DNA from: Myxococcales bacterium
GTDB taxonomy: Bacteria; Lernaellota; Lernaellaia; Lernaellales; Lernaellaceae
Direction of reading: 5' to 3'
DNA: 50,335 nt
Assembly (NCBI GenBank): GCA_012517325.1
Contig: JAAYVF010000125.1
Coordinates: 1 to 50,335, forward strand
Shown: positions 1 to 50,335 of the stretch, in pieces
How the letters are laid out: every line of letters starts with the position of its first letter
Position numbering within the stretch: position 1 is the stretch's first letter
Notes under the pieces: generated by a model
The model's database searches: none
Told to the model about the DNA's origin: nothing
The model's input: the letters and a program-made list of their open reading frames with translations, nothing else
Translations under genes and position numbers: made by a program

Positions 1-35
1 GGCCGCTTGGTTCCCCTTCCGACCGACGCCGGGAG

Positions 36-63
36 TTGACAACCTTTCGCGGTCACTTAGCAT
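36..63 (+). promoter_or_regulatory. Candidate sigma70 promoter for kamDE-ridA
   Basis: A perfect -35 hexamer TTGACA lies at 36-41 and TAGCAT (4 of 6 consensus bases) at 58-63, with a 16-base spacer. Transcription would start near 70, giving a 5' untranslated region of about 33 bases before the kamD start codon. No lysine riboswitch fits in so short a leader. The call rests on consensus matching only. Confidence 0.45.
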
Positions 64-102
64 GGACCGTAACGAGATCCACAACTGCCACGAGGTTCTT
101 TC

Positions 103-1656
103 ATGCGACTAGGTCTGGATCCGGGAAAAATCGCTTACGCGCGCGACCTGGCCCGAGCCGTTACCGAACCGGTGCTCGCCCAGATCGCCGCCCATACCAC
201 CGATACCGTCGAGCGCGCCACCCTGCGCCTGATGGGCCTGTCCGGGGCCGACGAAGACGATGTGCCCTACCCCAACGTCCTGGTCCGCCATCTCAAGGAC
301 CGCCTGGGTGAAGGCATTGCGCCGCTCGTCGCCCTGGCCGCCAAGGAGCGCGGCCTGACCCTCGGCGAACTGGCCGCCGCCGTCGCCCGCGAGGAAATCG
401 ACCTACGCGCCGTCCGGCCGGCCGACCCGGCCGCCGGCGTCGCCGAGGCGACGCGCCTGGTCCGTGAAACCTTCCGGACGATCGACGCCCAGATCGCCCG
501 GCGCCGCGAATTCACCGCGAGCCTCGGCCGCGGCCGGCAGCCGTGGCTGTACGTGATCGTCGCCACCGGCAACATTTACGAGGACGTCGTGCAGGGGCAG
601 ATGGCCGCGCGGCAGGGCGCCGAGATCATCGCCGTCATCCGCAGCACCGCGCAGAGCCTGCTCGACTACGTGCCCGAAGGCATCACCACCGAGGGTTTCG
701 GCGGCACCTACGCCACGCAAGCCAATTTCCGGGTGATGCGCGAGGCGCTGGACGAGGTCAGCCGCGAGGTCGGCCGCTACGTGCAGCTCGTCAATTACGC
801 CTCCGGCCTGTGCATGCCCGAAATCGCCGCGATGGGCGCCCTCGAGCGCCTCGACATGATGCTCAACGACTCGATGTACGGCATTCTCTTCCGCGACATC
901 AACCCGCTACGCACCTTCGTCGACCAGCACCTGTCGCGGATGATCAGCGCCTACGCCGAAATCATCATCAACACCGGCGAGGACAACTACCTGACCACCG
1001 CCGACGCGATCGAGGCCGCGCACACGGTGCTGGCCAGCGACCTGATCAACGAACGATTCGCCGCCGCGGCCGGCCTGAAGCCGGCGCAGATGGGCCTCGG
1101 CCACGCCTTCGAGATCAAGCCCGAACTCGAGGACAGCTTCCTCTACGAGCTGGGCCAGGCGCTGCTGATCCGCGAAATCTTCCCCGAACATCCGATCAAG
1201 TACATGCCGCCCACTAAGCATATGACGGGCGACATCTTTCGCGGCTACGCGATGAACACCCTGTACAACCTCGTCGGCGTCGTCACCGGCCAGGGCATCG
1301 AACTGCTGGGCATGCTGACCGAGGCCATGCACACGCCCTACCTGATGGACCGCGCCCTGGCGATCAAAAACGCCAAGATGGTCTTCGACGGCGCGCGGCA
1401 CCTCGGCGAAAATCTCGACGTCAAACCCGGCTCGCCCCTCCACCAGCGCGGCATGGAAGTGCTCGATAAGGCCGTGGCGATGCTGGAGCAAATCCGGCGC
1501 GATGGCCTGTTCGCGGCCATCGCCGCCGGGTTGTTCGCCGACATCAAGCGCGCCCCCGAGGGCGGCAAGGGCAAGGAAGGCGTCGTCAAGAAACAACCGC
1601 AATACACCAATCCCCTGTTCGACGTGCTCGCGGAGAAAATTCATGCGCGCGGTTAA
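103..1656 (+). CDS. kamD: D-lysine / beta-lysine 5,6-aminomutase alpha subunit
   Basis: This is the large subunit of the adenosylcobalamin- and PLP-dependent aminomutase that moves the terminal amino group of D-lysine or L-beta-lysine to carbon 5 during lysine fermentation. The 517 residues match the usual length of about 516 for KamD and read as one uninterrupted family member, including the YVQLVNYASG and MPEIAAMGALERLDMMLNDSMYG segments typical of the TIM-barrel subunit. The start ATG at 103 has GAGG eight bases upstream. The stop lies 14 bases inside kamE, so the two subunits are probably translationally coupled. The later pathway genes (kdd, kce, kal) are not in the window and may lie upstream of its left edge. 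The assignment rests on recognition of the sequence and on the adjacent kamE. Confidence 0.93.
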   Translation: MRLGLDPGKIAYARDLARAVTEPVLAQIAAHTTDTVERATLRLMGLSGADEDDVPYPNVLVRHLKDRLGEGIAPLVALAAKERGLTLGELAAAVAREEIDLRAVRPADPAAGVAEATRLVRETFRTIDAQIARRREFTASLGRGRQPWLYVIVATGNIYEDVVQGQMAARQGAEIIAVIRSTAQSLLDYVPEGITTEGFGGTYATQANFRVMREALDEVSREVGRYVQLVNYASGLCMPEIAAMGALERLDMMLNDSMYGILFRDINPLRTFVDQHLSRMISAYAEIIINTGEDNYLTTADAIEAAHTVLASDLINERFAAAAGLKPAQMGLGHAFEIKPELEDSFLYELGQALLIREIFPEHPIKYMPPTKHMTGDIFRGYAMNTLYNLVGVVTGQGIELLGMLTEAMHTPYLMDRALAIKNAKMVFDGARHLGENLDVKPGSPLHQRGMEVLDKAVAMLEQIRRDGLFAAIAAGLFADIKRAPEGGKGKEGVVKKQPQYTNPLFDVLAEKIHARG

Positions 1657-2404
1657 AACCAAGGAAGTCGATCTCACCCAGGTCCGCCCGTACGGCGACA
1701 TCATGGACGACGGCGCGGTGCAGATGAGCTTCACCCTGCCCGTCGCCCTTTCCCCCGAAGCCGTCGAGGCGGCGCGGCTGCTGGGCCGCCAGCTCGGCCT
1801 GCGCGACCCGTCGGTCGTCCACGGCGAGGACCTGGGCGGCTACTCGTTCTTCATCGTTTACGGCCACACCGATCAGTCGATCGACCTGACGCAAATCCAC
1901 GTCGAAAAAGTCGACATCAAGCCCCTCTCGCGCGAGGAAGTGAACGCCGCCATCGGCGAGCAGCTCGGCCGCAAGATCGTCGTCGTCGGCGCCTGCATCG
2001 GTTCCGACGCCCATACGGTGGGCATCGACGCGATCATGAACATGAAGGGTTACGACGGCCATTACGGGCTGGAGCGCTACCCGAACATCGACGCCTACAA
2101 CCTCGGGGCCCAGGTGCCGCCGGAAGCGTTGCTGCAGGCCGCCATCGAAAAACACGCCGACGCGGTTCTGGTCAGCCAGGTGGTCACCGAAAAGGGCTTC
2201 CATCGTCAAAACCTGACCCGCCTGGTGGAACTGGTCGAGGCGGCCGATTACCGCGACCGCCTCGTGCTGATCTGCGGCGGCCCGCGCATCGATCACAAAC
2301 TGGCCCTGGAACTGGGATACGATGCCGGATTCGGCCGCGGCACCTATGCGGAACACGTCGCCGGATTTATCTTGGAAAAGATGAAACAACGGGGAATCCG
2401 ATGA
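1643..2404 (+). CDS. kamE: D-lysine / beta-lysine 5,6-aminomutase beta subunit
   Basis: This is the small, cobalamin-binding subunit of lysine 5,6-aminomutase. The Rossmann-type B12 domain shows the base-off motif GSDAHTVG with the cobalt-ligand His at residue 124. Lys135 in NMKGY sits 11 residues later, the same spacing as the cobalt-ligand His133 and PLP-binding Lys144 of the clostridial enzyme. The start ATG at 1643 gives 253 residues, close to the family's about 260; a longer in-frame opening upstream lies inside kamD and is not family sequence. It overlaps kamD by 14 bases and ridA by 4 (ATGA). The complex forms an alpha2beta2 cytoplasmic enzyme. Confidence 0.93.
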   Translation: MRAVKTKEVDLTQVRPYGDIMDDGAVQMSFTLPVALSPEAVEAARLLGRQLGLRDPSVVHGEDLGGYSFFIVYGHTDQSIDLTQIHVEKVDIKPLSREEVNAAIGEQLGRKIVVVGACIGSDAHTVGIDAIMNMKGYDGHYGLERYPNIDAYNLGAQVPPEALLQAAIEKHADAVLVSQVVTEKGFHRQNLTRLVELVEAADYRDRLVLICGGPRIDHKLALELGYDAGFGRGTYAEHVAGFILEKMKQRGIR

Positions 2405-2793
2405 AACCATCTTTTTTCAATCCGGAAGCACTGCCCGAGCCGAACGGCTACAATCACGGCGTTTTGCTGTCCGGCGGCCGGATTCTGTTTGTGGCCGGTC
2501 AGGGCGGATTGGGCGACCGCGGCGGTGACGGCAGTTTCGCGGCGCAGTTCGCCCGGGCGCTGGCGGCGGTGCGCGAAGTGGTTAAAGCCGCCGGCGGCCA
2601 GGTGGAACACATCGGCCGGCTGACCATCTACGTTAAAAACATGGCGGAATACCTGGCGAATCGTCCGGAATTGGGCTCGATTTACCGCGCCGAATTCGGC
2701 GATCACTACCCGGCCATGAGCGTGGTGGAGGTCGCCGGATTCATCGACGATGCCATGGATTTGGAGATCGAGGCGACCGCCGTTTTGCCCTGA
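2401..2793 (+). CDS. RidA/YjgF/YER057c family protein
   Basis: A 130-residue member of the RidA family of small trimeric proteins, which hydrolyse reactive enamine/imine intermediates released by PLP enzymes or act on related substrates. The core is recognisable: a GRILFVAGQGG strand, the YVKNMAEY segment, and YPAMSVVEVAGF followed by the MDLEIEATAV strand. The Arg that classical RidA proteins use to bind substrate carboxylates (RT/RP before the final strands) is replaced by the MSVVEV context, so a classical imine deaminase activity is not assured. Its ATG overlaps the kamE stop (ATGA), which places it in the lysine aminomutase operon and suggests a housekeeping or catalytic role in lysine degradation. 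That role is inference from context. Confidence 0.8.
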   Translation: MKPSFFNPEALPEPNGYNHGVLLSGGRILFVAGQGGLGDRGGDGSFAAQFARALAAVREVVKAAGGQVEHIGRLTIYVKNMAEYLANRPELGSIYRAEFGDHYPAMSVVEVAGFIDDAMDLEIEATAVLP

Positions 2794-2942
2794 GACCTTC
2801 TTGATTTTCGATTTCAATGATATTTATAATAATATCAAATGGTTATGGTTCATTTCGATGTTAAAATTTTGTTCTTGAATTACTCAAAAGTCGATGTTAA
2901 TGATGAATTGAGTCGGCTTGGTGGGCAAACAACGAGAAAAGT

Positions 2943-4259
2943 ATGAAACGGAAAAAATACCCTTTTCTGGCCGTTTTCCTCGTGATTTTTCTTTTCTCCG
3001 TTTTCGCGCAGGCAATTGTTTCCTGCGGCGAATCGCCCGATTTCACTCCAGAATCCGATCAAACGGCCGATGACGACGACAGCGCCGACATCGCGGATGA
3101 CGATTCGTCGGCTGACGACGACGACGGCGCGGCGATGCCTTCCCTGCCGCTGGGGCATGATCGCGACTGGGATTGCTATTTGTGTCACGCGGAGGATTTT
3201 CTCGGCGCCAAGGGCGAACCGCACAGCAGCACGTTCGCTGCGCCTTCACAGTGCAACGCCTGCCATCCCGACGGCGATTGGACCTATACCAACCCCGATG
3301 CTCCAGCCGGGCACGGCTCGACTGAAAATTGCCTGAATTGTCACCAAGGGCTGCACGAAAAAACCTGGGCCGACCCCAACCAATGCCTGGTCTGCCATTT
3401 GCCCGGAACCGCCGCCGAGACGCCGCGATTCCCGAAAAATCACCGGACCTCATGGGATTGCTACCTGTGCCACGCCGAGGATTTTTTCACCGCGCAAGGC
3501 GAGCCGCACGACCATCAATATGATTCGCCGAACGAATGCCTGACCTGCCACGAGGCGAGCGACAGCAATTACCATGATCCGAACGCTCCCGACGGCCACG
3601 GATCGGAAGAGAATTGCCTGAATTGCCATCAAGGGCTGCACGACAAAACCTGGGCCGACCCCTATCAGTGCCTGGCCTGCCATTTGCCGGGTGAAGCGAC
3701 CACGACGCCGACCTACCCGACCGGTCATGACACCGCCTGGGATTGTTATCTTTGCCACAGCGAGGATTTTTACAGCGCCCAGGGCGAACCGCACGGCCAT
3801 CAATACGGGTCGCCGGGCGAATGCCTGACCTGTCACGAAGCCGGAAGCTGGAGCTTTACCGATCCCAACGCGCCGGAAGGCCACGGCTCCACCGGCAATT
3901 GCCTGACGTGCCACGCCGCGCAGCATTCCAAAAGCTGGACCAGTCAACAGCAGTGTTTCACCTGCCATCAAGCCGGCACCGCCGCGCCGCAGTACCCGAA
4001 CAACCACACCAGCACCTGGAACTGCTATATCTGCCATGCGTCCAATTTCAACGGCGCGCCGAAAGAGCCGCATCAGCATCAGTACACGGCGCCGGATCAA
4101 TGCACGCAATGCCACAGCATGTCGAATCACGGCAGCCCGAATCATGGCGGCACTCCGGAGGATCATGATCCGTCCTCGAATTGCCTGAACTGCCACTCGG
4201 GAATGCATGGGAAAAGTTGGCAGGATAAGAACCAGTGCCTGGTGTGCCATCAGTTTTAA
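2943..4259 (+). CDS. 16-haem c-type cytochrome, predicted lipoprotein
   Basis: A 438-residue exported protein with 16 CX2CH haem-binding motifs in four modules of four, starting at Cys78, Cys173, Cys268 and Cys361 with a repeat length of 93-95 residues. Each module reads roughly DWDCYLCH, then GEPH, then CLTCH, then GHGS..NCLNCH..LH..W, then QCLVCH; the invariant extra His residues are likely distal ligands. The N-terminus is a hydrophobic signal sequence ending in the lipobox IVSC (Cys28), followed by an Asp-rich linker (residues 43-61). The protein is thus likely membrane-anchored in the periplasm or at the cell surface and carries electrons. It is the first gene of a cytochrome/barrel cluster. 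The modular structure points to internal duplication. The exact redox partner is unknown. Confidence 0.88.
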   Translation: MKRKKYPFLAVFLVIFLFSVFAQAIVSCGESPDFTPESDQTADDDDSADIADDDSSADDDDGAAMPSLPLGHDRDWDCYLCHAEDFLGAKGEPHSSTFAAPSQCNACHPDGDWTYTNPDAPAGHGSTENCLNCHQGLHEKTWADPNQCLVCHLPGTAAETPRFPKNHRTSWDCYLCHAEDFFTAQGEPHDHQYDSPNECLTCHEASDSNYHDPNAPDGHGSEENCLNCHQGLHDKTWADPYQCLACHLPGEATTTPTYPTGHDTAWDCYLCHSEDFYSAQGEPHGHQYGSPGECLTCHEAGSWSFTDPNAPEGHGSTGNCLTCHAAQHSKSWTSQQQCFTCHQAGTAAPQYPNNHTSTWNCYICHASNFNGAPKEPHQHQYTAPDQCTQCHSMSNHGSPNHGGTPEDHDPSSNCLNCHSGMHGKSWQDKNQCLVCHQF

Positions 4260-4349
4260 ATTCCCTTTTTAAAAAGAATTGCGGTATTGAATAATGAGGC
4301 TGTGCTGGTGATGAATCTTTTCTACCGCCCAACTGCGAGAGGTTAGTGG

Positions 4350-5681
4350 ATGAATGCAACGTTGTGCCGAGGTGTCGTCGCGCCCCGCTTACGTCGCCGG
4401 CCCGATCGCTCCGGCGGGCGTTGGTTGCCGGCAGCCGGATGGGTTCTGCTGATCTGGCTTGTCGCGCGGCCCGCCTTGGCCGCCGACCTGCAATACTACG
4501 GCAATTCAACCACGATTCCGTATTACTTCACCGAATCGATCGCCGACAAAAACAAATCCTATCTGGCGCTCTATGAATTTCTCGATTTCGGCGCGAGCAA
4601 CATCGGCGTGGAGCGGCTGGAAATGTATTTTTCCGGCTGGGGCCGCGGCGATGCCATCGACAAATTGGACCCCGAGGACAAAGCGGTCGGCGACGCGCAG
4701 CTCAATTCGGCCTTCGTGCGCTGGCATGACCAGGACAACGTTTTCGACGCTTCGCTCGGCCGACGACTGGTGGTCATCGGTCCGGTGGCGGAGCAGGTGG
4801 ACGGCGCGGTGCTGCAACTCGAACCGATCGACGACATCGGCATCCAGGGGTTCGGGGGAGTGCCGGTATTTTCCGAGGTGGGCGAGCGCGACGGCGACTG
4901 GGGCTACGGCGGACGTTTCTACGCCGGTTGGCGGCCCTATATCGAAGCCGGTTTTTCGGCGGCCGCCTTCACCGAAAAAGGCGATCCGGACCGGCGGATT
5001 TTCGGCGGCGATTTGACGCTGTTTCCCATCGCCAACCTCGACGTCATGGGGCACGCCTATTACGACCTGCTGTACTCCTCCTGGTACGACACCGACGGCA
5101 TGCTGGTCATCCGGCCGGTCGAGGATCTGAAGCTGCTCGGCGAATATCAGCGGCTGATGCCCTCGGCCTATCTGGGAATGGGCTCGTTTTTCTCGGTGTT
5201 CAGCTTCGACACGATCGACAAAATCCAATCCGAGGCGCGGTACGTTGCGGCGCGGCGCATCGCCTTGGGGGCGCAATACGACCACTACGTCTACGACGAC
5301 GCCGATCCGGCGGACCGCTACGGCGGCTCGCTCGGCGTGCTCTGGGGCGACGAGCGCACCAACACCGTCAACGTCGGCCTGTATCGCCTGGACCGCCAGG
5401 ACAACGGCTATCGCGAACTGCGCGGCTATTTCTACCAGCGGTTCGCCGCGTCTTTTTACGTGGTGCTGGACGCCATCCATTACCAACTCGACGAACAGCT
5501 CTACGGAGTCGGCCAGGGGTTCAACGGCACCGGCTCCCTGGGTTTTAAATTCAACGACGCGTTGGATTTGCTGGTGACGGGAATGTACTTGACCAGCCCC
5601 TACTACGACAGCGACCTGCGGGGGCTGCTCAAGCTGACGTACAATTTCGGTCGTCGCGACATTTTATATCCGGATTTTTAA
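4350..5681 (+). CDS. Predicted outer-membrane beta-barrel (porin-like) protein of cytochrome cluster
   Basis: A 443-residue protein with a long basic N-terminus and a signal sequence ending in ARPALA before ADLQYYG. The mature part is rich in alternating aromatic and polar strands, such as RFYAGWRPYIEAGFSAAAF, GHAYYDLLYSSWYDTD and the closing KLTYNFGRRD. That pattern, with no long hydrophobic helix, fits an outer-membrane beta-barrel. The start ATG at 4350 has GAGAGG seven bases upstream. It sits between two multihaem cytochrome genes, and the next gene starts directly after its stop. By analogy with porin-cytochrome conduits it could form the sheath through which electrons cross the outer membrane. 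No detailed family could be named. Confidence 0.7.
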   Translation: MNATLCRGVVAPRLRRRPDRSGGRWLPAAGWVLLIWLVARPALAADLQYYGNSTTIPYYFTESIADKNKSYLALYEFLDFGASNIGVERLEMYFSGWGRGDAIDKLDPEDKAVGDAQLNSAFVRWHDQDNVFDASLGRRLVVIGPVAEQVDGAVLQLEPIDDIGIQGFGGVPVFSEVGERDGDWGYGGRFYAGWRPYIEAGFSAAAFTEKGDPDRRIFGGDLTLFPIANLDVMGHAYYDLLYSSWYDTDGMLVIRPVEDLKLLGEYQRLMPSAYLGMGSFFSVFSFDTIDKIQSEARYVAARRIALGAQYDHYVYDDADPADRYGGSLGVLWGDERTNTVNVGLYRLDRQDNGYRELRGYFYQRFAASFYVVLDAIHYQLDEQLYGVGQGFNGTGSLGFKFNDALDLLVTGMYLTSPYYDSDLRGLLKLTYNFGRRDILYPDF

Positions 5682-6716
5682 ATGCATACGAAAACCATAC
5701 CGATCCTATTAGGCGCGGTGTTGCTCGTTTCGGCGGCCGCTTTTTCCCTGGCGGTGTCCGATTCGGCCGACAGCATTCTGTTCAACCACAAGCTGCATGC
5801 CGCGCAGAATATCGACTGCGCGCATTGCCACGCCAATTCGCTGGCCGACCGCAGTTTTTATCGCACGCTGCCCGAGAAAAAGGTCTGCGCCGAATGCCAC
5901 GACGTCCGGGCGAAGAGCGATTGCGGCAAATGCCACACCAATCCGCGCTCGCCGCGCACCTACCCCACTCAGGCCCGCGCCACCAACTACATGCATTCGC
6001 AGCACAAGGACGCCTTGAATAATTGCGCGACCTGCCACGGCACGGATATCGATCCGAAGCCGCACATCTCGGGGTCGCACGCGATTTGCGGCGCTTGTCA
6101 CGGCAAGGAAATCAAGCGGATGCTGTGCGCCATGTGCCATCGCGACCTGGCGTCCGCCGGCCTCAACAAGCTCGATCACTACCGCCACGACGACAACTTC
6201 ATCACCGAGCATCGGGAATTCGCCAACAGTTCCGTCCGCATCTGCGCCCAATGCCACCGCGAGGCCTACTGCCTCGAGTGCCACAGCAAAAAAGCGGGGA
6301 TCAAGCCGAGCGTCAAATACCCCGAAAACGTCACCAAACATTTCATCCATCGCGGCGATTACCTGACCCTGCACCGCATCGAAGCGAAAACCGATCCGTC
6401 CTCCTGCCTGAAGTGCCACTCCCGCGCGGAGTGCGCCGCCTGCCATAAAAAGGATCGCGTCTCCGCCGAGGCGGAAACTCCCTTTTACGGCCACCCCGCC
6501 GGCTGGATGACCAAGGGCGCCGCCAACTTCCACGGCGACGAGGCGCGGCGCAACATCCTGTCCTGCTCGACCTGCCATCACGGTAAGGGCCCAGGCTATT
6601 GCCTTGACTGCCATAGCGTCAGCGCCGGGATCAATCCGCATCCCAAAGGCTGGGAAAGAAAGGTCAAGGGAATGAACACCAACGACCGGATGTGCGCCAA
6701 GTGCCATGCGAAGTAA
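5682..6716 (+). CDS. 13-haem c-type cytochrome
   Basis: A 344-residue exported protein with an N-terminal hydrophobic signal (residues about 7-25, LLGAVLLVSAAAFSLAV) and 13 CX2CH motifs: CAHCH, CAECH, CGKCH, CATCH, CGACH, CAMCH, CAQCH, CLECH, CLKCH, CAACH, CSTCH, CLDCH and CAKCH. Its opening FNHKLHAAQNIDCAHCH resembles the cytochrome c7/NrfH-like start, and many lone His residues (HKLH, YMHSQH, HGDE) could be distal ligands. The ATG abuts the stop of the barrel gene, so both are translated from one message. It is likely the periplasmic electron donor or acceptor inside the predicted conduit. Function is inferred from composition and context. Confidence 0.87.
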   Translation: MHTKTIPILLGAVLLVSAAAFSLAVSDSADSILFNHKLHAAQNIDCAHCHANSLADRSFYRTLPEKKVCAECHDVRAKSDCGKCHTNPRSPRTYPTQARATNYMHSQHKDALNNCATCHGTDIDPKPHISGSHAICGACHGKEIKRMLCAMCHRDLASAGLNKLDHYRHDDNFITEHREFANSSVRICAQCHREAYCLECHSKKAGIKPSVKYPENVTKHFIHRGDYLTLHRIEAKTDPSSCLKCHSRAECAACHKKDRVSAEAETPFYGHPAGWMTKGAANFHGDEARRNILSCSTCHHGKGPGYCLDCHSVSAGINPHPKGWERKVKGMNTNDRMCAKCHAK

Positions 6717-6729
6717 AGGATTTTGGCCG

Positions 6730-7497
6730 ATGAAACGGACAGTCAAGAAATGGACCTGGGCGGGATTGTTCGCCGTCGGCGCGCTGCTTGGTACGGCGTT
6801 CGCGCTGTTCGGTCTGGCGGCGCCGGCTTGCAACGATCCGAATCCGGACGCGTTGACGGGCGCGACGCAGCCCACGGGCAACGGTTCGATATATCCGCAT
6901 TCCGACAACTTTGCCAAGGCCGAGCAACACGGGAAGTATGTCATCGAGTACGGCCCCGCCGAATGCCAGGGCTGTCACGGGGTCGATTACCGGGGCGGTT
7001 CGTCAGGGGTTTCCTGCTATCGTTGCCATGCGCTGTACCCGCACGCCGACGGCTACGACGCGGCGTCCAAGCACGGCCGTTACGTCCTCGAACACGGCAC
7101 GGGCGGCTGCGCGGTGCGCTGTCACGGCGCCGATCTCAAAGGCGGCGACAGCGGCATTTCCTGTTTCCAATGTCACGCTTCCTATCCGCACGCCGCCGGC
7201 TGGGCTGACATCGCCAAACACGGCGTTTACACCGACGGCCAAGGCGGACCGCAAACCTGCGCCAATGCCTGTCACGGCGCCAACTATCAGGGCGGCGACA
7301 GCGGGGTTTCCTGTTTCTCCTGCCACGCGCCCTACCCGCACCGCTGGACGAGCGACGAGGGCCACGGCGGCTATGCGGCCGCCCACGGCTTGTCGACCTG
7401 CCAGACGCAATGCCACGGCACGGATTTGTCGGGCGGTGTCAGCGGCGTCTCGTGCTTCCAGTGCCACGAAGACTTCGGCGGCGACGACGACAAGTAA
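6730..7497 (+). CDS. Multihaem cytochrome alternating CX3CH and CX2CH motifs
   Basis: A 255-residue exported protein made of four repeats of about 50 residues (KHGxYVxxHG, CxxxCHG, GGxSGxSCFQCH, YPH). The second motif of each repeat is a standard CX2CH (Cys96, 145, 195, 242). The first motif is CX2CH in repeat 1 (Cys79) but CX3CH in repeats 2-4: CAVRCH at 127, CANACH at 177 and CQTQCH at 224. The reading frame is intact, so the extra residue is real. ATG 6730 is chosen because AAAGGA lies ten bases upstream; an earlier ATG at 6706 sits inside the previous gene. The signal anchor ends at Cys34 (APAC), a possible but imperfect lipobox. It is the last gene of the cytochrome cluster. Whether haem attaches to the CX3CH sites is unknown. 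Confidence 0.8.
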   Translation: MKRTVKKWTWAGLFAVGALLGTAFALFGLAAPACNDPNPDALTGATQPTGNGSIYPHSDNFAKAEQHGKYVIEYGPAECQGCHGVDYRGGSSGVSCYRCHALYPHADGYDAASKHGRYVLEHGTGGCAVRCHGADLKGGDSGISCFQCHASYPHAAGWADIAKHGVYTDGQGGPQTCANACHGANYQGGDSGVSCFSCHAPYPHRWTSDEGHGGYAAAHGLSTCQTQCHGTDLSGGVSGVSCFQCHEDFGGDDDK

Positions 7498-7511
7498 CAA
7501 CCGATAACAAA

Positions 7512-9140
7512 TCAATGGCCCGCGACGGGCTCGCGATAACTGGTGTGCGCCGCGTCGCCGCCCCACATCGGCCAGCCGGTCAGTTTTTCGTCCCGCGTAT
7601 CAATGGCGACCAATCTGCCGTCCTGCGTGCCGACGTAGATGAAGCCGCCCTCGATCACGGGTTGGGAGCGGACCGGCGCGCCGATCGGATAGGCCTTGAT
7701 CTGCAGGCCGTCGGCCGGATCGATTTGCAGCACTTCACCGTTGACGGTGCCGATGAAAAGATAGCCGCCGGCGACCACGGGCGGCGTCCCGAGGAATCCG
7801 CCGAGTTCGGTCAGGTTGCCGGGCAACGGCTGGCTCCAGCGTTTTTCGCCGGTTTTCCGCTCGTTGCAGACGATTTCATCGCCCAGCACATTGTAATTGT
7901 TATCGCCGTAGGTGAGCACGCGCGAACCCTGAAAAGCTTGCAGTGTCGAAACGTTGTTCTGGCCGATATTGCCGTAGGCCGCTTCGGCGTTGGACTGGGC
8001 CGGCGCGCCGCCGGCAAAACCGTTGGCCGCGTCCAGCGAAATGCCCTGTGATTTGTACTGGGTTTTGGCTTGCACCGCGCTGTCGATATACGGCGCCGCT
8101 TTGCGGTTGACCTGCCGCGTTTCCTGCCCCGAGTTCTTACTGGCGTTGACGGTGGCTTCCTCGGCCACGCCCGAACCGGGAACGTCCGCGCGTTTGGTGT
8201 AGTAAAGCTCGCCGTGGACCACGACCGGCGCGGAAGTGGCTCGCGCCTGCCGGGCCGAGAGGATCTCGCCGTCGCTTTGCCGGAAGCGATAAATCGTGCC
8301 GGCGAACGTGGCGACAAACAACTCGTCGCCTTCGGCCACGGGCGCGCTCATCACATCGGCGTCGATCCACCGCTGCCAGAGGATTTTCCCGGTTCGCAAA
8401 TCGAAGGCGGCCAGCGCGTGGCTGGCCGGGGGCGGAGCTTTCGCCCCGGCGGGCGATGAGGCGATCGAGTTCACATTGGCCGCGTTCTCCTGCATTTGCA
8501 CCGCCTGATTGGCGCCGCCCGAACGGCCGGTCGCCGGATAGGCGGAAAATACCCGGCCATTCGCGATGGTGGGCATCGACATGAGGGGGTCACCCAGCCA
8601 CCACGACCACAACTGCCGGCCGGTTTGGGCGTCGAGGGCGAAAATCGTGCAGGATTCGGTATTGAAAATGACCACCCCGTCGCGGACGACGACGCTGGAG
8701 GGGCCGTCGTCATCCAGGTTTACCGCCCATTTCAGCGTGCCGGTCCGGGCTTCGAACGCGTAGAACTCTTTGGAACGAAAACCGCCGCTGACAAAAACGA
8801 GGCCGTCGGCCACCGCGGGAGTGGCGACCGGCGCATGACTGGGCAGTTGCACGGCATAGCCGTTTTCGGTTTTCTGCACGGCTTTTTCATCCAATTGCCG
8901 GACGGTGACCTGGCCCTGGCGAAAATCCGCCGGCGGTGGGGCGAACTGGTCCGAGTTGTATTCGCGGACTTGAGCGGTGATGTCCTTGGGCTCTTCCGGC
9001 GTGGCCGGCGCCGCGGCGGGCGTCGCCTGGGGGGTGTCGGAATTGGGCGCCGCGGATTCCGCCGTCAACGACTGGATTGAAATCAAGCAGACCAGGGCCA
9101 GCAACAATAAAAAGAAGATAACTTTCCGGTTGGTTTTCAT
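7512..9140 (-). CDS. Exported PQQ-type beta-propeller repeat protein
   Basis: A 542-residue protein from ATG 9140, with a signal sequence (FFLLLLALVCLISIQSLTA), a Pro/Ala-rich linker and then beta-propeller blades of the PQQ/BamB kind. The blades recur as G.vyAfEARTGTLKWAV, IFALDAQTGRQLWSW, LAAFDLRTGKILWQRW and VLQIDPADG; the last reads FIYVGTQDGRLVAIDTRD. No quinoprotein dehydrogenase catalytic signature (such as paired Cys or a haem motif) is seen, so it may be a scaffold or binding protein in the periplasm. The final GWPMWGGDAAHTSYRE is the circular-permutation blade often found at the N-terminus of such proteins. It converges on the cytochrome cluster with a 14-base gap, so a functional link is possible but not shown by operon structure. 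Confidence 0.75.
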   Translation of the reverse strand: MKTNRKVIFFLLLLALVCLISIQSLTAESAAPNSDTPQATPAAAPATPEEPKDITAQVREYNSDQFAPPPADFRQGQVTVRQLDEKAVQKTENGYAVQLPSHAPVATPAVADGLVFVSGGFRSKEFYAFEARTGTLKWAVNLDDDGPSSVVVRDGVVIFNTESCTIFALDAQTGRQLWSWWLGDPLMSMPTIANGRVFSAYPATGRSGGANQAVQMQENAANVNSIASSPAGAKAPPPASHALAAFDLRTGKILWQRWIDADVMSAPVAEGDELFVATFAGTIYRFRQSDGEILSARQARATSAPVVVHGELYYTKRADVPGSGVAEEATVNASKNSGQETRQVNRKAAPYIDSAVQAKTQYKSQGISLDAANGFAGGAPAQSNAEAAYGNIGQNNVSTLQAFQGSRVLTYGDNNYNVLGDEIVCNERKTGEKRWSQPLPGNLTELGGFLGTPPVVAGGYLFIGTVNGEVLQIDPADGLQIKAYPIGAPVRSQPVIEGGFIYVGTQDGRLVAIDTRDEKLTGWPMWGGDAAHTSYREPVAGH

Positions 9141-9249
9141 GGGTACCGCCTTCGGCTCGTTGGTCGGTTTTGTTAAATCCGACACAGCGGCGGCGCAAAA
9201 GGTTTCACCGGAAAGAACCCTTTTCGACCGGCGTCCGGCTGCACTGCGT

Positions 9250-10494
9250 TCAGGGAAGCTGTTTTTTCACCTCGGCCAGCGCTTCTTCGATGCCCTTCGC
9301 CGCCTGCCGGAGATCCGCGTCGGTGTGCCGCGCCATGATGTAACCGTGATGGAACGGCTGCAAAAAGACGCCGCGGCGGATCAGTTCGGTGTAGAACAGC
9401 GTCCGACGAGCCCGGTATTTTTTCTCGGGGTCGGCCGGAAAGATGATGAACGGCATCGGCGGAATGCCGGTCAGTTCTGCCGCCACGCCGCTGCGTTTGA
9501 CGATTTCGTCCACCTCGGCCAGCCATTTCGCGCCGCGTTCCCACAGGGTATCGAGCGTTTTTTCGCGCTCGAGGATTTCGATCGTCTTGAGCGCCGCCGC
9601 CATTTCCAGCGAGTTGGGGAAAAACGTGCTCGAAATGAAAACCTTGCTCTCGACCACGTCCATCACCGCCGACTTGCCCACCACCGCGCTGAGCGGGTAA
9701 CCGTTGGCGATCGCCTTGCCGAAGCAGGCCAGGTCCGGCGTGACGCCGTAACGTTGCTGCGCGCCGCCCAGCGACACGCGGAAACCGCTGCGGATTTCGT
9801 CGAAAACCAGCACGATCCCGGCGGCGGTGGCGCGTTCGCGGACGCCTTCGAGGAAGCCGGGCCGCGGCGCCTGCACCGCGTGGCCGAGCGGATGGCCGAC
9901 CGGCGTGACGATGATCGCCGCGACGTTGCCGCGATGCGCCGCCAGCAGCCGGTCGAGGCTTTCCAGGTTGTTGTATTCGAATTCGTGCGTATCCTCGTAC
10001 AGCTTGGCCGGGACGCCGCCGTGCGTTTCGACGCACCAGTCGTGCCAGCCGTGGTAGCCGCAGCGCAGGATTTTGAGTTTGTCGGTATAACCGCGCGCGA
10101 TGCGGATCGCGCAGGTGGTGGCGTCGCTGCCGGTTTTCACCAGTATCGCTTTTTCGCAGCAGGGAATCAGTTGGCGCAACTTCCGCACCAGCTCGTTCTG
10201 GCAGGGCTGAACCAGGCTCATGCAGAAGCCTTTTTCCATCTGCGCGATCACCGCGTCGTCGATTTCCTTTTCGCGATAGCCCAGGATGATCGGTCCGTAG
10301 GCGGCCAGCATGTCGACGTATTCGTTGCCGTCCACGTCCCAGATCCGGCCGCCCTGGGCGCGGTCGAGAAACACCGGGTATTCGCCCGGCACGAAATTGT
10401 AAGGGCGGCGAATCCCGAGCACGCCGCCGGGGACCAACGTTTTCGCTTCGGCAAACATCCGCTCGCTCAGGGCAAGCGGCAACTTCGTTGACAT
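9250..10494 (-). CDS. Class III PLP aminotransferase, glutamate-1-semialdehyde aminomutase-like
   Basis: A 414-residue fold-type I aminotransferase of the ornithine-aminotransferase class. It shows VKTGSDATTCAIRIAR (phosphate-binding region), YHGWHDW, VFDEIRSGFR with the Asp that contacts the PLP ring nitrogen, and FGKAIANGYPLSAVVGK with the Schiff-base Lys. It most resembles glutamate-1-semialdehyde 2,1-aminomutase-like proteins, but the hallmark HemL context (heme genes) is absent, so it may act on another amino acid or amino sugar. AAGGAGAG lies just upstream of the ATG at 10494. It follows the lipid kinase gene by 18 bases and is probably co-transcribed. Confidence 0.8.
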   Translation of the reverse strand: MSTKLPLALSERMFAEAKTLVPGGVLGIRRPYNFVPGEYPVFLDRAQGGRIWDVDGNEYVDMLAAYGPIILGYREKEIDDAVIAQMEKGFCMSLVQPCQNELVRKLRQLIPCCEKAILVKTGSDATTCAIRIARGYTDKLKILRCGYHGWHDWCVETHGGVPAKLYEDTHEFEYNNLESLDRLLAAHRGNVAAIIVTPVGHPLGHAVQAPRPGFLEGVRERATAAGIVLVFDEIRSGFRVSLGGAQQRYGVTPDLACFGKAIANGYPLSAVVGKSAVMDVVESKVFISSTFFPNSLEMAAALKTIEILEREKTLDTLWERGAKWLAEVDEIVKRSGVAAELTGIPPMPFIIFPADPEKKYRARRTLFYTELIRRGVFLQPFHHGYIMARHTDADLRQAAKGIEEALAEVKKQLP

Positions 10495-10512
10495 GATGTC
10501 TCTCCTTCCTCG

Positions 10513-11445
10513 TCAGTCGTGGATCTTGATGCGAATCGCTCCGGGGCAAACGGCGAAGGTCGCGGGCAGGCGGCCCGGCGCTTCGCCGTCCACGTCGAGC
10601 AGGACGGTTTCCTCGGTGATCGCCACGATTTTCCGGGCGTGGTGCAACTGGATTTTCGGATGACCGAGGTGGGTGGCCTGGTAAATCTTCGGCATCTGGG
10701 TGATTTTTTCCCAAAGCGAAATGTCGCCGATCACCACCACGTCGAACAACCCGTCGCTCAGATCGGCCTGCGGCGCCATTTGCATGCCGCCGCCGAAAAA
10801 CCGGCCGTTGGCCACGGCGACGCTGAAAACGGCCTGTTCGCCCAGGTCTTTCTGGTCGTCGAGGATCACCCGGACTTTCTTGTTCTTGTAGCCGATCATC
10901 GCACTGAGCGCGCCCCAGGCGAACGAAGCGAAACCGCCGAACACCTTGGTCGTGTGGTTGACCCGTTCGTCCACCTCGCCGCCGATCCCGAATGAGGCGA
11001 TGTTGATGAAATAGCGGATCGTCGGCCGCCCCTGGTGATCGATCATTTCCAGCCGGCCCACGTCGACGGTGCGCGTCGCCTCGCCGGCCAGCCAATCGAG
11101 CGCCGCCGCGTGTTCCTTGGGCAAGCCGGTCGTTTTGCGAAAATCGCCACCGGTGCCGATGCAGATTTGCCCGACCAGGGTGTCGGGGTTCACCGGCCGA
11201 TCGTCGGGGCCCATCAGGCCGTTGACCACCTCGTTCATGGTGCCGTCGCCGCCGACCGAAATCACCAGCCGGGCGCCGTCCTCGGCTGCCTGACGGGCCA
11301 ACTCGACGGCATGGCCCATGCGGGCGGTGAACCGCACTTCAAACTCGCCGAGGCGGCTTTTCGCCTGTTCCATGATGCCCGGCCACAACCGGGACGCGGC
11401 GCCGTTGGCCGCGTTGGGATTGACGATGAACACCGGCGGCTTCAT
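10513..11445 (-). CDS. Diacylglycerol/lipid kinase family protein (YegS/DagK-like)
   Basis: A 310-residue cytoplasmic enzyme with the DAGK catalytic domain. The sequence opens FIVNPNAANGAA, carries the nucleotide-binding SVGGDGTMNEVVNGL (family motif GGDGT) and the conserved IGTGGDFRKTTGLP, and ends with the PFK-like second domain including LLDVDGEAPG. Such enzymes phosphorylate diacylglycerol, sphingoid or related lipids using ATP. ATG 11445 is chosen because the conserved FIVNPN strand begins five residues later; the upstream in-frame extension overlaps mlaE and has no family similarity. It lies nine bases from mlaE, consistent with one envelope-lipid operon. The lipid substrate cannot be told from sequence. 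Confidence 0.85.
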   Translation of the reverse strand: MKPPVFIVNPNAANGAASRLWPGIMEQAKSRLGEFEVRFTARMGHAVELARQAAEDGARLVISVGGDGTMNEVVNGLMGPDDRPVNPDTLVGQICIGTGGDFRKTTGLPKEHAAALDWLAGEATRTVDVGRLEMIDHQGRPTIRYFINIASFGIGGEVDERVNHTTKVFGGFASFAWGALSAMIGYKNKKVRVILDDQKDLGEQAVFSVAVANGRFFGGGMQMAPQADLSDGLFDVVVIGDISLWEKITQMPKIYQATHLGHPKIQLHHARKIVAITEETVLLDVDGEAPGRLPATFAVCPGAIRIKIHD

Positions 11446-11453
11446 GAACCCCC

Positions 11454-12230
11454 CTAAAACAGCAAGGCGGTCAGGAAATAATTGGCGACCATGACGGTCA
11501 CCGAACTGAGCACGACGCTTTCGGTCGTCGCCCGGCCCACGCCCTCGGCGCCGCGCGTCGTGTAATAGCCCTTGTAACACCCGATGGTCGCCATGATCAG
11601 CCCGAACACCGCGGCCTTGATCAGGCCGATGTAGTAGTCGTCGAAATCGACGTAATAAATGACCTGCTCCATGAACTCTGAGTGCGGGATATTGAGCAGC
11701 TTGGTCGTCACCGCCCAGCAGCCGACGGTGCCGATGAAGTCGAAAATCGTGGTCAGAAGCGGCATCATGATGACCGCGGCGATGATCCGCGGCACGATCA
11801 AGTAGTGGATCGGGCTGACCGCCATGGTTTCCAGGGCGTCGATCTGCTCGGTCACGCGCATGGTGCCGATTTCCGCCGCCATGCTCGAGCCGACCCGGCC
11901 GATCACCATCAGCGCCGTCAGCACCGGGCCCAGTTCGCGCGTCAGCGCCAGCACCACCGTCGGGCCGACCATCGAGTTGGCCTCGAACAGGCTGAAGGCG
12001 TAGGAACTCTGCAACGAAAAAACCGCACCGGTGAAGAGGCTGGTCAAGAAGACGATAAAGGTCGATTGCACGCCGATGAAATCGAGCTGTCGCAGTAGAA
12101 GCCGGACGCGGTAGGGCTTGCGCGGCAACCAGCGCAGCGCCCGGCCGAGGATGGTCATCACGCGCCCGACTTCCTCGACGAAGTCCAGGAGCCCGGCGCC
12201 GAGGCGCTCGAACGGCTTACCGATTTCCAT
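11454..12230 (-). CDS. MlaE family ABC transporter permease
   Basis: A 258-residue integral membrane protein with about five hydrophobic spans and the MlaE/YrbE core: TRELGPVLTALMVIGRVGSSMAAEIGTMRVTEQIDALE, then PRIIAAVIMMPLLTTI. Its last third, GAEGVGRATTESVVLSS, is also typical of the family. MlaE forms the inner-membrane channel of a phospholipid or lipid transporter with an ATPase (MlaF) and an MCE-domain protein (MlaD). Neither partner is adjacent, so they must be encoded elsewhere. The start overlaps the end of alr by 14 bases, which indicates coupled translation. Confidence 0.9.
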   Translation of the reverse strand: MEIGKPFERLGAGLLDFVEEVGRVMTILGRALRWLPRKPYRVRLLLRQLDFIGVQSTFIVFLTSLFTGAVFSLQSSYAFSLFEANSMVGPTVVLALTRELGPVLTALMVIGRVGSSMAAEIGTMRVTEQIDALETMAVSPIHYLIVPRIIAAVIMMPLLTTIFDFIGTVGCWAVTTKLLNIPHSEFMEQVIYYVDFDDYYIGLIKAAVFGLIMATIGCYKGYYTTRGAEGVGRATTESVVLSSVTVMVANYFLTALLF

Positions 12231-13359
12231 CCAGCCCGTGCCTTACGTATACCCGGCTGACGCGGTGATTGATGTTGCAAAAGATCTCGTATGAAATCGT
12301 GTCACAGATCTCGGCGACTTCCTCAGCGGTGATCCGCTCCGCGCCCTGGCCGCCGATGAATACCGCCTCGTCGCCCACCCTTACCCCGGGAATGTCGGTC
12401 ACGTCCAGCAGGCACATGTCCATGCAGACCGCGCCGACGATCGGCGCCCGCCGGCCCTTCACCAGCGCCGCGCCGCGATTGGACAGCCGCCGGTTCAGCC
12501 CGTCGGCGTAACCGACCGGCAACGTGGCGATGATGCTTTCCCGCGCGGTCACGAAAGTGCCGCCGTAACTGATCGGCGTCCCGGCCGGCACCGTTTTCAA
12601 GTGAAAGACCTCGGTCGTGAAGCGAAAAACCGGCCGCAGGTCGAGCACGTTTTCAAAACCGGGGCCGGGATAGGAGCCGTAGAGCATGATGCCCGGCCGC
12701 ACCATGTTGAACGGCGGTTTCGGCGCGCCCAGGATGCCGGCGGTGTTGGCCATGTGCTTGATCGGCGGGTCGATGCCTTCCGCCTTCAGGTCGTCGAGCA
12801 GGCGCTTGAACCGGGCCAACTGGTCCCAATAATCGGCGCCCAGGTCCGGGCTGACCGTGGCGAAATGGCTGATCAACCCTTCAAGGCGCAGTTCCGGCTC
12901 TTGCGCCAGGCGAAGAATCGCGTCCTTGGCCTCGCCGACCGGAATGCCGATCCGGGTCATGCCCGTATCCACCTTGACGTGCACGTCGAACCGCAAGCCC
13001 AGTTCCCGCGCCTCGCGCGCCAGGTCCAGTCCGCGTTCGAGGCTGATGATGACCGGCGTCAGGCTGTACTGATGCGCCTTGAGCGCCTCGCCGTGGTAGA
13101 TGCCGCCCAGAATCAGCACGGGCTTGGAAATGCCGCCCTCGCGCAGCAACATCCCTTCCTCGGCGAAGGCGACGCCGAAGCTGTCCGCGCCCAGCCGTTC
13201 GAGGTTCGCCGCCACCGGCACCGCGCCGTGGCCGTACGCATCGGCCTTGACCACCGCCATGATGCCGATGTCGGCCCCAAGCCGCTTGCGCAGCACGCGG
13301 AAATTGTGTTCCAGGGCGTCCAGATTGATCCAGGCGAATGTCGGTCGATGCGTGTACAT
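12217..13359 (-). CDS. alr: Alanine racemase
   Basis: A 380-residue PLP enzyme that converts L- to D-alanine for peptidoglycan. The N-terminal TIM barrel starts AWINLDALEHNF and has the Schiff-base Lys38 in VVKADAYGHG. The substrate-side signatures DTGMTRIGI, MVRPGIMLYG and the C-terminal SYGGTF with its catalytic Tyr, LPVGYADG, and VCMDMCLLDVT are all present. Length and motif order are normal, so it should be active. It lies between nagZ and mlaE in a set of cell-wall and envelope-lipid genes on the minus strand and overlaps mlaE by 14 bases. Confidence 0.95.
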   Translation of the reverse strand: MYTHRPTFAWINLDALEHNFRVLRKRLGADIGIMAVVKADAYGHGAVPVAANLERLGADSFGVAFAEEGMLLREGGISKPVLILGGIYHGEALKAHQYSLTPVIISLERGLDLAREARELGLRFDVHVKVDTGMTRIGIPVGEAKDAILRLAQEPELRLEGLISHFATVSPDLGADYWDQLARFKRLLDDLKAEGIDPPIKHMANTAGILGAPKPPFNMVRPGIMLYGSYPGPGFENVLDLRPVFRFTTEVFHLKTVPAGTPISYGGTFVTARESIIATLPVGYADGLNRRLSNRGAALVKGRRAPIVGAVCMDMCLLDVTDIPGVRVGDEAVFIGGQGAERITAEEVAEICDTISYEIFCNINHRVSRVYVRHGLDGNR

Positions 13360-13407
13360 GGCTTTTCTTCAGGGTTTAGGGTCGATTATTACCGCTAGGC
13401 GGCAAAG

Positions 13408-14469
13408 TCAAGCCTTCGCCGCCGCGACGTCGATTTCCCGGGCGAACGCCAGATGCTCGTCGCACCCGACGAGTTTCAACTGCCGGCGCGTCGGCGCGGG
13501 AAACCGCATCGTGGTCCGTTGCAGCCGCTCGCGCATCTCGTACAAGCGCCGGGGCGGCAGGCGGTCGTTCAAGTGGGCATCGAAGAGCCCGCGCACCGCC
13601 TCTTCCAGCCGGTCCAGCCGATGGCAAACCAGAATTAGGTCCGCCCCGGCCGCCGCCGCCGCGACGGCCGCCTCGCCCATCGGATACCGGTCGGCGACGG
13701 CTTTCATCTCCAGATCGTCGGTGACAATGACCCCGGTGAAGCCCAATTCGTTCCGCAGAATCGACAGCACTCGGGGCGAAAGGGTCGCCGGCCGGCCGGC
13801 CTCGATCGCCTCGACCACCAGGTGCGCCGTCATGACCGCGGCCACGTCCGCCGCGACGGCGGCGCGGAACGGCGGCAATTCCACTTCATCCAGCCGCCGG
13901 CGGTCGTGCGGCACGACGGGCAAATGCGTGTGGCTGTCCAGGTCGGTGTCGCCGTGGCCGGGGAAATGTTTGGCGCAGGCCCAGACGCCCTCGGCCTGCA
14001 AGCCCCGGATGACGGCGGCGCCCAACTCGGCGACCACCCGCGGGTCGGCGCTGAAGCTCCGGTCGCCGATGACCGGATTGGCGGGATTGGAATCCACGTC
14101 GACCACCGGCGCGAAGTCGATATCGAAACCCAACGCGGCCAGTTCGCGTCCCATCAGGCGGCCGAACCGTTCGGCCAGGTCGGCCCGGCCGATCCGCCCC
14201 AGGACGCGCATCGGCGGCCAGATCGTGGCCGGCGCCTTCAACCGCGCCACGCGCCCGCCTTCCTGATCCACGGCGAACAACAGCCGGCGCCCCTCGGCCA
14301 GGCCGCGGATTTCGGCGATCAATTCGGCGGTCTGTTCCGGGCTTTCGATGTTGCGGGAAAACAGGATGAAACCGGCCACGCCGAGTTTCAGGGCTTCGCG
14401 CACCTGCTCGTCGACGACCGGGCCGCCAAACCCGGCCATGACCACCTGTCCGGCCGTTTCGCTACGCAT
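13408..14469 (-). CDS. nagZ: Beta-N-acetylhexosaminidase, glycoside hydrolase family 3
   Basis: A 353-residue glycoside hydrolase family 3 enzyme of the NagZ type, which removes N-acetylglucosamine from muropeptides during peptidoglycan recycling. It shows LLFAVDQEGGRVARLK, the KHFPGHGDTDLDSHTHLP motif bearing the general acid/base His, and VIVTDDLEMKAV with the nucleophilic Asp. ATG 14469 is preferred over an in-frame one 45 bases upstream because the family begins near this point. It has no evident signal peptide, as in cytoplasmic NagZ. It is the first gene of the minus-strand envelope operon and diverges from the hydrolase gene at 14587. Confidence 0.9.
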   Translation of the reverse strand: MRSETAGQVVMAGFGGPVVDEQVREALKLGVAGFILFSRNIESPEQTAELIAEIRGLAEGRRLLFAVDQEGGRVARLKAPATIWPPMRVLGRIGRADLAERFGRLMGRELAALGFDIDFAPVVDVDSNPANPVIGDRSFSADPRVVAELGAAVIRGLQAEGVWACAKHFPGHGDTDLDSHTHLPVVPHDRRRLDEVELPPFRAAVAADVAAVMTAHLVVEAIEAGRPATLSPRVLSILRNELGFTGVIVTDDLEMKAVADRYPMGEAAVAAAAAGADLILVCHRLDRLEEAVRGLFDAHLNDRLPPRRLYEMRERLQRTTMRFPAPTRRQLKLVGCDEHLAFAREIDVAAAKA

Positions 14470-14586
14470 GAAGACTCCCTGGTATCCCAACCAGCATGGA
14501 GTCCCCCCCGGCAAGTGTCAATGATGACGAACCCGGCTCGATTCGCTAAAATGAACGGCCATTCCACCGAAAGAAACGGATTGACC

Positions 14587-15846
14587 ATGACGTTCACAAC
14601 AAAGGTTTTCGGTCCGCTCTTGCTTTTCATGCTCGCGCTCGCCCTGTTTTCCGGCTGCGACGAATCATCCGACAATGACCCCGGATCAGGTCCGGGACAG
14701 GCCCAAGATGATGACGACGATTCCGCCGCTGGCGGAACGGACGACGACACCGAACCGGCCGACGACGACGCTTCGCCGGAGCCGGTCGATCCGCCCGACC
14801 AATGGGGCCCTTACGGCGTCGGTTACGCGGAGTTCGCCTGGACCGACGGCAACCGCGACGACCGCACGCTGCCGGTCGTGGTCTTTTATCCGGCGCAAAC
14901 GCCGCCGATCGACGGCGCGGCCTACAATCAAGCGGCGACCACGGCCGGCCTGATGGACCGCATGATGAAGCCGGCTTACCTGGCGGTGGAAAACGCCGCG
15001 CCGGATTTGACGGGCGCACCCTACCCGGTCGTGGCCTTTTCGCACGGATCGGGCGCGCGCAAGGAGGAATACAAGTACCTATTGGAATTCCTGGCTTCCC
15101 ACGGCTACGTCTGCATCGCGCCGAATCACGTCGGCAACGTCGGGATCACCCATTACTGGCCTTGGCTTCTGGACATGTCGGTCCTGCGGCCGTTCGACAT
15201 CGTCTTCGCGCTCAACCGCCTGGGCAAGCTCTTTGCCGCGCCCGAACATCCCTTCGCCGGCCTGGGCGATATTCAACGAGTCGGCATGATCGGCCATTCT
15301 TACGGCGGCAACACGACGCTGGCCCTGGCCGGCGCGGCCTTCAGCTACGATTACATCGAAGAGTTGTGCGCCGACCCGCCGGTCGATATCTATATCTGCG
15401 CGATTCCCGCGGCCCGCGCGATTTTCGAAAACCGGCTGCCCGATCCGCGCCTCAAGGCCGCGATTTCCCTCGCCCACGACGGGGCGCAGTCGTATTTCGG
15501 CCCCGACGCCGTCGGCGTGGAAACGATCAAAATTCCAACCATGCTGATCGCCGGCACCGCCGACAACTGGTGCCCCTACGAGCGCGAGGCCGAGCCGACG
15601 TGGGCCCACCTGAACTCGCCGGCGAACTATTTGCTGCTGGATAGCGCCGGCCACCTCGGCTTCACCGACGTCATCAGCGGCCGGCCCATGTCCCTGCCGC
15701 GCCAGCATTCGCTGGTTTTGCGCTATGTCACGGCCTTTTTCGGCTATTATGTGAAGGAATTGGCCGGCTACGGCGAATATCTGACGCCGGAACAGGCGAC
15801 GCAATGGAACGCGGGCCACGACGATTTCCAGTGGTCGGAAAAGTGA
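14587..15846 (+). CDS. Lipoprotein alpha/beta hydrolase with Asp-rich linker
   Basis: A 419-residue exported lipoprotein: signal sequence, lipobox FSGC (Cys24), then an acidic linker (residues about 25-70 with DDDDD, DDD and DDDASPEP blocks). The catalytic part resembles dienelactone hydrolase/platelet-activating-factor acetylhydrolase-type alpha/beta hydrolases. It has VVAFSHGSGARKEEY (oxyanion side), GMIGHSYGGNTT with the nucleophilic Ser, GTADNWCPY with a likely acid residue, and DSAGHLGF with the catalytic His. ATG 14587 is chosen for its position just before the signal sequence and an upstream AAGAAACGGA. The substrate is unknown; an extracellular ester is likely. It diverges from nagZ and converges on the methyltransferase gene with four bases between them. 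Confidence 0.8.
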   Translation: MTFTTKVFGPLLLFMLALALFSGCDESSDNDPGSGPGQAQDDDDDSAAGGTDDDTEPADDDASPEPVDPPDQWGPYGVGYAEFAWTDGNRDDRTLPVVVFYPAQTPPIDGAAYNQAATTAGLMDRMMKPAYLAVENAAPDLTGAPYPVVAFSHGSGARKEEYKYLLEFLASHGYVCIAPNHVGNVGITHYWPWLLDMSVLRPFDIVFALNRLGKLFAAPEHPFAGLGDIQRVGMIGHSYGGNTTLALAGAAFSYDYIEELCADPPVDIYICAIPAARAIFENRLPDPRLKAAISLAHDGAQSYFGPDAVGVETIKIPTMLIAGTADNWCPYEREAEPTWAHLNSPANYLLLDSAGHLGFTDVISGRPMSLPRQHSLVLRYVTAFFGYYVKELAGYGEYLTPEQATQWNAGHDDFQWSEK

Positions 15847-15850
15847 TCGG

Positions 15851-16444
15851 CTAGTTTTTATCCGCGACCAGCCAACAGGCCCAACTGATAAAATCGGTCC
15901 GGCCGACGAGTGAAAAGCCTTGCCGCGCGAGCGCGTCGACAAAATCGTCGGCGGTAAACCGGTCTTCGCGCGGGTGCGCGAAGAAGGTGCGGATCAACCG
16001 ATATTCCAGAAACCGCCGCAGGATTTCCTCGACGTAAAAACGGCCGCCCGGCTTGAGCACCCGGTGAATTTCCGCGATCGCGTCGCGCCAGTTCGGCACG
16101 TGGTGAATGATGCCGAAATCGAACACGGCATCGTAATAGCCGTCCGGCGCGGGGATTTGCGTCACGTCGCCGCTCCACAACTTGACCCGGTCGCCCATGC
16201 GCGCCAGACGGCGCTCGGCGCGCCGGACCATCGCCGGATCCAGATCGAACGCCTCCACCCGAGCGGCTCCGAAATGCTTCAGAATCATTTGCGACCCGAC
16301 TCCCCGGCCGCAGCCGACCTCGAGAGCGATCCCACCCGGCAGCGGCCCGCCGAGCTTCAATAAATTGGGGACTTCCCAATAGCGCCGCATGGCCGCGCGA
16401 ATCGGGTTGTTCATCGCCAGGGTTTCGGCGCGATTCAATTTCAT
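15851..16444 (-). CDS. Class I SAM-dependent methyltransferase
   Basis: A 197-residue small methyltransferase of the UbiE/Methyltransf_11 type. The SAM-binding motif I is ALEVGCGRGVGS, followed by VEAFDLDPAMV (acidic residue contacting the ribose), GDVTQIP, FDFGIIHHVPNW and HRVLKPGGRFYVEE. The target molecule cannot be read from the sequence. The ATG at 16444 has AAGGAATAG upstream. It follows the histidine kinase gene by eight bases on the same strand and may be co-transcribed with it; no functional link is known. Confidence 0.87.
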   Translation of the reverse strand: MKLNRAETLAMNNPIRAAMRRYWEVPNLLKLGGPLPGGIALEVGCGRGVGSQMILKHFGAARVEAFDLDPAMVRRAERRLARMGDRVKLWSGDVTQIPAPDGYYDAVFDFGIIHHVPNWRDAIAEIHRVLKPGGRFYVEEILRRFLEYRLIRTFFAHPREDRFTADDFVDALARQGFSLVGRTDFISWACWLVADKN

Positions 16445-16452
16445 GTCGGCTT

Positions 16453-18594
16453 CTATTCCTTGGTCAGTACTTCACGGATTTTACGGGCCAGCGCCGGCGG
16501 CGAATAAGGTTTTTCCATAAATCGGATGCCCTCGCGCAACACCCCATGTTGCGCAATGATCTCCTCCGAGTATCCCGAGGTGTACAAAACTTTCAACCCC
16601 GGCTGCCGGGCCGTCAGCTTTTCGGCCAACTCGTAGCCGTTGATGCCGGGCATGATCACATCGGTCAATAAAAGGTCGATCTCACGGCCATGGGCCTGGT
16701 AGACCGTCAACGCTTCCTCTCCCGACGCCGCCGACAACACCCGGTAACCGAGACCCAGCAGCATGCGAATCGTCGGCTCGCGGACCACGGCTTCGTCCTC
16801 GACGACCAAAATCGTCTCGCTTCGTCCGGTCGGGGTCGCCTCCTGCTCCGTCGGGCTGGGCGGTTCGGTGGCCGCGGTCGGAACCAGGGGGAAATATAGC
16901 GTGAAAACCGAGCCCTGACCGGGCGTCGAGGAAACATCGATAAAGCCGTGGTTCTGCTTCACCGCGCCATACACCATGGCCAGCCCCAGACCGGTGCCTT
17001 TGCCGACCGGTTTGGTGGTAAAGAAGGGTTCGAAAATATGGGGGCGCGTTTCCTCATCGATCCCGCAGCCGGTGTCGCGCACCCGCAGAACCGCGAATTG
17101 TCGATCGCTCGCCGTTTCTCCCAGGCTGGCGGGCAGACCTGTCACCAGATCCGAGCTGATGATCAACTGCCCGCCTTCCGGCATGGCGTCACGACCGTTG
17201 ATCGCCAGATTGATCATGATTTGTTCGATCTGTCCGGGATCCGCCTTGATCCATAACGGTTGCCGCGCGGCAAAGAGCCGCAGTTCGATGTCCTCGCCGA
17301 TCAACCGGCCGACCATTTTATGTATCCGCCCAACCAGTTCGTTGAGATCGAAAACCCGCGGTTCGATGATCTGCTTGCGCGAAAAGGCCAGGAGCTGCCG
17401 GGTCAAACCGGCGGCGTTCTCCGCGGCCCGGTTGATTTCCTGAAAGGTCTCGTTCAGCGGATCGCGCGGATGCAGCTTCATCAAGGCCAGACCGGCGTGG
17501 CCGATGATTCCGGTCAGCAGATTGTTGAAATCATGCGCCACGCCGCCGGCCAAACGGCCGATGGCTTCCATCTTTTGCGATTGGCGCAATTGTTCCGCCA
17601 GTTTTTCCCGCTCTTTTTGCGCCGCCTTGCGTTCCGACATATCGATTCCGACGCCGATTATGAAGGGCGTGCCGTCCAACTCGACGCGCAAACCCGTCAG
17701 CAGATACGGAATGGTCTCGCCGTTTTTCCGGATCAGCTCGACTTCGATCTCCGCCGTCCCTTCAGTCATGGTTTTCCGGATCCGCTCCGCTAGAAAATCG
17801 CGATCCCGCGGCCGGACAAAATCCATGGCGGTCATTTCCCGTAATTCCGCCGGTGAGTAGCCAAGCACCGTGGCATGTTTCAAATTCCAGCGAATCAAGC
17901 GCATTTGGGTATCGTACATGTAGAACAAGCCCGGCAGGCTGTTGATGATATGTTCGGAAAGTCGGATTTCACGCGCGAGGTCCGCTTCGGCCGCCCGCCG
18001 TTCGACGATTTCCCGCCGGGATGTTTCCAAGGATTCGTCCAGCAGCCGCAAGGTGTAATTCAGCGTGGTGGTGGTTAAAACCAGGGCGATCGTCAGAATC
18101 GCCCAGCGCGACAACGGCGGCGCGGGCAATAATTGCGGAATCGGATGACCGAAGTAGTCGGTCAGGAAAATGACCAACCCGAGAATAATACTCAAAATCG
18201 CCATGTAAATTGCCGCCCGATGGCCTAAAAGAAGCCCGGTCAATACGGTCATGGCAATCAGGAAAACCAGATTGGCGCTGTACAATCCGCCGGAGAAGAC
18301 GATATTGCACCCGAAGATGATGAAAAGACCGGCGATCAACAACCGGCTGGCGCCCCGCACCCATCCGCGGACCATCATGCCGCGAGCAGAAAAAACGATG
18401 CCAAAGAGCACCAGGACGATGAGCGCGCTGACCAGTTTATCGGCAAAGAAAAAGGGAACCCCGATCAATAGGGCGACACATAAAATAACGAGCATAAAGG
18501 ATAACAGGTAATTTAAGATAAAGGCGGTACGGGTTTTCTCTTCGTCACCCGGAAACATTGGCGGCCGAAAAAAACGGTCGAAACGGAAGTTCAT
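16453..18594 (-). CDS. Membrane PAS-domain hybrid sensor histidine kinase / response regulator
   Basis: A 713-residue protein with about six transmembrane helices in residues 25-190, a short coiled segment, and a PAS domain (HIINSLPGLFYMYDTQM to IGVGIDMSERK). A histidine kinase core follows, with the phosphoacceptor in GGVAHDFNNLLTGI and ATPase boxes NLAINGRDAMPEGG, DTGCGIDEE and GKGTGLGLAMVYG. It ends in a receiver domain with the phosphorylated Asp in LLLTDVIMPGINGYE and Lys in EKPYSP. The membrane part has no extracytoplasmic sensing domain of note, so it may sense within the membrane or through PAS. ATG 18594 is chosen because the upstream extension is basic and unlike the family. The signal and the regulated genes are unknown. 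Confidence 0.88.
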   Translation of the reverse strand: MNFRFDRFFRPPMFPGDEEKTRTAFILNYLLSFMLVILCVALLIGVPFFFADKLVSALIVLVLFGIVFSARGMMVRGWVRGASRLLIAGLFIIFGCNIVFSGGLYSANLVFLIAMTVLTGLLLGHRAAIYMAILSIILGLVIFLTDYFGHPIPQLLPAPPLSRWAILTIALVLTTTTLNYTLRLLDESLETSRREIVERRAAEADLAREIRLSEHIINSLPGLFYMYDTQMRLIRWNLKHATVLGYSPAELREMTAMDFVRPRDRDFLAERIRKTMTEGTAEIEVELIRKNGETIPYLLTGLRVELDGTPFIIGVGIDMSERKAAQKEREKLAEQLRQSQKMEAIGRLAGGVAHDFNNLLTGIIGHAGLALMKLHPRDPLNETFQEINRAAENAAGLTRQLLAFSRKQIIEPRVFDLNELVGRIHKMVGRLIGEDIELRLFAARQPLWIKADPGQIEQIMINLAINGRDAMPEGGQLIISSDLVTGLPASLGETASDRQFAVLRVRDTGCGIDEETRPHIFEPFFTTKPVGKGTGLGLAMVYGAVKQNHGFIDVSSTPGQGSVFTLYFPLVPTAATEPPSPTEQEATPTGRSETILVVEDEAVVREPTIRMLLGLGYRVLSAASGEEALTVYQAHGREIDLLLTDVIMPGINGYELAEKLTARQPGLKVLYTSGYSEEIIAQHGVLREGIRFMEKPYSPPALARKIREVLTKE

Positions 18595-19125
18595 GTTTTC
18601 TATCGTACGCCTTCGACAACAAACAGCAGATAACCTGACAGACAGCCGGCGCTTATCCAAAAACCTGTTTTTATACCATCCTTATTTTTCCCCTTTGTAT
18701 CACTTATCGATTGTCTCCGACAAATACATTATTCATTTCACCGGAAAATCGACAAATAGTATAAAAAAACCGCCTTTTCTCTCTGGTATTGGAGAATTCC
18801 CGCCTCGTTTGGGAAGGTTTGAATCTTGCCCCGGCAAACAGATATTTCTTGCCTGCCAAAATGGAAGAGGTTATGGTAAATCTCAGTCGACGGATGTGAG
18901 TATCTTTTTGTCCTGCTGCCGGCGCCCCTTCAAAAAGGGGGCAATAATTGGGTATCGCCAACGCGGCTGAAAAACGCTCTTTTACCGCCCGCGATCATTG
19001 CGACGGCGCTTCAATGGTCGCTCTTCGTTTCAAACATTCGCCAATAACGAGTTATTTATATGTTCATTCGTACCTTTTCCTTACCGGAAGCCAACTACCA
19101 ATCATTCCCACAGGGAGGGCCTGAA
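18595..19125. other. Intergenic region between divergent kinase and repeat lipoprotein genes
   Basis: About 530 bases, more AT-rich than the surrounding genes, with no convincing coding region. A GCCCC/GGGGC hairpin of about seven pairs lies at 18930-18950 without a T-run. A 14-base palindrome AATAACGAGTTATT lies at 19043-19056, about 70 bases before the lipoprotein start, and could be an operator. A strong ribosome-binding site AGGGAGGG precedes the ATG at 19126. Promoters for both flanking genes should lie here, but none is clear enough to call. Confidence 0.4.
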
Positions 19126-21723
19126 ATGACCCGATCCATTACCCGCTGGAGCGTCGGTTTACTGCTGCTGGTCGCCTTGTCCGTTTTCGCCGCCGGCGGT
19201 TGCGGATGCGACGATGACGACGACGCCGGCGGACACGATGACGGCACGCCGCCGACGGCGACCATCGAGCCGGAAGCCGGACTGTTCAACACCCCGGTGG
19301 AAGTGACCATCACGGCCGAAGACGACCGGACGACGGATCCTTACATATTATTCACGCTGGACGGCAGCGAGCCCTCGACCGATAAAACGGCCGGCGGCAC
19401 GATCCGCGCGATCAGCCCCGTCACCTTGACGCTGTCGCAAAATACCAACGTCACCTACCTCGCGATGGACGGCAGCGGCAATGCCGGTGAAATCGCCGTG
19501 GCGGAATACAAAATCGACAGCCTGCCGCCCGCGGTGACCGCCAAACCGGCCTCGGGTGTCTACGGCGCCACCCAAAGCGTCACCTTGGCCGCCTACGATG
19601 ACAACGGCGGCACGATCACCATCTATTACACGCTGGACGGGTCGGACCCGGAGATCGGCGGCTCCACCGAGGGTTCGACGCTCATCGGCACGGCGCCGGT
19701 GACCGGCATCGAAATCGCCGCTCCGACCGAAATCCGCTATCTGGCGGTGGATGCCGCGGGCAACGCCGGCGAGATCGGCAGTGCGACATACGTGATCGAC
19801 GGCACCCTGCCCGACGTCATCGCCGAACCGGCGGGGCGGGTATTCGGGGGCGAGATCGAAATCACCCTGACGGCCACCGACGATCTGACCGCGGCGCCGC
19901 AGATCCTCTATACCTTCGACGGCACCGAGCCTTCGCTCGACAGCTCCACCACCTATCGCGTCGCTTCGCCGGTCGTTCTGACCGCCACCCAAACCACCAC
20001 CATCATTTATACGGCGGTGGACGAGGCCGGCAATTCGCCGACGCCCAAGGTGGATCTCTACACCCTCGATTCGAGCCCTCCGGTCGGCAGTGTTTCCGCC
20101 GCCGGCGGTGTCTATCCGGACGTGCTTTCGCTCACCCTGTCCGCGACCGACAATTACAGCGCCGCGCCGCTCATTTATTACACCCTCAATGGCGCCGAAC
20201 CTTACCCTGGTCAGGACGGCACGTTGTTCGGCCCTTCGCCGATCGAGGGCATCGCCGTCACCGCCGATACGGTACTGAAATTCTACGCGATGGATGAAGT
20301 GGGCAACCGCGAGACGACCCATACCGAAAATTACCGGATCGATAGCCTCGGCCCGACCGTTATGGCCTCGGTGCCGGGCGGTATTTACACCGCGGCGCAG
20401 ACCGTCACCCTGACCGCCGCCGACGATCTGCCCGGCGCGTTGACGATCTATTACACGACCGACGGCTCGACGCCCGTCCCGGGCGGTGCCGGAACGGTCG
20501 CCGGCCTCAGTCCGGTGGCCGGAATCGTCATCGACGCCGCCACGACTCTTTCCTTCTTCGCCCGCGACGCCGCCGGCAACGACGGCCCGCTTGGCGTCGA
20601 GGTCTACGTGATCGATACCCAGGCGCCGACCGTCGCCGCCGCGCCCGCCGGCGATCTTTACAACGCGGCGCCGACGGTGACGATCGCGGCGACCGACGAC
20701 GTAAGCGCGGCGCCGGTGATCTATTACACCTTGGACGGCAGCGTCCCGGAGCCGGGCGCCCCGGGAACCTATCAAGGCGTAAGTCCCGTCGCGGGGCTGG
20801 TCATCCCCGCGTCGGCGACGTTACTCTTCTACGCGGTCGACGAGGCCGGCAACGAATCGGCGCTCGGCGACGAGGAATACCTGATCGACAATCTGCCGCC
20901 GAGCGTGACGTTCGATCCGGCCGGCGGCTATGTCAGCCACGCGTTCTGGGCGACGGTCACCGCGACCGATGACCTCGCCGCGCAATGCACGATCTATTAC
21001 ACGACCGACGGCAACGATCCGGTGGTCGGCTCGTCGCCGCAAAGCCCCTCGCCCCTCGAAGTGTACGTCAGCGGCGCGCTCACCTTGAAAGTGGTGGCCG
21101 TCGACGAGGCCGGCAACGGCAGCGGCATCCTGACACAGGTCTACGGGCTGGATACGACACCGCCGACCACGATGGCCAATCCGCTCGGCGGCGTCTACGC
21201 CACCCCACAGGCCATCACGCTGACCGCCACCGACGCGCACACGGCGCAGCCGCGTATTTACTATACCCGCGACGGCAGCATCCCGATCCCCGGCAGCACT
21301 TGGACCTACAGCGGGCTCAGTCCGGTGACCGGCATCACCTTCCAGGCCGGGGCGACGTTCGTGTTGCGCTTCATGGCGGTGGACGACGCGGGCAACATCG
21401 AGTCGGTGAAGACCGAAGTCTACAACCCGACCATGCCCTCCTCATCAGCTTATCCGCCCGGCAGCACGGCCATCGGTTGCCTGTCGATCGCGATCATCGG
21501 CTCCGACCCCTACGATCCGACGCCGACCATTTTCTACCGGCTCAGACACAACGGCGGTTCCTGGAGCGCTTACACATCCGGCCCTTCGCCGTACGTCGTC
21601 AGCCTCTGCGGCGACAACAATTACGTCAACGGCACGGATACCTGGGACCTCGAGTACTACGCGATAAACCAGTGGTTGGTGGCGCAATCGCCGCACAAAA
21701 CCGAAACCTATTTGTTGTACTAG
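19126..21723 (+). CDS. Large lipoprotein of tandem chitobiase C-terminal-like repeats (first of pair)
   Basis: An 865-residue exported lipoprotein: signal sequence ending in AGGC (Cys26), a short DDDDD-containing linker, then eight tandem repeats of about 85-90 residues and a divergent C-terminal stretch of about 95 residues. Each repeat runs PPxVxAxPAGGVYxxxxxVTLTATDD, IYYTLDGSxPxPG, SPVxGIxIxAxTTLxFxAxDxAGN and ends near YxID. This matches the chitobiase/beta-hexosaminidase C-terminal (CHB_HEX_C_1) immunoglobulin-like fold, a structural or carbohydrate-binding module. No catalytic domain is attached, so it is probably a surface stalk or adhesin. The ATG at 19126 is preferred over one 66 bases upstream because of the AGGGAGGG site and the signal sequence. 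The next gene has the same architecture. Confidence 0.83.
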   Translation: MTRSITRWSVGLLLLVALSVFAAGGCGCDDDDDAGGHDDGTPPTATIEPEAGLFNTPVEVTITAEDDRTTDPYILFTLDGSEPSTDKTAGGTIRAISPVTLTLSQNTNVTYLAMDGSGNAGEIAVAEYKIDSLPPAVTAKPASGVYGATQSVTLAAYDDNGGTITIYYTLDGSDPEIGGSTEGSTLIGTAPVTGIEIAAPTEIRYLAVDAAGNAGEIGSATYVIDGTLPDVIAEPAGRVFGGEIEITLTATDDLTAAPQILYTFDGTEPSLDSSTTYRVASPVVLTATQTTTIIYTAVDEAGNSPTPKVDLYTLDSSPPVGSVSAAGGVYPDVLSLTLSATDNYSAAPLIYYTLNGAEPYPGQDGTLFGPSPIEGIAVTADTVLKFYAMDEVGNRETTHTENYRIDSLGPTVMASVPGGIYTAAQTVTLTAADDLPGALTIYYTTDGSTPVPGGAGTVAGLSPVAGIVIDAATTLSFFARDAAGNDGPLGVEVYVIDTQAPTVAAAPAGDLYNAAPTVTIAATDDVSAAPVIYYTLDGSVPEPGAPGTYQGVSPVAGLVIPASATLLFYAVDEAGNESALGDEEYLIDNLPPSVTFDPAGGYVSHAFWATVTATDDLAAQCTIYYTTDGNDPVVGSSPQSPSPLEVYVSGALTLKVVAVDEAGNGSGILTQVYGLDTTPPTTMANPLGGVYATPQAITLTATDAHTAQPRIYYTRDGSIPIPGSTWTYSGLSPVTGITFQAGATFVLRFMAVDDAGNIESVKTEVYNPTMPSSSAYPPGSTAIGCLSIAIIGSDPYDPTPTIFYRLRHNGGSWSAYTSGPSPYVVSLCGDNNYVNGTDTWDLEYYAINQWLVAQSPHKTETYLLY
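19246..21420 (+). repeat. Eight tandem repeats of about 260 bases encoding chitobiase C-terminal-like domains
   Basis: Repeats begin at the codons for TPPTATIEPE, LPPAVTAKPA, LPDVIAEPAG, SPPVGSVSAA, LGPTVMASVP, QAPTVAAAPA, LPPSVTFDPA and TPPTTMANPL. The strand coding for IYYTLDG is the best conserved part at DNA level, with near-identical 15-20-base blocks. The second lipoprotein has the same blocks, so recombination between copies is possible. Confidence 0.75.
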
Positions 21724-21734
21724 GAGGCCGCGCC

Positions 21735-24323
21735 ATGAAAAACAACCACTCTCGCCCGACCGAAAAAACGACCTTCCGTTCGTCGCGGACCGCCTGGCTG
21801 GCGGTGCCGTGCGGCGTAGTCCTGCTTTCCCTGCTCGTCCTTTTACCGCTGCTGGGCGGCGGCATGGGATGCGGCGACGATGGCGGCTCGGGCGGCGGCC
21901 ACAAGGATCGCACGGCGCCGGATACGCTCGGCATGGTTCCGGAAGGCGGCGTATTCAAAGAACCGGTGGCCGTCACCCTCTGGGGCTCGGACGCCGGCGG
22001 CAAACGGGTTTTTATCTATTACACGCTCGACGGCACCGAGCCGAAAAAGCTGGCCGGCGGCGAGTATTCGGGCTTCCGCGTGCTTTCGCCCGCCCATCTG
22101 GAAATCAACCAATCGCAGACGCTCACCTTCATCGCGGTGGACGAACGCCATAACGCCAGCGCGCCGCTCGCGGCGGATTTCGTCATTGACGGCGCGGCTC
22201 CGACCGTCACCGCCGATCCCGCGGCCGGCGTCTACGGCGCCGCCCAAACCGTCGTCCTGTCGGCGATCGACAACACCGCCGGCCCGTTAACGATCTATTA
22301 CACGCTGGACGGCTCCGAGCCGCTGATCGGCGATCCGCTGACCCTGACCGGCCTCAGTCCGGTGGAAAATCTGCTGGTCGAGGCCTCTTCCGAAATCAAA
22401 TATTTCGCCGTCGACGCCGCCGGTAACATCGGCGCGGTGGAAACGGCGACGTATGTGATCGACCCGAACATCCCCAACACGCTGGCCAATCCGCCCTCGC
22501 GCACGTTCCAGGACACGATCACCGTCGTGTTGACCGCGACCGATAATCACACCGCCAACCCGACGATCTATTACACCCTGGACGGCACCGATCCAGTGAT
22601 CGACATCGGCGGCGACGATGACGACGATACTACGCCCGGCGACGATGACACCGCGGGTGACGACGACGACAACGATACCAAGGCGTCGCTGGATGACGAC
22701 GCTTCGCCGACCCCGGCGGATGATGACGACGATGATGACAACGACACCACTCCGGGCGACGACGACAACGACACTACTCCCGGCGACGACGACGATGATG
22801 ACGATGACGACAACGACACTGTTCCGCCCGGCGGAACGATCAGCGCCCCGTCACCCGTCGTGCTCGAACTGAGCGCCACCACCGTGCTGAAATTCCGCGC
22901 GGTGGACGAAGCGGGCAACATCGAACCGGTTCGCACCGAAACCTACACGCAGGATCTGACCCCGCCGACGACCGCGATCGCTCCGGCGGCCGGCGTTTAC
23001 GGCGAACCGCTGACGGTCACCCTGACCGCCACCGACGACATCGGCGACCCGGCCAACACCGTCACGATTTATTACTCGCTCGACGGCGTGCCGCCCTTCC
23101 CCGGCGCTCCCAACACGTTGGCCGGTCCGTCGCCCATTGCCGATATTCCGATCAACAGCGAGACGACCCTCGGCTTCTTTGCGATGGATTCGGCCGGTAA
23201 TCTGGAAGTTCCGCAAAGCGCCGTTTACGCCATCGACACGACCGGACCCAGCGCCGTCGCGGAACCGCGCGGCGGCACTTACGCCGGTTCGCAAAACGTG
23301 GCCCTGACCGCCACCGACGATTACGCGACGACCGTCACGCTGTATTACACCACCGACGGCACTCTCCCCGTTCCGGGCCAGGGCAACACGGTTTCCGGCG
23401 CCAGCCCGTTGGCGGTCACGGTCGGCGACGGTCTGACCCTGACCTTCTTCGCGCGCGACGAATTGGGGCACGACAGCCCGGTCTACGTCGAAACGTATTG
23501 CATCGACGCGGCCGCGCCGGTCACCGCGATCGATCCCGCCGCGGGTTTGTACGCCGCGCCGGTTTACCTCACCCTTTCCGCGGCCGATGATTGCGACGCG
23601 CACCCGAACCTCTACTACACGCTGGACGGTTCGACGCCCGCGATCGGCGGCCCAACGACGATTCACGGCGTCAGCCCCGTGCAACATCTGCCGATCGTCG
23701 AAACCACCGTGTTGCAATATTTTGCGGTGGATCAGGTCGGCAACGCCGAGGCGATCCAGGCGGCGACCTTCACCATCGATACCGTGCCGCCCGAGGTTGC
23801 GGCCAATCCTTCGGGAAGCCCCCATGCGGCGGCTTTTCCCGTCACCTTGACCGCCACCGACAACCTGGCCGGCACCCTGACCGTTTATTACACGACCGAC
23901 GGCTCGACGCCGACGGCCTCGTCACCGCACGGCGTTAGCCCGTTGACTATCAACGTGTCGGCCGACACCCTGCTGCGCTTCGCGGCGCGCGACGCGGCGG
24001 GCAATTGGAGCGTCGTGGCTTCCGAGCAGTACTACATCGACACGACCGCGCCGGTGACGACGGCTTCGGCACCCGGCGGCATCTATCCGTACGAAATTCT
24101 CGTCAACCTGATCGCGACGGATAACCGCACCGGTCAGCCGACGATCTATTACACGCTCGACGGTTCCGTGCCGACGCCCGGCGGCGTCACCACTTTCAGC
24201 GGCACGAGCCCGATCGACGGCGTCTGGATCCACAACCCGGGCACCACGGTGCTGCGCTTCCGCGCCCGCGACGAGGCGGGGAATCTGGAAGCGACGAAGA
24301 CGGAGAATTACGTGATTAATTGA
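21735..24323 (+). CDS. Large lipoprotein of tandem chitobiase C-terminal-like repeats with internal Asp-rich insertion (second of pair)
   Basis: An 862-residue exported protein with a long N-terminal basic region, a hydrophobic signal and a probable lipid-anchor Cys46 (GMGC; the lipobox is imperfect). Eight CHB_HEX_C_1-like repeats follow, starting TAPDTLGMVP, AAPTVTADPA, NIPNTLANPP, TPPTTAIAPA, TGPSAVAEPR, AAPVTAIDPA, VPPEVAANPS and TAPVTTASAP. The third repeat is split after IYYTLDGTDPVID by an Asp-rich segment of about 75 residues and resumes at SAPSPVVLELS. The start ATG at 21735 has a perfect AGGAGG at 22-base positions 21722-21727, overlapping the stop of the preceding gene, so the two lipoproteins are made from one message. 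No enzyme domain is seen; a cell-surface structural or binding role is likely. Confidence 0.83.
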   Translation: MKNNHSRPTEKTTFRSSRTAWLAVPCGVVLLSLLVLLPLLGGGMGCGDDGGSGGGHKDRTAPDTLGMVPEGGVFKEPVAVTLWGSDAGGKRVFIYYTLDGTEPKKLAGGEYSGFRVLSPAHLEINQSQTLTFIAVDERHNASAPLAADFVIDGAAPTVTADPAAGVYGAAQTVVLSAIDNTAGPLTIYYTLDGSEPLIGDPLTLTGLSPVENLLVEASSEIKYFAVDAAGNIGAVETATYVIDPNIPNTLANPPSRTFQDTITVVLTATDNHTANPTIYYTLDGTDPVIDIGGDDDDDTTPGDDDTAGDDDDNDTKASLDDDASPTPADDDDDDDNDTTPGDDDNDTTPGDDDDDDDDDNDTVPPGGTISAPSPVVLELSATTVLKFRAVDEAGNIEPVRTETYTQDLTPPTTAIAPAAGVYGEPLTVTLTATDDIGDPANTVTIYYSLDGVPPFPGAPNTLAGPSPIADIPINSETTLGFFAMDSAGNLEVPQSAVYAIDTTGPSAVAEPRGGTYAGSQNVALTATDDYATTVTLYYTTDGTLPVPGQGNTVSGASPLAVTVGDGLTLTFFARDELGHDSPVYVETYCIDAAAPVTAIDPAAGLYAAPVYLTLSAADDCDAHPNLYYTLDGSTPAIGGPTTIHGVSPVQHLPIVETTVLQYFAVDQVGNAEAIQAATFTIDTVPPEVAANPSGSPHAAAFPVTLTATDNLAGTLTVYYTTDGSTPTASSPHGVSPLTINVSADTLLRFAARDAAGNWSVVASEQYYIDTTAPVTTASAPGGIYPYEILVNLIATDNRTGQPTIYYTLDGSVPTPGGVTTFSGTSPIDGVWIHNPGTTVLRFRARDEAGNLEATKTENYVIN
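22611..22832 (+). repeat. Asp-codon-rich low-complexity insertion within a domain repeat
   Basis: About 220 bases of mostly GAC/GAT codons encode residues about 293-366 of the second repeat lipoprotein. Short units recur: DDDTTPGDDD, DDNDT, KASLDDDASPTPADDD. The DDDASP block also occurs in the linker of the hydrolase at 14587. The insertion falls in a loop of the third repeat, after the IYYTLDGTDP strand and before the next one. Confidence 0.85.
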
Positions 24324-24328
24324 ACCGT

Positions 24329-24362
24329 AAAGGGGAAACGGTGTAGCAGCCGTTTCCCCTTT
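24329..24362 (+). terminator. Intrinsic terminator after the repeat-lipoprotein pair
   Basis: A perfect 13-base-pair stem, AAAGGGGAAACGG at 24329-24341 and CCGTTTCCCCTTT at 24350-24362, encloses an eight-base loop and runs into a short T-tract. It starts six bases after the stop codon of the second lipoprotein gene. The inverted form could also act on the minus strand. Confidence 0.85.
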
Positions 24363-24525
24363 TCCAGCGTTTGCCGGCCCCGCTTCATGATTATTTTCCA
24401 TATATATAATTATTTTTATCACACTCCGGACACCCTTGGTAAAAGTTCATCAGTCATCCATTACTTGACGTTTTGGCTCATTCGTGGCACTAAATATTGA
24501 ATTTTTCGCACAAAGAGAGGAAGCC

Positions 24526-26403
24526 TTGGTTAGCAAAAACGGACCCGGCAGCCTCGCCGACTACACCGAGGAACACGTCCGCAGCCTGGACTGGAAAGAG
24601 CATATCCGGACTCGGCCGGGCATGTACATCGGCAAACTCGGCGACGGTTCGCAATACGATGACGGTATTTATGTGCTTTTGAAGGAAGTCATCGACAACA
24701 GCGTCGACGAATTCCTGATGGGCGCCGGCAAACGCGTGGCCATCGAAATCGACGGCAAGACCGTCACCATCCGCGATTTCGGCCGCGGCATTCCCCACGG
24801 CAAGGTGGTGGAATGCGTCGCCAAGATCAACACCGGCGCCAAGTACGATAAGGGCGCCTTCTACCGTTCGGTCGGTCTCAACGGCGTCGGCACCAAGGCG
24901 GTCAACGCCCTGTCCGAGTATTTCCTAGTCGAATCCTACCGCGAGGGCGAGGTCAAACGCGCCGAATTCCGCCGCGGCGAACTGGTCAAGGATAGCAAGG
25001 TGCAGGCGACCGCCGAGCGCAACGGCACCCTGATCCGCTTCGTCCCCGATCCGGAAATTTTCAAGAGCTTCAAGTACCGCGCGGAGTTCATCCGCGAGCG
25101 GCTGCAACTGTACGCCTACCTCAATCGCGGTCTGAAGTTGCAGTTCAACAACGAGACCATCGCCAGCGACAACGGCCTGGCCGATCTGCTGGCCAAGGAA
25201 GTGGGCGACGAGGGGCTTTACCCGATCATTCACGTCGTCAGCGACGAGATCGAATACGCCGTCACCCACACCAACAACTACGGCGAATCCTACCTGTCGT
25301 TCGTCAACGGCCAATACACCCACGACGGCGGCACGCACCAGGCGGCGTTCCGCGAAGGCGTGCTGAAGGCGTACCGCGAGTTCTTCAAGAAGGAATTCGA
25401 CGCGGCCGACGCCCGCGGCGGCGTGGTCGGCGCCATCCTGGTGCGCATCCACGAGCCGGTGTTCGAGTCGCAGACCAAGACCAAACTCGGCAGCGCGATG
25501 GTCACGCCCGAGGGCCCGCCGCTGCGCGGCTGGGTGATCGATTTCGTTCGCGACACGCTGGAAAAGGAGCTGCACAAGAACCCGGAAACGGCGAAAATTC
25601 TGCAGCAGAAGATTCAGCAGAACGAGCACGAGCGCAAGGAATTGGCCGGCATCAAGAAGCTGGCCACCGAGCGGTCGAAAAAGGCCAACATCCACAACAA
25701 GAAACTGCGCGACTGCAAATTCCACTTCAACGACGCCAAGGACGGCCTCCGCGAACTGACGCAGATTTTCATCACCGAGGGCGACAGCGCCTCGGGCAGC
25801 CTCACCAAGTCGCGCCGGCCCGAAACCCAGGCCGTCTTTGCCTTGAAGGGCAAGCCGCTCAATACGTTCGGCCTGACGCGCAAGGTCGTCTACGAAAACG
25901 AGGAGCTCAACCTCCTGCAGCACGCGCTCGGGCTGGAGAACGAACTGGACGGCCTGCGCTTCAACCAGGTGGTCATCGCCACCGACGCCGACGTCGACGG
26001 CATGCACATCCGCCTGCTGCTGCTGACCTTCTTCCTGCAGTTCTATCCGGAACTGGTGCGCAAGGGGCACCTGCACATTCTGCAAACCCCGCTCTTCCGG
26101 GTGCGGAACAAAAAGGAAACCCGCTACTGCTACTCGGAAGCGGAGCGCAACCGGGCCGCCGCGGAACTCGCCGGTTCGCCGGAAATCACGCGGTTCAAAG
26201 GCCTCGGCGAGATTTCCCCCGAGGAGTTCGGCCAGTTCATCGGCGAGAACATCCGGCTCGACAAGGTCGAATGGTTCGCCGGCGCCCACCTCAAGGACAT
26301 CCTGGCCTACTACATGGGCAAGAACACGCCCGAGCGGCGCGAACACATCATCAAGAACCTGATCCTCGAACCGATCGACCGGGTCGAGGAAGCGAAAGCC
26401 TGA
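24526..26403 (+). CDS. parE: Type IIA DNA topoisomerase subunit B (topoisomerase IV/gyrase B-like)
   Basis: A 625-residue ATPase subunit. The GHKL fold shows [22 protein letters not shown] and [14 protein letters not shown], and the Toprim domain shows [12 protein letters not shown] and [19 protein letters not shown]; the family tail [19 protein letters not shown] is present. It lacks the large insertion of enterobacterial GyrB and most resembles the topoisomerase IV B subunit of Bacteroidetes. A TTG start at 24526 is chosen because GAGAGG lies five bases upstream; a GTG at 24484 would add 14 residues but lacks a ribosome-binding site. It lies five bases before the A subunit gene, so both subunits are made together. 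It relaxes or decatenates DNA in the cytoplasm. Confidence 0.88.
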
Positions 26404-26408
26404 GATCC

Positions 26409-28472
26409 ATGACCGGAAAACGAACCAAGAAGAACAAGGGCCAGGGCGAGTTGCCGCTGGCGCCCGCCGACTTCACCGGCAAGCTGACGATCGAGGACAC
26501 CTATCGCGATTACTTTCTGCAATACGCCTCCTACGTCATCACCGACCGCGCGATTCCCGACCTTGCCGACGGTTTCAAGCCCGTGCAGCGGCGCATCATG
26601 CATTCGTTGTGGGAAATGGACGACGGCCGCTATCACAAGGTGGCCAACGTCGTCGGCCATTCGATGCAGTACCACCCGCACGGCGACGCGTCGATTTACA
26701 GCGCGCTGGTCGGCCTCGGCCAGCAGGATTTGCTGATCGACACCCAGGGCAACTGGGGCGATCCGGTGACCGGCGACTCGGCGGCGGCGGCCCGTTACAT
26801 CGAGGCGCGGCTGACCAAATTCGCCAAGGAAGTGCTGTTCGCGCCGCACCTGACCGAGTACAAAAAGAGTTACGACGGCCGCCGCAAGGAACCGATCGTC
26901 CTGCCGGCGCGCTTTCCACTGTTGCTGCTGATGGGCGCCGAGGGCATCGCGGTCGGCCTCTCGACGAAAATCATGCCCCACAATTTCCTCGAAATCATCG
27001 ACGCGGTGCAATCGTACCTGCGACAGGAGCCGTTCGAGCTATACCCCGATTTCCCGACCGGCGGCCTGGCCGACATCGGCGGCTACAACGACGGCCGGCC
27101 GGGCTCGAAGGTCAAGGTCCGCGCCCGGCTGGAAAAAAGCGACGGCAAGACGATCGTCATCCGCGAAATCCCCTACGGCACGACGACTTCCTCGCTCATC
27201 GATTCGATCATCGCCGCGGGCGACAAGGGCAAGATCAAGCTGTCGCACATCGAGGACAACACGGCCGCCGCGGTGGAAATCCACGTCACTTTCCAGCGCG
27301 GGGTCGAGATGGACAAGGCCATCGACGCCCTCTACGCCTTCACCGAATGCGAGGTCAGCCACAGCCCCAACGGCATGATGATCGTCGACGGCAAGCCCGA
27401 GACGATGGGCGTGATGGAAATGGTGGCGCAAGGAGCCGATCAGACCAAGGCCCTGCTCAAGGCCGACCTGGAGCACCAGCTCGAACAGTTGGAACTGCGC
27501 TGGCACCACAAGAGCCTCGTGCAGATCTTCATCGAAAACCGGATCTACCTGCGCCTCGAAAAATGCACGACGTGGGAAGCCGTTCTGGCCGAGATCGACC
27601 GCGGCCTCGAGCCCTTCAAGAAGACGTTGCGCCGCCCGGTCGGCGCGGATGATCTGGTCATGCTGACGGAAGTGAAGATGCGCCGCATCAGCGCCTGGGA
27701 CGCCGAGCGCGCGCGGGAGGAACTGCTGGCCATCGACCGCGAGATCAAACAGGTCCGGCGCAACCTGAAAAACCTCGTGCCGTACACCATCGAATGGTTC
27801 GACCGCCTGCGCGAAACCTACGGCCAGGGCCGCGAGCGCAAAACCGAACTGACGACCTTCGACGCCATCAAGGCGATTCACGTGGTCGAACGGACCGAAA
27901 AACTCTACGTCGACCGCGAAAACGGCTTCATCGGCACCGACCTGAAAAACGCCGAGGAACTCGGCCCCTGCTCGTCGCTCGACGACGCGCTGGTCGTGCT
28001 CGAAAACGGCAACATGACGGTGGTCAAGGTGGCGGCCAAGGTCTACGTCGGCGAGAAGATCGTGCACGCGCGGGTCTTCACGCCGGCCGACCGGGAAACG
28101 GTCTTCAACCTGATTTACGAGGACATCCTCAGCGGCAAGGCCTGGGTCAAGCGGTTCACGGTCGGCGGTGTGACGCGAGAAAAAATGTACAACCTGGGCC
28201 GCAACGCCAAGAAACCCAAGATTCTCTTCTGCGAACCCGGCGCCGAGGCGTTCGTGCACATCAAGCTGCGCAAGAAACCACGCATCCGCACCGATCGGTA
28301 TTTCAACTTCACCGAATTGCTGGTCAAAAACCGCGACGCGGGCGGTAACAGTCTCAGCAAGCACAAGATTTCGTCGGTGCGGGCCATCAGCCAGACCGTG
28401 TTCAACAACCATGCGGCGGAAGCGGATCAGGCCGACAACGGCGGCGGGGCGGACGAGGAAAACGGTCAGTAA
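26409..28472 (+). CDS. parC: Type IIA DNA topoisomerase subunit A (topoisomerase IV/gyrase A-like)
   Basis: A 687-residue DNA-breakage subunit. The catalytic Tyr130 lies in AAARYIEARLTKFA after the family segment YHPHGDASIYSALVGLGQQDLLIDTQGNWG. It is close to the Bacteroidetes type of topoisomerase IV A, with a shortened C-terminal propeller. At the positions equal to GyrA Ser83 and Asp87 it has Ala94 and Ser98 (HPHGDASIYS). The ATG at 26409 follows the parE stop by five bases. The C-terminal end overlaps the convergent M20 peptidase gene by seven bases. Function is secure; whether the partner is called gyrase or topoisomerase IV cannot be decided here. Confidence 0.88.
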   Translation: MTGKRTKKNKGQGELPLAPADFTGKLTIEDTYRDYFLQYASYVITDRAIPDLADGFKPVQRRIMHSLWEMDDGRYHKVANVVGHSMQYHPHGDASIYSALVGLGQQDLLIDTQGNWGDPVTGDSAAAARYIEARLTKFAKEVLFAPHLTEYKKSYDGRRKEPIVLPARFPLLLLMGAEGIAVGLSTKIMPHNFLEIIDAVQSYLRQEPFELYPDFPTGGLADIGGYNDGRPGSKVKVRARLEKSDGKTIVIREIPYGTTTSSLIDSIIAAGDKGKIKLSHIEDNTAAAVEIHVTFQRGVEMDKAIDALYAFTECEVSHSPNGMMIVDGKPETMGVMEMVAQGADQTKALLKADLEHQLEQLELRWHHKSLVQIFIENRIYLRLEKCTTWEAVLAEIDRGLEPFKKTLRRPVGADDLVMLTEVKMRRISAWDAERAREELLAIDREIKQVRRNLKNLVPYTIEWFDRLRETYGQGRERKTELTTFDAIKAIHVVERTEKLYVDRENGFIGTDLKNAEELGPCSSLDDALVVLENGNMTVVKVAAKVYVGEKIVHARVFTPADRETVFNLIYEDILSGKAWVKRFTVGGVTREKMYNLGRNAKKPKILFCEPGAEAFVHIKLRKKPRIRTDRYFNFTELLVKNRDAGGNSLSKHKISSVRAISQTVFNNHAAEADQADNGGGADEENGQ

Positions 28473-29545
28473 TCGTCGGGGGAATCCAGCCGCATCAGGC
28501 AGGTTTTCGCCAGGCGGATATAGCCGACGACCCCGCGCTCGAAGGCCTCCAGCGCGATTCGCTCGCCGGCGCCGTGCGCGAGCGCCGGGTTGCCGGGCCC
28601 GACCTTGATCGCCGGCACGTTCAACTCCTCCAGAAACGCCCAGTCGCCGCTCTCGTCGGAGGCGTAAACCCGCGCGTCCGGCAGCGCGGCCCGAGCCGCG
28701 ACGACCAACGGTTCCGATTCCGGCGTTTCACACGGCGACCAGCGATCCGAGAGCACCCGCAACTCCGACGCGACGGCGCCGCGGAGGATCTCGAGCACTT
28801 CCTCGTGGTCGTATTGCTGGGTGACGCGGATATCGAGCAGCGCGTGCGCCGTCGGCGGCGTCACGCTGTCGGCCACGCCGGCGACCAGCCGGGTCGGCGT
28901 GATTTTCACCCGGCCCTGTTTTTCATCCCGCCGTTGGAAGCGCAGATCGCGCAACGTCTGCAGGTCGCGCAGCAGCGCATGAATGGCGTTTTCGCCGCTC
29001 GCTCGCGAGACGTGACTGCGCTCGCCGCGCGCCGTGAGTTCCACCATCATCAAGCCGACCTGCGACGCGGCGATCTGCATCTGCGTCGGTTCGCCGACGA
29101 TGCCGCCGTCCAGGTGGCCGATCGTCCGCAGCAGGCGCGGTAGGGACGGGTCGTTGCCCTCGCCGCCGATCGACAAGGCGCCGACGATCTGGCCGCGCGG
29201 CAGGCCGCCGCGCGCGTAAAAGCCGAAAGTCGCCAGAATGGCGGCGCAGGATGCCTTGGCGTCGACGACGCCGTGGCCGTAAAGGTGGGTCTCGCTGGCC
29301 GGCGCGCCGACGGGCGACCGGGCCCATCCTTCGCCGGCGGCGATCGTATCCAGATGGGAGCAGAACAACAGCGTCGGGCCGCCGACCTCGCTTTCGACCC
29401 GAAAAACCAGGCCGTCCGGGGATACTTCCGGCCGCAGGTCGAGCGCCTCGCAAAGCGCCGCCGTTTCCCGGATGATCTCGGCCTCCGCGCCGGTTTCGCT
29501 GGGCGTGCGAACCAATCGGGTCAGAATTTCAAGCGGCTCGATCAC
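28466..29545 (-). CDS. M20 family peptidase/deacylase homologue (ArgE/DapE/LysK-like), catalytic Glu changed
   Basis: A 359-residue homologue of zinc-dependent amidohydrolases that deacylate acetylornithine, succinyl-diaminopimelate or acetyl-lysine. The metal ligands His64 and Asp66 (FCSHLDT), Asp95 (GVVDAKAS), GEPT and the C-terminal GAGERIALEAF are present. The usual DEE tripeptide, which holds the catalytic base Glu and a metal-ligand Glu, reads GGE here (residues 127-129, SIGGEGND), so the base is lost while the ligand remains. It may be altered or inactive. The size and small insertion pattern fit LysK/ArgE more than dipeptidases. It lies 110 bases downstream of hisD on the same strand and might be co-transcribed with the histidine operon. 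Confidence 0.75.
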   Translation of the reverse strand: MIEPLEILTRLVRTPSETGAEAEIIRETAALCEALDLRPEVSPDGLVFRVESEVGGPTLLFCSHLDTIAAGEGWARSPVGAPASETHLYGHGVVDAKASCAAILATFGFYARGGLPRGQIVGALSIGGEGNDPSLPRLLRTIGHLDGGIVGEPTQMQIAASQVGLMMVELTARGERSHVSRASGENAIHALLRDLQTLRDLRFQRRDEKQGRVKITPTRLVAGVADSVTPPTAHALLDIRVTQQYDHEEVLEILRGAVASELRVLSDRWSPCETPESEPLVVAARAALPDARVYASDESGDWAFLEELNVPAIKVGPGNPALAHGAGERIALEAFERGVVGYIRLAKTCLMRLDSPDDY

Positions 29546-29655
29546 CGGCTGCCCCCTCGATTGGTTGCTGGCGCTGTCGCAGCAGTGTAACGCATTTTCG
29601 AACGGCGAAAAAATACCTTTCCCGCCAAGGGGTGACCATCATCGCGGCGCCGCAA

Positions 29656-30921
29656 TCACCGACGCCGGGTTTCCGCCGCGCGCGCGTGCGCGGCCAGCCC
29701 TTCCAGCCGCGCCAGGGCCGCCGCATCCGCCGTCAGTTCACGACGATCGGCTTCGGGATCGATCGCCATCCAGGTACGGACCCGCAAGAAATGGAAGACC
29801 GACAAGCCGCCCACGAACCGCGCCGTGCCGCCGGTCGGCAGCACGTGGTTCGGCCCGAAACCGTAATCGCCGAAGACCTCGGCGCTGGCCTCGCCGATGA
29901 ACAGCGAACCGTAATGCCGCAGCCGGGGAACGAGCGCCCACGGTTCGGCCGCCAGTAATTCCAGATGCTCCGGGGCCAGTCGGTTGCAAAGTGCGACGCC
30001 GGCCTCCAGGTCGTCGACGAATACGTAAAAACCGTTTTGCAACGCCGCCCGTGCCGTCGCCGCCGTCGGCAAATCCGCCAGTTGCCGCTGCAGTTGGACT
30101 TCCACTCCCGCCGCCAGCGTTTCGCTCGTCGTGACCAGGATCGGCCAGGCGTCCGGATCGTGTTCGGCTTGCGCCAGCAAATCCGCCGCCACGCGCACCG
30201 GATCGGCGGTTTCGTCGGCCAGAATCAACAGCTCCGACGGCCCGGCCAGCATGTCGATCGCCGCGCGACCGAAGACGAGCTGTTTCGCCGCGGTCACCCA
30301 GCGGTTTCCCGGTCCGACGATCGACTCGCAGGGCGGCGGCCCGCCGACGCCGAAGGCCAGCGCGGCAATCGCCTGAGCGCCGCCGACCGCCAACAGGGCG
30401 TCCGCCCCGGCGATCGCCGCCGCCGCCAGAACTTCCGGCGACGGCCGCGGCGAAGCCACCCAGATCTCGCTTACCCCGGCGACGCGGGCGGGAATGACGG
30501 TCATCAGCACCGAGGACACCAAGGGGAAACGGCCGCCGGGCGCGTAACAACCGGCCCGCTCGACCGGCGCCACGGTATGTCCGGCGCGACCTTCCGGCAG
30601 CGACACCGTCAAATCCGCGAAGGAACGCCGTTGCGCCTCGGCAAAATTGCGAATCCGCGCGGCGGTGCGTTCGAGCAAGTCGCGAGTTTTCGGGTTCAGC
30701 CGGTCGGCGGCGGTGTCGAGTTCCGCGCGCGAACGAACCAATGGCTCGGCCGCCTGCAGATCGCCCAGGCGCACCGCCTGCCCACGCAACGCGGCTTCGC
30801 CGCCCCGGCGCACATCGTCCACGATCGCGGCGGCCGCCGCCAAGGTCGGGGCATCGACGGGTTCGCGCGCCTGCCGGACGACGTCCGCGGCGGCCATTCG
30901 CCGCAGGATGACCTCGCTCAT
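29656..30921 (-). CDS. hisD: Histidinol dehydrogenase
   Basis: A 421-residue enzyme for the last two steps of histidine synthesis (histidinol to histidine, NAD-dependent, zinc-containing). The signatures RAGCYAPGGRFPLVSSVLM, ALLAVGGAQAIAALAFG, GPGNRWVTAAKQLVFG, and the catalytic GPSELLILADE with AQAEHDP are present, followed by LAPEHLEL and the GPNHVLPTGGTARF motif. The start ATG overlaps the preceding hisA-hisI-hisE stop by four bases (ATGA). It is the last gene of the operon. Confidence 0.95.
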   Translation of the reverse strand: MSEVILRRMAAADVVRQAREPVDAPTLAAAAAIVDDVRRGGEAALRGQAVRLGDLQAAEPLVRSRAELDTAADRLNPKTRDLLERTAARIRNFAEAQRRSFADLTVSLPEGRAGHTVAPVERAGCYAPGGRFPLVSSVLMTVIPARVAGVSEIWVASPRPSPEVLAAAAIAGADALLAVGGAQAIAALAFGVGGPPPCESIVGPGNRWVTAAKQLVFGRAAIDMLAGPSELLILADETADPVRVAADLLAQAEHDPDAWPILVTTSETLAAGVEVQLQRQLADLPTAATARAALQNGFYVFVDDLEAGVALCNRLAPEHLELLAAEPWALVPRLRHYGSLFIGEASAEVFGDYGFGPNHVLPTGGTARFVGGLSVFHFLRVRTWMAIDPEADRRELTADAAALARLEGLAAHARAAETRRR

Positions 30922-32180
30922 TTCCCTTTCCCCTTCTTATCCGGCCGGCGTGTCACGCGTCCGGCCCGGCCGTCCAAAACGGTTTCCACCTCGGCCAGCG
31001 TGACCCCGCCGCGTGCCATGGCGGTCAGCGTAAAATAGAACACATCGGCCGCCTCCCAGGCGATTTCATCCGGCGTTTTCGCCTCGGCCAGTTCGCGGGC
31101 TTCCTCCGCCAGCTTCGCCGCCAGCAATTCCGGATCGGCCGCCAGCCGCTGCGTATACGAGCCTTCGGGCGCTTCGCGAAGACGCGACGCCAACCGGCGC
31201 GACAGTTGAGACAGCCCGCCGTCCTCGCCCCAACAGGTGCGCGTGCCGCGATGGCAAAAGCCCTTGCCCTTTTGCCGCACGGTGAACCGCAGCGCATCGC
31301 GGTCGCAGTCCGCGTCGATCCGCACCAGTTCCTGCGTATCGCCCGAGGTCGCGCCTTTCACCCACCGGCCGCGCGAACGCGAGTGATAAACGCCTTGCGC
31401 GGTGCGCAGCGCCTCGCGCAGGCTTGCGCGATCCGAGTAAGCCAGCCCCAGCGCGATGCCGCTCTCGTCGACGATCACCGTCGGCCACAAGCCGTCGGGG
31501 CGATCCGAACGCAACGGCGCGGCGAACGCGTCGGCCAGCTCCATCCGGCCCGTATACAAGGCCATGCCGACCTGCGCGTCGATGTCCAGGCGGTCCAACG
31601 CCGCGACTTCCTCCAGCGTCGTCACCCCGCCGGCGATCGTCAGGCGCGCGGCGCCGATTTCCTCGCGTAGCGCGGCGACGCGGTCCAGCTCGATGCCCCC
31701 CAGTCGTCCCTCGCGCTCGACGAAAGTGACGAGAAAACCGCCGACCAGGCCGCGCAATTCCCGCAACCGTTCCCGGATGGTGGCGCCGGTTTTTTTCCGC
31801 CAGCCTTCCACCACCACCTCATCGAACTCGGCGTCGAGCGCCGCGACGACCCGTTCCGGGGGCAGTTCGCGGAGCACTTCCGGCACGGCGGCGGTGCCCA
31901 GCACCACCTTCGTCGCGCCGTCGTCCAACCAGCGCCGGGCGGTGTCCGCATCGCGGATGCCGCCGCCCACCCGGCAAGGCGCCAGGCGCAGCAGTTCGCG
32001 AATCAACTCGCGGTTGTCGCCGCGGCCCAGGGCCGCGTCCAGATCGACCACGGCGATTTCGCCGACCAGGCCGAACGCCTTCGCCAACGGGCGCGGATCG
32101 CCGGCATCGAGTTTTTTTTCGCGACCGCCGACGAGTTGCACCGTCGAACCGTTCATCAAGTCGATCGAAGGAATGATCAT
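30918..32180 (-). CDS. Trifunctional HisA-HisI-HisE fusion protein
   Basis: One 420-residue protein joins three histidine enzymes. Residues 1-220 are the HisA-type isomerase barrel with acidic residues Asp7 (IPSIDLMNG) and Asp116 (AALDAEFD). Residues 225-318 are PRA-cyclohydrolase HisI: AYSDRASLREAL, HSRSRGRWVKGATSG, the DADCDRD metal motif and Cys309/Cys316. Residues 322-410 are PRA-PP pyrophosphohydrolase HisE (LAEEARELAEA, EAADVFYFTL). HisI-HisE fusions are common, but HisA joined to them is unusual. The start ATG at 32180 overlaps hisF by four bases, and the stop overlaps hisD (ATGA). The in-frame extension upstream lies inside hisF and is not family sequence. Confidence 0.92.
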   Translation of the reverse strand: MIIPSIDLMNGSTVQLVGGREKKLDAGDPRPLAKAFGLVGEIAVVDLDAALGRGDNRELIRELLRLAPCRVGGGIRDADTARRWLDDGATKVVLGTAAVPEVLRELPPERVVAALDAEFDEVVVEGWRKKTGATIRERLRELRGLVGGFLVTFVEREGRLGGIELDRVAALREEIGAARLTIAGGVTTLEEVAALDRLDIDAQVGMALYTGRMELADAFAAPLRSDRPDGLWPTVIVDESGIALGLAYSDRASLREALRTAQGVYHSRSRGRWVKGATSGDTQELVRIDADCDRDALRFTVRQKGKGFCHRGTRTCWGEDGGLSQLSRRLASRLREAPEGSYTQRLAADPELLAAKLAEEARELAEAKTPDEIAWEAADVFYFTLTAMARGGVTLAEVETVLDGRAGRVTRRPDKKGKGK

Positions 32181-32932
32181 CGCCGCACCTCCACGCCCTG
32201 CTCGGCGAGGTAATCTTTCAACTGCGCCACGGTGTATTCGTTGTAATGAAAAATCGACGCGGCCAGCACGGCGTCGGCGCCCGCCGCCAGCGCTTCGTAC
32301 AATTGGCGCGGCGTATCGGCGCCGCCCGAGGCGATGACCGGCACGTTGACGGCGCGAGCCACGGCGCCGACCAATTCCAAATCGTAACCGGTGCGGGTGC
32401 CGTCGCGGTCCCAACTGGTCAGTAGGATTTCGCCGGCGCCCAGCGCGCAGGCTCGACGGACCCACTCGATGGCATCCAGGCCCGTATCCTTGCGACCCGA
32501 TTCGACCACTACCTGCCAGCGGCCCGGCGCCGTCAGTTTCGCGTCGACCGCCAGGATCGTGCATTGACGGCCGAAGCGCTCGGCCAGCAGCGACAGCAGT
32601 TCGGGCCGCGCGACCGCCGCCGTGTTCACACCGACTTTGTCCGCGCCGGCCTCCAGCAAGGCCCCGGCGTCTTCCACGCCGCGCACGCCGCCGCCGACCG
32701 TCAGCGGGATGGCGATTTTTTCCCTGACCCGGCGCACGGTTTCCAGCGCCGTTTTCCGGCCCTCCGGCGTGGCCGAGACGTCAAGCAAAACCAATTCGTC
32801 GGCGCCTTGCCGTTCGTAGGCGGGCGCGAAATCCTCGGGCCGGCCGGCTTCGCGCAAATCCTGAAAACGGACGCCTTTGACCACCCGACCGTCGCGCACA
32901 TCCAGGCAGGGAATGATCCGCCGGGTCAGCAT
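32177..32932 (-). CDS. hisF: Imidazole glycerol phosphate synthase cyclase subunit
   Basis: A 251-residue TIM-barrel enzyme that, with HisH, converts PRFAR to imidazole glycerol phosphate and AICAR. The catalytic Asp11 (IPCLDVRDGRVVKG) and Asp130 (ILAVDAKL) sit exactly where the family has them. Phosphate-binding loops GGGVRGVEDA and SGGADTPRQLYEAL are also seen. ATG 32932 overlaps the end of hisH by seven bases, so the two subunits are coupled. Confidence 0.95.
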   Translation of the reverse strand: MLTRRIIPCLDVRDGRVVKGVRFQDLREAGRPEDFAPAYERQGADELVLLDVSATPEGRKTALETVRRVREKIAIPLTVGGGVRGVEDAGALLEAGADKVGVNTAAVARPELLSLLAERFGRQCTILAVDAKLTAPGRWQVVVESGRKDTGLDAIEWVRRACALGAGEILLTSWDRDGTRTGYDLELVGAVARAVNVPVIASGGADTPRQLYEALAAGADAVLAASIFHYNEYTVAQLKDYLAEQGVEVRR

Positions 32933-33540
32933 GTCTCGCCTCCCGCGCCCAACCAACGGCGCAGCAAATCCAGGCCCCATTGTCCCGACAGTTCGGGGTG
33001 GAACTGGCCGCCGATCACTGCCCCTTTTTCAAGCGCGGCGACGAAGCGGCCGCCGTGTTCCGCGTAGGCGGCCTGCCAGCCCGACGGGCATTCGGCTAGG
33101 CGATAGGAGTTGGCGAAGTAGGCGAATCCCGCCCGCAACAGACGGCAACCTTCGTCCGGCGCCACGTTGTTCCAACCCATCTGCGGCACGCGCACCGTAT
33201 CCGGAAACCGCCGGACAATCCCGGGAACGACCCCCAGTCCCGCCACGCCCAAATCTTCGTCACTGGCATCACACAGCAGTTGCAAGCCCAAGCAGATCGC
33301 CAACGTCGGCCGCCCGGCCGAGACCCGCGCCCGTAGCGGCGCAACCAGGCCGTCATCGGCCAGTTGCCGCATACCCGCGCCGAACGCGCCGACGCCCGGC
33401 AGCAACAGGTGCGAGGCTGTTTCGATATCTCGCGGCTCGTTGCTGACCCGCGGCGCCGCTCCGGCCCGCCGCAACCCGGCCAGGACCGACGCCAGGTTGG
33501 CGACGCCCGTCCGCACCACGATGACTTCCGGCCCGGTCAT
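32926..33540 (-). CDS. hisH: Imidazole glycerol phosphate synthase glutamine amidotransferase subunit
   Basis: A 204-residue class I glutamine amidotransferase that feeds ammonia to HisF. The catalytic triad is Cys83 (AICLGLQLL), His181 and Glu183 (GGQFHPELS). The [12 protein letters not shown] loop and VPQMGWN segment are the normal HisH pattern. The N-terminal strand differs from the usual DYGxGN ([10 protein letters not shown]), a mild change. It overlaps hisB by four bases at its start (ATGA) and hisF by seven at its end. Confidence 0.95.
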
Positions 33541-34127
33541 TCGAGCACCCCTTTGGTGCTGGGAACCGCCGTGCCGCCGTCCCGCGCCACCGCCTGCCGC
33601 AAGGCCAGCGCCAAAGCCTTGAACGCCGCTTCGGCCCGGTGATGGTCGTTGGCGCCGCGCAATACGTCAACATGCAGCGTCAATCGCGCCGCCGCCGCGA
33701 ACGAATGCAGGAAATGCGTGATGTTTTCGCCGGCCAGGTTGCCGATCGCCTCGCGTTGCAGTTGCAGTTCGACGACGGCGAAAGGCCGGCTGGAAATATC
33801 CACCACGGCCCGGGCGAGCGCCTCGTCGAGCGGCGCATAAGCCGATCCGAAGCGCGCGATGCCGCGCCGCTCGCCCAGAGCTTCCGCGAACGCCGTGCCG
33901 AGCGCCAGGGCGCAGTCCTCGACGCTGTGGTGATCGTCGACTTCCAGATCGCCCCGGCAGGCCAGATTCAAATCGAAACGGGCATGGCGCGCCAGGCTGT
34001 CGAGCAGATGATCCAGAAAGCCGATGCCGGTCCGGATCTTGGCCTGCCCCTCGCCGTCCAGGTTCAGTTGCAGCGTGATGTCGGTTTCCTTGGTCGTGCG
34101 TTGCACGGTGGCGCGACGTTCGGTCAT
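33537..34127 (-). CDS. hisB: Imidazoleglycerol-phosphate dehydratase, monofunctional
   Basis: A 196-residue manganese-dependent dehydratase with the two duplicated metal motifs: [18 protein letters not shown] and [19 protein letters not shown], then [16 protein letters not shown] and [18 protein letters not shown]. It lacks the N-terminal phosphatase domain of enterobacterial HisB, so the histidinol-phosphate phosphatase must be another protein, and the fused domain in the preceding gene fits that need. ATGA overlaps link it to both neighbours. Confidence 0.95.
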
Positions 34128-35854
34128 GGCAAAATCTCCTTCAATTCATCGAGGGAAGTCAGAACCCGCGCGGCACCAGCCTGGTGCAGCGCGGCCACGG
34201 CGGCGTCCGAACGGGCATAGGCCGGCAGGAAGCCGACCGGCACGACACCCGCCGCCCGGGCAGCCCGCAGATCGTCGCTGGCATCGCCGATCAGCCAGGC
34301 CCGCCGGACCGACATTTTTTCCAACGCCAGCCGCACCGGCGCCGGGTCGGGTTTCAGCGGCGCGTCCTCGCGGCAGATCACCGCCTGAAAGCGGCGCGCC
34401 AGACCGTGCCGCTCCAAAAATCGCCAGGCATCGGCGCGCGGCCGGCCGGTCACCACCGCCAGCGGCACTTTCGCCGCCAGTTGGTCCAGCAGTTCCGGCG
34501 CGGGCAAGAGGGTTTCCCGCGTCCACAGGCCGGGCGATTCCAGCGTTCCTTGGTATAGCGCCTCGAAGCGCTGGGTCACCTCGTCGAGCGAGACCTCGAC
34601 GCCGTGCCGCTGCAGCAGCCTGCCGGTCAGCTCCCAATCGTCGTTGGCGTCGGGCTCGAGCTTCGCCGCCGCGATCTCGTCGCGCTGGATCGTGACGCCG
34701 TAAAAATCCAGCACTGCCTGCATCACCGCGCGATAGGATTGCGAGACGTCGGCCAGCACGCCGTCCAGATCGAACAGCAGCGCCTCGGGCGCCAGCACCG
34801 CGTGCAGCGCCGTTTGCAACCGCCGGAAATCCGCTTCGTCGCTCGGACAGGTGATCCGCAAACCGGCGGGGAAATCCCCGTCGGGCGGAATCCAGCGCAC
34901 GGCGATGCCCAGGCCGGCCAACGCGTCGCGCGCCCACCGCGGATCGGCGCAATGCGCGAAGACGAAATTGCCCTGGGAAGGCAACGGCCGCGCGCCCCAT
35001 CGCGTCAGGTCGGCCTGCAATTCGGCGCGCTCCTGCCGCACCCGGTCGACGGTCGCCGCGACCGCCGCGCGCCCCTCACGCAGCCAGCGCGTCGCCAGCG
35101 TCAATGACAGGTTGGAAACCGGATATGGGCCGCCGCTGACGCGCAAAGGAGCGATCAAATCCGCTGGGCCGATCGCATAGCCGACCCGCAGACCCGCCAG
35201 TCCCCAAGCCTTGGAGAAGGTAAAGACGGTGATCGCGTTGGGCAGCGCGAAAACGGTTGACCGCAAATCGACCTCGGCAAAATCCGCGTACGCCAGATCG
35301 ACCAGCAACACGGCATGCGGCGCGGCTTCGGATATTCGCCGCAAATCGTCGGCCGCGACCACACCGCCGGTCGGGTTGTTGGGGCTGATCGCCACGATCA
35401 TTCCCGTCCGCTCGGTCACCGCCGCCAGGGCTTCCGCGGTCGGAAAGGCGAGTTTCGTCCAGGGCACGCGCACGATCCGGCCGCCGCTCAACCGGGCGAA
35501 AACCGCCGCCATTTCGAACGTGGGGACCGGCAGGACGACTTCGCGATCCGGCTGGACGAAAACGCGGCAACAACGATCGATGGCGTCGTCGCCGCCGGCC
35601 GTGACCAGCACCTGCTCCGGCCGCACGCCGTGGTACGCCGCCAAGGCCGCTTCCAGTTCGTGGGCGCGAACGTAACGATTCATCAATTCCGGGCCGGCCT
35701 CAGCGAGCGCGCGTAACAACCCCGGCGGCGGCGCCACGCCCTCGTTGCTGTCCAATTTCAAATCGGTCGGCGCGGGAGCGCGCGGCACGGTATACGCGTA
35801 CAAGCCATCCAGATTCGGCGAAGGCCGCGGGCGCCGGGAAATATTTTCGTCCAT
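34124..35854 (-). CDS. hisC: Bifunctional HisC histidinol-phosphate aminotransferase / HAD phosphatase fusion
   Basis: A 576-residue fusion. Residues 1-350 are a fold-type I aminotransferase of the HisC family ([24 protein letters not shown] and the Schiff-base Lys215 in [17 protein letters not shown]). Residues 356-576 are a HAD-superfamily phosphatase with [10 protein letters not shown] (Asp362 nucleophile, Asp364), VVTGRPR, Lys in KPDP and the GDASDD acidic motif. Together they could carry out imidazole-acetol phosphate transamination and then histidinol phosphate dephosphorylation. The start ATG 35854 has GGAGG upstream and gives a normal HisC N-terminus; the long extension reaching into hisG is not real. 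It follows hisG by 11 bases. The phosphatase role is inference from domain and context. Confidence 0.9.
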
Positions 35855-35865
35855 CCCGGCCTCCT

Positions 35866-36741
35866 TCACGGCACCAGTTGATCGGGCGCGGTCACCACGA
35901 TATCGGTGCCGCCGTGCTTCTTGATCGCGGGAATCAGGGCCGGCAAATCCCGGCGCGGCACGGCCGCCTTCACCGCGTAAGCCGTCTCGCCGTACAAGTG
36001 CGAAATCGTCGGTCGACGCATGCACGGCAGCACCGCGACGATCGCCTCCAACCGGTCGGCGGGCACGTTAATTTCCAACATCACCCGTTCGCGCGCATCG
36101 AGCACCGAGCGCAGCAACAGAACGAAACTCTCGATCGCCTCGCGGCGCCGCGGATCGTCGAGCGCCCGCGGATGCGCGTAGAGGCGCGTCGAGGAGGTCA
36201 TCAGTTCATCGACGATCGCCAGGCGGTTTTCGCTCAAGGTGACGCCCGAAGCGGTGTTGTCGACGATGCAATCGGCGTCTTCCGGCGGAAAGACCTCGGT
36301 GGCGCCGTAGGAGCGGACGAACGTCGCTCGCAACCCCTGCCGGCGAATCCAGTCCAGGGTCAGCCGCTCGTACTCGGAAGCCACGACCAGCGGTTGATCC
36401 GGCAGGCGGCCGTCCACCAGCAGGTCGGCCGGCGCGGCGGCCACCAGGCGCACCGGATTGAGGCCGGTGTCCAGCAATTCCACCACTTTGGCCTCGAGCT
36501 CGGCCACCCAATCGGCGCCGGCGAACCCGATATCCCGCGATCCGACGTGCAACATTTCAATGACGTTTTGCGGCTTGAGCAGCTTGGCCGTGAACCCGGA
36601 GAGAGACAGCGCCGGCCGATAATTGCGACCACCCCAATGGACGCGAATCCCCGCCTCGGCCAACAGGGTAATCACCTCTTCCTGCATCCGCCCTTTCGGT
36701 AGGGCCAACCGCACCGCGACGCTTCCGAATTCCCGCGACAT
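35866..36741 (-). CDS. hisG: ATP phosphoribosyltransferase, long form with regulatory domain
   Basis: A 291-residue first enzyme of histidine synthesis, joining ATP and PRPP. It opens VRLALPKGRMQEEVITLLAEAGI, has the PRPP-site DADCIVDNTASGVTL, and ends with the ACT-like C-terminal domain (LEINVPADRLEAIVAVLPCMRRPTIS to GGTDIVVTAPDQL), which in the long form binds histidine for feedback inhibition, so no HisZ is needed. The ATG at 36741 has AAAGGA seven bases upstream and lies 14 bases after the T-tract of the leader terminator. It is the first structural gene of the histidine operon. Confidence 0.95.
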   Translation of the reverse strand: MSREFGSVAVRLALPKGRMQEEVITLLAEAGIRVHWGGRNYRPALSLSGFTAKLLKPQNVIEMLHVGSRDIGFAGADWVAELEAKVVELLDTGLNPVRLVAAAPADLLVDGRLPDQPLVVASEYERLTLDWIRRQGLRATFVRSYGATEVFPPEDADCIVDNTASGVTLSENRLAIVDELMTSSTRLYAHPRALDDPRRREAIESFVLLLRSVLDARERVMLEINVPADRLEAIVAVLPCMRRPTISHLYGETAYAVKAAVPRRDLPALIPAIKKHGGTDIVVTAPDQLVP

Positions 36742-36755
36742 CCCCAGTTCCTTTC

Positions 36756-36784
36756 AAAAAAAAACGCCGGCTCGAAGCCGGCGT
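36756..36784 (-). terminator. Attenuator terminator of the histidine operon
   Basis: On the minus strand a nine-base-pair stem, ACGCCGGCT with AGCCGGCGT, closes a three-base TCG loop and is followed by nine T residues (36764-36756). It lies between the leader peptide and hisG. With no histidine shortage this hairpin should stop transcription before hisG. Confidence 0.88.
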
Positions 36785-36835
36785 CGGTGGTGCCAAAACG
36801 AATCGCACTCATCCGGCTCCGGCAGCGCCGTGCGA
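36773..36835 (-). promoter_or_regulatory. Antiterminator and pause structures of the histidine attenuator
   Basis: The leader segment CGGAGCCGG (36821-36813) can pair with CCGGCTTCG (36781-36773) in the 5' arm of the terminator, nine pairs with one G-U, so it would block the terminator. A six-pair pause hairpin may form between TCGCAC (36835-36830, inside the His-codon run) and GTGCGA (36808-36803). Ribosome stalling at the His codons would favour the antiterminator. The pairings were found by eye. Confidence 0.7.
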
Positions 36836-36874
36836 ATGATGATGATGGAGAATCAGGTTGCCGAACGATTTCAT
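36809..36874 (-). CDS. hisL: Histidine operon leader peptide (21 residues, five His codons)
   Basis: A short open frame ATG at 36874 to TGA at 36811-36809 encodes MKSFGNLILHHHHSHGAAGA plus a final Gly. Codons 10-13 are four CAT in a row and codon 15 is CAC, the expected control codons for sensing charged tRNA-His. The stop codon falls just after the antiterminator segment. No clear ribosome-binding site precedes the ATG. If the candidate promoter at 36881-36909 is used, transcription would begin at or beside the ATG, giving a leaderless message. The frame was not long enough for routine gene calling; its position, codon content and the terminator that follows make it convincing. Confidence 0.85.
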   Translation of the reverse strand: MKSFGNLILHHHHSHGAAGAG

Positions 36875-36880
36875 GGCGGA

Positions 36881-36909
36881 AACTTAAACTGAAAATCCCG
36901 GTTTGTCAA
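36881..36909 (-). promoter_or_regulatory. Candidate promoter of the histidine operon
   Basis: On the minus strand a perfect -35 TTGACA (36909-36904) is followed after 17 bases by TAAGTT (36886-36881), a weak -10 with three consensus matches. The start point would fall near 36874. The -35 is strong, the -10 is not, so the assignment is tentative. Confidence 0.42.
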
Positions 36910-36975
36910 ATTTCTTTGCCACCGTGGGGCGACGAATGGCGATTGTCCCCGGTTTCGCCGACCTTTCCCACCAAG

Positions 36976-37004
36976 TTGACATCCTCCCGGCGGTTTTTTA
37001 TGTT
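36976..37004 (+). promoter_or_regulatory. Candidate sigma70 promoter for the DegT-type aminotransferase gene
   Basis: TTGACA (36976-36981) and TATGTT (36999-37004, four of six) are separated by 17 bases on the plus strand, diverging from the histidine operon promoter. Transcription would begin near 37011, leaving about 217 bases before the ATG at 37228. Apart from these signals and the ribosome-binding site, nothing else was recognised between 36910 and 37227. Confidence 0.5.
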
Positions 37005-37227
37005 GACGGCAGGGAAAAGAAAGGGCGCGGCAGCAGCGTCGCTCAGACATAAAAAAAACCCTTTCCATCCATTCGGGGACCGACATCCGCGAGAGCAACC
37101 TGACTTCGTGGCGATATTCGTTTTGCGCCCGTGACCATTGGCCCCGAGAAACCCGGCTCATCGACGCACCGACAACCCGACCGCCGGTTGAACCGTCAAC
37201 CCGACCGATGCAAGGAGCGCCCCGACC

Positions 37228-38448
37228 ATGATCCCGAGGATGAAAGTGCGGGTTCACCACGGCGATGTCGCCAAATGGTTACGAGCCTTGTTCTGGCCGA
37301 ACCTGGCGCCGGGCACCGTCGTCAATCGTTTTGAAATGAAGTTCGCGGCTTATCTGGGCTGCATGACGGTCCGGGCGACCGCCAGCGTGCGCGACGCGTT
37401 CGAACTGGCGCTGGCGGCCCTGGGCGTCAAACACGGCGACGAAATCATCGTCCCGGCCTATTACCGCAGCGACATTATCCCACTGCTGGAAGCGCTGGGC
37501 ACCAAGCCGGTGACGGTCGACATCGAACCTGACACTTTCAACATCAATCCCGAGTTGATCGCCGCCCGGGTCACCCCAAAGACCAAACTGATCGTCGCGG
37601 CGCACCTGTTCGGCGCCCCGTGCAACATCGAGGCGATCCGGCGGGTGGCCGATCAGCGGCGCTTGTTGCTCCTCGAGGATTGCACCGCGGCCTTGGGCGC
37701 CGGTGTCAACGGTCGCAAGGTCGGCACCTTCGGCGACGCGGCGATTTTCAGCTTCGAGGTCAACAAACCCTTGCATACGTACGGCGGGGCGTTGATCGCC
37801 ACCGGCAATCCACGGATCGCCGATTCGCTGCGGAACCAGTTGAAAAATTACGCGCCCGCCAAGCTGCCGTCGCTCGGTAAAACCTTCCTCACCTGGATGA
37901 AGGAGTTGGCGATCCGCAGCCCGCTCTTCTGGCTGGTCACCCGGCTGGGACGGAAAAAAACGGCCGCGCGCCCGGCGACGCAAATTTACAGCGGCATCCA
38001 CCGGCATCTGCTCACCCGGAAAATCACCTACAGCGATTTCCAGGCCCGTCTGGGCATGGAGCGTTTGCGGCTGCTGGATCAACGCAACGCGGAGCTGAAT
38101 CGCCGGTGGGAGGAATTGGCCGCCAACTTGCCGATCTGGCTGTTGCCGCAAAAACGAAACCGGCACGGAACGCCGGCCTTTTCCGGCTTCGTCGCCCGCT
38201 GCCGTCTGAGCCCGGCGGAGTTGAAGCAAGCGGCGATGCACCAGGGTTTTTACGTCGGCGCCGGCAGTTCGATCGAGGAGGATTGCGGCCGGCTTTTGCA
38301 TTACGGCGATTGCCCGGAAGCGGCGCGGCTTTGCCGCGAGGCGGTGCGGCTGCCCTTGTACGAGGCGCTCAGCGAACGGCAATACCGGCGGCTGCGGAAA
38401 GCGATCGAGGAGGTGGAAAAGTCGATTCGCGTGCGGCTGGCGGGATGA
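37228..38448 (+). CDS. DegT/DnrJ/EryC1/StrS family aminotransferase
   Basis: A 406-residue PLP enzyme of the family that transaminates keto-sugars for surface polysaccharides or antibiotics. It has TASVRDAFELALAALGVKHGDEIIVPAYYRSD, VTVDIEPDTFNINPELIAA, AAHLFGAPCNIEAI, LLEDCTAALGAGVNGRKVGTFGD and FSFEVNKPLHTYGGALIA with the Schiff-base Lys. The N-terminal segment (residues 1-40) and the middle (residues 210-255, KELAIRSPLFWLVTRLGRKK) are longer and more basic than typical sugar aminotransferases, so the substrate may differ. AAGGAG lies ten bases before the ATG. No other sugar-nucleotide genes are nearby. It converges on the chemotaxis operon. Confidence 0.85.
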   Translation: MIPRMKVRVHHGDVAKWLRALFWPNLAPGTVVNRFEMKFAAYLGCMTVRATASVRDAFELALAALGVKHGDEIIVPAYYRSDIIPLLEALGTKPVTVDIEPDTFNINPELIAARVTPKTKLIVAAHLFGAPCNIEAIRRVADQRRLLLLEDCTAALGAGVNGRKVGTFGDAAIFSFEVNKPLHTYGGALIATGNPRIADSLRNQLKNYAPAKLPSLGKTFLTWMKELAIRSPLFWLVTRLGRKKTAARPATQIYSGIHRHLLTRKITYSDFQARLGMERLRLLDQRNAELNRRWEELAANLPIWLLPQKRNRHGTPAFSGFVARCRLSPAELKQAAMHQGFYVGAGSSIEEDCGRLLHYGDCPEAARLCREAVRLPLYEALSERQYRRLRKAIEEVEKSIRVRLAG

Positions 38449-38454
38449 ACCGCG

Positions 38455-38559
38455 TCACCGATCGAAACTCATCCCCAGCGATTCCATAAAGCCGATCACC
38501 TCGACGGCCCGGCTGATGATTTTGCGGATCATCGCCGAATCGTCAACGCTCGGGATCAT
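38455..38559 (-). pseudogene. Truncated cheY remnant at the end of the chemotaxis operon
   Basis: An open frame of 34 residues overlaps the cheR stop by four bases (ATGA). Residues 4-24, SVDDSAMIRKIISRAVEVIG, match the first strand and helix of a CheY-type receiver, including the two acidic residues. After F24 the sequence turns to MESLGMSFDR and stops, where an intact CheY continues for about 95 residues including the phosphorylated Asp. The frame ends seven bases from the stop of the convergent aminotransferase gene. It appears to be a cheY cut off by deletion or rearrangement; a short expressed peptide is possible. Confidence 0.7.
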
Positions 38560-39416
38560 CCCGTCGTCCCTCGGGCATTAGTCCGATAGTACAGCGCTCC
38601 CTTGTACTCGCCCATCTCGAAATCGGCGGAAAAGCCGGTCAGACTCTCCGCCGAACCAAGGAAAAAGAACCCGCCCGGCAAGAGGATTTGAGCGATTTTA
38701 CGGAAGAGATCGCGCTTGGCCGCGTCGGAAAAATAGATCGCCACGTTACGGCAGAAAACCAGGTCGAAACGGCCGAGGGTCATGAAACTTTCCATGAGGT
38801 TGAACTTGCGGTAGGTCGCCATTCCCTTGATCTTGTCCTCGAGCTGCCAAACCGTGCCGTTTTGCCGAAAGTAGGCGTTCCGGTAGCTTTCGATCATGCC
38901 GCGCTCGATGCTGATGCGATCGTAACGGGCGGTTTTGGCCAGCAGCAGGGCCGACGGCGAGATGTCGGTGCCGAGGATCGAAAAACGCGACGGTTGCAGC
39001 CAGCCCTCGCCGTATAACTGGCAGTAACGATCGATGATCATCCCGATGGAATACGGCTCCTGGCCGGTAGAGCAGGCGGCGGACCAGATGCGGATTTCCG
39101 AGCGGGCGCCCTGGCGCAGCAATTCCTTCATTTGCGGCAGGATCAATTCCTCGAGGATGATGTAGGGGCCCTTGTCGCGAAACCACAGGGTCTCGTTGGT
39201 GGTCATCGCGTCGATGATCCGCTCGACCAACACCGGATTGGGTTCGCTTTTCACCTTGCGGTAAAAATCGCCGAAGTTGCCGGAATCGGTTTCCACCAGC
39301 AGGCGCGCCAGGCGGCTCTCGATCAGGTATTCCTTGCCTTTTTCCAAGGCGATGCCGCAACGATCCTCGATGAATTTGCGCAGCAGATCGAATTCGTCCG
39401 GATTGATCGACGGCAT
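38556..39416 (-). CDS. cheR: Chemotaxis protein methyltransferase
   Basis: A 286-residue SAM-dependent enzyme that methylates glutamates of chemoreceptors for adaptation. The N-terminal helical domain (FDLLRKFIEDRCGIALEKGKEYLIESRLARLL) is followed by TTNETLWFRDKGP, the SAM-binding IRIWSAACSTGQEPYSIGM, ILGTDISPSALLLAKTARY and FDLVFCRNVAIYFSDAAKRDLFRKIAQILLPGGFFFLG. All are normal for CheR. It follows cheB by four bases and overlaps the cheY remnant. Confidence 0.95.
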   Translation of the reverse strand: MPSINPDEFDLLRKFIEDRCGIALEKGKEYLIESRLARLLVETDSGNFGDFYRKVKSEPNPVLVERIIDAMTTNETLWFRDKGPYIILEELILPQMKELLRQGARSEIRIWSAACSTGQEPYSIGMIIDRYCQLYGEGWLQPSRFSILGTDISPSALLLAKTARYDRISIERGMIESYRNAYFRQNGTVWQLEDKIKGMATYRKFNLMESFMTLGRFDLVFCRNVAIYFSDAAKRDLFRKIAQILLPGGFFFLGSAESLTGFSADFEMGEYKGALYYRTNARGTTG

Positions 39417-39420
39417 CGGT

Positions 39421-40557
39421 CTAGGATTCCTTGAGCGGCGTCCGGCCCAACTTGAACAACAGGCGGTCCGCGATGTCGTCCAGATCCACGCGTTCGTTCG
39501 AAAGATTGGCTTCGTCCACCGCGCGCGGCATGCCGTAAACCACGCAGGTTTTTTCGCTTTGGGCGAGGCAATAGGTTCCCTGGCGCTTCAACGCCAGCAC
39601 GCCGTCGGCGCCGTCGTCGCCCATCCCGGTCAGCACCACGGACAGAACGCCGCGGCCGTGAACCTCGGCGATCGAGCGAAACAACACATCCACCGATGGG
39701 CGGCAGCTCTTCACCGGCGGCAAATCGTTGATCACGATCTGGTAACCCTTCTCTCCCCCTTCCGCCGGCCGGATCACCATGTGAAAACCGCCCGGCGCGA
39801 CGTAAACAACGTTGGGTTTGATCAGTTCGCCGTCCTCGGCTTCCTTGACGCGCAGCGCCGAAAGCCGATCGAGGTTCTTGGCCATGGAGGCGGTGAACAT
39901 CGGGGGCATGTGCTGGACGAGCAGCACCGGCACGTTGAGGTTGGCCGGCAGCTTGGGAATGATGTGCGTCAGCGCCTCGGGCCCGCCCGTGGAGGACCCG
40001 ATCGCCAACAGATCGAACCGGCCGGGCGGCGCCGGATACATCTCAGCGGCCGGCTTGACCAACCGCGGCGGCGGCGGCGCCGGCGGCCGCTCGACCGGGA
40101 TTTCAGCGACCGGTCCGGTGCGGATGGCACGCGCCGCGCGGGTATAACGCCGGGCGCGATGCATCTGCAAAAGCGCCGCGATCTGCTTGCTCAGCAGCGC
40201 GACGTTTTCGTCGAATTTGTCGCCCTCGGGTTTTTTAATGAAATCGAGCGCCCCGTTGGCCAAGGCCTTGATGGTCAGATCCGCGCTCGTGGAGGAGACG
40301 CCGCTGATCATGATGACGCTGATTTCGGGGTAATCGCGCTTGATGATTTTCAGCGTTTCCAGGCCGTCCATCTCGGGCATTTCCACGTCGAGCAAAACGA
40401 CATCGGGATTGACGGTCGGAATCTTTTTCAACGCGATCACGCCGTTCGGCGCGCTACCAACGACCTCGGCGTCCTTCAAGCCGGCGATGATATCGGTCAG
40501 AATCCGCCGGTAGACGACCGTATCATCGACCACGAGAATCCGATGGGGCTGGTCCAC
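39421..40557 (-). CDS. cheB: Chemotaxis response regulator protein-glutamate methylesterase
   Basis: A 378-residue protein with an N-terminal receiver (RILVVDDTVVYRRIL, phosphorylated Asp in VVLLDVEMPEMDG, Lys in IKKPEG), a Pro/Ala-rich linker and a C-terminal methylesterase. The catalytic triad appears as Ser in AIGSSTGGPEAL, His in LVQHMPPMFT and Asp in GMGDDGADG. It removes methyl groups from receptors, opposing CheR. A GTG start at 40557 is chosen because AAGGGAAG lies just upstream and the receiver begins directly after; an earlier in-frame start would add a tail unlike the family. Confidence 0.92.
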   Translation of the reverse strand: MDQPHRILVVDDTVVYRRILTDIIAGLKDAEVVGSAPNGVIALKKIPTVNPDVVLLDVEMPEMDGLETLKIIKRDYPEISVIMISGVSSTSADLTIKALANGALDFIKKPEGDKFDENVALLSKQIAALLQMHRARRYTRAARAIRTGPVAEIPVERPPAPPPPRLVKPAAEMYPAPPGRFDLLAIGSSTGGPEALTHIIPKLPANLNVPVLLVQHMPPMFTASMAKNLDRLSALRVKEAEDGELIKPNVVYVAPGGFHMVIRPAEGGEKGYQIVINDLPPVKSCRPSVDVLFRSIAEVHGRGVLSVVLTGMGDDGADGVLALKRQGTYCLAQSEKTCVVYGMPRAVDEANLSNERVDLDDIADRLLFKLGRTPLKES

Positions 40558-40651
40558 TTTTACTTCCCTTTTCGACAGGCCAAACGGCCCTAGGAACGGC
40601 TCAATCATCGCTTGTTTAAATATCTCTCGCCCCTGGGGCAAGTAATTTAGT

Positions 40652-42943
40652 TTAGTCTATTTTAAACTGTCGTACCACATCGGACAACTCGCCGACCAGA
40701 CGCACCGACCGCTCGGCTTCGCCGTTGGCGGTTTCGGATCCCTGAGCAGTCGTTCGCGCTGCTTGATCGACGCCTTGAATGCCCCGCGATACCTCGTTGA
40801 CACCTTTAGCTGCTTCGCGGATGCCACTGACGATTTCGCGGCCGATGCGGTCGTTGAGTTGTTGCACGTTTCCCGAAACCTCGGAAGCGCCCGCCGCGGC
40901 GCTCGATATGGTGCGGGAGATTTCATTGATGGTCGTGGTCTGTTCCTCCACCGCGGCGGCGGTTGTGTTGGTGATCGAACTGATTTCGCCGATCGTCTCG
41001 GCGACCTGGCGAATCGCCGCGACCGCATTGGTTGTCCGTTGTTGCACGTTTTGAATCTGGCCGGTGATTTCCTCGGTCGAGTTCGCTGTTTGTTTGGCCA
41101 GTTCCTTCACCTCGTTGGCAACCACCGCGAATCCCTTGCCGGCCTCGCCGGCGCTGGCGGCTTCGATCGTCGCGTTCAGCGCCAGCAAGTTGGTTTGGTC
41201 GGCGATATCGTCGATCACCTGAATGACCTTGCCGATTTCCTTGACCGCCGTTTCGAGTTGGCCGATCAACGTCGTCGCGGAATCGGCGTTGGATTTGGCG
41301 CCGTCGGTCATTTGCGAGGCGCGGGTGGTATTTTTTGCGACTTCGGACAAGGAAGACGACATTTCCTCGATGGCTGTGGCCACCGTGTTGACGCTGGTGG
41401 ACATCTGTTCGGCCGCTGCGGCGATCGTATTTAGGTTCAGCGACATGGCCTCGGCGGTCTGGCTCATGCCTTGGACGTTGGCGGAAATTTCTTCCGTCGC
41501 CGTGGCAACGGTACTGGACTGCTTGGTCGTGTTATCGGCGGCGCCGGCCAACTGCGAAGCCACCTTCGTCAGACGATCGGCGCTACCGTCGAGTTGATTC
41601 GTGATGCCCGCCACGACGCGCATCGCTTTTTGCAGTTTTTCGACAAACAAGTTGAAGTTTTCCGCCAGTTCCCCCACCTCGTCGGTCGAATTGACTTCCA
41701 ATCGGCTGGTCAGATCGCCCTCGCCGGAAGCGATCTCGCGCAATAAATCCTTGGTCTGCGCAATCGGCCGGCTGATTTTATTGCCGATCACCAAAGCCAC
41801 GCCCAGGCCCAAACCGGCCAGGATCAATCCGCCGAGCAGAAAGGACATGAGCATGAATCGCAACCCGGCCGCCATTTTTTTCTCGGATGCCTTGAATTCC
41901 TCTTCCTGTACGGAAACGCCCAATACCCAATCCCAATCAGCGAAATAACCGACTCGCGCGATTCGAAGGCGCGCTTTATCATCGCCCGGGTTTTGCCAAA
42001 GGTACCGCACCGTGAATTTCTCGCCGCTTTTACAGGCGATTGCTTTGGTTACCATGTCCTGAATGAAATATTTGCCCGCTTGATCCTTCGCCTCCCAAAC
42101 GCTTTCTCCGTCACGTTTACCCTCGTTGGAAATAATGTACTTGCCCTGCTGATCGCCCTTGCCGCCCAGCACGAACATGTAGCCCGACGTGCCGATCTTG
42201 GAGCCGAGGATTGCCTGCCGAATGGCACTGATGTTGTTTTGTTTGACGCCCACGAACAGCGCGCCGATTATCTGGCCGGAATCCTCGCGAAGCGGCACGT
42301 AAACGGTGACGTACCAATCATCGACAACAAACGCCCGGCCCTTGTATGTTTCGCCTTGCAACAGCGCCGCGACAACCTTGTTCCGCGCGCCGCCGGGTTC
42401 AACTGCCGGGATGAACGTGCCGATGGCCCGATTGCCATTGGCGGCCTTGACGTTGGTGACCACGCGCAACATGTCACCGTCCGCATTCATCCGCTGAAAA
42501 ACGGTGCACGTCGCGCCGGTCAAATTGCGCACTTGATCGACCAGTGGCGTAGGCCGGTCGAATTCGAGGTTTTTTTCAAGCACCGTGCCGCCGAGGCGCA
42601 GCATCGGCAATTCGATTTTTTTACTTTGCTTGGAAAATTGATTGACCGCGTCCCAGGCAATCATTCGATCGGTCTTACTCGGCTTGCCCAACAGGCGCAA
42701 TTGGTCTTGCGCCACCTTACTGTAACTTTCAACCTGCAACTGAACCGATTCCTGCTGCGAGCGAAGCATGTTCATCGCGCCTTCCAAGGCATAATCGAAA
42801 CCGGCCTGAGAAAGCTCCCCGACCAACCGGCTGGCTTCCCGATTGGTGTCGGTGCCGACTAAAAAGGCCAGACCGATCAATACGATAATCGGTAAAAAGA
42901 CCAAAGCCGTGCTCATCAGTAAAAGTTTTGTCTTAATTTTCAT
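40652..42943 (-). CDS. Methyl-accepting chemotaxis protein with Cache_3-Cache_2 sensor
   Basis: A 763-residue receptor: membrane helix near residues 7-30, a periplasmic sensor (residues about 35-350) of the Cache_3-Cache_2 type ([65 protein letters not shown]), a second helix (about 360-390), a HAMP domain and a long cytoplasmic coiled coil. The signalling tip is [43 protein letters not shown]. No CheR-binding pentapeptide is seen at the C-terminus (VVRQFKID). It is likely to sense a small molecule such as an organic acid; the ligand is unknown. Confidence 0.93.
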
Positions 42944-42991
42944 TCTTCGACTCTTTCTTTCAACAATTCACGTCCCGGTCCCGACGAAGGT

Positions 42992-43024
42992 CCGCCGCCG
43001 CTGAAATGCCCCCAGCGGCGGCGG
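42992..43024. other. GC-rich hairpin between the two receptor genes
   Basis: CCGCCGCCGCTG (42992-43003) and CAGCGGCGGCGG (43013-43024) form a perfect 12-pair stem with a nine-base loop, in the 93-base gap between two genes read from the minus strand. No T-run follows on the minus strand, so it is probably an mRNA-stabilising or attenuating structure rather than a full terminator. Confidence 0.6.
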
Positions 43025-43036
43025 TTGCAACATACG

Positions 43037-44815
43037 CTAGAACCGGAACTGGCTGACGATATCTTGCAGCCGTTGCGCCAGTTCGGACGTGGCCTGCGCC
43101 GCCTGGTGCGTATGGTTGGCGCCCTGGGCCGTGTCATGCGCCGCCAGGTTCACACCCTGGATGTTCTTCGACACCTCGCCGACGCCCTTGGCCGCTTCCT
43201 TGATGCTGCGCACCACCTCGACATCGATGCTGGTGTTGAGGCGTTGCACGTTTTCGGAAACATCCTTGGCGCCCTGGGCCGCCCCGGCCGTCGACCGCGA
43301 AATCTCGTTGGTCGTCGCCGTCTGTTCCTCGACCGCCGTGGCGATGGTATTGGTGATGGTGTTCATCTCGGCGATGATTTCCACGACCTGTTTGATGGCC
43401 TTCACCGCGTTGTCCGCGCGCACCTGAATGCCGCCGATCTGTTCGGTGATCACCTCGGTCGACGAGGCGGTCTGCTTGGCCAGTTCCTTGACCTCGTTGG
43501 CGACGACCGCGAAGCCCTTGCCCGCCTCGCCGGCGCTGGCGGCTTCGATGGTGGCGTTGAGCGCCAACAGGTTGGTCTGATCGGCGATGTCGTTAATGAC
43601 CTCCACCACTTTGCCGATTTCACGCGCCGCCGTATCGAGCTGGGAAATCAAATCGGTGGCCGAATCGGCGTTCCGCGAAGCGGCCTCGGCGATCTGCGAA
43701 GCGCGCGCCGTATTCTTGGAAACCTCCTGCAACGAGGAGGACATTTCCTCGATCGCCGTGGCGACGGTGTTGACGCTGTTGGACATTTCCTCGGCCGCCG
43801 CCGCCATGGTGGAAACGTTGCTGGACATATGGTCGGTGGCCGTGGTGATGCCGGCGACGTTGGTGCTGATCTGCTCGGCCGCCGAGGCCACGGTGCCGGA
43901 TTGATTGGTCATTTCCTCGGCGCTGCCGGCCAGTTGGGTCGAAACCGAGGACATGGTGGAGGCGGTTTCCCGCAATTCGCCGGTATTCTCGGCGATGATG
44001 CCAATCAACTTCTGAAGCTTTTCGACGAAGAGGTTGAAATTGGTGGCCAACACGCCGATTTCATCCTCGCTGTCCACGGACAGGCGCCGGGTCAAATCGC
44101 CCTCGCCCTCGGCGATATCGCGCAGCATGGTGGTCGTCTGCTGGATGTTTTTGGAAATCGCTCGGGCGACCAGATACGACACGGCCAGCGCCAGCAATGA
44201 AATCGCGAGGAAGACCAGGGTGATTTTTACCGTCAAGGCGCGAATTTCGGCCAGCACGTCTTCGATGTACATGCCCGTGCCGACGATCCAGTTCCATTTC
44301 GGCAGGATTTTCACGTAGGAAATCTTGGGCACGATTTTGTTCTTGTTGTCCGTGGCGGCCCACATGTAACCCAGAAAACCGGCGCCATGCGCCTGGCAGA
44401 TCTTGACGAATTCCACGAAAATTTTCACGCCGTTCGGGTCGCTGTTATCGGCCAGACTCTTACCGATCAAATCCGTGCTGTACGGATGTGCCACCATCAC
44501 CGGCTCGGTGTCATTGATCCAGAAGTAGTCCTTCATTTCCGGGCCGTAACGCAACGCGGTAATCACCTTGATGGCTTCTTTTTTCGCGGCGGCTTCATCC
44601 ATTTCACCCTTGGCGCTCAACTCGGCGTAATGATTCAGGATGGTCCAAGCCACTTCCACTTGTTCCTTGATTTTTTCTTTCTTTTTCGCGAGTTGCGCAT
44701 CCTTGACGGTCGGCAGGATCCACGCGAACATCAGCCCGCTGAACATGACGACCATCAACAAACCACTCAAGACAATTTTAGTGGATATTTTCAGATTGTT
44801 AAACCAAGCCAACAT
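43037..44815 (-). CDS. Methyl-accepting chemotaxis protein with single Cache sensor
   Basis: A 592-residue receptor from ATG 44815, which has AGGGGGG upstream. The first helix is residues 10-35. A single-Cache (sCache_2-type) sensor follows, with [47 protein letters not shown] and [14 protein letters not shown]. The second helix lies near 190-215, then HAMP ([25 protein letters not shown]) and a signalling coiled coil with the same tip as the other receptor. No C-terminal pentapeptide for CheR is visible. It belongs to the che operon between cheW and the second receptor. Confidence 0.93.
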
Positions 44816-44871
44816 GACGACACCCCCCTCTTTCTTACTGGAAAGTTCTCTTTTTTTAAACCTGCGCCTGG

Positions 44872-45342
44872 TCAAACAGTAATTGGTGTAATTTTCAATA
44901 TAGACAATAATTTATCTTCCAAGCGGACCACGCCGCTCAAATATTGACCGCTGATTTCGCCGATATTGGCCGGCGGCGGATCGATCTCCCCCGCGTCCAC
45001 CGTCACGACATCGCCGACCCGGTCCACCAGTAAGCCGACGTGATCGGTTCCCAGATCTTCCTCGGCGAGCGCCTCGAACGTCTTGGTATCGATTTCCTGC
45101 TGCGTTTTGAGGATGATACCCCGCGATTCCGGGGTGATCTCGCGCGGTTTCAACCCCAGTTTCACGCCCAGATCCAGCATGGTGATGATCTGACCGCGGA
45201 GATTGAGCATGCCGCAGACATAGTCCTCGACCAGATGAACGTTGGTCAGATCGAGATGGCGGTTGATCTCGCGCACCGCCAGGATGTCGATCCCCAGCAA
45301 CAAATCATCGAGATAAAACGTCGCGAATTGCCGCTCGCTCAT
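44872..45342 (-). CDS. cheW: Chemotaxis adaptor protein
   Basis: A 156-residue SH3-like adaptor that couples receptors to CheA. It has [77 protein letters not shown] and a final [17 protein letters not shown] 45342 overlaps the cheA stop by four bases (ATGA), which favours it over an in-frame start six codons upstream. The position after cheA is usual for this operon. Confidence 0.93.
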
Positions 45343-48300
45343 GACGCCGCCTCTCCGCAAACCAACCCGTAGATCGTTTGCAACATCCGGTTTTTGTCGA
45401 TTTTCACTTCATAGCCGTTGAAGCCGACTTCCATCGCCCGTTGCCGGGATTGATCGTCGTCCAGCGAAGTGAGGGCTAGAACCGGTAGATTTTTGATTTT
45501 TTCGTTGGCGCGAATGCGCTTGACCAGATCGAAACCGTCCATGTTCGGCATCATGATGTCGGACACCACGATGTCGAATTTGGCTCTTTCCAACAGGTGC
45601 TGGGCTTCCTCGCCGTCGCAGGCGACCTCCACCTGGAATCCCGCCGACTCGAGGAAGCTCCGTTCGAGCTGCCGGAAGAAAGGAGTGTCCTCGACCAGCA
45701 GCACCTTGACCTCGCGGTCGTCGGCCATTTGTTTCGCCACGTGGCCGAAGATGCCGGCGTCGATCTTTTCGAACAGCGTGAACAGGTCGAGCACCAGCGT
45801 GATGCGTTCGTTGAGGATCGCCGAACCGAGAATCCCCGGCGAGGCGATGTTCGAGGTGTCCAGATCGACGTCGGTTTCCAGCACGTCGAGAATTTTCGTC
45901 GCCACCAGGCCGACCGACTTTTTCACGTTCTTCGGCACGATCACGAAAAGCTGGTTCTGATCTTCCGTCGGCCGGCTGACCGAGAGCGAGTCGTGCAAGC
46001 GGATCAACCGCAGCGAGCCGCCCCGATACTGGATGAATTCCTTGTCGCCGATGCGCTCGATCTGATCGGCCGTGATTTTCTCCAGGCGCATGATCAGCGG
46101 CAGCGACATCGCGAAGGTTTCCTTCGGGCCGTTGGCGAAGATCAGCATCGACTGCCGCTCGCGCAGGGCATTGCGATGGTATTCATTTTCGATCTTGCCC
46201 GAGGCGCGCTCGATCTCCTCGAAGCGCATGCCGACCGTCTCGGCGATGCCGTGCGGATCCAAAATCATCGCCACGCTGCCGTCGCCCATGATCGTGGCGC
46301 CGGCGTAGCAGATGTTCTTTTTGATGTACTTCGAAAGCGGCTTCACCACGATTTCCTCGTTGTCGGTGATGCCCGAGACGATCAGGCCGTAGCGGTTGTT
46401 GCCGGCCTTGAGAACCAGCACGGTCACCGCGCTCTGCCGGCGCCAGCGACGGGTCGTCGTGCGCTGATCGCGCTGCTCGCTCAGAATCATTTCCGGCGCC
46501 GGATCCTTCGTCTGATTTTCCGGCTTCAGTTCGTCGGAATCGGGGTCGAGCGAGTAGGTGTGGCCGTTGCCGCGGGCCCGGCGGTCGACCAGGTTGTGGC
46601 GGCGGTTGGGTTTCTCCTCGCCCGTTTCGGGATCGATGAAGGTTTCCTGAATGCGCAGGACATCGGCGAGCCGGACGAGCGGCAACAGCTTGTCGCGAAG
46701 GCGCAGGACATCGGCGCCGTTGATTTTTTCGATCGTCTTGTGGGCGTCCTTGGCGCGGATGCGCACCAGTTCCTCGATGCTGACCTGCGGGATCGCGAAC
46801 TTTTCCTTGCCGACCTTGACGATCAGCGACGGAATGATCGCCAGCGTCAGCGGCAGGCGCAGGTTGACGCGCGTGCTCTTGCCGAGGGTCGATTCGATTT
46901 CGACCGAACCGCCCAGCTTTTCGATGTTGGTCTTGACCACGTCCATGCCGACGCCGCGGCCGGAAACCGCGGTGACCTGCTCGGCGGTCGAGAAGCCCGG
47001 CGCGAACAACAGGTTGTAAACCTCGCGCTCGCTCATCTTCTCCGCCTCGGCGGCGGTAATGACCTTCTTTTCGATCGCCTTGGCCTTCACCTTGCGCGGA
47101 TCGACGCCCTTCCCGTCGTCGATGATCTCGATGTTGACCATTCCGGCTTCGTGGTAGGCCCGCATCAGCACGCGGCCGACACGCGGCTTGCCGACTTTGA
47201 CTCGATCCGCGGGCATTTCCACGCCGTGGTCGGCGGAATTGCGGATCAGGTGGGTCAACGGATCGGCCAGGGATTCGATGATCGATTTGTCGAGTTCGAC
47301 CTCGCTGCCCTGGACATCCAGTTCGATTTCCTTGTTGAGCTTGCGGGCCATATCGCGCATCAACCGGGGGAATTTGTTGAAAATGCTGCCGACCGGCTGC
47401 ATGCGCGTCTGCATGATGGCTTCTTGCAGTTCGCTGGTGACCAGGTTGATGTTCTGCAAAATGCTGTTGAGGCCGCGGATTTCCGCGATGTGGCTGTCGA
47501 GGATCTGCATCAATTGGTTGCGGCCCAGCACCATTTCGCCGGCCAGGTTCATCAGGTTGTCCAGCAACGTGACCTGCACCCGCAACGTATCGAGCTTGTC
47601 GGCCCCGGCGGCGACCGTCGCCGTTTTGGCGGTCGAGCTTTCCACGGTCGCGGCGACTTCCACCGTTGCAACGTCGGCCGTTTGCGCCGGTTTTTCGGCC
47701 TCGTAGAGCGAGATTTTACGCTCTTCGATCTTCAGCGCCGACGCCAGCAAATCGGCTTCCAACACCGTCGCGACCACGAGATTCACGGTCGCGTCAGCCG
47801 GCAGATCCTCCCATTCGCTCAGGGCGGGCGTCGCCGCCAGCAAACCGCCGATGGAAGTGATCTGATCGACGAAATCCTGCACGCCCATTCCTTGGGCCAG
47901 GACATCGGTTTTCGGATCCAGGCAAAGCGTATAGACGGTCTGACCGTTGGCTTTGGCATGCTTCAGTTTTTCCGCGTCCAATACCAAGGCGACACTTCCT
48001 TTCTGCGGGCCGGCCGGCGGAGCGGCCGGAGTGGGCTTACTCGCCGGAGTTGCCGTCTGGGCCGGAGCCGGTTTACCCGCCGCCGGCGCCTTGTCTTCCA
48101 AAATGCCGCTTAACCGGCCGATTTCCGCGTCGATGTCCACCGAGTTGCTGGACCCGACGTCCTCGATCATCAGCCGCAATTTGTCCACACCGGCCAACAG
48201 GGCGTCGACGATCGCCGGCGTCGTCTTCATGAGCCCATCCCGGATTTTCATCAGGATGTTTTCCATGATGTGGCTGAGGCGATTGATTTTGTCCAAATCC

Positions 48301-48476
48301 AGGAAGCCGGATGAACCCTTGATGCTGTGAATGGTGCGGAAAATCCGGTTGATCGTGGCGTTGTCCACCGTTTCGCCTTGTTGTTCCAGGGCCAACAGGT
48401 CCGGTTCCAACTGACTCAGGTGTTCGCGGGATTCAAGAACGAAATCGTTGATGAGTTCTTGCTGGGAAATATCCAT
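45339..48476 (-). CDS. cheA: Chemotaxis histidine kinase with two CheW-like domains and a C-terminal receiver
   Basis: A 1045-residue kinase: Hpt domain with phosphoacceptor His50 (RTIHSIKGSSGF), a P2-like region around 155-255, a dimerisation helix pair (LRVQVTLLDNLMNLAGEMVLGRNQL), the ATPase (HLIRNSADHGVE, IIDDGKGVDP, GRGVGMDVVKTN), then a CheW-like domain carrying an insertion of about 80 charged residues (ETGEEKPNRRHNLVDRR to QRTTTRRWRRQ). A second CheW-like domain (SMLIFANGPKETFAMSL) precedes a receiver (VKVLLVEDTPFFRQLE, Asp in IVVSDIMMPNMDGFD). ATG 48476 has AAGGGTGG five bases upstream. It phosphorylates CheB and a CheY; the attached receiver may be a phosphate sink or output. It is the first gene of the operon. 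Confidence 0.94.
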   Translation of the reverse strand: MDISQQELINDFVLESREHLSQLEPDLLALEQQGETVDNATINRIFRTIHSIKGSSGFLDLDKINRLSHIMENILMKIRDGLMKTTPAIVDALLAGVDKLRLMIEDVGSSNSVDIDAEIGRLSGILEDKAPAAGKPAPAQTATPASKPTPAAPPAGPQKGSVALVLDAEKLKHAKANGQTVYTLCLDPKTDVLAQGMGVQDFVDQITSIGGLLAATPALSEWEDLPADATVNLVVATVLEADLLASALKIEERKISLYEAEKPAQTADVATVEVAATVESSTAKTATVAAGADKLDTLRVQVTLLDNLMNLAGEMVLGRNQLMQILDSHIAEIRGLNSILQNINLVTSELQEAIMQTRMQPVGSIFNKFPRLMRDMARKLNKEIELDVQGSEVELDKSIIESLADPLTHLIRNSADHGVEMPADRVKVGKPRVGRVLMRAYHEAGMVNIEIIDDGKGVDPRKVKAKAIEKKVITAAEAEKMSEREVYNLLFAPGFSTAEQVTAVSGRGVGMDVVKTNIEKLGGSVEIESTLGKSTRVNLRLPLTLAIIPSLIVKVGKEKFAIPQVSIEELVRIRAKDAHKTIEKINGADVLRLRDKLLPLVRLADVLRIQETFIDPETGEEKPNRRHNLVDRRARGNGHTYSLDPDSDELKPENQTKDPAPEMILSEQRDQRTTTRRWRRQSAVTVLVLKAGNNRYGLIVSGITDNEEIVVKPLSKYIKKNICYAGATIMGDGSVAMILDPHGIAETVGMRFEEIERASGKIENEYHRNALRERQSMLIFANGPKETFAMSLPLIMRLEKITADQIERIGDKEFIQYRGGSLRLIRLHDSLSVSRPTEDQNQLFVIVPKNVKKSVGLVATKILDVLETDVDLDTSNIASPGILGSAILNERITLVLDLFTLFEKIDAGIFGHVAKQMADDREVKVLLVEDTPFFRQLERSFLESAGFQVEVACDGEEAQHLLERAKFDIVVSDIMMPNMDGFDLVKRIRANEKIKNLPVLALTSLDDDQSRQRAMEVGFNGYEVKIDKNRMLQTIYGLVCGEAAS

Positions 48477-48760
48477 CGGTTCCACCCTTATAAACGGGAC
48501 TGTAAACGACCTATTCCAGGCGGCTGAAGGGAAGTCCGATGCGTCATATTTTTTTGTTCCATCACGCCTACCTGAGCAAGTTTTCGACTAACCTGCCCAA
48601 GTCCTTTAGTTTTCTTGAAAGCGAAGCGGAAAAAATGCCCGGTCTGCCGGAAAACGAGCGGCGGTGTGAAATAATTGCCGGATGATCGGCCGTGCCGTCG
48701 GATTACGGAGCGGCGATTGACGATGGGAAAAACCTAATATTTTCAAGTTTAAAAAGAAAT
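48477..48760. other. Non-coding region upstream of the che operon
   Basis: About 280 bases with no convincing gene. It must hold the che operon promoter on the minus strand, but no sigma70, sigma28 or sigma54 consensus was clear by eye. Confidence 0.3.
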
Positions 48761-49055
48761 GCCGCGCCGGGAAACCGATGTGATCGAGCCAGGATGAGAA
48801 ATCCGTTCCCGCGCGGCAAAGGTTTTTTTCGTTTCAAGGAACCGCCACGCGGGAAACGCTTGAATCGGGCGGGACGTCAAATCCGTTCCCGCGTGGCAAA
48901 GCAATTTTCATTTCCAAACACCGCCGCGCGGGAAACGCTTGAATCGGGCGGGATGAAAAGTCCGTTCCCGCGCGGCAAAACAATTTTCATTTCCAAAAAC
49001 CGCCACGCGGGAAACGCTTGAATCGGGCGGGACGTAAAATCCGTTCCCACGTGGC
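48761..49055. repeat. Array of four covarying hairpins, period about 80 bases
   Basis: Four hairpins at 48761-48817, 48844-48897, 48923-48976 and 49002-49055 each pair a 5' arm like GCCRCGCGGGAAACG with a 3' arm like CGTTCCCGCGYGGC. The loops are about 25 bases and conserved (CTTGAATCGGGCGGGA, then an AAATC-like end), and the AT-rich spacers hold TTTTCATTTCCAAA. The variable pair switches together: G-C in hairpins 1 and 3, A-T in hairpins 2 and 4. The first copy is the most diverged. No open frame runs through the units in a way that suggests a protein. Confidence 0.8.
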
Positions 49056-49134
49056 AAATCGTTATTCTGTCAAGGAGCCGAACACTGGCTCAAACCGCAC
49101 CCGATCGTTTCGCTCTCCCCACGGGCGAGGTTGT

Positions 49135-49158
49135 CCGGGGAAGCCGTGGCTTCCCCGG
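49135..49158. other. Perfect GC-rich hairpin downstream of the response regulator gene
   Basis: CCGGGGAAGC and GCTTCCCCGG form ten perfect pairs with a CGTG loop. It lies about 60 bases beyond the stop codon of the minus-strand response regulator gene. There is no T-run, so it may be a weak terminator or 3' stabiliser. Confidence 0.5.
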
Positions 49159-49217
49159 CGCCCTCATGGAGGAAAGGGGGAGGACTGATCGGGCCGTGAG
49201 TCGATGCCCGTTGGTGC

Positions 49218-49601
49218 TCATGTTCCGGTTCTCGCTACATGGTTCTGGGCAACCTGGCGGATCGTCCGGTCCAGCAAGTCCGGGTCGAACGGTTTCTGCA
49301 AAACCGGGATGCCCATTTCTTCGACGGCCGCGCTGTCGTAGGCGGCGGTCAATCCCGTGATCAGGACGGCCGGCAGATCGGGCCGCTGCCGCCTGGCCAA
49401 TTGAATGATCTCGAAGCCGTTTTTTCCGGGCATCGTGAAATCGGTCAGCAACACTTCCACCCGGTTGCCGTCCGTCGAATTCAGGATCTCCAACGCCCGG
49501 CCGCCGTGTACGGCCTTGAGGCAATCATGTCCGTACAGGAACAACCCGCGACAGATCGTCTCCAACTGGACCGGATCATCGTCAACTACCAGGATTCTCA
49601 T
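49218..49601 (-). CDS. Single-domain response regulator (receiver only)
   Basis: A 127-residue CheY-like receiver with MRILVVDDDPVQLETI (acidic pocket), the phosphorylated Asp in VLLTDFTMPGKNGFE, Thr in LITGLTAAYD and Lys in LQKPFDPDLL. There is no output domain. ATG 49601 is chosen because the family starts there; an in-frame ATG 36 bases upstream would overlap the neighbouring small gene. It could act as a stand-alone CheY or as part of a phosphorelay with the nearby CheA, but its sequence is not especially close to chemotaxis CheY. Confidence 0.82.
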   Translation of the reverse strand: MRILVVDDDPVQLETICRGLFLYGHDCLKAVHGGRALEILNSTDGNRVEVLLTDFTMPGKNGFEIIQLARRQRPDLPAVLITGLTAAYDSAAVEEMGIPVLQKPFDPDLLDRTIRQVAQNHVARTGT

Positions 49602-49633
49602 CTTGCTATCCCCGTGAATATGGTAATAGCGTT

Positions 49634-49888
49634 TCATAGTTGACCAGTTTTCGCATGGGTTTGAACCGTCACGTCGGATGGATCGCTCACCATGCCGTTT
49701 ACCTGGGCTGTCGACGCATTGCCGTTTGGGTTTAGATCACTTGGCGAGAAGTGAGGGCCGGAAGGTTGATTTGCCGCCACGGGCCGAAGCGAGCAGGAAT
49801 CAACCGCCTGCATCATGAAAAAGAGGGTGAAGACGAGCAGTACGAACACGATCTGGAATTCTTCGATGTATCGTTTGGAAGTAAACAT
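49634..49888 (-). CDS. Small membrane protein of unknown function
   Basis: An 84-residue open frame with one strong transmembrane segment (residues about 12-28, FQIVFVLLVFTLFFMMQ) followed by a polar Ser/Asn/Pro-rich tail. A Cys in VDSCSLRP after the helix is not a good lipobox. ATG 49888 has GGAGGGG about ten bases upstream. No family was recognised. It lies 32 bases before the response regulator start on the same strand and may be co-transcribed with it. Confidence 0.5.
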   Translation of the reverse strand: MFTSKRYIEEFQIVFVLLVFTLFFMMQAVDSCSLRPVAANQPSGPHFSPSDLNPNGNASTAQVNGMVSDPSDVTVQTHAKTGQL

Positions 49889-49913
49889 CTTCCAGCCCCT
49901 CCTTCTCACCGCA

Positions 49914-49961
49914 TCACACGCCCGACATATAGAGCATCGCCCGTGCCAAATGCTCGAACAT
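49914..49961 (-). CDS. Possible 15-residue small open reading frame
   Basis: MFEHLARAMLYMSGV, from ATG 49961 with a good ribosome-binding site (AGAGGAAA), ends at TGA 25 bases before the start of the small membrane protein gene. It could be a leader peptide or a micro-protein, or chance. No control-codon run is seen. Confidence 0.3.
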   Translation of the reverse strand: MFEHLARAMLYMSGV

Positions 49962-50037
49962 TTGTGTTTCCTCTTTATTATCGACATGTTAGGAAATTTT
50001 AAACCCTCGCCAGAAAGCCGTCTGTAAAATCCGGAAA

Positions 50038-50056
50038 GTGTACCAATTTGGCACAC
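50038..50056. promoter_or_regulatory. 19-base operator-like palindrome
   Basis: GTGTACCAATTTGGCACAC is a near-perfect palindrome of the form GTGTnCCAAnTTGGnACAC, with one mismatched pair and a central base. It lies about 75 bases upstream of the minus-strand 15-residue frame and 150 before the membrane protein gene. It looks like a binding site for a dimeric repressor or activator. Confidence 0.42.
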
Positions 50057-50172
50057 CCGCATGGCTAATCGATTGATTTAATGCACTATTTATCGATCTG
50101 CACCAAAATGAGATAGATTGAGAAAAATGTATCGAAATCCAGGTGGGTTGCCTCAGCGTGCCAAGAGAAATT

Positions 50173-50297
50173 AAAGGGAGGAGTCAGCAGCCGCACATAC
50201 TGACCCCCTTTGAAGGCGAGACACCTGATAGAGTGATGTTGGGTCGTGTTGCGGTTGCGACGGACGGAGGCCGGAGGCCGACGGGAGCCGCAACCGC
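50173..50297. repeat. Inverted repeats in the right-hand non-coding end
   Basis: An imperfect inverted repeat AAAGGGAGGAGTCAG / CTGACCCCCTTT lies at 50173-50211, and eight-base arms GCGGTTGC / GCAACCGC lie at 50251-50258 and 50290-50297 around a GGAGGCCGGAGGCC-like core. An 81-residue minus-strand frame crosses this DNA but has no recognised similarity and is not called. The region could be mobile-element debris or untranslated DNA. Confidence 0.35.
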
Positions 50298-50335
50298 GAC
50301 GGCCGCACCACCCGGGGGTATCGATGTCCAAGGAA

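Follow-up and report, generated by a model that had tools for sequence, protein, structure and literature searches.

Ribosome-mediated attenuation of histidine biosynthesis is best known from E. coli and Salmonella, where hisL (Rfam RF00514) combines a run of His codons in a short leader ORF with mutually exclusive antiterminator and terminator helices, and hisG is the first gene behind them. The original prediction for the locus studied here described such attenuation as best known from gammaproteobacteria, which holds, but examples have also been published from Firmicutes (PMC9413887, PMC2965389). The latter come from the Bacillus cereus group, Eubacteriales, Erysipelotrichales and bacilli, and include hisS*/hisZ leaders (PMC2965389). 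In the portions of these two papers available to us, they likewise have His leader peptides with a terminator and an antiterminator before his genes, whereas a leaderless geometry is not mentioned there. According to PMC2965389, attenuators have been predicted in Acidobacteria, and almost none of them have associated functions. In Actinobacteria, no histidine attenuators were found (PMC1262725). The trpL attenuator of Sinorhizobium meliloti (PMC7298713) resembles the arrangement predicted for the present locus in that its RNA starts directly with the leader AUG, but it concerns tryptophan and belongs to Alphaproteobacteria.

In this study, we analyzed a 50,335-nt stretch of DNA (the window) and found that the element upstream of its hisG gene is a genuine his attenuator, which would work like hisL and lies outside the Rfam His_leader family. 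It shares with hisL the His-codon run, the exclusive helices and the position before hisG. Unlike hisL, the window's leader and those of ten relatives are not matched by the hisL model, there is no Shine-Dalgarno (SD) sequence before the leader ORF, and the hosts are other ones. Mycobacterial polycysteine short ORFs, reportedly described by Canestrari and colleagues in 2020, are said to be leaderless and to control the downstream operon through a codon run; they differ from the window's element in the amino acid (cysteine) and in the host group (Actinobacteria). Rfam 15 gave no match at gathering score for the window or for ten relatives. The His_leader model was not matched in the leader at E up to 10, nor in the ten relatives at E up to 1, and the T-box riboswitch model matched neither the window nor the leader. 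Permissive Rfam matches were all below gathering score and unrelated.

The elements of the leader are all on the minus strand. The -35 box TTGACA (36904..36909) is read directly in the sequence, and a proposed -10 element TAAGTT (36881..36886; TANNNT) would be separated from it by 17 nt and from the leader ATG by 6 nt. This -10 matches only 3 of 6 consensus positions, and the leader-bearing homologue L007 repeats the geometry as TTGACA-17-TAAGGT-6-ATG. From this geometry, the predicted transcription start is 36874, the first position of a 21-codon leader ORF (36809..36874) that encodes MKSFGNLILHHHHSHGAAGAG and ends at the stop codon 36811-36809. The sensor consists of four CAT codons (36836..36847), with a fifth His codon, CAC, at 36832-36830; four consecutive CAY codons were seen twice in the 50-kb window vs 0.10 expected. 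Strand 2 of the antiterminator comprises CGGAGCCGG and GTGC past the stop (36805..36821), as supported by duplex energy and covariation across 25 relatives. Strand 3, assigned from duplex energy, covariation and folding, comprises GCAC and CCGGCTTCG (36773..36793) and is common to the antiterminator and the 5' arm of the terminator. The terminator hairpin GACGCCGGCTTCGAGCCGGCGTT (36763..36785), identified by folding and covariation, has -17.4 kcal/mol and 10 pairs counting a G.U. It runs into a T9 tract (36756..36764), which ends 14 nt before the hisG ATG, with AAGGA at 36753-36749 in between. The original prediction had listed the TTGACA box, the His-rich frame of this length, a nine-pair antiterminator, and a terminator whose nine T residues end 14 bases before hisG. 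We located every one of these at the coordinates it gave; the antiterminator (36821-36813 with 36781-36773) has nine pairs, one of which is G.U, and the terminator stem has one pair more than predicted if its G.U is counted.

The downstream gene was also correctly called. hisG (35866..36741, minus strand, ATG at 36741) encodes the long form of ATP phosphoribosyltransferase with a C-terminal domain (NCBIfam TIGR00070 and TIGR03455; 132 bits against TIGR00070, cutoff 75.8). It heads a complete seven-gene cluster, entirely on the minus strand, covering the entire histidine pathway. The second gene is hisC fused to a HAD-type phosphatase, both recognized by profile matches; its longest ORF is 34124..36025, and since the 5' end of this ORF overlaps hisG, translation probably starts near 35860. 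We infer that the HAD domain, being fused to hisC, is a candidate histidinol-phosphatase. Profile matches also identified hisB dehydratase (33537..34127), hisH (32926..33540), hisF (longest ORF 32177..32980) and a hisA-hisIE fusion (longest ORF 30918..32564), whose true start is probably near 32180 because its first 128 codons overlap hisF. The pathway is completed by hisD (29656..30921; Pfam PF00815, 439 bits). When attenuators of trpE, ilvB and leuA were sought in the window's genome, neither trpE (E<=1e-60) nor leuA (E<=1e-80) gave a match despite the complete his operon, which possibly reflects Trp and Leu auxotrophy or divergent enzymes. On the plus strand, a strong promoter-like site, TTGACA-17-TATGTT (36976-37004), points away from the divergently oriented his operon and towards a DegT-family aminotransferase gene at 37228.

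To find relatives of the locus, we scanned named genomes for HisG and obtained 80. A search of relatives for His-run leaders before hisG, named in the original prediction as a check, was positive well outside gammaproteobacteria: 30 of the 80 carry a leader ORF with four or more His in a stretch of 6 codons, no more than 260 nt upstream of hisG. Such an ORF was found in 9 of 5880 pieces drawn at random from these loci (0.15%) and in 7 of 8000 shuffles of the upstream regions. For about half of the relatives, no leader is seen before hisG. Looser criteria, together with the window and the locus of G010, gave a set of 35 leaders, and in 34 of them a hairpin with a CGCCGGC-like core lies between leader and hisG. 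By the submitters' labels, the hosts of these 35 leaders are Planctomycetota (mostly Phycisphaerae), Myxococcota/'Deltaproteobacteria', Spirochaetota, Acidobacteriota, Gemmatimonadota and some bins called Pseudomonadota. Judged from these sequences, Planctomycetota and Myxococcota/'Deltaproteobacteria' carry the attenuator widely, and it occurs also in Spirochaetota, Acidobacteriota and Gemmatimonadota. In a tree of 83 HisG proteins, the phyla are intermixed and few branches are strong, so that horizontal spread is neither proved nor excluded by it.

Furthermore, we searched 294 genomes of the Planctomycetota group with a covariance model that starts at the start codon and is thus blind to the promoter. 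It matched in at least 15 of them, all 15 before hisG, and in none of 101 genomes in the phylum of G010; both counts are lower bounds since few candidates per genome were scored. In the window's phylum, the model matches G005 C64, G006 C3, G005 C136 and G000 C25, C19 and C48 were inspected and rejected, as they look like ordinary end-of-gene terminators or repeats.

We then considered where the leader mRNA begins. With the chosen first in-frame start codon as reference, 25 of 35 leaders have TTGAC at -34 to -39. In L014, L030, L044 and L053 it lies at this distance from the next in-frame start, which brings the total to 29, compared with about 0.3 expected from the TTGAC frequency and the number of positions. 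As an independent check, TTGAC was found at -34 to -38 in 9 of 13 new leaders from the promoter-blind model, where a leader for which the script recovered no His-run ORF was scored as having no TTGAC. SD matches of at least 4 nt precede 9/35 leaders (26%) vs 33% of random ATGs and 32/35 hisG starts, the last figure being favoured by taking the best of several possible hisG starts. The fixed distance of TTGAC, together with standard promoter geometry, places the start of transcription at the start codon or only a few bases from it. From this spacing and from SD matches at background, the leader mRNA is probably leaderless, a point that goes beyond the original prediction. The same attenuator might instead be translated by ordinary initiation on a transcript that starts further upstream, as the weak -10 of the window and the six leaders without TTGAC at the fixed distance would allow; initiation without an SD, by standby or S1-dependent routes, is known. 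Against this, the promoter spacing recurs in both leader sets, SD matches stay at background, and the window holds no other minus-strand sigma-70 match between 36700 and 37240. We regard such upstream initiation as unlikely, and a leaderless start as the better reading.

The phylum of the host genome is small, and 7 of its genomes were examined. Two genomes of the window's own family were informative. The leader of G001, MRESLMIRGRHHRFPATPGGRVMV, has only two adjacent His codons and keeps the conserved strands (53 bits, covariance model). G002 (contig identical to PMZC01000082.1, isolate fen_1099) keeps TTGACA and the terminator and has no leader ORF. By this sequence comparison, the attenuator is eroding within the window's family, and close relatives can lose the sensor; the erosion in these two closest genomes is likewise new relative to the original prediction. 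These states would also fit a leader that is a relic in this lineage, with the promoter and terminator imposing a constant partial block while the His codons have ceased to sense anything. However, the elements of the window are all intact, including the open ORF, five His codons, the antiterminator and the 10-pair terminator with T9, which makes a relic improbable here and favours a working attenuator. The his contig of G002 carries the submitter label 'Deltaproteobacteria'. In the same family, the region L002:2850-2974 was found to contain the his attenuator promoter and terminator without a leader ORF, that is, without the sensor.

Within the window alone, the statistics of the helices are modest. 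Against shuffles, pairing of strands 2 and 3 gave P 0.04 and pairing of strands 1 and 2 gave P 0.09, and the whole-leader free energy was not unusual (z -0.46). The case thus rests on comparison with relatives. We tested covariation on an alignment of 25 leaders with 500 shuffles. For the terminator (3:4) helix, 94.4% of cells are paired, and its covariation score was reached by 0/500 shuffles. The antiterminator (2:3) helix, formed by GGCCGGGTGATGG around the stop codon with CCATCGACGCCGGCC, has 74.5% of cells paired and a score reached by 6/500 shuffles; sliding its alignment by 1-3 columns reduced pairing to 31-47%. In L014 and L059, matching changes in strands 2, 3 and 4 keep both exclusive helices. 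The duplex of strands 2 and 3 has -24.3 kcal/mol in the window and a mean of -21.1 kcal/mol over 34 leaders, compared with -15.9 (sd 0.5) for shuffles; exchanging strands between relatives makes a weak control, given how conserved the sequences are. The 1:2 protector helix, in which the His codons pair with bases past the stop, pairs strongly in many relatives; it showed no covariation support in the leader alignment and was not significant in the window (P about 0.1). That a terminator before hisG merely met an accidental His-rich frame, as a whole-leader fold no better than shuffles might suggest, is refuted by the frequency of His-run leaders in relatives vs controls and by the covariation of the helices, and we give chance practically no weight.

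The original prediction had held the two helices to be mutually exclusive, and had proposed folding with and without a constraint over the His codons as a check. With a ribosome stalled at any of His codons two to five and the RNA ending with strand 3, the 2:3 fold was the minimum; with a ribosome at the stop codon, the terminator was the only structure able to form. The expected logic was thus obtained while strand 4 was unmade. Once the terminator was complete, it was thermodynamically preferred at every ribosome position, and the switch must therefore be kinetic, as in known attenuators. Three features of ribosome-mediated transcription attenuators are present: a run of end-product codons, an intrinsic terminator and, on computational grounds, an exclusive antiterminator that shares the 5' arm of the terminator and is freed when a ribosome stalls on the run. 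Together with the conservation of His-codon runs, alternative helices and terminators in relatives, this bears out the attenuator interpretation. We consider it very likely that the element controls the his operon by ribosome-mediated transcription attenuation, with a leader mRNA that is probably leaderless.

In the proposed mechanism, RNA polymerase would begin on the leader AUG (36874) or a few bases from it, and a ribosome would load on the 5' end of the RNA without an SD and trail the polymerase. When His-tRNA is sufficient, the ribosome would reach the stop codon and cover strand 2, so that strand 3 would pair with strand 4 and transcription would end at 36756. When His-tRNA is scarce, the ribosome would stall on CAT-CAT-CAT-CAT and leave strand 2 free. 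The free strand 2 would then pair with the emerging strand 3, blocking the terminator and allowing transcription of the his genes.

These data indicate that amino-acid attenuation is no specialty of gammaproteobacteria and Firmicutes, and is widespread in Planctomycetota, Myxococcota and neighbouring lineages with little known regulation. On balance, we favour the view that these leaders form a his attenuator class absent from Rfam and spread over five or more phyla, whose transcripts start on the initiation codon of the leader, so that ribosome loading would be coupled to the polymerase right from the first nucleotide. Other operons of these phyla may be built on this design. We found no report of this class in the literature searched, which did not extend to subscription papers such as the survey of proteobacteria published by Vitreschak and colleagues in 2004, so that priority is not established. 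A leaderless switch would bear on how a ribosome can catch up with RNA polymerase in the absence of an untranslated lead-in, and the conserved anatomy yields a covariance model able to annotate such operons.

Two leaders before other amino acid operons were also observed. In Acidobacteria bacterium Mor1, a Trp leader, MRASHIHPVTSAAAQYQGWWRWCIPTEVAF, lies upstream of trpE (L152, minus strand, about 3197-3105). It shows the same promoter spacing, TTGACG-17-TACGCT-6-GTG (with ATG next), and a terminator-like hairpin, and its sequence makes it a candidate leaderless trp attenuator in Acidobacteriota. In bacterium Gpa_12, a short ORF rich in Ile, Leu and Val (VIHLVLLVLSVLLLILRGRSGEAPGR) and then a terminator lie upstream of ilvB (L142:548-646); the promoter is unclear, and we consider this leader a candidate branched-chain attenuator.
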